Part shown: one piece after another, positions 1 to 37,480 of the stretch
Layout: each line of letters opens with the position of its first letter
Numbering within the stretch: position 1 is the first letter of the stretch
Origin: Massiliimicrobium timonense
GTDB lineage: Bacteria; Bacillota_I; Bacilli_A; Erysipelotrichales; Coprobacillaceae
NCBI RefSeq assembly: GCF_002160865.1
Contig: NZ_NFLJ01000033.1
Coordinates: 1 to 37,480 of the forward strand
Length of the DNA stretch: 37,480 bases
Direction: 5' to 3'
Made by a program: the position numbers and the translations under genes
Notes under the pieces: generated by a model
Told to the model about the DNA's origin: nothing
What the model saw: the letters and a program-made list of their open reading frames with translations, nothing else
Database searches by the model: none

Positions 1-888
1 TTTGGATTTACCCAAGAAGAAATTGATGAACTTTTGAAATACTATAATCTTATGGATAATCGTCAAGAGATGAAGGAATGGTATGATGGCTATCTGTTTG
101 GAAAGACGGAAATCTATAATTCATGGAGTGCCTTGAACTATGTCAAGAAATTACTGAATGATGACCATTTTCAGGCTGTATCTTTCTGGGCGAATACCAG
201 CAGCAATGATCTTGTTAAAACATATATCGAATATGCAACGATGACAATGAAGGAAGAATTTGAAAAACTAATCAATGATCAAAGCATCATCAAAAAGATT
301 GTTCCTGAACTGACGTATCGAGAAATGGACTTTCATAGTATTCAGACAATGAATGACAATGTCTATAGTTTTCTGTTGTTTACTGGCTATCTGAAAATCA
401 AGAGTAAGGTTGATAATGATCATCCTTATACCTATGAACTTGTGATTCCTAATAAAGAAGTCAAATATATCTATGAAGATATCTTCATGAAATGGTTTGA
501 AAGCTATCAAAGAAAAAGAGATTCATCATTCATAGAAGCTTTGATACAGGAAGATGTCATGAAAGCCAATAGACTATTGCAAGATGTTCTCCAACAGAGC
601 ATCAGCTATTATGATAACTATGAAAACTTATATCATGGCTTTATGGTGGGCTTTTTAAAGGCTAATGGCTATACAGTTCAATCCAATAAGAAAAGTGGAT
701 ATGGACGATTTGATATAGCACTGATTATAGAATGTAAACATTTATCTAGCATCAAGGAACTAAGAAAGGACAGTGCAAAGGCAAGTGAACAGATTATCAG
801 ACAGAAATATATTGAAGGACTGATAGAAGAAGGGTATGAACATATCATAGGATATGGTATATCTTTCTATAAAAACAATGCATTATAA
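1..888 (+). CDS. AAA-ATPase/PD-(D/E)XK nuclease family protein, C-terminal part (5' end outside window)
   Basis: The reading frame is open from base 1, so the gene starts upstream and the N-terminal P-loop ATPase part is not visible. What is seen is the lid region (FGFTQEE near the start, then YDGYLFG) typical of the predicted AAA-ATPase (DUF1703-type) proteins common in gut anaerobes, followed by the C-terminal nuclease-like domain (YHGFMVGFLKANGY, SGYGRFDIAL, IECK). The nuclease signature D...ExK is present but compressed: D238-x5-E244-x-K246, counting from base 1. In relatives a beta-hairpin of roughly ten more residues separates them. This may be an in-frame deletion, so catalysis is uncertain. 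These proteins often occur in many genomic copies and their function is unproven. A hairpin terminator follows directly. Confidence 0.8.
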   Translation, partial: FGFTQEEIDELLKYYNLMDNRQEMKEWYDGYLFGKTEIYNSWSALNYVKKLLNDDHFQAVSFWANTSSNDLVKTYIEYATMTMKEEFEKLINDQSIIKKIVPELTYREMDFHSIQTMNDNVYSFLLFTGYLKIKSKVDNDHPYTYELVIPNKEVKYIYEDIFMKWFESYQRKRDSSFIEALIQEDVMKANRLLQDVLQQSISYYDNYENLYHGFMVGFLKANGYTVQSNKKSGYGRFDIALIIECKHLSSIKELRKDSAKASEQIIRQKYIEGLIEEGYEHIIGYGISFYKNNAL

Positions 889-890
889 CA

Positions 891-915
891 AAAGCAGGAT
901 GATTCCTGCTTTTTA
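891..915 (+). terminator. Rho-independent terminator after the AAA-ATPase/nuclease gene
   Basis: A 9-bp stem AAAGCAGGA/TCCTGCTTT with a TGAT loop is followed by a T-rich tract. It starts three bases after the stop codon. Confidence 0.85.
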
Positions 916-930
916 TATTTGTTATATTTT

Positions 931-1617
931 TTAATTACATATTTGAAATAACTCTCTTAAATCATGAATTTCATAAGTGATATTCATATCTTGAGGTTTT
1001 TTAAGATGTTGAGGATTATACCAGCAAGTATCAATACCTGCATTAATACCACCTTGTATATCACTAGATAAAGAATCGCCAATGATTAATGTTTGATCTA
1101 ATTTTATATCCTCTATTTTATGAAAACAGCAATCAAAATATTCTTTAGCTGGTTTTTGATAACCAATATCTTCTGATACAAAGATATCTTGAAAATACTG
1201 ATCAATATGTGTTCCTCTTAAACGACTATATTGTGTTTTAGAAACGCCATTAGTCACAACATATAATGGATATTTTTGATAAAGTGTTTCTAATATTTCT
1301 TTTGCATGAGGTAAAAGAAAATAACCTTCACCTAATGCTTTTTGATAATCATCTTCAAAAGCAATACCATCTTGATGTATATGAAACTCTTGAAATAATT
1401 GAACAAAACGTGTGTAAACAACAGTTTTTTTATCAATTAATCCTTTTTCAAAATCTTTCCATAATTGTTTATTAATGGTTTCATATCTTTGAAGAAGCTC
1501 ATCAGTTAATAATATATGATGATTTTGAAAAGTGTTTTTTAATGCTTGTTGTTCAGCTTTATCAAAATCTAATAAAGTTCCATCAACATCAAATAATAAA
1601 TATTTATACTTATTCAT
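931..1617 (-). CDS. HAD-superfamily phosphatase, YjjG-type pyrimidine nucleotidase-like
   Basis: The protein has 228 residues from an ATG at 1617, chosen because AGGAG lies 8 nt upstream; an in-frame start seven codons earlier lacks one. All four HAD motifs are visible: FDVDGT at the N terminus (nucleophile Asp), VVTNG (motif II), YQKPAKEYF (motif III Lys) and IGDSLSSDIQGG (motif IV acidic pair). A helical cap lies between motifs I and II. Length and motif spacing fit the YjjG/YfnB group, cytosolic phosphatases acting on (non-canonical) nucleoside monophosphates. Substrate assignment within HAD enzymes is weak from sequence alone. It is transcribed alone, convergent with the upstream nuclease-like gene; a TATAAT-like -10 lies on the minus strand at 1639-1644. 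Confidence 0.85.
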   Translation of the reverse strand: MNKYKYLLFDVDGTLLDFDKAEQQALKNTFQNHHILLTDELLQRYETINKQLWKDFEKGLIDKKTVVYTRFVQLFQEFHIHQDGIAFEDDYQKALGEGYFLLPHAKEILETLYQKYPLYVVTNGVSKTQYSRLRGTHIDQYFQDIFVSEDIGYQKPAKEYFDCCFHKIEDIKLDQTLIIGDSLSSDIQGGINAGIDTCWYNPQHLKKPQDMNITYEIHDLRELFQICN

Positions 1618-1710
1618 ATAATTCACTCCTGTCAACATATTATACTGAATAAAACATAAAAATGACAGTAAAAATTATTATTTATTTGGTCATGATTACC
1701 ATTAAAATTC

Positions 1711-1740
1711 TTGATTTTTATAGAATATTATGCTTACAAT
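1711..1740 (+). promoter_or_regulatory. Candidate promoter for the diguanylate cyclase/rnmV pair
   Basis: TTGATT (1711-1716), an 18-bp spacer and TACAAT (1735-1740) lie about 60 bases before the start codon. This is a plausible sigma-A-type promoter. Confidence 0.45.
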
Positions 1741-1800
1741 AGTGACGACTTATAATTATTGAATGAAAGGCTAATATGATATTAAGGAGTAGAAATCATA

Positions 1801-2718
1801 ATGGAAAAGGTCTTAAAAAATCAAGAAATCATCAAGTTTTTAACAATGGAACAGCTAAAAACATTTATTGAACAACAGGAAATGATATTTGATGAAGTGA
1901 GATTAGTGGATATTGCGACGACAAAAACTTATTATTTAGATGATCAGCAACAAATATGTGTAAAACCACATGCTTGTTATGAATTTTGGAATAGAGCAGG
2001 AAAATGCCAAAATTGTAGTAGTGCAAAAGCTTTTACAACAAAAGGGCAAGTCACAAAGTATGAATTTATTGATAGCCGTATATTTTTTGTTATTTCAAAA
2101 TATATAGAGATAGAAGACAGAGCTTTTGTTTTGGAAATGATTTCTAAGTCTGATAACCATACACTTTATGGAGCACAGGGACAAAGTCAACTAGCAAAAA
2201 TATTAACGAAATTGAATGCACGTGTATATACTGATTCATTAACAAAAGTTTTTAATCGTGCTTATTATGATGAGCAAGTGAAAGGGATTATTAGTCAAAA
2301 TGATGGCATTATGATGCTTGATGTTAATAAATTTAAACTTATTAATGATACATCTGGACATTTGGTTGGAGATACTGTTTTAAAAGAATTAGCAAAGGTT
2401 ATGCTTTCTATGACAAGAAGCTGTGATTCAGTGATTCGTTATGGTGGCGATGAATTTTTAATTGTCTTTAGAGATATAAGTGAAATAGCTTTTCAAAAGC
2501 GTTTATATCAAATGCGAGATGCAATTAGAGATATTCAGCTCGTTCATTATCCTGATGTTCATATATCAGCAAGTATTGGTGGTATATATTGTCAAGAACA
2601 ACCACAAGGTAGTCTTATTGAGGATATCGATAAGCTTTTGTATAAGGCAAAACAAGAAAAAGAAGAAGTATGTTATGAAGTGATGAATACTGGAGAAAAA
2701 GATGAAAAAGAAGATTAA
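1801..2718 (+). CDS. Diguanylate cyclase (GGDEF) with N-terminal cysteine-containing sensor region
   Basis: The 305-residue soluble protein is predicted to make cyclic di-GMP from two GTP. Residues about 140-295 form the GGDEF domain: DSLTKVFNRAYYDE at its start, LDVNKFKLINDTSGH, and the intact active-site loop RYGGDEF (G215-F219). An inhibitory I-site, R206-S-C-D209, sits exactly five residues before GGDEF, so product feedback is likely. The N-terminal ~130 residues look PAS-like and contain four cysteines (C53, C59, C69, C72, the last two as CxxC). These could bind metal or act as a redox switch; this is inference. There is no membrane segment. AAGGAG lies 11 nt before the ATG. The 3' end overlaps rnmV by 17 bases, implying co-transcription and translational coupling. 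Confidence 0.9.
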   Translation: MEKVLKNQEIIKFLTMEQLKTFIEQQEMIFDEVRLVDIATTKTYYLDDQQQICVKPHACYEFWNRAGKCQNCSSAKAFTTKGQVTKYEFIDSRIFFVISKYIEIEDRAFVLEMISKSDNHTLYGAQGQSQLAKILTKLNARVYTDSLTKVFNRAYYDEQVKGIISQNDGIMMLDVNKFKLINDTSGHLVGDTVLKELAKVMLSMTRSCDSVIRYGGDEFLIVFRDISEIAFQKRLYQMRDAIRDIQLVHYPDVHISASIGGIYCQEQPQGSLIEDIDKLLYKAKQEKEEVCYEVMNTGEKDEKED

Positions 2719-3229
2719 GGAAGTGATTGTTGTTGAAGGAAAAACAGATACAGCAATTATTCAAAAGTTATTTGATGCAGATACGATAGAAACACATGGT
2801 TTAGCGTTGACAGAAGAAACTTTAGATTTTATAGAAGAAATGAATAAAACAAAAGGAGTTATTTTATTAACAGATCCTGACTATCCGGGTATGAAGATTA
2901 GAAATATGATTATGAAACGTATCCCACATGTCAAACAGGCATTTGTTGATAAAAAAGACGCTATTGGCAAAAAGAAATTAGGAATTGCTGAAGCAAGAGA
3001 AGAAGCCATTATTCAGGCTTTAGAAAATGTTGTGAGTTTTTCTCAAAATACTCAATCTATAAGTTGGGAAGAATTTATTTCATTGGATATTATTGGTGAT
3101 AAACAAAAAAGATTGATGATTTATGATTTGTTTCATTTAGGTTATGGGAATGCTAAAACATTATTTAAAAGATTAAATATGGCTGGTATTACAAAAGAAG
3201 ATATTTTAGAGCAATTAAAAAACATATAA
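2702..3229 (+). CDS. rnmV: Ribonuclease M5 (5S rRNA maturation)
   Basis: The 175-residue protein is a Toprim-domain nuclease that trims precursor 5S rRNA at both ends, with ribosomal protein uL18 as cofactor in Bacillus. The Toprim catalytic motifs are intact: VVEGKTDT near the N terminus (catalytic Glu) and LLTDPDYPG (Asp-x-Asp metal site). The C-terminal part (about 95-175) matches the short domain that follows Toprim in this family, and length is normal. The ATG at 2702 lies inside the end of the GGDEF gene. In Bacillus rnmV directly precedes ksgA; here the niacin genes and a LytTR operon lie between them. A strong hairpin terminator follows. Confidence 0.92.
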   Translation: MKKKIKEVIVVEGKTDTAIIQKLFDADTIETHGLALTEETLDFIEEMNKTKGVILLTDPDYPGMKIRNMIMKRIPHVKQAFVDKKDAIGKKKLGIAEAREEAIIQALENVVSFSQNTQSISWEEFISLDIIGDKQKRLMIYDLFHLGYGNAKTLFKRLNMAGITKEDILEQLKNI

Positions 3230-3253
3230 TCAAAAACGATTATATGTTTTTTT
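3221..3253. terminator. Bidirectional terminator between rnmV and niaX
   Basis: An 11-bp perfect stem AACATATAATC/GATTATATGTT (3221-3231 and 3238-3248) has T runs on the + side and a matching A run on the other side, so it can serve both convergent genes. Confidence 0.85.
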
Positions 3254-3827
3254 ATGCATTTTTCATTAAATTGATTTTCTTCACTTGAGAAATACCTTGA
3301 ATACGATGGCTTTGAGTTAATGCTTTCCATACAGGAAGTGTTAAACAAAAATCAATAGAGCTATGTATCACAGTACCAAGTCCTACTAAACCAAAAATCA
3401 TGTACATAAATGTTTGCATATCTATACCATTTCCATAATAGAAAGGAATGACAATAATCATTTCACCAAGAGCATGAATAAGTGCAATCACAATATTAAA
3501 TTGTAAAGTTTTTAATGGTTTTTCAAAGATTTGTGGATTCTTTTTGGCATATTGAGCACCTAAATAAGCCCATATCACATGCGTTAAGGCACGTAAAACA
3601 ATAACGAATGGAAAACCTGCCATGAAAAAACCAAGCGTTGTTCCTAAAGATACGGCTATCGCAACAGCTGGACTGATGAATATTGCAATCATCACTGCAA
3701 CATGGGAAGCTAAAGTAAAAGACATTGGTCCTATAATAATCTTAGGCATCAACATAGGAATGACTGTTCCTACTGCAATTAATAGTGATGCTAAAACAAA
3801 AACTTGCATATGTTTATGTGATTTCAT
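3252..3827 (-). CDS. niaX: Niacin ECF transporter S-component (NiaX family)
   Basis: The 191-residue integral membrane protein has about six hydrophobic segments. It is the substrate-binding S-component of an energy-coupling-factor importer and would need the shared EcfA/A'/T module encoded elsewhere. Matches to the NiaX family include PMLMPKIIIGPMSFTLASH, IAIFISPAVAIAVSLGTTLGFF and VLRALTHVIWA. The niacin assignment is supported by the neighbouring NiaR repressor gene and by a NiaR-type palindrome in its promoter. The start is the ATG at 3827, with AAGGAGG six bases upstream. A longer frame reaching 3857 would begin inside the operator and is rejected. The gene is predicted to be repressed when niacin is plentiful. 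Confidence 0.85.
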   Translation of the reverse strand: MKSHKHMQVFVLASLLIAVGTVIPMLMPKIIIGPMSFTLASHVAVMIAIFISPAVAIAVSLGTTLGFFMAGFPFVIVLRALTHVIWAYLGAQYAKKNPQIFEKPLKTLQFNIVIALIHALGEMIIVIPFYYGNGIDMQTFMYMIFGLVGLGTVIHSSIDFCLTLPVWKALTQSHRIQGISQVKKINLMKNA

Positions 3828-3846
3828 TGTTTTCCTCCTTATCAAC

Positions 3847-3866
3847 ATATGTGTCAAGACACATGT
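3847..3866 (-). promoter_or_regulatory. NiaR operator upstream of niaX
   Basis: A 20-bp palindrome with arms ATATGTGTC/GACACATGT around a central AA has one mismatched pair. It lies at the predicted transcription start just downstream of the -10 box. GTGTC-GACAC dyads are the known NiaR-type operator pattern in Firmicutes, and niaR is the next gene. Confidence 0.75.
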
Positions 3867-3874
3867 TATGACTA

Positions 3875-3902
3875 ATTATATCCAAAAATGAGAATGTGTC
3901 AA
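3875..3902 (-). promoter_or_regulatory. Consensus promoter of niaX
   Basis: On the minus strand, TTGACA (3897-3902), a 16-bp spacer and TATAAT (3875-3880) match the sigma-A consensus exactly in both hexamers. An extra GTGTC half-site overlaps the -35 box. Confidence 0.85.
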
Positions 3903-4207
3903 TAAAAAATGAATCCTTTCAACATGAAGAAAGTTAATTGAGTTTTAACTCTACAACATGATAGAAATGTTCTTGCTTTTTTATAAGATATACAAATTGT
4001 AGATAATTATATACTTTTTTTATGAGTGTGGAGTTGCCATATTGATATGGGAGGATTTATAAAATGAAAATAAGTTTCTTATGATAAAAATTGCGAAATT
4101 AATATGATTTGATAGAGGATGTTGAAATAGTACAATGAATATGTCAATAGAAGATATAGTAATATATCAAAAAGCGGTGATTCCTACCATAAAAAGGAAA
4201 TGAAAAA

Positions 4208-4250
4208 GTAGGACTAGAAATTTAACTCTAGTCCTATAAGTTTATGTTTT
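4208..4250 (+). terminator. Hairpin terminator-like element in the niaX-niaR gap
   Basis: The stem AGGACTAGA/TCTAGTCCT (4210-4218 and 4227-4235) has an 8-nt loop, with a T-rich tail about ten bases downstream. No recognised gene lies upstream of it on this strand, only a 22-codon frame ending at 4203. Confidence 0.5.
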
Positions 4251-4290
4251 TGAAGATCATATTTTATTGTGAATCTATAATAAAAAGTAC

Positions 4291-4321
4291 GAACTTAAGA
4301 ATAATTATATTCCTTAAGTTC
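4291..4321 (-). terminator. Terminator of niaR
   Basis: The stem GAACTTAAG/CTTAAGTTC is followed on the minus strand by GTACTTTTTATTATAG. It lies 16 bases beyond the niaR stop codon. Confidence 0.8.
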
Positions 4322-4337
4322 ATGTTGTTTGAAATGA

Positions 4338-4844
4338 TTAATTTTTCTTAAATAAATATCCTTTTTCATCTAAAGCATCAACAATACGTTGATATGTTTC
4401 TTGATTTAAGCATTGAATTGTATGTAAGTGAAGACCATTTGTTAACTGACTTAAAGGTTTTGCATTATCATGAGTAATCTTTTTCAAGAATTGATTAACA
4501 TCATAACGTGATGATAAATGTAATTTTCCTGTTAATTGTCCATAGATGGGATGCTCCACAATAACATCGATGATAGAACCACCTAAATCAACAATCGTAT
4601 ACAATTCATCAGCAAGTTGTTCTTGGGTATGTTTAACAGCAAGAGTATAGGTATGTTGTAATTGATGATTATCTAAAATATAACCTCTAGGAGTAGCAAT
4701 AATATTGGTTCCACTGGCACGAATTAAAGCGACATCTCCGACAATGATTTGTCTTGATACACCTAATTTTTTCGCCAGAGCAGATGCAGAAACAGGTTTT
4801 TCACTTTTTTTAATTTCTTCTATAATTTTCTCTTTTCTATCCAT
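4338..4844 (-). CDS. niaR: Niacin-responsive repressor NiaR (HTH + 3H domain)
   Basis: The 168-residue protein has an N-terminal winged-helix HTH (about 1-60: ASALAKKLGVSRQIIVGDVALIRASG) and a C-terminal 3H domain (about 70-165). The conserved histidines that give the 3H domain its name, which bind metal and niacin, are seen in HTYTLAVKHT, VEHPIYGQL and NGLHLHTI. In Firmicutes NiaR (YrxA) represses NAD-synthesis and niacin-uptake genes when niacin is bound. The adjacent niaX promoter carries a matching operator. No GTGTC dyad is visible upstream of niaR itself, so autoregulation is not indicated. GAGG precedes the ATG at 4844, and a TATAAT -10 lies at 4865-4870 on the minus strand. Confidence 0.9.
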   Translation of the reverse strand: MDRKEKIIEEIKKSEKPVSASALAKKLGVSRQIIVGDVALIRASGTNIIATPRGYILDNHQLQHTYTLAVKHTQEQLADELYTIVDLGGSIIDVIVEHPIYGQLTGKLHLSSRYDVNQFLKKITHDNAKPLSQLTNGLHLHTIQCLNQETYQRIVDALDEKGYLFKKN

Positions 4845-4984
4845 AATGTTTTACCTCACAACAAATTATAAATGATTTTAACTCTAAAATAAAGTAGAAT
4901 AAGTCTATAAGATGTTGTTGATGTCGCTTCTATTTACAATGTTATAAAAGGGCATAAAATAAAAAGTGAAAGGAGGAAGGAATC

Positions 4985-5278
4985 ATGTTAAAGGCGATAT
5001 TATCAAAGTTAAAACCATTTCTTGGAACATTTCAATTACATTTGGATAAAAATATTGAATTTGATTATTTTATCATATTTAAGGATGAGAAAAATATTTT
5101 TTGGGAAATACTTAATCAAATTGGGAAATGGAATTATTATGGGAAAAAAGCAGTAAGAGGGTGGTCATCTTTATCTAAGGAAGATATTAAACAATTTTTA
5201 ATGAAGCACTTAAAGTGTAATGAAGATACAATTGATGTTATAAATGCTAATAATGAATTATTTAGAATGAGATTTTAA
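4985..5278 (+). CDS. Uncharacterised 97-residue protein
   Basis: I do not recognise this protein. It is small, basic at the N terminus (MLKAILSKLKPF), without a convincing membrane segment or signal peptide, and rich in aromatic and charged residues (FDYFIIFKDEKNIFWEIL, GKWNYYGKKAVRGW). A very strong ribosome-binding site (AAAGGAGGA) precedes the ATG, which supports it as a real gene. It stands 14 bases before the membrane-protein gene at 5293 and is probably the first gene of a three-gene operon ending with the LytTR regulator. A small cytosolic accessory protein of that regulator is possible but unproven. Confidence 0.65.
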   Translation: MLKAILSKLKPFLGTFQLHLDKNIEFDYFIIFKDEKNIFWEILNQIGKWNYYGKKAVRGWSSLSKEDIKQFLMKHLKCNEDTIDVINANNELFRMRF

Positions 5279-5292
5279 AGAGGTGATGAGCT

Positions 5293-5880
5293 ATGAAGTA
5301 TATTGTTGGTAAGCCGTCAATATTAACAGCAATCCTATTATCAACTTTTTACTCGCTCTTAGGAGTTGCAATTTATATTTTTACACCTTGGGAAGGAATG
5401 AATTATGTTGGTATTGTAATCATTTTTCTAAGTATTTTTGTTATCTTTCCAGAGGCAGCATGTAATGAACTGATGTGGGAAATAGATACTCAGACTTTAA
5501 AATTTACTAATTATTCAAAAGGTATTGATAAAATTTTGATATTTTATCAACAACTTTTTGTAGCAAAACGTTTTCCATATCAAGTTGTCATCAATTTGGA
5601 ACAGATAGATTATATTGCTGTCACATATGCGAAAGTGCCTAGAGCACCTTTTGGTGCTATTGGTTATGATGTTTGGTTTAATATTCATACTTATGATGGT
5701 TCAGTTTATAGTTTTATTGCTTTAACATTATCTGGTAAAAAGGATTTTAATCAAGCTGTAGATTTTATGAAGGAACAAGGTATTCATTTTAAAGATGGTT
5801 ATCATATCTTGGATGCGTTACATTCTCATGAACATCTTTCTTATTACTTAGAAAGAATAGATAAGGAGCAATCAAAATGA
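5293..5880 (+). CDS. Membrane protein with two N-terminal TM helices and a cytoplasmic beta-rich domain
   Basis: The protein has 195 residues. Two hydrophobic segments (about 11-31 and 38-57) are followed by a soluble ~130-residue region with alternating beta-type patterns (WEIDTQTLKFTNYSKGI, VVINLEQIDYIAVTY, VWFNIHTYDGSVYSFIAL). This arrangement resembles the bacterial PH-like (YcxB/bPH-type) membrane proteins, but I see no decisive signature. GAGGTGAT precedes the ATG. The TGA stop overlaps the LytTR gene start by four bases (ATGA), so the two are translationally coupled. Membrane partners next to LytTR regulators commonly modulate or are controlled by them; a direct interaction is inference. 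Confidence 0.7.
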   Translation: MKYIVGKPSILTAILLSTFYSLLGVAIYIFTPWEGMNYVGIVIIFLSIFVIFPEAACNELMWEIDTQTLKFTNYSKGIDKILIFYQQLFVAKRFPYQVVINLEQIDYIAVTYAKVPRAPFGAIGYDVWFNIHTYDGSVYSFIALTLSGKKDFNQAVDFMKEQGIHFKDGYHILDALHSHEHLSYYLERIDKEQSK

Positions 5881-6518
5881 TTAGAGTTAGCATATCTTCA
5901 AAAAACAATCAAATAATTCAACAATCATTTGAACAGTTTTTTCAAAAAGAGCAGCTAGAATATCAAATTGTTCCTTATTCTAAAAATACATATCAAGATA
6001 TTTATATTTTTGAAGTTCAAAACAAAGAAGATTTAAAACTAATTGAAGAACAACAACATTTTGATTATGCATTGTATTATGTAATTGGGCCTAAAGATTA
6101 TGATTTGATTAGTGAATGTATGAGATTAAAAGTAAATCTTTATTTTTCAAAAGAGTCATTAGCAGAAGACTTAAAAAAGTGTGAAGCGACTATGATTCAT
6201 GATATACAGGATAAATTCCAATATTATCAATATCAAAGAAATGGAATTATATCTCAAATTCGTTTATCTCATATCTATTATGTAGAATCTCTAAGACATT
6301 CTATCATTATTCATTCTATTAATGGAACAATGGTGGAAAGGCAAAACTTAAATACTTTCTTACGAAGTATTCATTCTTCTTCGTTTGCTCAAGTTCATAA
6401 ATCATTTGTTGTCAATAAACAATGGGTAGAAAAAGTTGCTGCTAAGCAGATTTTCTTAAAAAATGGAGAAATTATACAAATAGGTAGAGCATATAAAAAT
6501 AATATTCAATGGTCATAA
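5877..6518 (+). CDS. LytTR-family DNA-binding regulator with degenerate receiver
   Basis: The protein has 213 residues. The C-terminal ~100 residues (about 115-213) are a LytTR DNA-binding domain, seen in ISQIRLSHIYYVESLRHSIIIHS, ERQNLNTFLRSIHSSSFAQVHKSFVVN and the basic end GRAYKNNIQW. The N-terminal ~110 residues have receiver-like periodicity but lack the phosphorylation machinery. The usual acidic pair after the first strand is replaced (VSISSKN), and where receivers have F-D-L-I-F-L-D this one reads QDIYIFEV, placing Glu at the phosphoacceptor position. Control by phosphorylation is therefore unlikely. The gene starts within the stop codon of the membrane-protein gene at 5293. No histidine kinase is nearby. 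Confidence 0.85.
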   Translation: MIRVSISSKNNQIIQQSFEQFFQKEQLEYQIVPYSKNTYQDIYIFEVQNKEDLKLIEEQQHFDYALYYVIGPKDYDLISECMRLKVNLYFSKESLAEDLKKCEATMIHDIQDKFQYYQYQRNGIISQIRLSHIYYVESLRHSIIIHSINGTMVERQNLNTFLRSIHSSSFAQVHKSFVVNKQWVEKVAAKQIFLKNGEIIQIGRAYKNNIQWS

Positions 6519-6523
6519 TCAAT

Positions 6524-6553
6524 AAAGGCATACTCATTCAAAAGTATGCCTTT
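6524..6553 (+). terminator. Terminator after the LytTR operon
   Basis: An 11-bp perfect stem AAAGGCATACT/AGTATGCCTTT with an 8-nt loop lies six bases after the stop. Its T tract is short. Confidence 0.75.
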
Positions 6554-6620
6554 AACAATAAATAGAATGGTTGCTTTTCTTTTGTATGAAATTAGATTAT
6601 AATAGGTTTTAGGTGAGAGA

Positions 6621-7436
6621 ATGAAAGATATAGCAAAAAAGGCAAATACAATGTATCTACTAGAAAAATACAATATGAAAGCAACAAAGAAATTTGGGCA
6701 AAATTTTCTAATAGATTTAAATGTTGTACAAAAGATTGTAGATTGTACATCTATTGATCAACAAACCTGTGTGATTGAAATTGGACCGGGTATTGGGGCA
6801 TTAACAGAACAGTTATCTTATCGAGCAGGACATGTTGTGAGCTATGAAATTGATATAAGATTAAAAGATGTCTTAAATGAATCACTGCAAGAATGTACTA
6901 ATGTAGAAGTCATATTTCAAGATTTTTTAACAGTTGATTTAAAACAGGTTGTTCATCATTATAAGCAACATTATTCAAAAGTTTGTATTGTAGCAAATCT
7001 ACCATACTATATTACATCAGATATTTTAGAACATATAATTATATCACAGGCAGATATTGATAGTATACATGTCATGGTTCAAAAAGAAGTAGCATTGAAA
7101 TTAACAGATGCATCTTATCATAGCCCATTAACTTTTATGATTGAAGGTATAGGGCAAGCTTCTTTAGATATGACAATTTCTAAAAATGTATTTTCACCTG
7201 CTCCAAGAGTAGATAGTGCAATTTTATCTATTATGATGGAAAAGACATACAACCCACTTTTAACAAAGATTTTAAAACAGGCATTTACACAAAAAAGAAA
7301 AACAATCTATAATAATTTAAAAGGATTGTTTTTAGAAAATACAGAAAAAATATTAAATGAATGTGGTATTGATTTAAAAACAAGACCAGAACAATTAACG
7401 ATTGAAGATTATCAAAAACTCACACATTATTTATAA
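6621..7436 (+). CDS. rsmA: 16S rRNA (adenine1518/1519-N6)-dimethyltransferase
   Basis: The 271-residue protein (also called KsgA) dimethylates two adjacent adenosines in the 3'-terminal hairpin of 16S rRNA during 30S assembly. The Rossmann methyltransferase motifs are intact: KKFGQNFLID at the N terminus, VIEIGPGIGALT (SAM loop), YEID (SAM ribose site) and the catalytic NLPYYI. The C-terminal small domain ends with RPEQLTIEDYQKL, typical of the family. Length is normal. A GGTGAGAGA purine stretch serves as ribosome-binding site. It is followed after 26 bases by yabG, as in Bacillus, where rnmV-ksgA-yabG are adjacent; here rnmV has been separated by about 3.4 kb. Confidence 0.95.
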   Translation: MKDIAKKANTMYLLEKYNMKATKKFGQNFLIDLNVVQKIVDCTSIDQQTCVIEIGPGIGALTEQLSYRAGHVVSYEIDIRLKDVLNESLQECTNVEVIFQDFLTVDLKQVVHHYKQHYSKVCIVANLPYYITSDILEHIIISQADIDSIHVMVQKEVALKLTDASYHSPLTFMIEGIGQASLDMTISKNVFSPAPRVDSAILSIMMEKTYNPLLTKILKQAFTQKRKTIYNNLKGLFLENTEKILNECGIDLKTRPEQLTIEDYQKLTHYL

Positions 7437-7462
7437 ATTCATATGATATATGGGTGATGTTT

Positions 7463-8209
7463 ATGAAGATTGGCGATTATGTTGTGAGAAAAAAATATAA
7501 TCGAGATATATTGTTTGAAATATTTGATATTAAAGATGATGTTTATTATTTAAGAGGTGTAGAATTAAGATTGATTGCTGATAGTGAGGAAGAAGACTTG
7601 GAGTTAAGTGAAGTTCAACCTCATGATGATGATCATTTTGTGATGGAAAGACATCCTGTGATTAGAGGTAAAGTTTTACATCTGGATGGTGATGAAAAGT
7701 ATTTAAAGATGTGTCAGAAAAAATATGAAGAATTAAAGATTAGGGCTGATTGTTATTATATGAAAGAAAGCGAAATGGCTGATCGTGTTGTTGAATTATT
7801 AGAAAAACACAAGCCTCAGATTTTAGTCATTACTGGACATGATGCATTAAGAAAGAATGCCGATAAAAGTATTGGACAGAATTATCAACATTCTTTAGAT
7901 TATATGGCAGCAGTGAAAAAAGCACGACAGTATCAGGGAGATAAAGATGCTTTGATTATTATTGCTGGAGCATGTCAATCGTACTATGAAATGTTATTAG
8001 CGAGTGGTGCTAATTTTGCTTCCAGTCCTAAACGTATTAATATTCATGCATTAGACCCTGTTTATATTGCAAGTCTAGTAGCTAATGAGAGTGTTAGAAA
8101 TTATTGTGATGTGGAAGATATTATCAATCATACATCACACAAACAAAGTGGAATAGGGGGCATTGATACAAGAGGTGTCGCCAGAAAAATATATCCAACG
8201 AGAGGATGA
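7463..8209 (+). CDS. yabG: Sporulation-specific cysteine protease YabG
   Basis: The 248-residue protein is related to YabG, which processes spore-coat proteins late in sporulation. Signatures shared with Bacillus YabG include GDYVVRKKYNRDILFEI, VELRLIADS, KVLHLDGDEKYLK, ILVITGHDA, GACQSYYE (conserved Cys), SGANFASSP, NIHALDPVYI (conserved His) and GIGGIDTRGV. It is shorter than the Bacillus protein mainly because the linker between the small N-terminal domain and the protease core is reduced. The ATG at 7463 is preferred because GGGTGA lies five bases upstream; upstream GTG and ATG codons in the same frame have no ribosome-binding site. It implies that the host makes spores. The ispE start lies a few bases beyond its stop. 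Confidence 0.92.
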   Translation: MKIGDYVVRKKYNRDILFEIFDIKDDVYYLRGVELRLIADSEEEDLELSEVQPHDDDHFVMERHPVIRGKVLHLDGDEKYLKMCQKKYEELKIRADCYYMKESEMADRVVELLEKHKPQILVITGHDALRKNADKSIGQNYQHSLDYMAAVKKARQYQGDKDALIIIAGACQSYYEMLLASGANFASSPKRINIHALDPVYIASLVANESVRNYCDVEDIINHTSHKQSGIGGIDTRGVARKIYPTRG

Positions 8210-8214
8210 AAAGT

Positions 8215-9075
8215 ATGAAAATAAGAGCTTATGCAAAGGTCAATTTAGCATTGGATGTTGTCAGAAAAAGAGAAGATGGTTATCATGATTTAGAGATGAT
8301 CATGGCACCTATAACTTTACATGACTTGATTTATATTGAAAAGATTGATCATGGTATTCAAATCACTGCAAATACCAATCGTATGCCAACAGATCAAAGA
8401 AATATCATGTATAAAGTTGCACAGTTACTCATAGAACGTTATCAAATTCCTTATGGAGTCAAGATTCATATTTATAAACATATTCCTACACAAGCAGGAC
8501 TCGCTGGAGGAAGTGGGGATGGTGCAGCTGTTTTAAAAGCAATGAATCGTATGTTTAGATTGAATTTGTCTTTAGACACATTAGCCAAAATAGGGAAAGA
8601 AGTTGGGGCTGATATTCCTTTTTGTATTTATGAAAAAATGGCTTTAGTGAAAGGAATTGGAGAACAGTTAGAATTTATTAATCAAGATTTTCATTGTTAT
8701 TTATTGTTGGTTAAACCAAAAAAAGGTGTATCTACAAAGAAATCATTTGGAATGCTTGATTTAACAAATGCAGAGCATCCTCCAATCATGGATATGAAAG
8801 AAGCTATTGAAAATAATGACTATCAGGGGGTTGTCAATTGTTTAGGGAACACTCTAGAAGAACCATCTTTAAAGATAGTCCCTGATATATTAAAAATTAA
8901 AGAAGAAATGAAAGAATTAGGGTTTGATGGCGCTTTAATGTCTGGAAGTGGTTCTTGTGTATTTGGTTTAACTCAAGATCAGGAGTTGTTAGAAAAAGGC
9001 TATCAGTTCTTTTTGAATAGATATGCTTTTGTCAGAAAAACAGAGATTTTAAATAAGGATTCACTGAAGTTATAA
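8215..9075 (+). CDS. ispE: 4-diphosphocytidyl-2-C-methyl-D-erythritol kinase
   Basis: The 286-residue GHMP kinase phosphorylates CDP-methylerythritol with ATP in the non-mevalonate isoprenoid pathway. It shows AYAKVNLALDVVRKREDGYHDLEMIM at the N terminus (substrate binding), the GHMP ATP loop PTQAGLAGGSGDGAA, and the C-terminal MSGSGSCVFGL motif. The ATG at 8215 is chosen because GAGG lies about nine bases upstream; the in-frame ATG at 8206 would sit directly on that site. It begins six bases after the yabG stop, so the two are co-translated. Adjacency of yabG and ispE echoes the Bacillus order, but the veg and sspF genes that lie between them there are absent. Confidence 0.94.
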   Translation: MKIRAYAKVNLALDVVRKREDGYHDLEMIMAPITLHDLIYIEKIDHGIQITANTNRMPTDQRNIMYKVAQLLIERYQIPYGVKIHIYKHIPTQAGLAGGSGDGAAVLKAMNRMFRLNLSLDTLAKIGKEVGADIPFCIYEKMALVKGIGEQLEFINQDFHCYLLLVKPKKGVSTKKSFGMLDLTNAEHPPIMDMKEAIENNDYQGVVNCLGNTLEEPSLKIVPDILKIKEEMKELGFDGALMSGSGSCVFGLTQDQELLEKGYQFFLNRYAFVRKTEILNKDSLKL

Positions 9076-9099
9076 ATAACTAACTTTTGATTTTATAAA

Positions 9100-9158
9100 A
9101 AAGAATGGAAAAATATGGGTATGAACGAAAGTATTTCCCTGTTTCCTCTTTTTTTTTA
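9100..9158 (+). terminator. Terminator after ispE
   Basis: Nested complementarity AAAGA-(AT)-GGAAA pairs with TTTCC-TCTTT across about 30 bases and is followed by nine T residues, in the 125-base gap before glmU. The stem carries a two-base bulge. Confidence 0.6.
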
Positions 9159-9171
9159 TATATTTTTTTGT

Positions 9172-9177
9172 TAGAAT
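9172..9177 (+). promoter_or_regulatory. Candidate -10 box of glmU
   Basis: TAGAAT lies 23 bases before the glmU ATG, downstream of the ispE terminator. No good -35 is seen in the T/A-rich tract before it. Confidence 0.35.
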
Positions 9178-9200
9178 AGTGGCGATAAGGAGAGAAAAAA

Positions 9201-10601
9201 ATGAAAGTATATGCTATTGTATTGGCTGCTGGTAAAGGCACAAGAATGAAGTCTGATAAACCAAAAGTAGTACATGAAGTATTATATAAGCCAATGATTA
9301 ATCATGTTGTAGATGAATTAAAGGCTTTAGGTGTAGATGAAACAATTGTGATTGTTGGTCACGAAGCTGATCAAGTGAAAGCAATTGTGGATGATGTCAC
9401 TTTTGTTGATCAAACAGAACAACTTGGTACAGGTCATGCTGTATTGCAGGCTAAAGATATTTTAGCTAATCGAGATGGAATGACTCTTGTTTTATGTGGT
9501 GATGCACCATTGATTCGTAAAGAAACATTAAAAGAATTTATTGCGTATCATCAAGAACATCATAATCAGGCAACAATCATGAGTGCTGATTGTGATCCAA
9601 GTACACATTATGGAAGAATTATTAAAGAAAATGATCAAGTCACAGGAATTGTGGAATTTAAAGATTTATTAGAAAGTCAAAAAGATATTACTGAAATGAA
9701 TACTGGAGAATATTGTTTTGACAATAAAGCATTATTTGAAGCATTAAGTCAAGTGACAAATGATAATGCGCAAAATGAGTATTATTTGACTGATGTTATT
9801 GGAATCATGAATCATCAAGGTTTAAAAGTAGATGCTTATAAGATTGATGATTTTGATGAAGTTGGTGGTATTAATGATCGTGTAGCATTAGCTCAGTCAA
9901 CACAATTTTTAAGAGATCGTATTAATCGTGAACATCTTTTAAATGGAGTGACTATTGTTGATCCATCTAATACGTATATTGGTAGAGACGTTGTGATTGG
10001 ACACGATACAATTATTGAACCAGGATGTATTATAAAAGGGAAAACAGTGATTGGAAGTCATTGTCATATTGGACCATATTGTGAATTTACAAATATGGAA
10101 ATTAAAGATAATGTTGAAATTAAATTCTCTGTTTTAAGTGATTCAATTATTGAAAGTGGTGTAGATATTGGACCATATGCAAGATTGAGAACAAATTGTC
10201 ATATTCATGAGAATGCACATTTAGGTAACTTTGTAGAAATGAAAAAAGCTGACTTTGGTGCAGGAAGCAAGGCTTCACATTTAACTTATGTAGGAGATGC
10301 TCAGGTTGGTCAAGATGTTAACTTTGGTTGTGGAACAATTACATCTAACTATGATGGTAAAAATAAATCACTCACAAAGATTGAAGATAATGTCTTTATT
10401 GGATGTAATACCAATTTAGTGGCTCCAGTGACAGTGAGAAAGAATGCTTATATTGCAGCAGGATCAACAATTACAAAAGAAGTTGATGAAGATGCGATGG
10501 CAATTGCGAGAGCTAGACAAGAAAATAAACAAGGTTATAGTAAGATATTAAAAGAAATACGTGAAAAAGAATACGAAAGACGAAATAAAAATAAAAAATA
10601 A
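9201..10601 (+). CDS. glmU: Bifunctional UDP-N-acetylglucosamine pyrophosphorylase/glucosamine-1-phosphate acetyltransferase
   Basis: The 466-residue protein carries out the last two steps to UDP-GlcNAc, needed for peptidoglycan and teichoic acid synthesis. The N-terminal nucleotidyltransferase (about 1-230) has LAAGKGTRMKSDKPKVVHEV, LGTGHAV, LCGDAPLI and NEYYLTDVI. The C-terminal left-handed beta-helix acetyltransferase (about 250-450) shows repeated hexapeptides (YIGRDVVIGHDTIIEPG), the HLGNFVEMKKA segment, SHLTYVGDA and NFGCGTITSNYDG. Length is normal. AAGGAGA precedes the ATG. It lies 18 bases before prs, the same pair as in Bacillus. The spoVG and purR genes that precede glmU in Bacillus are missing here. 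Confidence 0.96.
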   Translation: MKVYAIVLAAGKGTRMKSDKPKVVHEVLYKPMINHVVDELKALGVDETIVIVGHEADQVKAIVDDVTFVDQTEQLGTGHAVLQAKDILANRDGMTLVLCGDAPLIRKETLKEFIAYHQEHHNQATIMSADCDPSTHYGRIIKENDQVTGIVEFKDLLESQKDITEMNTGEYCFDNKALFEALSQVTNDNAQNEYYLTDVIGIMNHQGLKVDAYKIDDFDEVGGINDRVALAQSTQFLRDRINREHLLNGVTIVDPSNTYIGRDVVIGHDTIIEPGCIIKGKTVIGSHCHIGPYCEFTNMEIKDNVEIKFSVLSDSIIESGVDIGPYARLRTNCHIHENAHLGNFVEMKKADFGAGSKASHLTYVGDAQVGQDVNFGCGTITSNYDGKNKSLTKIEDNVFIGCNTNLVAPVTVRKNAYIAAGSTITKEVDEDAMAIARARQENKQGYSKILKEIREKEYERRNKNKK

Positions 10602-10619
10602 GGAGAATATGGGGTAAAA

Positions 10620-11579
10620 ATGAAAAATAACATAACAATATTTGCTTTATCATCTAATCAGGAATTAGCTCATTCAATGGCTGATATTTTAGGGACAGAA
10701 GTTGGGAAAAGTAAAGTTCATCACTTTGCAGATGGTGAAATCTTAGTTGAAATTGAAGAATCAGTACGTGGAAAAGATGTCTTTATTGTACAATCAACAT
10801 CAAATCCAGTGACTGAAAACTTAATGGAAATTTTAGTTTTAACTGATGCTTTAAAACGTGCATCAGCAAAAGAAATTACAGCAGTTATACCATATTTTGG
10901 TTATGCTAGACAAGATCGTAAGGCAAAACCAAGACAACCAATTACATCACGTTTAGTTGCTGACTTATTAACAGTAGCTGGGGTTGATAGAGTTGTGACA
11001 GTAGACTTACATGCACGTCAAATTCAGGGATTCTTTGATATTCCAGTTGATGAAATGGAAGCTTTACCTCTTATTTGTAGATATATTAAAAATAAAAATA
11101 TTGAAGATTTATGTGTTGTATCACCAGATCATGGAGGAGCAACGCGTGCTAGAAAAATGTCAGAAGCATTGGATTGTCCAATTGCTATTATTGACAAAAG
11201 ACGTCCTAAACCAAACGTTGCTGAAGTTATGGGTATTATTGGGGATGTTGCAGGTAAAAACTGTGTCTTAATTGATGATATGATTGATACAGCTGGTACA
11301 ATTGTGGCTGGAGCACAAGTCTTAAAAGAAAAAGGTGCTAAAGATGTTTATATTGCTTGTACTCATGGTGTATTATCAGGACCAGCAGTAGATAGATTAA
11401 AAGATTGTGTCGCAAAAGAAGTGATTATTACAGATACAATTGCTATTCCAGAAGAAAAACGTTTTGATAAATTAGTACAAATTAGTGTAGCTGAATTATT
11501 GGCTTATACTATTGAAAGTATTGAAAATGATTTACCTGTAAGTGATGTTTTCAAACATTTTGATTTTAAGGGTGAATAG
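10620..11579 (+). CDS. prs: Ribose-phosphate pyrophosphokinase
   Basis: The 319-residue protein makes PRPP from ribose 5-phosphate and ATP for purine, pyrimidine, NAD, His and Trp synthesis. It shows all class I PRPP synthetase landmarks: FADGEILVEIEESVRGKDVFIVQS, PYFGYARQDRK (ATP flexible loop region), VTVDLHARQIQGFF (Mg/ATP site), VVSPDHGGATRAR, and the PRPP-binding loop VLIDDMIDTAGTI. Length is typical. AAGGAG lies about 13 bases before the ATG, with a closer GGGG as an alternative. It is coupled to glmU by an 18-base gap and followed by a good terminator that ends this housekeeping operon. Confidence 0.97.
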   Translation: MKNNITIFALSSNQELAHSMADILGTEVGKSKVHHFADGEILVEIEESVRGKDVFIVQSTSNPVTENLMEILVLTDALKRASAKEITAVIPYFGYARQDRKAKPRQPITSRLVADLLTVAGVDRVVTVDLHARQIQGFFDIPVDEMEALPLICRYIKNKNIEDLCVVSPDHGGATRARKMSEALDCPIAIIDKRRPKPNVAEVMGIIGDVAGKNCVLIDDMIDTAGTIVAGAQVLKEKGAKDVYIACTHGVLSGPAVDRLKDCVAKEVIITDTIAIPEEKRFDKLVQISVAELLAYTIESIENDLPVSDVFKHFDFKGE

Positions 11580-11588
11580 TGATTGATG

Positions 11589-11614
11589 GGAGATTGAAGA
11601 ATCTCCTTTTTATT
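11589..11614 (+). terminator. Terminator after prs
   Basis: A 7-bp stem GGAGATT/AATCTCC with a GAAG loop is followed by a run of T. Confidence 0.85.
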
Positions 11615-11823
11615 TTGTTATGAGAATTTGATTAAATAATTGTGAAATAGACATACTATAAATATGATGTTGGTGATTTCAACGTTTTTTGACAAATATT
11701 TATAGATTGGAATATTTCAAAAGAGTATAGAATGATGTTTGTTATAATGACAAATATATGGAATTGTGAATAAGAAAAATGTCGATAAAATGAGAATAAA
11801 TAGTATTTGCTTTATTTAGAAAT

Positions 11824-11852
11824 TTGACAAAGCTTTAAATATTTGTTATTAT
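11824..11852 (+). promoter_or_regulatory. Promoter of tatD/yabE-like operon
   Basis: TTGACA (11824-11829), a 17-bp spacer and TATTAT (11847-11852) form a near-consensus promoter. The predicted transcription start is only about ten bases before the tatD start codon, so the leader is unusually short. The AGGGTG purine tract at 11858-11863 is probably the ribosome-binding site. Confidence 0.7.
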
Positions 11853-11869
11853 GCCTCAGGGTGATGGAG

Positions 11870-12628
11870 ATGTATTTCAATACACATACACATTTAAATA
11901 GTGAACAATTGTATCCTGATAGAGATCAATTTATTCAAAATGCTTTAGATCATCAAGTCGAAAATATGGTTGTTGTAGGATATGATTTAGAGTCATCAAA
12001 GAAGGCTGTTGAGATAGCTCATGAGTATTCATTTATCTATGCAGCAGTCGGAATAAGTCCTAATGATTGTAAGGATACAACGGATGAGGATTTAAATGAA
12101 ATTGAAAAAATACTTCAAGACCCATGTGTAGTGGCTTTAGGAGAAATAGGTTTAGATTATTATTGGGATGAGGTTTCTCATGAAAAACAAAAAGATGTTT
12201 TTATAAAGCAAATTGAGATTGCTAAAAAATATCAAAAGCCCATTGTGATTCATGCTAGAGATGCCTATGAAGATACTTACAATATCTTAAAACAAACTGC
12301 ACATTATGGCATTATGCATTGTTATAGTGGATCGGCTGAAATGGCAAAGCGATATATTGATATAGGTTTTGAAATATCATTAGCTGGACCCGTGACATTT
12401 AAGAATGCAAAAGTCCCTAAAGAAGTTGCTCAATCAATTGATATAGAACATTTAATGATTGAAACGGACTGCCCTTATTTAACACCTCACCCATTTCGAG
12501 GAAAGTTGAATGAGCCAGCAAATGTTGTGTATATTGCCCAGGAAATAGCAAAGCTAAAGAACATGGAGATAGAAGACGTTGCTAGAATCACAACATTTAA
12601 TGCCAAAAAAATGTTTGGGATTAAATAA
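11870..12628 (+). CDS. tatD: TatD-family metal-dependent DNase
   Basis: The 252-residue TIM-barrel hydrolase belongs to the TatD/YcfH family (cytosolic 3'-5' exonuclease-type DNases). Metal ligands are visible in NTHTHLN at the very N terminus, the Glu in ALGEIGLDYYWD, IVIHARDAYEDT, IMHCYSGS and the Asp in IETDCPYLTPHPFRG. The start at 11870 gives MYFNTHTHLN, matching the short N terminus of the family. In-frame codons upstream (TTG 11843, ATG 11864) fall within the promoter or next to the ribosome-binding site. In Bacillus tatD-yabE lie upstream of rnmV; here they lie downstream of prs. A 12-base gap separates it from the yabE-like gene. Confidence 0.93.
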   Translation: MYFNTHTHLNSEQLYPDRDQFIQNALDHQVENMVVVGYDLESSKKAVEIAHEYSFIYAAVGISPNDCKDTTDEDLNEIEKILQDPCVVALGEIGLDYYWDEVSHEKQKDVFIKQIEIAKKYQKPIVIHARDAYEDTYNILKQTAHYGIMHCYSGSAEMAKRYIDIGFEISLAGPVTFKNAKVPKEVAQSIDIEHLMIETDCPYLTPHPFRGKLNEPANVVYIAQEIAKLKNMEIEDVARITTFNAKKMFGIK

Positions 12629-12640
12629 GGAGGATATTTT

Positions 12641-13579
12641 ATGTTACAAAAAGCTAAAGAGGCAATTGTCTCGGCTGATAGCCGAACAAAAGGAATTTTA
12701 GCGATGGCTGTGGTATATGTTGTTATTATGTTAGCAACTGTATCATCAGGAGCTGTTAATCAGATTACAGATTTTATTCCAACTGTAGATATTCGTTTAA
12801 AAGATGGTTTACAGGAGGAAAAAGATTATTTGGTCAAGCAGGATACAGTATCAAATGTCTTAAATGAATTAAATGTTGAGTTAGATCAGAAGGATACTTT
12901 AAATAAAGATAAAGATGCTATTGTTCAACAGGATGATTTGATTAAAATTACAAGAGTTGAAACGAAAACAATAGAAAAAATAGAAACAATACCATACTCA
13001 ACAAAAACCAAAGGTAGTGGAAGCTGGACAAAAACAGTTGTTCAAAAAGGAAAAGATGGAAAAGCTAAAAGAACTTATCTGTTGACTTATGCTAATGGAA
13101 AAGAAACTGATCGCCAAATGATTAAAGAAGAAATTATTGAAAAGCCAGTAGATAAGATTATTCAATATGGTGGTGTTTTAAAAGGTACAACTTTTACAGG
13201 TAGATTGACAATATATGGTGGAGATTGTACAGGATGTGGAGGAACATCTTCATCTGGTGTGAAATTATCCCCAACGAGTGGAGTCAATAATACCAACTCA
13301 CCTTACTTATATTATAAAGGAAAGAAATATTATTGTTTGGCTGCTGATCGATCTATTCCATTTGGAACTGTGATTAAGATTTCTAATCATAATTTAAATA
13401 CAGCAGGGACTATTTATGGAATTGTTGTAGATCGTGGTGGTGCTATTAAGGGAAATAAAATAGATATTTTTAATGGTAGTGAAGGTTCTGGGAAAAGATA
13501 TTTTGGTGGTGGCACCTCACATAATACCAAATTTGAAGTTGTTTCTCTTGGTAGTGGAAATGCAAATTTTTGGAGATAG
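12641..13579 (+). CDS. YabE-like cell-wall protein (DUF348, G5 and 3D domains)
   Basis: The 312-residue protein is probably membrane-anchored and extracytoplasmic. A single N-terminal hydrophobic helix (about 20-42) acts as anchor or signal. One DUF348 repeat follows (about 50-90, VDIRLKDGLQEEKDY...TVSNVLNEL), then a G5 domain (about 95-175, with the characteristic IPYSTKTKGSGSWTKTVVQKG) and a C-terminal 3D domain (about 180-305) whose conserved aspartates appear in AADRSIPFGT, VVDRGG and GNKIDIF. The 3D domain is a double-psi barrel related to lytic transglycosylases such as MltA, so a role in peptidoglycan remodelling is likely. GGAGG precedes the ATG. It is co-transcribed with tatD, as yabD-yabE are neighbours in Bacillus. 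Confidence 0.9.
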   Translation: MLQKAKEAIVSADSRTKGILAMAVVYVVIMLATVSSGAVNQITDFIPTVDIRLKDGLQEEKDYLVKQDTVSNVLNELNVELDQKDTLNKDKDAIVQQDDLIKITRVETKTIEKIETIPYSTKTKGSGSWTKTVVQKGKDGKAKRTYLLTYANGKETDRQMIKEEIIEKPVDKIIQYGGVLKGTTFTGRLTIYGGDCTGCGGTSSSGVKLSPTSGVNNTNSPYLYYKGKKYYCLAADRSIPFGTVIKISNHNLNTAGTIYGIVVDRGGAIKGNKIDIFNGSEGSGKRYFGGGTSHNTKFEVVSLGSGNANFWR

Positions 13580-13600
13580 GAAAACTATCTCTTTTTTTTA
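13573..13600 (+). terminator. Terminator of the yabE-like gene
   Basis: The stem GAGATAG/CTATCTC with a GAAAA loop and eight T residues overlaps the stop codon. Confidence 0.85.
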
Positions 13601-13664
13601 TTTGCTCTGTGAATTTTATAAGGGACTTATATTAAGGATAATAAAAAATAAAACGAAAAAAATG

Positions 13665-13679
13665 ATGAAATCGCTTGCA
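13665..13679 (+). promoter_or_regulatory. cre-like CcpA operator before the GH16/GH29 genes
   Basis: ATGAAATCGCTTGCA fits the pseudo-palindrome TGNAANCGNTTNCA of catabolite-responsive elements at every fixed base. It overlaps the -35 box of the promoter that follows, a repressing position. A LacI-family repressor other than CcpA could also use it. Confidence 0.65.
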
Positions 13680-13703
13680 AAAATAAATCAATAAGTATAT
13701 ACT
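13675..13703 (+). promoter_or_regulatory. Promoter of the GH16-GH29 operon
   Basis: TTGCAA (13675-13680), a 17-bp spacer and TATACT (13698-13703) lie about 75 bases upstream of the GH16 start. Confidence 0.6.
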
Positions 13704-13717
13704 AACCATAGTAAAAA

Positions 13718-13760
13718 GTTTAGTAAAAAGAAATAAAAAAACTTTATATTTTTACTAAAC
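13718..13760 (+). repeat. 12-bp inverted repeat in the GH16 leader
   Basis: GTTTAGTAAAAA (13718-13729) and TTTTTACTAAAC (13749-13760) are perfectly complementary across a 19-nt A/T-rich loop. The second arm ends directly before the ribosome-binding site GGGAAAGGAG. The left arm also forms part of a direct repeat TAGTAAAAAG (13709-13718 and 13721-13730). It could be an RNA hairpin or an operator; there is no T tail. Confidence 0.7.
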
Positions 13761-13776
13761 GGGAAAGGAGAAAGGT

Positions 13777-16014
13777 ATGAAGACCAAAAAGAAAGTTTTT
13801 GTCGCTGGAGCAATGACATTTGCTATGTTGGGAACAATGATTCCACAAAACTGGAATGTCAATGCTGCTAGCAATCTCATTTCCAATGGCGATTTTGAAA
13901 ATATCAAATCGGCTGACATTGGAAAGTACACGGGTAATGCATCCGATATGAAAGTTGGATCATGGTATTCAAACAGCGGAGGGGGGGTTAGCTACATTGG
14001 CTACAATGAGAGTGAACGCTCTGGAATTTTACCAGCTAATAACAACAATGCTTGGATTAGACAGGTAGTAGATGTTGAAAAGAATACTGACTATGTATTT
14101 AGTACCTATGTAAAGACTTCACTTTCAGAAGGAGAAGCTATTGTCCAAGTATTAGATGGTAATGGTACTGCTATTGAAGGTATCAAAGAAACTAATATGA
14201 AAGGAGTTGAATGGACTCAAAAGAAAATTTCTTTTAATTCAGGAAATCATAGTAAAATAACTGTAAGTGTCTTAAAATGGGTTGATGAATCAAATACCGA
14301 TAGTGACATTTATAAAGCTAGTGTTTACGTTGATGAGGCTGTATTAATGCCAAAAGTAGAATATAATGAATATGAGGAAAAAGAAGAATCTAAAACAAAA
14401 TTGGTGAATTATATTGGAAATAGTGATTTGGTAAGTATTACTGATGATGATATTCAACAAAATAGTGGAGATACATATTCATATGAAGTAGGTAAATTTT
14501 ATTATAATAGTGGTGCTCCTATTACAATAGGTGAAGGTTATGGAGAAAATGCAATAGGACTTGTGTTACCTGATCAAGTTCCTGGGGCTGCAGTTAAAGC
14601 AGTAGCAAAGGGCCTTAAACCTAATACAGATTATTTATTTAAATTCTATATAAAACATAATGCAGAAGGAACAGGAACAGCTGTTTATGTTAATGGGGTA
14701 GATACTACGAATTTATTTAGTCCAAGTGATGAAATTGGATATACTGGAGGAACTGATTGGAAAGAATATACTATTCCATTTAATACTCAAAATTGTACTG
14801 ATATTTATGTGGATATTTATAAAGATGGAATCAATAGTTCTACAGTTAATATCAGTGATATGAGAGTTTATGAATCTTCTGTTTATGATAAATATTTAGA
14901 AGAAAAGAAAGAGGAAGAATCTGAAGAAGAAAATAAAAAGTATACTGAAGTATGGCGTGATGATTTCGACACTTTAGATACAAGTACATGGTCATATCAA
15001 TTAGGACATAAACGTGGTATTGAACCTCAAGATTATGTTTCTAATAAAGATAATGTTTTTGTTGAAGATGGGAAATTATATTTACGTGCAACAGAAAAAG
15101 GTGAATATCGTGTGCACTACAATGCAGATGGTAGTGATATTGTTAAGAAATATGACTCAGGAAGTATTGCAACATTTGGTAAGAAAGAGTTCCTATATGG
15201 AAAAATTGAAATGAGAGCTAAATTACCAAAAGGCGCTGGAGCGTTCCCTGCATTCTGGACTTTAGGAAATGATTTCACATTAGATGGATTGGTTGATTCT
15301 AAACAAGGTGTTGGATGGCCAATGTGTGGTGAAATTGATATTATGGAATTAATTGGAGCAAATCCTGATGTTTCAGGAACAAGTGATAGTACAGTTCATG
15401 GAACTATTCACAATGGATTGACTGAAAATGGTGACAAAGCTCAAACAAATACTTATTCATTAAAAGAAGGTACTTTTAATGATGATTATCATACATTTGG
15501 TATTGTATGGAATCCTGATACAATTGAATGGTATGTTGATGGTGATGTTTATAGCACAATTTATATTACAGATTTAGATTATTTCCAAAAACCTCATTAC
15601 TTATTATTTAACTTGGCTGCAGGAGGAGCATGGCCTGGTTTCCCTAACGAAGATACAGATTTCCCTATGGATTTCATTATTGATTATGTAAGTTATAGCC
15701 AGACAGCTGCTCAAAAAGAAGCTGCTGACAAATATTATGCGACAGCACCAACTTTTAGTGGTGTAAAAGACATAACAATTAGTGATGAATCACAATTATC
15801 ATCATTATTGGATAATGTTAAGGCAACTGATGCTAATGGTAAAGCATTAGATGTAAGCTGTTCAATCAATGATGGGCAAAAATTAATGTGGAATGGTAGA
15901 ACAAGAACAAGTGAAATTGATTTCTCAAAAGAAGGAACATATGAAATTGTTTATTCTACTATTGGTGAAAATAACGTATATACAAGAGCGTGTGCAACAT
16001 TACATGTTAAATAA
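13777..16014 (+). CDS. Secreted GH16 endo-beta-glycanase with two CBM-like modules and an Ig-like domain
   Basis: The 745-residue protein begins with a Sec signal peptide (about 1-31, ending NVNAAS). Two beta-sandwich modules resembling CBM4/9-type carbohydrate binders follow (about 33-200, from LISNGDFEN; and about 212-370). A GH16 catalytic domain spans about 389-650 (WRDDFDTLDTSTWSYQ, GKIEMRAKLPKGAGAFPAFW) and a C-terminal Ig-like module about 665-745. The retaining active site is intact: E519-I-D521-I-M-E524. The overall pattern (GWPMCGEIDIME, FNLAAGGAWPGFPN) fits subfamily GH16_3, which holds laminarinases and the mucin O-glycan endo-galactosidases, so the substrate is beta-1,3-glucan or a host glycan. 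There is no cell-wall anchor. A GAAAGGAGA ribosome-binding site precedes it. Linkage to a fucosidase 20 bases downstream favours a fucosylated host glycan, but not decisively. Confidence 0.88.
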   Translation: MKTKKKVFVAGAMTFAMLGTMIPQNWNVNAASNLISNGDFENIKSADIGKYTGNASDMKVGSWYSNSGGGVSYIGYNESERSGILPANNNNAWIRQVVDVEKNTDYVFSTYVKTSLSEGEAIVQVLDGNGTAIEGIKETNMKGVEWTQKKISFNSGNHSKITVSVLKWVDESNTDSDIYKASVYVDEAVLMPKVEYNEYEEKEESKTKLVNYIGNSDLVSITDDDIQQNSGDTYSYEVGKFYYNSGAPITIGEGYGENAIGLVLPDQVPGAAVKAVAKGLKPNTDYLFKFYIKHNAEGTGTAVYVNGVDTTNLFSPSDEIGYTGGTDWKEYTIPFNTQNCTDIYVDIYKDGINSSTVNISDMRVYESSVYDKYLEEKKEEESEEENKKYTEVWRDDFDTLDTSTWSYQLGHKRGIEPQDYVSNKDNVFVEDGKLYLRATEKGEYRVHYNADGSDIVKKYDSGSIATFGKKEFLYGKIEMRAKLPKGAGAFPAFWTLGNDFTLDGLVDSKQGVGWPMCGEIDIMELIGANPDVSGTSDSTVHGTIHNGLTENGDKAQTNTYSLKEGTFNDDYHTFGIVWNPDTIEWYVDGDVYSTIYITDLDYFQKPHYLLFNLAAGGAWPGFPNEDTDFPMDFIIDYVSYSQTAAQKEAADKYYATAPTFSGVKDITISDESQLSSLLDNVKATDANGKALDVSCSINDGQKLMWNGRTRTSEIDFSKEGTYEIVYSTIGENNVYTRACATLHVK

Positions 16015-16034
16015 GGAAAGAGAAGGGAACAACT

Positions 16035-19000
16035 ATGAATAAAAGTAAGATTTTAAAAGGTACTTTAGCAGGTACACTTGCAATGACAATTGTTGGTTCA
16101 GCTGTTTACTCTTCAAATGCCTTAGTCTATGACACTGATTTAGAAGATAAAACAGTTACTGAACCAGAAAGCTGGGGAGCTTTACCAAATGAAGCACAGC
16201 TTCAATATCACGATGATGAATTAGCTGCATTCATACATTTTGGTGTGAACACATTTACGGGTAATGAATGGGGAGATGGAACAGAATCTCCATCTGTATT
16301 CAATCCTACAGGAGATTTTGGAGAAAGTGCAAAATCAATGGTTGAAGCATTGAAAAATGCTGGATTTAAGAAAGTCATCGTAACTGCAAAGCATCATGAT
16401 GGTTTCTGTATTTGGCCAAGTGAATATACAGAACATGATATTGAAAATTCACCATATAAAGATGGTAAGGGAGATATTTTAGCAGAAATTTCAGCAGCTT
16501 GTACTGAATATGATATGGATATGGGATTATACTTATCTCCATGGGACGAAAATGCTGAAAGTTATGGATACTATGATAAAGATGGTAATCCATTGTTAGA
16601 TGAAAATGGAAATCCAATTGATGGAATGACAATGGAAGAAGTCAAAGAGAAAGATGCTTTAGATTATAATGATTATTATGTTAATCAGATTACTGAGATC
16701 GTAACTAATCCTAAATATGGTAATCATGGAAAATTCACAGAATGGTGGATGGATGGTGCCAAAGGAGAAGGTGGCGATGCTCAAGAATATGATACAGAAC
16801 GTATTTTAAAAACTATCAAAGATAATGAACCAGGTATTCTTATTTTTGGTGGTGGAACAGAAGGTGGAATTCACTGGATTGGAAATGAAAAAGGGCAAGC
16901 AAGTGATACAACTTGGGCTAAAGTAGATTCAGTTAAAGGTGACGGATATAGAGAAGCTGATGGATTTACTTATGGTATTCCTGATGGTGATCATTGGTCA
17001 GTACCAGAAAGTGATGTCAGTATTACAGCTGGTTGGTTCTATCATGATGGAGATTTACCAAAATCAATGAGTCAATTAGGAAATATTTATTTCCAAACAG
17101 TAGGTAATGGATCGCCATTATTGTTAAACTTCCCACCAAATCAAACTGGTGATTTAGATGGAAGTATTTATTCAAGATTAAATGAATTTAAAAATGCAAT
17201 TGATAATACATTTAAAACAAATTTATTAGCACAAAATTCTAAAGCAGGAGCTTCATCTGTTTATGAAAATGCAAAAGAGTATTCACCAGCTAAAACTATT
17301 GATGGTGATGAAGATACTTATTGGACAACAGAAAAAGGTGAAAAAACAGGAACTTTAGAAATTGAATTTGATGAAGTGAAAGAATTTGATGTTGTATCAA
17401 TTGAAGAATATATTGAAAAGGGACAAAGAATTAGTGAGTTTGAAGTAGAATATCAAACTGCAGATGGACAATGGCTACCTTTTGAAGATGGTCATACTAT
17501 TGGAGCTAAAAAATTATTAAGAATTGATCCGGTTCAAGCAAAAGCTATTAGAATTAATATTACAGGATCTTACGCTGAACCAATGATTAGTGAAGTTGGT
17601 ATTTATAAAACAGCTGATGGTTTTGAAAAAACTCAACCTTTACCAGAAGCATATACAAAATTTGTTTATGGTGATGATGAAAGATTGGAATTAAATAAAG
17701 GTTCTTGGGATGATGACCATCAAGGAAATACAGGTTGGGAAAAACAAGAAGATGGAAGTTATACAACAACTGATGGTTGGGCAAATATTAAGTATACATT
17801 TGAAGGAACATACTTTGCATTAGTAGGTACAAAAGGACCTGACTATGGTTCATTTGATATTTATATTGATGGAAAATATACAAGTTCAGCTAATGCTTCA
17901 GCTGGAGAAATAACACCAGGTCAAATATTGTATGAGTCTCCAACTTTAGGTGCAGGAACACATACAATTCAATTGACAACAGGTACAAATAGAAAACCTG
18001 TAAACTTTGCATATGGTTACTATTTAGGTACGAATGAAAATGGTTTATTTGAAATTGAAACAGATTCATATCAAGTCACTGAAGGAGACTCTATCAAAGT
18101 TAAGATTAAACGTAACGGGGGATCAACAGGAGAAGTTACTGTTAATGTTACAACACCTCCAGGTACAGCAGTACAAGGGCAATATTATGAAAATATTACA
18201 AATGAAACGATCACATTCAAAGATGGAGAAAAAGTAAAATATGTAACTTTAAAAACAATTGACAATTTGGATGTGACTGGAAATAAAGATTTTTATGTAG
18301 AAATTTTCTCACCAACAGGTGGAGCACAACTTGGTATGAGAAGTACAGCCAGAATCTTAATTGTTGAAAATGATAAGAGAATTGCTGATGCTGTAGAACA
18401 AACTTCAAATATCAGTGAATCATGGTATAAAGCTGAAAGCTGGGATGCCTTTGATCAAGCTTATTTAAAAGCGAAAGCAGCAGTAGATGATGATTCTATG
18501 AGTGATGATGAAAAGATGAAATTATCTAATGCTTTAATGGAAGCTTACAATAATCTTGAAGTCATTAGTCAATATTCTGTAAGAAATGCGATGATCTTAC
18601 CAGATAATTTTGAAGATGAAAAAGTTTTAGAAGTAGAATTAGGTATTTTAGATTCAAAACATGAAAATATTGTTGCTAATGAATATTTAAAGATGGTTAA
18701 TGGAAGTGATTATAGTAATGGACGTTTGATCAATAAGATTAAAGATGGAAATACAATTACAATACCATTAAATGTTCAAAAAACAGGTTTATATAATTTT
18801 GATTTTACTTATCAGGCAACACAACCTATGTCACTTATCATTAGTGGAGATCATATTGCTAAACAAACAATTTCTTTAGATGCTTCAGAAACATTAACAG
18901 AAAAATCAATACCATTGAATATTCAAGAAACTGGTGTTTCTCAAGTTGTGATTACTGCTAAATCTTTAGCAAAATCAGATGGTGATTTAGCTATTGATAA

Positions 19001-19514
19001 TGCAAAAATTAAATTACAAGAAGTATCAAATGGAAAGATTGAAAGTATCGCAATTGAACAAATGCCAAGTAAGACGGTTTATGCACTTGGAGATACGCTT
19101 GATTTAACAGGATTAAAAGTTATAGCAAAATATGATACAGGTGCAACGACTGATATTACTCATAAAGTAGAAGTAACAGGATTTGATTCATCAAAAGTTG
19201 GTGAACAAACTTTAACTGTACATTATGGTGAATTTGAAACTCAATTTACAGTTACTGTTAAAGGTAAGAGTGATGAAATTAATCCAGGTACAGATACACC
19301 TGAAAAACCAGGTCAAGATAATCCAAATCAAGGAAATTCAGGACAAACTGGAGAAAAACCTTCTACTACACCAACAGTAAATGGGACAACTTCATCTCAT
19401 GATAAAGTGAAAACTAGTGATGAACAAGTTATAGGAGTATTTGTAATAGCTTTATTAGGAGCTGCATGTTTATTTGTAGTTATGAAAAATAAAAAATCTG
19501 ATTCTCAAGATTAA
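16035..19514 (+). CDS. Surface-anchored multidomain GH29 alpha-L-fucosidase
   Basis: The 1159-residue protein starts with a signal peptide (about 1-29). The GH29 barrel (about 40-390) shows AAFIHFGVNTFTG, VIVTAKHHDGFCIWPSEYT and EWWMDGAKG, where D240 is the likely nucleophile. After it come a CBM32/F5-8-type module (about 396-513), another beta-sandwich (about 545-665), a Calx-beta-like domain (about 672-780), a short helical FIVAR-like segment (about 786-842), a further beta-rich module (about 852-995) and a bacterial Ig-like group-3 domain (about 1001-1077). A Pro/Gly/Thr linker leads to VKTSD (1125-1129), a TM helix (about 1132-1151) and a basic tail. VKTSD looks like a degenerate sortase signal, so wall or membrane attachment is likely. 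It should remove terminal fucose from host or plant glycans outside the cell, with the secreted GH16 cutting internal bonds. Confidence 0.88.
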   Translation: MNKSKILKGTLAGTLAMTIVGSAVYSSNALVYDTDLEDKTVTEPESWGALPNEAQLQYHDDELAAFIHFGVNTFTGNEWGDGTESPSVFNPTGDFGESAKSMVEALKNAGFKKVIVTAKHHDGFCIWPSEYTEHDIENSPYKDGKGDILAEISAACTEYDMDMGLYLSPWDENAESYGYYDKDGNPLLDENGNPIDGMTMEEVKEKDALDYNDYYVNQITEIVTNPKYGNHGKFTEWWMDGAKGEGGDAQEYDTERILKTIKDNEPGILIFGGGTEGGIHWIGNEKGQASDTTWAKVDSVKGDGYREADGFTYGIPDGDHWSVPESDVSITAGWFYHDGDLPKSMSQLGNIYFQTVGNGSPLLLNFPPNQTGDLDGSIYSRLNEFKNAIDNTFKTNLLAQNSKAGASSVYENAKEYSPAKTIDGDEDTYWTTEKGEKTGTLEIEFDEVKEFDVVSIEEYIEKGQRISEFEVEYQTADGQWLPFEDGHTIGAKKLLRIDPVQAKAIRINITGSYAEPMISEVGIYKTADGFEKTQPLPEAYTKFVYGDDERLELNKGSWDDDHQGNTGWEKQEDGSYTTTDGWANIKYTFEGTYFALVGTKGPDYGSFDIYIDGKYTSSANASAGEITPGQILYESPTLGAGTHTIQLTTGTNRKPVNFAYGYYLGTNENGLFEIETDSYQVTEGDSIKVKIKRNGGSTGEVTVNVTTPPGTAVQGQYYENITNETITFKDGEKVKYVTLKTIDNLDVTGNKDFYVEIFSPTGGAQLGMRSTARILIVENDKRIADAVEQTSNISESWYKAESWDAFDQAYLKAKAAVDDDSMSDDEKMKLSNALMEAYNNLEVISQYSVRNAMILPDNFEDEKVLEVELGILDSKHENIVANEYLKMVNGSDYSNGRLINKIKDGNTITIPLNVQKTGLYNFDFTYQATQPMSLIISGDHIAKQTISLDASETLTEKSIPLNIQETGVSQVVITAKSLAKSDGDLAIDNAKIKLQEVSNGKIESIAIEQMPSKTVYALGDTLDLTGLKVIAKYDTGATTDITHKVEVTGFDSSKVGEQTLTVHYGEFETQFTVTVKGKSDEINPGTDTPEKPGQDNPNQGNSGQTGEKPSTTPTVNGTTSSHDKVKTSDEQVIGVFVIALLGAACLFVVMKNKKSDSQD

Positions 19515-19530
19515 TATTGTTTTGAAGATT

Positions 19531-19565
19531 AGCTATTGATATTTTTATCAATAGCTTTCTTTATA
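19531..19565 (+). terminator. Terminator of the GH16-GH29 operon
   Basis: An 11-bp perfect stem AGCTATTGATA/TATCAATAGCT with a TTTT loop is followed by a T-rich tail. Confidence 0.88.
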
Positions 19566-19735
19566 TTTAAGCTTATTGATATGAAGAAATTGTTCATATA
19601 AATCAGTACATAATAAAAAAAGGATAATATACTACAAATGAAAATAAATCTTAATATGAATAAGAATACTTACAGTATATGATATAAAGATATTAATCTA
19701 GTCAAAGAAACTTTCTATATTTAAAATCATAAAAG

Positions 19736-19744
19736 TGATATAAT
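19736..19744 (+). promoter_or_regulatory. Extended -10 promoter of deoC
   Basis: TGATATAAT is an extended -10 element, 25 bases before the deoC ATG. No clear -35 is present. The rest of the 254-base gap after the GH29 gene holds only that operon's terminator and A/T-rich sequence. Confidence 0.5.
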
Positions 19745-19768
19745 GATATATTATAAGGAGGTTTTGAC

Positions 19769-20443
19769 ATGACAAAAGAAGAACTCGCTAGTATGTTTGA
19801 TCATACGTTTTTAAAGGCTTATGCCTCGAGAGATGATTTTATTAAATTATGTGATGAGGCTAAAGATATTGGAGCTGCAATGGTAGCAATTAACAGTGAG
19901 CCAGTAAAGTTGTGTAAAGAATTACTGAAAGGAACTTCTATTCATGTCGGTGCAGCTATTTCATTTCCATTAGGACAGACAACATTAGATATCAAATTAG
20001 CTGAAACAAAACAGGCTATTGATGATGGAGCTGATGAGATTGATTATGTGATTAATGTTGGAAAGGCAAAGATGCATGACTGGGATTATATTGAAAAAGA
20101 AATGAAAAGCATTGTACAACTCTGTCATCAAAATAATAGGATTTGTAAAGTGATTTTTGAAAATTGTTATTTGACAAAAGGTGAAATAAAGCATATAGCA
20201 CTCATTGCAAAACAAGTGAAGCCAGATTATATCAAAACGAGTACAGGTTTTGGTACTTCAGGAGCAACAGTAGAAGATGTACGTTTAATGAAAGAAACAG
20301 TTGGAGATGAAGTCAAGGTTAAAGCAGCTGGAGGAATACGTGATTGGAAAACATGTCAAGCAATGATAGAAGCTGGAGCGAGTCGTATTGGAACAAGTAG
20401 TTCACTCAAGATACTAGAAGAATTTGAAAAATACTGTGGCTGA
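19769..20443 (+). CDS. deoC: Deoxyribose-phosphate aldolase
   Basis: The 224-residue class I aldolase cleaves 2-deoxyribose 5-phosphate into glyceraldehyde 3-phosphate and acetaldehyde in deoxynucleoside catabolism. It shows FDHTFLKAYA at the N terminus, AISFPLGQT, DEIDYVINVGKAK (with the conserved catalytic Asp), the Schiff-base lysine in YIKTSTGFGTSGAT, the second lysine in VKVKAAGGIRDW and GASRIGTSS. Length is typical. AAGGAGG precedes the ATG. It stands alone, without the deoxynucleoside kinase, phosphorylase or transporter genes that often accompany it, and is closed by its own terminator. Confidence 0.95.
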   Translation: MTKEELASMFDHTFLKAYASRDDFIKLCDEAKDIGAAMVAINSEPVKLCKELLKGTSIHVGAAISFPLGQTTLDIKLAETKQAIDDGADEIDYVINVGKAKMHDWDYIEKEMKSIVQLCHQNNRICKVIFENCYLTKGEIKHIALIAKQVKPDYIKTSTGFGTSGATVEDVRLMKETVGDEVKVKAAGGIRDWKTCQAMIEAGASRIGTSSSLKILEEFEKYCG

Positions 20444-20475
20444 AAGATTTCAAAAAAAATTGAAATCTTTTTTTC
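20443..20475 (+). terminator. Terminator of deoC
   Basis: A 9-bp stem AAAGATTTC/GAAATCTTT (20443-20451 and 20462-20470) has an A-rich loop and is followed by T residues. Confidence 0.85.
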
Positions 20476-20533
20476 TTTGTTGTGATAAATTAAGGTTTTC
20501 ATGCATTAGTAAGATGAAGGAGATGAGAAAAAT

Positions 20534-21667
20534 ATGAATAAAATGAAAATGATAAAATTATTAGGAGTGAGTACATTAATGCTGTCAGTAATGACAGGGT
20601 GTGGCAGTGGTAGCCGAACACAGGATTATACAAGTTTAGTAACATTAGATATTAATCCAAGTATTCAATTACAGCTTGATGAAAAAGATAAAGTTATTGA
20701 TGCTATTGCAGTTAATGATGATGCTAAAAAGGTACTAGAAGATATGGATTTAAAACAGGCAGATGCCAATGTTGCAATGAATGCAGTACTTGGTTCATTG
20801 GTTAAGAATGGATATTTAAATGCAAATCAAAATACAGTATTATTATCTGTTGAAAATGATGATGATAAAGCAAGAGTAGCATTGGAAGATGAATTGAGCC
20901 AATATATTTATACAACATTAAAAAGTTATTCTATTGAAGGAGCCATTTATTCTCAAGATATAGATATTGATGATGATATTGAATCTTTAATGAATAAATA
21001 TAGTATTTCTTATGGAAAGGCCAATCTGATTGAAGATATTATAGATGAAAATGATGATGAGAAGAAGACTTATAAAGTAGAAGATTTAGTGAAATTGAAT
21101 GCTCAAGACTTAATTTTAATTTACCAGTCTTTAAATAAGGACGATGCACAAAAAGATACTCATAAAATGGTAGGAAGTGTTAGTACAAAACAATATATTT
21201 CTCAAGACGAAGCTTTAAATGTTGCTTTAAAAAATGCATCTCTAACAAAAGATAAAATTAAAAATCTTGAAATAGATTATGATCTAGAAAACGGAGCATT
21301 AACTTATGATATTGAATTTACTTATAATCAAAATGAGTATGAATATGAAGTTAGTGCTACAAAAGGTATTGTAGAAAGAGAAGTAGAACCAAAGGTAACA
21401 ACAAAACCATCTACAAATACCTCAACAAATACAAATCAATCATCAAATACAAATTATGATAACACAAACTATGATAATACAAATTATCAGTCAACAAGTA
21501 AACCATCTACGTCAAAACCAGCAACAACACAACCATCAAGCTCTGGACAAACGACAAATAAAAACACGAATTATGACAATACAAACTATGATAACACAAA
21601 TTATGATGATCAAGAACAATCTAATTATGGAAATCAGTCAAACTATGATGATGACGATGATGACTAA
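20534..21667 (+). CDS. Lipoprotein with RsgI-like ectodomain, PepSY-like domain and TNYDN repeats
   Basis: The 377-residue protein has a lipoprotein signal (about 1-23, lipobox MTGC, lipidated C23). Residues about 35-190 match the extracytoplasmic middle domain of RsgI-type anti-sigma factors, including TLDINPSIQL. The N41-P42 bond lies where Clostridial RsgI proteins are reported to self-cleave. A PepSY-like region follows (about 215-283, ISQDEALNVALKNASL...VSATKGIVEREVE), then a low-complexity tail with two blocks of TNYDN repeats and a run of Asp. It has no cytoplasmic part, so it cannot bind a sigma factor directly. The same two ectodomains occur in the same order in the anti-sigma gene 22273-23232. 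I infer a surface partner, competitor or sensor subunit for that anti-sigma factor. AAGGAGATGAG precedes the ATG. Confidence 0.8.
   Translation: MNKMKMIKLLGVSTLMLSVMTGCGSGSRTQDYTSLVTLDINPSIQLQLDEKDKVIDAIAVNDDAKKVLEDMDLKQADANVAMNAVLGSLVKNGYLNANQNTVLLSVENDDDKARVALEDELSQYIYTTLKSYSIEGAIYSQDIDIDDDIESLMNKYSISYGKANLIEDIIDENDDEKKTYKVEDLVKLNAQDLILIYQSLNKDDAQKDTHKMVGSVSTKQYISQDEALNVALKNASLTKDKIKNLEIDYDLENGALTYDIEFTYNQNEYEYEVSATKGIVEREVEPKVTTKPSTNTSTNTNQSSNTNYDNTNYDNTNYQSTSKPSTSKPATTQPSSSGQTTNKNTNYDNTNYDNTNYDDQEQSNYGNQSNYDDDDDD
21446..21610 (+). repeat. Two blocks of a 15-bp coding repeat (TNYDN)
   Basis: Bases 21446-21487 and 21566-21610 each encode about two and a half to three copies of Thr-Asn-Tyr-Asp-Asn, separated by a Ser/Thr/Pro/Gln-rich spacer. 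Third-position variation between copies suggests selection at the protein level rather than very recent slippage. Confidence 0.85.
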
Positions 21668-21756
21668 TTAACGCAAACTTAATATAAACTTAAAATAAAT
21701 ATGCAAGAAAGTGGTGATTGATAAATGGGATATTAACATCATAGGGGAGATCTGTG

Positions 21757-22269
21757 ATGTTAGAAAAGAAATTAGAAAATTTAGTTGTTGAACTCAAGGA
21801 AAATCAAGATGTGTTGGCACAAATCTATGATTGTATGTATGATGAAGTTTATAGATATATTTATAGTATAGTTCATAATAAGGAATATGCACAAGATTTG
21901 ACACATGATACTTTTATACAGGTTTATCGCAATGTCCATTTGTATAAACCAAAAGGAAATGCGAAAGCATGGATTATTACGATTTCTCGTAATGTGACTT
22001 ATATGTCACTTCGTAAGTTATCAAGGGAGCAGGTTGTTGATTATGAAATTGATGGTGTTGATGAAGGAATGAATGGAATACATGATAAGATGATGATAAA
22101 AAGGATGATGAAAATACTTTGTCAAGATGAAAGTGAAATCATCATCTTACATGTTGTTGAAGGATTAAAGTTTAAAGAAATAGCACAGATTATGGATTTA
22201 AAGTTATCAACGGTTTTGAATAAATATCATCGTTCATTAAAAAAATTGAGAAAGAGTCTGGAGGAATGA
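21757..22269 (+). CDS. ECF-type (sigma-70 family) RNA polymerase sigma factor
   Basis: The 170-residue protein has only regions 2 and 4. Region 2 (about 20-90) shows YRYIYSIVHNKEYAQDLTHDTFIQVYRNV and the -10-recognition part NAKAWIITISRNVTYMSLRK. Region 4 (about 115-168) shows IIILHVVEGLKFKEIAQIMDLKLSTVLNKYHRSLKKL. It is shorter than SigI, the usual partner of RsgI proteins, and lacks the SigI C-terminal part, so it is an ECF-like variant. The ATG at 21757 has GGGGAG seven bases upstream; the adjacent GTG is closer than usual. The anti-sigma gene begins three bases after its stop. It probably directs its own operon and other envelope genes. Confidence 0.9.
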   Translation: MLEKKLENLVVELKENQDVLAQIYDCMYDEVYRYIYSIVHNKEYAQDLTHDTFIQVYRNVHLYKPKGNAKAWIITISRNVTYMSLRKLSREQVVDYEIDGVDEGMNGIHDKMMIKRMMKILCQDESEIIILHVVEGLKFKEIAQIMDLKLSTVLNKYHRSLKKLRKSLEE

Positions 22270-22272
22270 GCC

Positions 22273-23232
22273 TTGAAAAATAAAGAAATAAAAAATCAGT
22301 TAAAAAAAGAATTTCAAGATATTCATATGCCTTCAAGAAAAGAACAACTTATGCGAGATATTGAATATATTGATCAGCTTGAAGTTCAACAAATAAAAAG
22401 AAAGATACCTAGAAAATATCAAATCAGTTTTTTAGCTTTAGCGTGTACTCTTATTTTTGCTTTTATGATATCAAAACCTCAAAATGTTTATTCCGTTTCT
22501 TTTGAAGTCAATCCTAGTATTGAATTAAAAATCAATCATCAAAGACGTGTAGAAGATGTGATTTGTCATAATGATGATGCTTTGCTTGTGTTAGATGAAA
22601 TGGATTTAAAAAATACAGATTTAGATGTGGCTGTGAATGCTATTATAGGAAGTATGTTTAAATATGGTTATATTACAGAGGCTAAAAATTCTGTTCTTGT
22701 AAGTGTTCAGGGGAGCGATAAAGAAGCAAGAGAGGCATTAAAGCAAGATGTTGCAACTGATGTAAAAGATATCTTATCGGGTTATTCATTAAAAGCATCT
22801 GTTGTTTCACAAGATTACAAGTTTTCTAAAGAGCGAGAAGAATTAGCTGAAAAATATGGGATTTCTGTAGGTAAGGTGACATTAATAAAAAAATTAATAA
22901 ATGTTAGTCCGGATTATGAATTTGCTGATTTGGTTGATCTTTCCATTAATGATTTAAATACATTAATTCATTATAAAAATATACAGTTTAAAACCATTAC
23001 AATAGATGGGGTAGAAAGTCATAGTGGTTATTTGAGTGATGAAGAAGTCAGAACAAAAGTTTTAAATCACGCTCAAGTGACTCTTAATGATTTGAAATCA
23101 TATGAAGATGAGCTGGATGTTAAAAACAATCAACTTGTATATAATGTGAATTTTATGGATGCATATGCCAGTTATAATTATCAAGTGAATGCTATTAGTG
23201 GTGAAATTGTTTCATTTGATGTGAAAATGTAG
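22273..23232 (+). CDS. Membrane-anchored RsgI-like anti-sigma factor
   Basis: The 319-residue single-pass protein has a short cytoplasmic segment (about 1-48, probably sigma-binding), one TM helix (about 50-66), an RsgI-like extracytoplasmic domain (about 74-235) with FEVNPSIELKI (N80-P81, the expected self-cleavage bond), and a PepSY-like C-terminal region (about 252-319). In RsgI systems, autocleavage followed by regulated proteolysis frees the sigma factor; that mechanism is transferred from the family. The start is TTG at 22273 with GGAGGAATG upstream, three bases after the sigma gene. The ectodomain is a clear paralogue of the lipoprotein gene at 20534, sharing VNAIIGSMFKYGYI-type and YGISVGKV-type segments. 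No carbohydrate-binding module is fused, unlike cellulosome RsgI proteins. Confidence 0.85.
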   Translation: MKNKEIKNQLKKEFQDIHMPSRKEQLMRDIEYIDQLEVQQIKRKIPRKYQISFLALACTLIFAFMISKPQNVYSVSFEVNPSIELKINHQRRVEDVICHNDDALLVLDEMDLKNTDLDVAVNAIIGSMFKYGYITEAKNSVLVSVQGSDKEAREALKQDVATDVKDILSGYSLKASVVSQDYKFSKEREELAEKYGISVGKVTLIKKLINVSPDYEFADLVDLSINDLNTLIHYKNIQFKTITIDGVESHSGYLSDEEVRTKVLNHAQVTLNDLKSYEDELDVKNNQLVYNVNFMDAYASYNYQVNAISGEIVSFDVKM

Positions 23233-23254
23233 GAGTTTATGAAAATAAACTCCT
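23231..23254 (+). promoter_or_regulatory. Intercistronic hairpin with GAAA tetraloop
   Basis: A perfect 10-bp stem AGGAGTTTAT/ATAAACTCCT is capped by GAAA, a GNRA tetraloop. It overlaps the anti-sigma stop codon and is not followed by a T run, so it is more likely an mRNA processing, stability or attenuation element than a strong terminator. Confidence 0.7.
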
Positions 23255-23277
23255 CAATTTATAGAGAGGTTATGCTT

Positions 23278-23973
23278 ATGATCAAGAATTATAAACCTAT
23301 TCAATATCGTCACGAACTTAAACATATCATAAACCCATTAGAAGCAGAAGTTTTAAATCAAAGATTAAATCTATTATTCACTAAAGATCATTATACATTG
23401 AATGAAGGATATTATGATGTTCATAGTCTTTATTTTGATACACCTGATGATAAAGCTTTAAAAGAAAAGTTAAATGGGGTATCACAAAGGCATAAGTTTA
23501 GAATACGATATTATAATCATGATTTAAGTTTTATACGTTTAGAAAAGAAATTGAAGTATAATGGATTATGTGCGAAGCGTTCTACGAAATTGACTGTTAA
23601 ACAGGTTCAAGATATATTAAATGGAAAGATAGATTTTTTATTAAAAAGTGATGATCCATTGATGATAGAATTTTATAGTGCATTAAAAGGGGAGCTGTTA
23701 AAACCTTGTGTGATTGTATCCTATCAAAGACAAGCTTATACATATGATGTTTCTAAAGTACGATTGACAATAGATAGACACTTGTGTACTTATAAAAATA
23801 TTCATGACTTTTTGTCATTAGATAATAGAAATATAAGTGTAGATGATTTTGCAGTATTTGAAGTAAAATATAATGAGTTTTTACCAGATATTGTTAAAAT
23901 GGTAATACAAGGACTTTCACAGAAAACATCAGCCTATTCAAAATTTGCAAAATGTCGACAGATTGATTGGTAA
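23278..23973 (+). CDS. VTC-domain protein (polyphosphate polymerase-like)
   Basis: The 231-residue soluble protein has the triphosphate-tunnel fold of the VTC domain, the catalytic part of eukaryotic polyphosphate polymerase. It shows the basic and acidic tunnel motifs in order: IQYRHELKHII, VHSLYFDTPDD, HKFRIRYYNHD, FIRLEKKLKYNGLCAKRS, RLTIDRHL, and VFEVKYNEFLPDIVKMVIQ near the C terminus. The ATG at 23278 has GAGG eight bases upstream. An ATG at 23239 in the same frame sits inside the hairpin and is rejected. Twelve bases separate it from DUF4956. VTC, DUF4956 and CotH genes are commonly neighbours in Firmicutes. Whether this protein makes polyphosphate or another phosphate polymer is not shown by the sequence. 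Confidence 0.85.
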   Translation: MIKNYKPIQYRHELKHIINPLEAEVLNQRLNLLFTKDHYTLNEGYYDVHSLYFDTPDDKALKEKLNGVSQRHKFRIRYYNHDLSFIRLEKKLKYNGLCAKRSTKLTVKQVQDILNGKIDFLLKSDDPLMIEFYSALKGELLKPCVIVSYQRQAYTYDVSKVRLTIDRHLCTYKNIHDFLSLDNRNISVDDFAVFEVKYNEFLPDIVKMVIQGLSQKTSAYSKFAKCRQIDW

Positions 23974-23985
23974 AGGAGAATAAAA

Positions 23986-24657
23986 ATGACTTTTCAAGAT
24001 ATATTTCGTTCAAATTTTTTAGAAAATATACACGCTGTTTCATTGTTAGATATGTCAATAGCGTTGCTATTGGCATTTATGATGGGAATGTTTATTTTCT
24101 TTATTTATAAAAAAACATATAGTGGAATTATGTATACTTCCAGTTTTGCGATAACACTTGTAGCTTTAACAATGATTACCACATTGGTTATTCTTGCCAT
24201 CACAAGTAATATTGTTTTATCTTTAGGAATGGTTGGTGCTTTATCTATTGTGAGATTTAGAACGGCTGTTAAAGAACCTATGGATATTGCATTTTTGTTT
24301 TGGAGTATAGCGGTAGGTATTGTATTGGCAGCAGGTTTAATCCCCTTAGCTGTATTTGGTAGTTTATGGATTGGACTCATTCTTTATATCTTTTCTCATA
24401 AGAAAAATACCCAAAGACCTTATATACTGGTTGTTCATTGTGAAAATCAAGACAGTGAAAAGAATGTCTATCAATTTATTCAAAATCAGGTATCTGCTTT
24501 TTCACTGAAAAGCAAGAGTATCAAAAAAGATTGCATTGAACTGAATTATGAAGTCAGACTTAAGGATCAAGAAACATCATTTGTTAATGAACTTTCAGAT
24601 ATGGAAGGTGTTTTATATACAGTGATGGTTTCTTATAATGGAGATTATATGAATTAA
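23986..24657 (+). CDS. DUF4956 membrane protein
   Basis: The 223-residue protein has four predicted TM helices (between about 20 and 135) and a soluble C-terminal alpha/beta domain (about 140-223). The family signature is clear in the loop LGMVGALSIVRFRTAVKEPMDIAFLFW. The C-terminal part (YILVVHCENQDSEKNVYQFIQNQV, YTVMVSYNGDYM) looks ferredoxin-like and may bind a ligand or partner. Its biochemical role is unknown. It lies between the VTC and CotH genes, one base before the latter, the typical neighbourhood of the family, so a complex or a polymer-export function is an inference. AAAGGAGA precedes the ATG. Confidence 0.88.
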   Translation: MTFQDIFRSNFLENIHAVSLLDMSIALLLAFMMGMFIFFIYKKTYSGIMYTSSFAITLVALTMITTLVILAITSNIVLSLGMVGALSIVRFRTAVKEPMDIAFLFWSIAVGIVLAAGLIPLAVFGSLWIGLILYIFSHKKNTQRPYILVVHCENQDSEKNVYQFIQNQVSAFSLKSKSIKKDCIELNYEVRLKDQETSFVNELSDMEGVLYTVMVSYNGDYMN

Positions 24658-24658
24658 T

Positions 24659-26053
24659 ATGATTAAACATAAATATATAGATAGGATTGTTTTGATATTT
24701 GTTATCCTTAGTCTTATTATAACGATTGGTTTCATGTTACCGGGACATTGGGGTATAACACCAGCTTATCAGTTACCAGCTTATGCTTCTAAGTTATTTG
24801 ATCAAAGTTATGTCCATACTATCGATATACAATTGGATAATCCACAGAATTTTTTTGATCAGGCACAAGCCAAAGAATATCATGTATCTTCTATAACGAT
24901 AGATGGTGAAACCTTTGATATGGTAGGTTTAAGAGTGAAAGGGAATAACTCATTAGAGCTTATTGATCGTTATGGGTCGGATCGCTTTAGTTTAAAAGTA
25001 GAATTTGATCATTATGATTCAGGATATCATTATTATGGCTTAGATAAGTTTACATTAGATTGCTCTTTTCAAGACAATGCCTATTTAAAAAACTATATAA
25101 CTTATGATATGATGTCTTTTATGGGAGTCCCATCTCCTCTAACAAGTTATGTCTGGGTGACAATTAATCAAAAAGATTGGGGATTATTTTTAGCAATCGA
25201 AGAACCAGAAGAAGCTTTTATAAGAAGAAATTATGGAAGAAATCATGGTGTGCTTTATAAACCGGGATATACAGATGTTTATGCACCCAATAGAGATTTA
25301 GCGTTACAGTATATTGATGAGAATATTGAATCGTATCCTAATTTATTTGATAATGCAAAATTTAAGATAACTGAGGCAGATAAAAAAAGATTAATTCAAT
25401 CATTAAAAATCTTAGATGATAATCAAAATATTGAAAAAGCTGTCAATATAGATGAAGTTTTAAGATATTTTGTAGTACAGGTTTTTGTAGTGAATTTAGA
25501 TAGTTATTTAGGTCCGACTGGGCATAATTATTATTTATATGAAGAAGATGGTATGATTTCAATGCTTCCTTGGGATTACAATTTGGCATATGGCACATAT
25601 TCACTGGGAATGCCTAATCCTAGTAATGATATAACAAGGTATGTCAACTTTCCAATCAACACACCTTATACTAAAGAAGTTATGTTGAATAGACCATTAT
25701 ATCATCATGTTATGCAACATGATGAATATTTCAAACAATATCATCAATATTTCCAACAATTGATCAGTGAATATTTTGAAAGTGGATATTTCCAAAACAA
25801 AGTAGAAGATACAATTAAAATGATAGATTCTTATGTGCAAAAAGACCCAACTGCATTTTGTTCTTATCAAGATTATCTTTTGGGTGTAGAAACGTTTCAA
25901 GAGTTTTGCTTATTAAGATCAAAAAGTATTAGAGGACAACTCGAAGGACAGCTACCTGCCAATCTTTCTCAACAAAATGAAGAATCACCAAGAATAGACG
26001 CTTCACATATAAGATTGGAAGATATGGGAGAAATTGCAGATTTATATCAATGA
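24659..26053 (+). CDS. CotH-family kinase-like protein, membrane-anchored
   Basis: The 464-residue protein has an N-terminal hydrophobic helix (about 9-27) followed by an extracytoplasmic CotH domain (about 45-400). Family motifs include MVGLRVKGNNSLEL, YHYYGLDKFTLDCSFQDNAYLKNYITYDMM, YVWVTINQKDWGLFLAIEEPEEAFI, VVNLDSYLGPTGHNYYLYEEDG and the metal-binding MLPWDYNLAYG. Bacillus CotH is an atypical kinase that phosphorylates spore-coat proteins. Secreted CotH proteins outside the coat are widespread and poorly characterised. Here the linkage to VTC and DUF4956 suggests action on an extracellular phosphate- or ATP-derived substrate, but this is inference. It is the last gene of the run and is followed by a bidirectional terminator. 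Confidence 0.87.
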   Translation: MIKHKYIDRIVLIFVILSLIITIGFMLPGHWGITPAYQLPAYASKLFDQSYVHTIDIQLDNPQNFFDQAQAKEYHVSSITIDGETFDMVGLRVKGNNSLELIDRYGSDRFSLKVEFDHYDSGYHYYGLDKFTLDCSFQDNAYLKNYITYDMMSFMGVPSPLTSYVWVTINQKDWGLFLAIEEPEEAFIRRNYGRNHGVLYKPGYTDVYAPNRDLALQYIDENIESYPNLFDNAKFKITEADKKRLIQSLKILDDNQNIEKAVNIDEVLRYFVVQVFVVNLDSYLGPTGHNYYLYEEDGMISMLPWDYNLAYGTYSLGMPNPSNDITRYVNFPINTPYTKEVMLNRPLYHHVMQHDEYFKQYHQYFQQLISEYFESGYFQNKVEDTIKMIDSYVQKDPTAFCSYQDYLLGVETFQEFCLLRSKSIRGQLEGQLPANLSQQNEESPRIDASHIRLEDMGEIADLYQ

Positions 26054-26054
26054 A

Positions 26055-26076
26055 AAAAGCGACATTTGTCGCTTTT
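26055..26076. terminator. Bidirectional terminator between cotH-like and GH1 genes
   Basis: The stem AAAAGCGAC/GTCGCTTTT with an ATTT loop has flanking A and T runs usable on both strands, between two convergent genes. Confidence 0.88.
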
Positions 26077-26080
26077 AACT

Positions 26081-27565
<1,485 letters not shown>

Positions 27566-27576
27566 TTATATTTATT

Positions 27577-27605
27577 ATTTTAAAGGGAAATGATGAAAAA
27601 AACAA
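27577..27605 (-). promoter_or_regulatory. Candidate promoter of the GH1 gene
   Basis: On the minus strand TTGTTT (27600-27605), a 17-bp spacer and TAAAAT (27577-27582) lie just after the end of the LysR gene. Confidence 0.5.
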
Positions 27606-27626
27606 ATACTTCATAAGTATAATCGG

Positions 27627-28511
27627 TTATGCCTTTGGTAAATAACTTTTTTTAAGTTCATTTAATAATATTTGAGCTACAGGTGAAAAGACTTGATATT
27701 TTTTCCATACAATATACATAGGTGATTCAAGGACTGGTTCTAGAGGACGAAAACATAAATTGCTGTCTTGACCAGTATATATTAAATGATTAAAAGTTAA
27801 AACATATCCCATACCTTCTTCAACCATGATGGATGTATTATAGGCTAAATCATATGTAGCAATAATATGAAGCTGATCTTGTTGATCACCTAACCATTTT
27901 GGAAAATCAGCCTGTAAAGATTGACGAGAACAAATTAAAGGAACATCTAATAAATCATTGAGATGAATTTTCTGTTTTTGAGCTAAAGGCATATCTTTTC
28001 TAGCAATAATACCCCATTGGTTAGCAGAAGGAATTTTTAAAAAGTTATACTTTCTGGAATCTACATCTTGCGCAATAATCGCAAAATCTAATAATCCTCG
28101 TTCCAATCTTTCATCAATAGCATCGGTTGCACTGCTATGAAGATGAAAGCGAATGTGAGGATAGTGCATTTGGAGTTGATGCAATATATGAAAGAAAGAG
28201 TGTAAATCTTTAGATTCAGCACAACCAATATGAATATCACCACCATTAATTTCATCAAGTGCTTTAAATTCATCCGTTGTTTTATCTACCAATTCTAAAA
28301 TTTCTTCAGCACGTTTTCTTAACATCATCCCTTCTTCTGTCAGTTTAATAAAGTAATTACTACGCACAAATAATTTTTTCCCTAATTCTGCTTCTAAATC
28401 TTTTAGTTGTTTAGATAATGTTGGTTGAGAAATATGAAGACGAACAGCAGCTTTTGATATGTTTTTTTCCCTCGCTACTTCTAAAAAATATCTTAAAACA
28501 CGTATTTCCAT
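27627..28511 (-). CDS. LysR-family transcriptional regulator
   Basis: The 294-residue protein has the classical N-terminal HTH (about 1-60: MEIRVLRYFLEVAREKNISKAAVRLHISQPTLSKQLKDLEAELGKKLFVR) and a two-lobe periplasmic-binding-protein-like effector domain (about 90-290: DIHIGCAESKDLHSFFHIL, LLDFAIIAQDV, WGIIARKDMPLA). It is divergent from the aldo-keto reductase operon, the usual layout for a LysR activator of the neighbouring genes. An 8-bp dyad in the shared region is a likely binding site. AAGAGGTG precedes the ATG, with an extended -10 box further upstream. The ligand cannot be read from the sequence. It could also influence the GH1 gene just downstream on the same strand. Confidence 0.92.
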   Translation of the reverse strand: MEIRVLRYFLEVAREKNISKAAVRLHISQPTLSKQLKDLEAELGKKLFVRSNYFIKLTEEGMMLRKRAEEILELVDKTTDEFKALDEINGGDIHIGCAESKDLHSFFHILHQLQMHYPHIRFHLHSSATDAIDERLERGLLDFAIIAQDVDSRKYNFLKIPSANQWGIIARKDMPLAQKQKIHLNDLLDVPLICSRQSLQADFPKWLGDQQDQLHIIATYDLAYNTSIMVEEGMGYVLTFNHLIYTGQDSNLCFRPLEPVLESPMYIVWKKYQVFSPVAQILLNELKKSYLPKA

Positions 28512-28531
28512 AAATAAAACACCTCTTAATG

Positions 28532-28540
28532 ATTATAACA
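28532..28540 (-). promoter_or_regulatory. Extended -10 of the LysR gene
   Basis: TGTTATAAT on the minus strand, about 20 bases before the start codon, is an extended -10 element without a clear -35. Confidence 0.5.
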
Positions 28541-28568
28541 TAGTTATTAAAAATAAGAATAATTAAAT

Positions 28569-28596
28569 ATAGATATTAAATATTTTACATATCTAT
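28569..28596. promoter_or_regulatory. Inverted repeat, probable LysR-type operator
   Basis: ATAGATAT (28569-28576) and ATATCTAT (28589-28596) form a perfect 8-bp dyad whose half-site centres are 20 bp apart, two helical turns. It overlaps the -35 box of the divergent aldo-keto reductase promoter. Confidence 0.6.
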
Positions 28597-28612
28597 AGAC
28601 TGTTTATATAAT
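28584..28612 (+). promoter_or_regulatory. Promoter of the aldo-keto reductase operon
   Basis: TTTACA (28584-28589), a 17-bp spacer and TATAAT (28607-28612) lie 21 bases before the first start codon. Confidence 0.75.
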
Positions 28613-28633
28613 GAAGATGGTGGAGGTGATGGA

Positions 28634-28864
28634 GTGGATGAAAAGATATCAAAAGAGCTAAAAGACAATCTGATAGATGCAGGGTGTCAGAATGAACTTA
28701 TTCAAACATGTATGGATTGTATCAAAGTGAATAACATTGATATGCTTGATTTTCACTTACAAAAACACCGTCAATATCTTTTGGATTGTTTACACAAATA
28801 TCAAAATGAAATAGATTGTTTAGATTATCTGCTTTTTCAAATAGAGAAGGAGGGTGGGATATGA
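28634..28864 (+). CDS. Uncharacterised 76-residue helical protein
   Basis: The small cytosolic protein has charged amphipathic helices and four cysteines. The C-terminal part (FHLQKHRQYLLDCLHKYQNEIDCLDYLLFQIEK) looks like a coiled coil similar to the helical tails of MerR-type regulators, but there is no DNA-binding domain. I do not recognise a named family. GTG at 28634 is the start; GGAGGTGAT lies just upstream. Its stop overlaps the aldo-keto reductase start by four bases (ATGA), so the two are translated together, pointing to a partner or regulator of that enzyme. Function is not assigned. Confidence 0.7.
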   Translation: MDEKISKELKDNLIDAGCQNELIQTCMDCIKVNNIDMLDFHLQKHRQYLLDCLHKYQNEIDCLDYLLFQIEKEGGI

Positions 28865-29664
28865 GATTTATAACATTAAACAATGGTATTTCAATGCCTC
28901 TATTAGGTTTAGGAACATGGGATTTAAGAGGGGAAGCAGGGAAACAGACTATTATTCAGGCATTGCAGGTAGGTTATCGTTTGATTGATACAGCCAGAAT
29001 GTATGGAAATGAAGTCATTGTAGGACAGGCAATTATCGAAAGTGGAATACCAAGACAGGATATTTTTATTACAACAAAGCTTGAATCTTCATGTCAAGGC
29101 TATCAAAAAGCCAAGCAAGGGATAGAAAAATCGTTAAAAGATTTGCAGACAGATTATATTGATTTATTGCTGATTCATGAGCCTTACACACAATCATTAG
29201 AAATGTATGAAGCTATGAAAGAAGCCTACCATCAAGGAAAAGTAAGAGCAATTGGTATTTCTAATTTTCAAGGACATCATTATGATTGGTTTATTGAACA
29301 TTGTGGCATGATACCTGCTGTTCATCAAATTGAATCACATGTCTATCATTCACAGTTAAAATTTAAGCAAAGAATGGAAAAAGATGGTGTACAAATGGAA
29401 TCGTGGGCATCTTTTACAGAAGGTAGAAAAGATATTTTTCATGAACCAGTATTAACAAATATTGGAAAGAAATATCGCAAAAGTGCTGCTCAAATAGCTT
29501 TGACGTATTTAATACAAAATGGGATTGTTGTGATTCCTAAGACATCACATAAAGAAAGAATGATTGAAAATATGAGTGTTTTTGATTTTGAATTATCTGA
29601 TGATGATATGAATTTGATTCAGACATTGGATCAAGGTCAATCATTGTTTCATTGGTATGATTAA
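28861..29664 (+). CDS. Aldo-keto reductase, cytosolic
   Basis: The 267-residue TIM-barrel NAD(P)H-dependent oxidoreductase (AKR5-like prokaryotic group) would reduce small aldehydes or ketones. The catalytic tetrad is present: Asp and Tyr in RLIDTARMYGNE, Lys in FITTKLES and His in LLLIHEPY. The cofactor-binding loop VVIPKTSHKERMIEN keeps the Lys and Arg that usually hold the NADPH 2'-phosphate. The ATG at 28861 follows GGAGG, and starts further upstream overlap the preceding gene. It ends three bases before a second, secreted-type aldo-keto reductase gene. It is probably controlled by the divergent LysR regulator. Confidence 0.92.
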   Translation: MRFITLNNGISMPLLGLGTWDLRGEAGKQTIIQALQVGYRLIDTARMYGNEVIVGQAIIESGIPRQDIFITTKLESSCQGYQKAKQGIEKSLKDLQTDYIDLLLIHEPYTQSLEMYEAMKEAYHQGKVRAIGISNFQGHHYDWFIEHCGMIPAVHQIESHVYHSQLKFKQRMEKDGVQMESWASFTEGRKDIFHEPVLTNIGKKYRKSAAQIALTYLIQNGIVVIPKTSHKERMIENMSVFDFELSDDDMNLIQTLDQGQSLFHWYD

Positions 29665-29667
29665 ATC

Positions 29668-30588
29668 ATGAAAAAAATAATGATTATACTGACTTTCTTA
29701 TGTGTATGTTTATGTGGATGTCAAAACAATGAAAATAAAGTGACAACTGATGTGAAATCTCATCAGACACAATACCAATTTCATTTAGATGATGGATATG
29801 TGACATTAAATAGTGGTTATGATATGCCTACTAATGGAATAGGAACATATAGTTTAACGGGTGATGAATGTTATAACGCTATAACGAGTGCCTTACAATC
29901 AGGTGTTAGACTGATTGATACAGCTTATATGTATCATAATGAAGAAGAAATAGGAAAAGCTATCAGAGATTCTCAAGTCAATAGAGAAGATATTTTTGTA
30001 ATCACAAAGATATATCCAAGTCAGTTTGATGATCCTCGGGCAGCTATTGATTTAGCTTTAGAAAAATTGAATATTGGTTATATAGATATGATGTTGTTGC
30101 ATCATCCCGGTGATGGAGATGTCAAAGCTTATCATGTGATGGAGGATTATGTGGAACAGGGAAAAATTCGTTCTATTGGTTTATCTAATTATTATATTGA
30201 AGAATTGGAAGACTTTTTACCACAAGTCAATATAACTCCAGCTTTAGTTCAAAATGAAATCCATCCCTATTATCAAGAATTAGATGTTGTTCCATATATT
30301 CAAAGTCATGGTATTGTAATGCAGGGATGGTATCCTTTTGGTGGTAGAGGACATACTGAAGAATTATTGAATGATGAAACCATTGTATCTATTGCAGATG
30401 CTCACAATGTCACAGCGGCTCAAGTCATATTAAGATGGAACTTACAAAGGGAAGTCGTTGTGATACCGGGTTCAAGTAATCCTGATCATATTCAAGAGAA
30501 TACAGAGATTTATCATTTTAAATTAACAGAAGATGAAATGAAAAAAATAGAAGCTTTGAATCGTAATGAAAAACATGATTGGTATTAA
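29668..30588 (+). CDS. Aldo-keto reductase-fold lipoprotein
   Basis: The 306-residue protein starts with a clear lipoprotein signal (MKKIMIILTFLCVCLCGC, C18 lipidated), then a ~20-residue linker and a full AKR barrel (about 40-306). The catalytic tetrad is intact: Asp and Tyr in RLIDTAYMYHNE, Lys in FVITKIYPS and His in MLLHHPGD. In the cofactor loop VVIPGSSNPDHIQEN the Lys and Arg expected for NADPH binding are replaced by Gly and His. An AKR on the outer membrane face would have no NADPH supply, so it may use another cofactor, bind rather than turn over ligand, or have become a receptor. The gene follows the cytosolic AKR by three bases with no clear ribosome-binding site, suggesting coupling. 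Confidence 0.82.
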   Translation: MKKIMIILTFLCVCLCGCQNNENKVTTDVKSHQTQYQFHLDDGYVTLNSGYDMPTNGIGTYSLTGDECYNAITSALQSGVRLIDTAYMYHNEEEIGKAIRDSQVNREDIFVITKIYPSQFDDPRAAIDLALEKLNIGYIDMMLLHHPGDGDVKAYHVMEDYVEQGKIRSIGLSNYYIEELEDFLPQVNITPALVQNEIHPYYQELDVVPYIQSHGIVMQGWYPFGGRGHTEELLNDETIVSIADAHNVTAAQVILRWNLQREVVVIPGSSNPDHIQENTEIYHFKLTEDEMKKIEALNRNEKHDWY

Positions 30589-30602
30589 TGGAGGAAGAAG
30601 AA

Positions 30603-31592
30603 ATGGAAGAAAAATTAAATTTAGTTAAAGAATGGGATAAAACATTCCCAAAAAGTGAGGAAGTGAATCATCGTAAAGTAACGTTTCATAATCGTTATGG
30701 AATCACTTTAGCTGCTGATTTATATGAACCGAAAACATATGAAGGAAAATTATCGGCTATTGCAGTGTGTGGACCATTTGGTGCAGTGAAGGAACAGGCT
30801 TCTGGTCTATATGCTCAAGAAATGGCAAAAAGAGGATTTTTAACGATAGCTTTTGACCCATCATATACAGGTGAAAGTGGTGGAACACCAAGATATATGG
30901 CTTCACCAGATATCAATACAGAAGATTTTCAGGCCGCTGTAGATTTCTTATCTGTTCAAAAGAATGTTGATTCTGATAAAATTGGTATTATTGGTATTTG
31001 TGGTTGGGGTGGACTGGCTTTAAATACTGCATCTATTGATACAAGAGTCAAAGCTACAGTCGCTTCAACAATGTATGATATGTCAAGAGTGGGTTCAAAA
31101 GGATATTTTGACGCTAATGATAGTGAAAAAGAAAGATATCAGTTACGTCTTAACTATAATGCACAAAGAATCAAAGATTATAAATCAGGGACATATCAAA
31201 GAGCTGGTGGGGTTATTGATCCATTACCTGAAGATGCTCCATTTTATGTAAAAGATTATTATGATTATTATAAAACACAACGTGGATATCATAAACGTTC
31301 ATTAAATTCTAATGATGGATGGAATGTAATTGGGACAATGTCATTTTTAAATCAACCTATTCTACAATACACAAATGAAATTAGAAACGCCGTATTGATT
31401 ATTCACGGTGAAAAAGCCCATTCTTGTTATATGAGTCAAGATGCTTATCAAGCTATGATGAATCATAATCCATGTCCTGATAATAAGGAATTGATGATTA
31501 TTCCTGATGCAGTGCATACGGATTTGTATGATCAGATGGACATCATTCCATTTGATAAAATAGCTGACTTTATGAATACTTATTTGAAATAG
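30603..31592 (+). CDS. Alpha/beta hydrolase with cysteine at the nucleophile elbow
   Basis: The 329-residue cytosolic protein belongs to the YcjY/dienelactone-hydrolase-like group. Features include FHNRYGITLAADLYEP, the oxyanion region VCGPFGAVKEQ, FDPSYTGESGG, the elbow GICGWGG, with C133 where most relatives have Ser, and C-terminal LIIHGEKAHS and PDAVHTDLYD (likely Asp/His partners). Dienelactone hydrolases also use Cys, but the substrate here is unknown. The ATG at 30603 is chosen because GGAGG lies eight bases upstream; an earlier in-frame ATG overlaps the previous gene. It is the last gene of the LysR-divergent operon, followed by a strong terminator. Confidence 0.85.
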   Translation: MEEKLNLVKEWDKTFPKSEEVNHRKVTFHNRYGITLAADLYEPKTYEGKLSAIAVCGPFGAVKEQASGLYAQEMAKRGFLTIAFDPSYTGESGGTPRYMASPDINTEDFQAAVDFLSVQKNVDSDKIGIIGICGWGGLALNTASIDTRVKATVASTMYDMSRVGSKGYFDANDSEKERYQLRLNYNAQRIKDYKSGTYQRAGGVIDPLPEDAPFYVKDYYDYYKTQRGYHKRSLNSNDGWNVIGTMSFLNQPILQYTNEIRNAVLIIHGEKAHSCYMSQDAYQAMMNHNPCPDNKELMIIPDAVHTDLYDQMDIIPFDKIADFMNTYLK

Positions 31593-31599
31593 AAAAAAC

Positions 31600-31633
31600 G
31601 AGTTCATTATCAAGTGATAGTGAACTCATTTTT
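31600..31633 (+). terminator. Terminator of the aldo-keto reductase operon
   Basis: A long hairpin, GAGTTCA-T-TATC with GATA-G-TGAACTC around an AAGT loop, is followed by ATTTTT. Confidence 0.88.
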
Positions 31634-31687
31634 AGGTTAATCGTTTATTAATATACATCAATTTAAAAATTCTTTTCATATCTTATA

Positions 31688-31747
31688 TTATAATAAAAAA
31701 TCATGATCTGAACTCAACAAAATGAATTATGCACATCAGTCATGACT
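31688..31747 (-). terminator. Terminator of the GntR-ABC operon
   Basis: On the minus strand GTCATGACTG (31737-31746) pairs with CAG-A-TCATGAT (one bulged A, 31700-31710), followed by TTTTTTATTA, about 25 bases beyond the last gene. Confidence 0.6.
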
Positions 31748-31771
31748 TTCATTTTTTTTACCCATATTATC

Positions 31772-32461
31772 TTAAAAAGCGTTCCATAGAAATATGAATG
31801 CAAAGACACAGCCCCAAGCATTTTTATTTTTATCTACACAGCTTACCATACCATAGATAAATATGAAAGTTACAATCATTTCAAGTATCCCCCAGAATGA
31901 TGTACTAAATGGATGAAATAAGATACAGATAAATGCACATATTATAGCTCCAAGATTAATTTTGCTAGGATATCTTTGATTGATTACTCTACTGACAATA
32001 TAATAATTAAATCCTTCAAAAAATCCCCAAAAAGTTCCAACCATAATTAATCCTAATGCTTTATAAACAATATTGCTTGCAAGTATATTATCAGTTATTA
32101 AAACAGAAAGTGGCATATATCCATCAAACTGTCTGGAAATAAGTAGATAAATGACATATGGTATAAAGAACAGTACAGATTCGATAATAGCTTTTAGTGC
32201 ACCCTTTTTCCTAAGTCCCATTTTTGCAAATGTATCTTTACGAATTATACATACGATTGAACTACCTAGACCTGCAATTGAAAACTGCATTAATCCAGTT
32301 ACTATAGTACGAAGTAAAATATGAATTTCATCGTTATTAATAAAGTCGTTAAGATATTTACTTAATGACATAAATAAGATAAATCCCGCTAATGTTATCA
32401 CCGCTATGATCCAAATATCTGTATCTAGTCTTTTTTGTTCTACTGTTAATTCTTTTTTCAT
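31772..32461 (-). CDS. CPBP-like polytopic membrane protein of the ABC operon
   Basis: The 229-residue protein has about seven hydrophobic helices. The segment GTFWGFFEGFNYYIVSRVINQRYP and the following LFHPF are reminiscent of the glutamate and histidine motifs of CPBP (CAAX protease/bacteriocin-processing) proteins, but the EExxxR motif is incomplete. Enzymatic activity is therefore doubtful. The ATG at 32461 is chosen for the AAGGGG upstream; a longer frame to 32506 lacks one. It is the last gene of the GntR-ABC operon, where such proteins often give self-protection or assist peptide handling. That role is inferred. Confidence 0.65.
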   Translation of the reverse strand: MKKELTVEQKRLDTDIWIIAVITLAGFILFMSLSKYLNDFINNDEIHILLRTIVTGLMQFSIAGLGSSIVCIIRKDTFAKMGLRKKGALKAIIESVLFFIPYVIYLLISRQFDGYMPLSVLITDNILASNIVYKALGLIMVGTFWGFFEGFNYYIVSRVINQRYPSKINLGAIICAFICILFHPFSTSFWGILEMIVTFIFIYGMVSCVDKNKNAWGCVFAFIFLWNAF

Positions 32462-32529
32462 TGTTACTATCCCCTTATCATCAACAAGGTTTTCAATAAA
32501 ATACATTAGAATTATTATAATGTTCTAAA

Positions 32530-33252
32530 TTATTTTAATTCTGTACGACGAATAACTGCATAAGAACCAATTCCTAATATTGCTACAATTACAAATAATG
32601 TTAGAGCAGGGAATATATAATTAATTGTTCCATCAGTCATAAAGCCCATTGCTTGCATCAAAAATTCTACAATATCCCTAACCAATTCAGCAGAGAATAC
32701 ATATCTGAACAATGCAATAATCAATAAGATAACCCCGCCAAAAACAACACCTAAATATATTGAAATATTCTTTCCTACTCTGTTGATTACAAGAACAATC
32801 AAATAAAGTAAACTACAAAATGCTACGTAGAAAAGAAATAACCATAGCCAATTCATAAACAAGTTATCATACCCATATAAAGCTCCATATAATGACGAAT
32901 AATTATTATTGATTAAATGCATCATGTTACCAACCACCGTATCAACGAGTGCCATTATTCCAGAAATAAAGCAGAACATTGCAATAGTTGCAATATATAT
33001 ATATTTACGAGTAAAACCATTTTGAATCAGCATTTTAAAATCTTCATTAAATCCTAGAACTCCTAATACGCATACATAAATCAAAGTATTTATCTCTAAA
33101 CAATTAGTGCCTACATCTTCAAAGGTACCCATTATCAATCCGATAGTAATTGTAATTAATCCAACGATAGCATACTGTATAGCATAGAAGATCCAGATAT
33201 ACTTAAATGATGTCATACATTCATATTGAATAATAGATTTAAGATTTTTCAT
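32530..33252 (-). CDS. ABC transporter permease subunit (ABC-2 type)
   Basis: The 240-residue protein has six predicted TM helices (starting about 18-40: YIWIFYAIQYAIVGLITITIG), with no soluble domain. It is encoded one base from the ATPase gene, with AAGGAGA before its ATG. It is the natural membrane partner of that ATPase. The sequence outside the hydrophobic pattern is not distinctive, so the exported substrate, such as an antimicrobial peptide or lipid-active drug, cannot be named. Confidence 0.8.
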   Translation of the reverse strand: MKNLKSIIQYECMTSFKYIWIFYAIQYAIVGLITITIGLIMGTFEDVGTNCLEINTLIYVCVLGVLGFNEDFKMLIQNGFTRKYIYIATIAMFCFISGIMALVDTVVGNMMHLINNNYSSLYGALYGYDNLFMNWLWLFLFYVAFCSLLYLIVLVINRVGKNISIYLGVVFGGVILLIIALFRYVFSAELVRDIVEFLMQAMGFMTDGTINYIFPALTLFVIVAILGIGSYAVIRRTELK

Positions 33253-33253
33253 A

Positions 33254-34114
33254 TTATTGGTCTCCTTTCTCGGTCAATTTGACAAACAGTTTTTGTAAAT
33301 TCATGGCAGATAGTGATAAATTAGCTGTTTTAGGAAGAGGAGTTTTTTCATCTAATACATATGCAATTTTAAGGTTACTTAATTCATCGTATCCGATAAC
33401 ATTTTTATCAGCACAATAAGCATCTACCTCGTGTGCAAGTCCTGATACACTAAATCCTGTTTCCAATAATGAATTGACATTATTTTGAAGAAGTACCTTT
33501 CCTTTATCAATTAATACGACTTCCTCAATGATATTAGCTACTTCTTCAATAAGATGTGTCGCTATAATGATAGTTCTCTCGCTATTTTCATAGTCTTTTA
33601 ATAACAAGTCATAAAACAATTCTCTATGATTCGCATCCAAACCGAGAACCGGTTCATCATAAATAACATAAGGAACATTCAAAGATAAAGCAACTGTTAA
33701 TTTGAAGATAGACTGATATCCTTTTGATAATGCCTTGAATTTCTTATTAATATTAAGATTAAATTTGTTTGCTATTTTCATAGCCTTTTCCTTATCAAAA
33801 TCATCATAAAAGCGATCGGTCCATTTAAATAGATCTTTGATTTTTAAGTTAGTATCATATAAATCCGCTTCACTCATACAGAAGATCTTATCATGGATTT
33901 TCATGTTTTCTTTTGCTGGAATATCATCAATAAGAACTTCTCCACTATCAGCAAAAATACGATTGGCAATAATATTGATTAGTGTAGATTTTCCAGCTCC
34001 ATTTCTTCCTAAAAATCCGTAGATTTTTCCATATTCAAATGAAAAGGAAACATTATCAAGTGCGATAACATCTTTATACTGTTTTGTAACATTCTTAATT
34101 TGAATTGCTTTCAT
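33254..34114 (-). CDS. ABC transporter ATP-binding subunit (YtrB/EcsA-like)
   Basis: The 286-residue protein has a complete nucleotide-binding domain (about 1-215): Walker A GRNGAGKST, Q-loop region MSEADLYD, signature LSKGYQ (replacing LSGGQ, as often in YtrB-type exporters), Walker B YVIYDEPVLGLD and H-loop IATHLIEE. A ~70-residue C-terminal extension follows. The ATG at 34114 is used, with AAGGGG eight bases upstream; an ATG six bases earlier is too close to it. The start overlaps the end of the GntR gene by 20 bases, so the two are coupled. Together with the permease it forms an exporter or envelope-stress pump. Confidence 0.93.
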   Translation of the reverse strand: MKAIQIKNVTKQYKDVIALDNVSFSFEYGKIYGFLGRNGAGKSTLINIIANRIFADSGEVLIDDIPAKENMKIHDKIFCMSEADLYDTNLKIKDLFKWTDRFYDDFDKEKAMKIANKFNLNINKKFKALSKGYQSIFKLTVALSLNVPYVIYDEPVLGLDANHRELFYDLLLKDYENSERTIIIATHLIEEVANIIEEVVLIDKGKVLLQNNVNSLLETGFSVSGLAHEVDAYCADKNVIGYDELSNLKIAYVLDEKTPLPKTANLSLSAMNLQKLFVKLTEKGDQ

Positions 34115-34478
34115 TGTCATAACCCCTTTCTATGAGTGTAATAATCTCATTTTTAGTCATATTCAGTTTGTTCGCTTCTTCTATTAGGGTTGCTATAAAC
34201 TGATCATAAAATTGTCCTTGTCTTTTCTGACGTATTTTTTCAACTGCTCCTTCTTTTACAAACATTCCTAAACCCCTTTTCTTATAAATGATTTCATCAT
34301 CAACAAGTAAATTCATTCCTTTCAAAACAGTATGTGGATTGATATTCAACAATGTAGAAAACTCATTTGTTGAAGGAATTTTCGTTTCCTCTGGATATAT
34401 TCCTGTGAATATTGAATCCTCTAACTGCTCTGCAATCTGAATGAATATAGGTTTTTCTATATTAGTATTTATATTCAA
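34095..34478 (-). CDS. GntR-family regulator, YtrA subgroup
   Basis: The 127-residue protein has the GntR winged helix (about 8-75: PIFIQIAEQLEDSIFTGIYPEETKIPSTNEFSTLLNINPHTVLKGMNLLVDDEIIYKKRGLGMFV) and only a short helical tail for dimerisation, which defines the YtrA subgroup. Members repress the ABC operon they head and respond to cell-wall-active compounds. The gene heads this operon, with a consensus promoter about 55 bases upstream. GGGGTGATG precedes the ATG. The region between promoter and gene carries candidate operator sequence (see findings). Confidence 0.92.
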   Translation of the reverse strand: MNINTNIEKPIFIQIAEQLEDSIFTGIYPEETKIPSTNEFSTLLNINPHTVLKGMNLLVDDEIIYKKRGLGMFVKEGAVEKIRQKRQGQFYDQFIATLIEEANKLNMTKNEIITLIERGYDNESNSN

Positions 34479-34533
34479 CGAACATCACCCCTTTATAGTT
34501 TGTTGGTGGAGTAACTAACTACCTTACACCTAT

Positions 34534-34562
34534 AATATAGATGATAATCACAAGGTTGTCAA
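34534..34562 (-). promoter_or_regulatory. Promoter of the GntR-ABC operon
   Basis: On the minus strand TTGACA (34557-34562), exactly 17 bp, then TATATT (34534-34539). The sequence AGGTGTAA at the predicted start point may be an operator. Confidence 0.75.
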
Positions 34563-34804
34563 TAATTTTCTTGAATTAGCCAAAAAAATGAAAGGATTAT
34601 TTATAATAAATTCACTAATTAAATCAATACGAACTGACCCTTTATAAGGATAGAAACTGGAAGATTATAGGATAAATGAAAAAGGCTGCACTTTACTTTT
34701 CTAGTGGTATACAAGCCTTTTAAATAACCTATTAAATAGTTGGAATTCATTTCTTATCATGTTATTTTAGGTGTAAGTAAGGTATTGCGCATAGAATTAA
34801 CGCA

Positions 34805-34835
34805 TTGACTTTCCCCTTACAGGAAGGTGTAACAT
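34805..34835 (+). promoter_or_regulatory. MerR-type promoter with 19-bp spacer and operator
   Basis: TTGACT (34805-34810) and TAACAT (34830-34835) are 19 bp apart, the over-long spacing typical of promoters that MerR-family proteins activate by untwisting DNA. The spacer carries the dyad CCTT-ACAGG-AAGG, the usual position and look of a MerR-family operator. Confidence 0.85.
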
Positions 34836-34867
34836 AAATATGGAAGCAAGTTGAGAGGGGTAGATTT

Positions 34868-35689
34868 ATGTTATCTATAGGTGAATTTTCGAAGATATGT
34901 AAAGTTTCTACAAAAACGCTTCGTTACTATGATGAAATCGGACTGATAAAACCCAGCAAAATTAATCCAGAGAATAATTATAGATACTATTCCATTGAAC
35001 AGTTAGAAACTATGCTTTTTATTAACCGCCTAAAACAATATAATTTTTCTTTGGAAGAAATTAGAACGATTATTACATCAGAAGAAATACCAAATGAAAA
35101 ATTATGTTTAGAACTTTATAAGAAAAAGAAAAAATTAGAAAAACAAATACAGATATATTCACAAATTACAGAACGATTAAATAAGGATATAGCAGTTTTG
35201 AAACAAGGAAAATCAATCATGTCTTATTTGAACAAGATTAATGTACAGCTTGTTGAAGTACCAGTTATGTATTTGGTTTCTATTCGTAAAATGGTTTGTA
35301 AATTTGAAATGGAAGAACAATACGCTTGTTGCTTTAATTCAATATTAAGGAAAATTCAATATGACAAATTAACTGTCAATGCTCCACCTATGGTGCTTTT
35401 TCATGGTGATGAGTTTACTCCTTTTGGATTAGATACAGAATTCGCTATTCCAGTAGAACAATTTGTTACAGGAACAAGAGATTTTTGTCCGGGACTATGC
35501 TTAAAAACAACTCTACATGGTGGATATTCTAATTTGACATCTGTTTATACGAAACAATGTGAATGGGCAGAACAAAACGGTTATGAAAACAATGGTCCTC
35601 TTTATGAAGTTTATATTACTGACCCAACACAAACTTCAAATGAAGATGACCTAGTAACGGAAATTTATTATCCAGTAAAAAAGAAATAA
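34868..35689 (+). CDS. MerR-family activator with GyrI-like effector domain
   Basis: The 273-residue protein has a MerR winged helix (about 1-70: MLSIGEFSKICKVSTKTLRYYDEIGLIKPSKI...YRYYSIEQLETM), a long dimerising coiled coil (about 75-120) and a GyrI-like drug-binding domain (about 125-273), the layout of BmrR/BltR/TipAL. Such proteins sense hydrophobic cations or other drugs and activate efflux or resistance genes. GAGAGGGG precedes the ATG. The promoter just upstream has a 19-bp spacer, so autoactivation is likely. Targets may include the serine hydrolase gene downstream and, through shared upstream motifs, the divergent ABC operon; the latter is speculation. Confidence 0.93.
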   Translation: MLSIGEFSKICKVSTKTLRYYDEIGLIKPSKINPENNYRYYSIEQLETMLFINRLKQYNFSLEEIRTIITSEEIPNEKLCLELYKKKKKLEKQIQIYSQITERLNKDIAVLKQGKSIMSYLNKINVQLVEVPVMYLVSIRKMVCKFEMEEQYACCFNSILRKIQYDKLTVNAPPMVLFHGDEFTPFGLDTEFAIPVEQFVTGTRDFCPGLCLKTTLHGGYSNLTSVYTKQCEWAEQNGYENNGPLYEVYITDPTQTSNEDDLVTEIYYPVKKK

Positions 35690-35767
35690 GCAAATGTATC
35701 AAAGATTTATATTTTGTGAATGAATATTTCTTATACAATAACGTGAAATGGAGATGAAATTGATACT

Positions 35768-36751
35768 ATGAATAAAAAGGAACTGCACGATTTTATTAAA
35801 GAAAAACAGCCTAATATCTGTCAAATATCATGCTATAAAGACGGTAAAGAGGTTTATTCTGATGAATGGAATAATTATAAAAAAATAGACACTTGCCATG
35901 TTATGTCTGCAACAAAAAGTGTTGTGGTATTGCTTGTAGGAATAGCACTTGATAAAGGATTTATAAAAAGCATAGACCAACCTGTATTAGATTTTTTCCC
36001 TGAATATAAAATTAAAAGAGGAGAAAAAACAATTCAACAAGTTACAATCAAGCATTTACTGACTATGACTGCACCTTATAAGTATAAGTACGAACCGTGG
36101 ACTAAAATTTGTTCAAGTGATGATTGGACTATTTCAGCTTTAGATTTTCTGGGTGGAAGAAAAGGATCGACTGGAAAATTCAAATACTCTACTTTAGGCA
36201 TACATATACTAACTGGCATTATATCAAAAACGAGTGGTCTAAAAGTCGTTGATTTTGCAAACGAATTTTTATTTGAACCCATTGGAGTAGAAAAACATAT
36301 AAATTATTTAGCTGAAACTGCCGAAGAACATAAACATTTTATTATGTGTAAAGACCCACAAAAAAATATATGGTTTTGCGACCCTAAAGGAATAGGAACA
36401 GCCGGATATGGTTTGTGTTTTTCTGCAACAGATATGGCGAAAATCGGACAGCTTTGTTTAGATAAAGGCTTTCATAATGGAAAACAAATTGTATCTTCTA
36501 AATGGATTGAAGAAATGATAAAACCAAATTATAGATGTGGAGACGAATTTAGAAATATGTCTTATGGGTATCTATGGTGGATTGTAGATGAGAATAAACA
36601 TATTTTTGCGGCCATAGGAAATAGCGGGAATGTTATATATGTAAATCCGTCGGAAAATATAGTTATAGCAGTTACATCATATTTTAAACCAACGATATTT
36701 GATCGCATAGATTTTATACAAAAGTATATTGAGCCATGTATTTCAATATAA
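35768..36751 (+). CDS. Beta-lactamase-fold serine hydrolase (class C/CubicO type)
   Basis: The 327-residue protein has no signal peptide, so it is probably cytosolic. The active-site SxxK tetrad is in VMSATKSVVVLLVGIAL. The usual second motif YxN reads YST (KFKYSTLGIHILTGIIS). The third motif area (AAIGNSGNVIYVNPS) has the strand pattern but not a classical KTG. Other family segments are TIKHLLTMTAPY, GYGLCFSATDMAKIGQLCLDKG and YGYLWWIVDE. It fits the broad esterase/peptidase-like relatives of class C beta-lactamases; antibiotic resistance should not be assumed. It follows the MerR gene by 78 bases with no terminator between, so may be co-induced. The only purine tract (GGAG) is about 13 bases before the ATG. 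Confidence 0.82.
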   Translation: MNKKELHDFIKEKQPNICQISCYKDGKEVYSDEWNNYKKIDTCHVMSATKSVVVLLVGIALDKGFIKSIDQPVLDFFPEYKIKRGEKTIQQVTIKHLLTMTAPYKYKYEPWTKICSSDDWTISALDFLGGRKGSTGKFKYSTLGIHILTGIISKTSGLKVVDFANEFLFEPIGVEKHINYLAETAEEHKHFIMCKDPQKNIWFCDPKGIGTAGYGLCFSATDMAKIGQLCLDKGFHNGKQIVSSKWIEEMIKPNYRCGDEFRNMSYGYLWWIVDENKHIFAAIGNSGNVIYVNPSENIVIAVTSYFKPTIFDRIDFIQKYIEPCISI

Positions 36752-36857
36752 TAATTTCAATACCTTATTAATTATTAAAAAAGCAATCAATCAAAAATGT
36801 AGATGCTAATGACAAAAGTAAAGGAACTTATAAAAGAATAAAAAAGATAGTTTTTAT

Positions 36858-36866
36858 TGGTATAAT
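36858..36866 (+). promoter_or_regulatory. Extended -10 promoter of the flavoprotein gene
   Basis: TGGTATAAT is an extended -10 element about 50 bases before the start codon. The rest of the 164-base gap is A/T-rich and holds no recognised element. Confidence 0.5.
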
Positions 36867-36915
36867 GAATCAAATGGTGAAGATTTAAAATAAAAGATTT
36901 TGATAGGGAGAGAGT

Positions 36916-37479
36916 ATGAAAGTTTTAGGTATTAATGGAAGTGCAAAAAAAGATAGCCATACAACAGGATTAATGAAATATATTTTTGAAGAGTTAAATA
37001 AAGAAGGAATAGAAACCAAGTTAATAATTCTCTATGATAAGAAAATCAATCCTTGTCATGCATGTTGGGCTTGTCAGAGTAGAAAAAATTGTGTTTATCA
37101 AGATGATTTTCATGATGTATTTAATCAAATGATGGAAGCAGATGGAATGATATTAGGATTACCAGTTTATATGGCAAATATATCTTCATTTATGCAGGAT
37201 CTATTGGAACGAGCAGCAGTTGTTTTAGATATGAATAAAGAGAATCTATCTATGAAATATAAAGTAGGTGCATCTATTGTATCGCTTCGACGTGGTGGAG
37301 GCTTAAATGCAGTAGATGCAATGAATCATTTCTTTTTGAATCATGAAATGATTGTTGTAGGATCAACATATTGGAATATGGTTTATAGTCAATTATCTAG
37401 AGAAGTTGAAAGTGATTTAGAAGGAATAGAAAATATGAAAAATACTGGTCAAAATATGGCATGTATTCTTAAAAAATAA
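36916..37479 (+). CDS. Iron-sulfur flavoprotein-like NAD(P)H:FMN oxidoreductase
   Basis: The 187-residue protein has a flavodoxin-like fold. The FMN phosphate loop is GINGSAKKDSHTTGLM. Next comes a compact cysteine cluster NPCHACWACQSRKNC (C-x2-C-x2-C-x5-C), the [4Fe-4S] motif of archaeal/clostridial iron-sulfur flavoproteins. The second FMN-contacting region is ILGLPVYMANISSFMQDLLER. These proteins shuttle electrons in anaerobes, often from ferredoxin to oxygen or peroxide detoxification. The C-terminal half is shorter than in methanogen Isf. GGGAGAGAG precedes the ATG. The stop codon ends one base before the window edge, so the gene is complete. Confidence 0.85.
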   Translation: MKVLGINGSAKKDSHTTGLMKYIFEELNKEGIETKLIILYDKKINPCHACWACQSRKNCVYQDDFHDVFNQMMEADGMILGLPVYMANISSFMQDLLERAAVVLDMNKENLSMKYKVGASIVSLRRGGGLNAVDAMNHFFLNHEMIVVGSTYWNMVYSQLSREVESDLEGIENMKNTGQNMACILKK

Positions 37480-37480
37480 A

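Follow-up and report, generated by a model that had tools for sequence, protein, structure and literature searches.

Organization of the locus

The window, that is, the whole 37,480-nucleotide stretch of Massiliimicrobium timonense DNA analyzed here (contig NZ_NFLJ01000033.1), contains a run of genes on the forward strand that opens with a lipoprotein of 377 amino acids (20534 to 21667). Its signal peptide (20534 to 20602), identified by sequence inspection, ends in the lipobox V-M-T-G-C23, which is kept in homologous lipoproteins. The mature protein consists of an RsgI_M/SEAL domain at residues 34 to 167 (20633 to 21034; PF23750, E = 2.8e-25), a PepSY domain at residues 222 to 278 (21197 to 21367; PF03413, E = 4.6e-06), and a low-complexity Asn/Thr/Ser/Tyr/Asp tail from about residue 285 to 377 (21386 to 21664), which has (NTNYD)n repeats, with 15-bp tandem repeats in the DNA, and a run of Asp. 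An ECF-type σ factor gene with Sigma70_r2 and Sigma70_r4_2 domains and ECF superfamily matches (21757 to 22269; alternative GTG start at 21754) lies between the lipoprotein gene and that of an anti-σ factor of 319 amino acids with a TTG start (22273 to 23232). The anti-σ factor has about 46 cytoplasmic residues and a transmembrane (TM) helix at about residues 47 to 66, followed by an RsgI_M/SEAL domain at residues 74 to 207 (22492 to 22893; PF23750, E = 2.1e-27) and a PepSY domain at residues 254 to 314 (23032 to 23214; PF03413, E = 1.4e-06); it has no Tyr-Asp tail like that of the lipoprotein. The same gene run continues with a VTC-domain protein (23239 to 23973; PF09359, E = 1.8e-38), a DUF4956 membrane protein (23986 to 24657; PF16316, E = 2.9e-13), and a CotH-kinase-like protein (24659 to 26053; PF08757, E = 1.2e-55), in a conserved order.

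The initial annotation held that the two proteins share an RsgI-like domain followed by a PepSY-like domain, and this is borne out by profile and pairwise comparison. All RsgI_M and PepSY matches exceed the curated Pfam cutoffs (PF23750 scores of 89.9 bits for the lipoprotein and 96.8 bits for the anti-σ factor, cutoff 25.3), and the proteins are 35% identical with 58% positives over 275 amino acids by BLASTP (E = 5e-42), far above chance and not a generic low similarity. The entire ectodomain is common to both. The Asn-Pro motifs fall exactly where they had been placed, at Asn41-Pro42 of the lipoprotein (20654 to 20659) and Asn80-Pro81 of the anti-σ factor (22510 to 22515), each a putative self-cleavage bond. 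It is also correct that the lipoprotein lacks a TM helix and a cytoplasmic σ-binding segment, its signal peptide being the sole hydrophobic helix. The suggestion of a soluble competitor fares less well, as a lipid tether to the membrane is predicted for the lipoprotein. Taken together, it is well supported that the product of this gene is a lipid-anchored twin of the anti-σ ectodomain of its own operon.

The σ factor adjoins a membrane protein that has one TM helix and a short segment in the cytoplasm, as expected of an ECF/anti-σ pair. A SigI-RsgI pair was considered and rejected: profile searches found no RsgI_N domain (PF12791) in the anti-σ factor or elsewhere in this genome, although one was found in a relative with a SigI-type arrangement (type B, below), and the Sigma70_r2 and Sigma70_r4_2 domains of the σ factor match ECF models. 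The pair in the window is thus of the ECF type, its ectodomain being RsgI-like.

The genome contains four RsgI_M matches, two at this locus and one each on contigs C26 and C67. The C26 anti-σ factor has the Asn-Pro motif and PepSY-like repeats. The C67 SEAL anti-σ factor (L004:1300-1947, G000:C67) has Asp-Ser in its place, indicating that a SEAL domain can lose the motif; this protein is a natural candidate for a noncleaving SEAL domain. A site-2 protease gene (Peptidase_M50; PF02163, E = 3.1e-62) is present on contig C92.

Predicted fold and the Asn-Pro bond

The name SEAL and the autoproteolysis of this domain reportedly stem from work on B. subtilis RsgI. AF2 models of the lipoprotein ectodomain and the anti-σ factor, built on alignments of 25 and 23 natural sequences, respectively, have mean pLDDT values of 89.8 and 84.9, a confident prediction of the fold. 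Both find their best Foldseek matches in the solved periplasmic domains of RsgI from B. subtilis and C. thermocellum (probability 1.00; 8t9n and 8hdj). No RseB was among the Foldseek matches listed for the lipoprotein, the top ones being RsgI domains. In both models, Asn-Pro is placed in the predicted turn between strands 1 and 2 (N18-P19 in the numbering of the lipoprotein model, between strands 11 to 16 and 20 to 25), and the first strands are much alike (TLDINPSIQL versus SFEVNPSIEL).

The residue aligned with Pro81 is the first one of the PDB chains 8her_B, 8heq_B, 8hdj_B, 8u9o_B, and 8hep_B, and solved RsgI chains likewise start at the Pro aligned with Pro42 of the lipoprotein, as cleavage of the bond would predict. 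RsgI cleaves itself, its first strand then separates, and RseP and ClpXP act (PMC12203970); in B. subtilis, the two parts of cleaved RsgI do not separate before a cell wall defect is sensed (PMC10202637). By analogy, we infer that both window proteins cleave themselves at Asn-Pro.

Recurrence of SEAL twins in Bacilli and Clostridia

Is the pairing peculiar to this genome? SEAL lipoproteins accompany SEAL anti-σ factors, of either the ECF or the SigI type, at about 50 loci, which span many families of Bacilli and Clostridia. In an order-level sample, RsgI_M occurs in 67 of 148 genomes, and 24 of these 67 were found by hand count to have a twin, which in one case (G127) is TM anchored and without a lipobox. 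A wider sample gave twins in 17 of 41 RsgI_M genomes, again by hand count. Many SEAL anti-σ factors have no twin.

The pairs can be sorted by gene order. Type A, found in six genomes including the window, consists of lipoprotein, ECF σ factor, anti-σ factor, VTC, DUF4956, and CotH genes. Type B, with a SigI-type σ factor, an RsgI with RsgI_N, the lipoprotein, VTC, DUF4956, and CotH, accounts for most of the remaining twin genomes of the order-level sample and extends to Clostridia, where Lachnoclostridium An14, Mordavella massiliensis, and “Candidatus Avilachnospira” are examples among the matches listed for a DUF4956-seeded scan of named genomes, themselves mostly Clostridia. Outside the order, twins also occur without the VTC-DUF4956-CotH trio. 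In type C, the lipoprotein precedes the ECF σ factor and the anti-σ factor (L194 to L196; same order in L206, L207, and L214 to L216), and in type D it follows them (L197 to L200; same order in L208 to L213). The two SEAL genes lie four genes apart at locus L201, and at L217 they occur with no σ factor detected. At L085 (1256-4058; type F), the twin beside an ECF σ factor and its anti-σ factor is anchored by an N-terminal TM helix and not by a lipid.

SEAL lipoproteins without a neighboring σ gene were found at L203 and L218 to L220. Those at L218 (2586-5258), L219 (2464-4086), and L220 (2800-4395) have three or two tandem SEAL domains, with no σ factor detected nearby. The open-access literature searched yielded no description of twins beside RsgI/SEAL anti-σ factors, and they thus appear to be undescribed there.

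Conserved motif and shared C-terminal modules

Asn-Pro is kept in all 40 tabulated SEAL twins and in 12 of 12 further ones (52/52). In most of the tabulated twins, the lipid-bearing Cys lies 16 to 29 residues ahead of the Asn; in the window lipoprotein, 18 residues of strand follow it. The modules behind the SEAL domain are usually common to a twin and its cognate anti-σ factor. Type A pairs share PepSY; type B pairs, Tyr-Asp repeats; type C pairs, two PepSY-like repeats and an acidic tail (43 to 56% identity); and type F pairs, two C-terminal repeats (54% identity). Across types C and F, the C-terminal modules of twin and anti-σ factor are 42 to 56% identical. In type D, both C-terminal halves have a long helical-looking region but show no similarity by BLAST, so a shared ligand is not established for this type.

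Origin and codivergence of the twins

In SEAL trees, type A lipoproteins fall among ECF-type anti-σ factors, type B lipoproteins form a clade of their own, and type C lipoproteins and anti-σ factors group together (support 99/96). The C-terminal extension of stand-alone ECF anti-σ factors, used as a profile, matches 5 of 5 type A lipoproteins (E of about 1e-9); of 24 type B lipoproteins, 23 give no match and one appears at E = 2.8. Tree tests reject a single clade of all ECF-type lipoproteins, and with it a single origin (P of about 1e-45); for the ECF-type loci, a single clade of type A and C lipoproteins is also rejected (P = 0.026). For types A and B, a single lipoprotein clade withstands the test when all rows are included (P = 0.30) and is borderline when long branches are left out (P = 0.051). 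The rejection of one ECF-type lipoprotein clade indicates that the twins apparently arose more than once or that the pairs are homogenized with their anti-σ factors.

With which genes of the locus do the lipoproteins diverge? In type B, distances between lipoprotein SEAL domains correlate with those of the anti-σ factor after removal of VTC, DUF4956, CotH, and SigI distances (partial correlation 0.54, P = 0.0005, in a small sample of 17 loci and by a liberal partial Mantel test whose P values run too small). The corresponding values are -0.06 for VTC and -0.21 for CotH, with a weaker link to DUF4956 (0.35). The divergence of type B lipoproteins therefore tracks the anti-σ factor and not the VTC or CotH enzymes. 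Upstream regions were less informative: the SigI promoter motif [AC]CCCC..CGA has two intergenic matches upstream of type B genes in 27 loci, and alignment of the regions upstream of type A lipoprotein genes showed a TTGTGATAA...GCATT stretch common to relatives but no clear ECF-type motif. Recurrence, the kept Asn-Pro, common C-terminal modules, and codivergence in type B support, at the level of sequence comparison, a functional link between twin and anti-σ factor.

A possible function in setting the release threshold

Twins turn up next to a wide range of such switches and without exception retain the putative cutting site, and so they probably contribute to the way these switches sense the cell surface. 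What would an ectodomain without an output do there? Our leading explanation, held with somewhat less than even confidence, is that the twin is an autocleaving, lipid-tethered cosensor that shares the ligand or load of the anti-σ factor and thereby sets the threshold for release of its ectodomain. Following the RsgI literature, both SEAL domains would cut themselves at Asn-Pro, with the halves held together by the β sheet, so that the sole link of each ectodomain to the membrane would be a short strand, attached to the lipidated Cys in one protein and to the TM helix in the other. The twin, lying beside the anti-σ factor in the membrane, would engage the same envelope ligand or structure, and by sharing this ligand or pull it would set the threshold at which the anti-σ ectodomain leaves its strand. 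Loss of the ectodomain would open the remaining stub to intramembrane proteolysis and free the σ factor. With nothing on the cytoplasmic side, the twin would send no signal when it is itself released, and it could therefore act as a buffer or fuse.

A more general and more tentative proposal, to which we give roughly one chance in three, is that SEAL anti-σ factors across Bacillota are often two-protein sensors, made up of a TM signaler and a repeatedly re-evolved, self-cleaving, lipid-anchored twin without output, which would set the release threshold by shared load or ligand or by a swap of strand 1. If so, a bacterial mechanosensing pathway would contain a fuse or decoy that is a paralogue of its own sensor.

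Tyr-Asp tails and other explanations

The tail of the lipoprotein raises another possibility. Tyr-Asp repeat tails are present in 29 of 29 trio-linked twins and in 0 of 11 others, and the type A lipoprotein at L037 has the TDYGPNNDGVT repeat of type B tails although its SEAL domain differs from theirs; the tail thus follows the trio and the SEAL domain follows the σ factor type. The tandem repeats, NTNYD or TDYGPNNDGVTDYD (in the window and at L043 to L050 and L075 to L083), are also found on many type B RsgI proteins, and it is possible that they are a substrate or calcium-binding repeats. VTC comes directly after the lipoprotein gene in type B loci and in those of G089, once (L082) without an anti-σ factor nearby.

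Accordingly arranged, these data can also be read as follows: the lipoprotein would be a monitored surface product, perhaps made or modified by the VTC, DUF4956, and CotH proteins, and the anti-σ ectodomain would be a mimic that, being exposed to like processing or tension, reports its state and switches on its replacement. We consider this somewhat unlikely, at a little over one chance in four, and yet almost equally economical. The distribution of the tails is the best argument for it, joined by the gene position next to VTC and by the SEAL lipoproteins without a nearby σ gene. It has to contend with the many twins that lack the trio, with lipoprotein divergence that does not follow VTC or CotH, and with the tailless anti-σ factor of the window.

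The VTC-DUF4956-CotH run (23239 to 26053 in the window) also accompanies SigI-type pairs in many genomes. Judged by eye among the matches listed (L114 to L193), SEAL lipoproteins accompany CotH proteins of about 440 to 512 amino acids, and trios with longer CotH proteins (530 to 800 amino acids) are mostly without SEAL genes.

Another explanation, which we regard as improbable, is a swap of first strands between the two self-cut bodies, or a mixed sheet of both, by which the twin would directly strip or lock the anti-σ ectodomain. The invariant Asn-Pro of the twins, the close likeness of the first strands, and the position of the SEAL domain close behind the membrane anchor in both proteins are consistent with such an exchange, but homology alone explains the likeness of the strands. 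Slightly less probable still is that the twin is an ordinary duplication paralogue that displays its own tail on a generic SEAL domain and does not interact with the anti-σ factor, as SEAL lipoproteins without a neighboring anti-σ factor, some with two or three SEAL domains, might suggest, since this accords poorly with recurrent adjacency (about 50 loci), with the repeated origin of the twins, and with an Asn-Pro that never varies in them and a divergence that follows the anti-σ factor.

Comparison with known systems

A cosensor that shares the ligand or load of the anti-σ factor can be set against several described systems. RsgI of B. subtilis and RsgI1, RsgI2, RsgI6, and RsgI9 of C. thermocellum share the SEAL/RsgI_M fold of these ectodomains, in which Asn-Pro lies between strands 1 and 2. 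Unlike them, the window anti-σ factor has no RsgI_N and is partnered by an ECF-type σ factor instead of SigI, and the lipoprotein has neither a TM nor a cytoplasmic part; no description of a lipoprotein twin for RsgI was found in the open-access literature. C. thermocellum RsgI9 resembles the twin in being a SEAL-bearing protein without a cognate σ factor (PMC12203970), but it is described among the transmembrane RsgI proteins and not as a lipoprotein.

RseB and MucB, the periplasmic partners of RseA and MucA, are similar in that an extracytoplasmic protein beside a membrane anti-σ factor tunes regulated proteolysis (PMC10202637). The window lipoprotein differs in being a paralogue of the anti-σ ectodomain itself, with a putative self-cleavage site.

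The VTC-DUF4956-CotH run of the window resembles C. perfringens NELoc-2 and the accessory genes found in Pel clusters of Gram-positive bacteria (PMC2879425, PMC7112168). NELoc-2 (CP4_0458 to CP4_0465) combines SigI, a 348-amino-acid cell wall protein, VTC, a VTC partner annotated as tubulin, and CotH in one run (PMC2879425); it differs in that a single protein is listed between SigI and VTC, with no lipoprotein twin described. A SEAL twin with a repeat tail is now linked to these unexplained VTC-DUF4956-CotH genes. RsgI signaling as known relies on a single self-cut sensor, whose parts separate once its ectodomain is pulled or bound; that a second copy of this ectodomain is widespread on a lipid anchor, with its cutting site kept, and was apparently formed more than once suggests an unrecognized component that tunes the threshold of this pathway.
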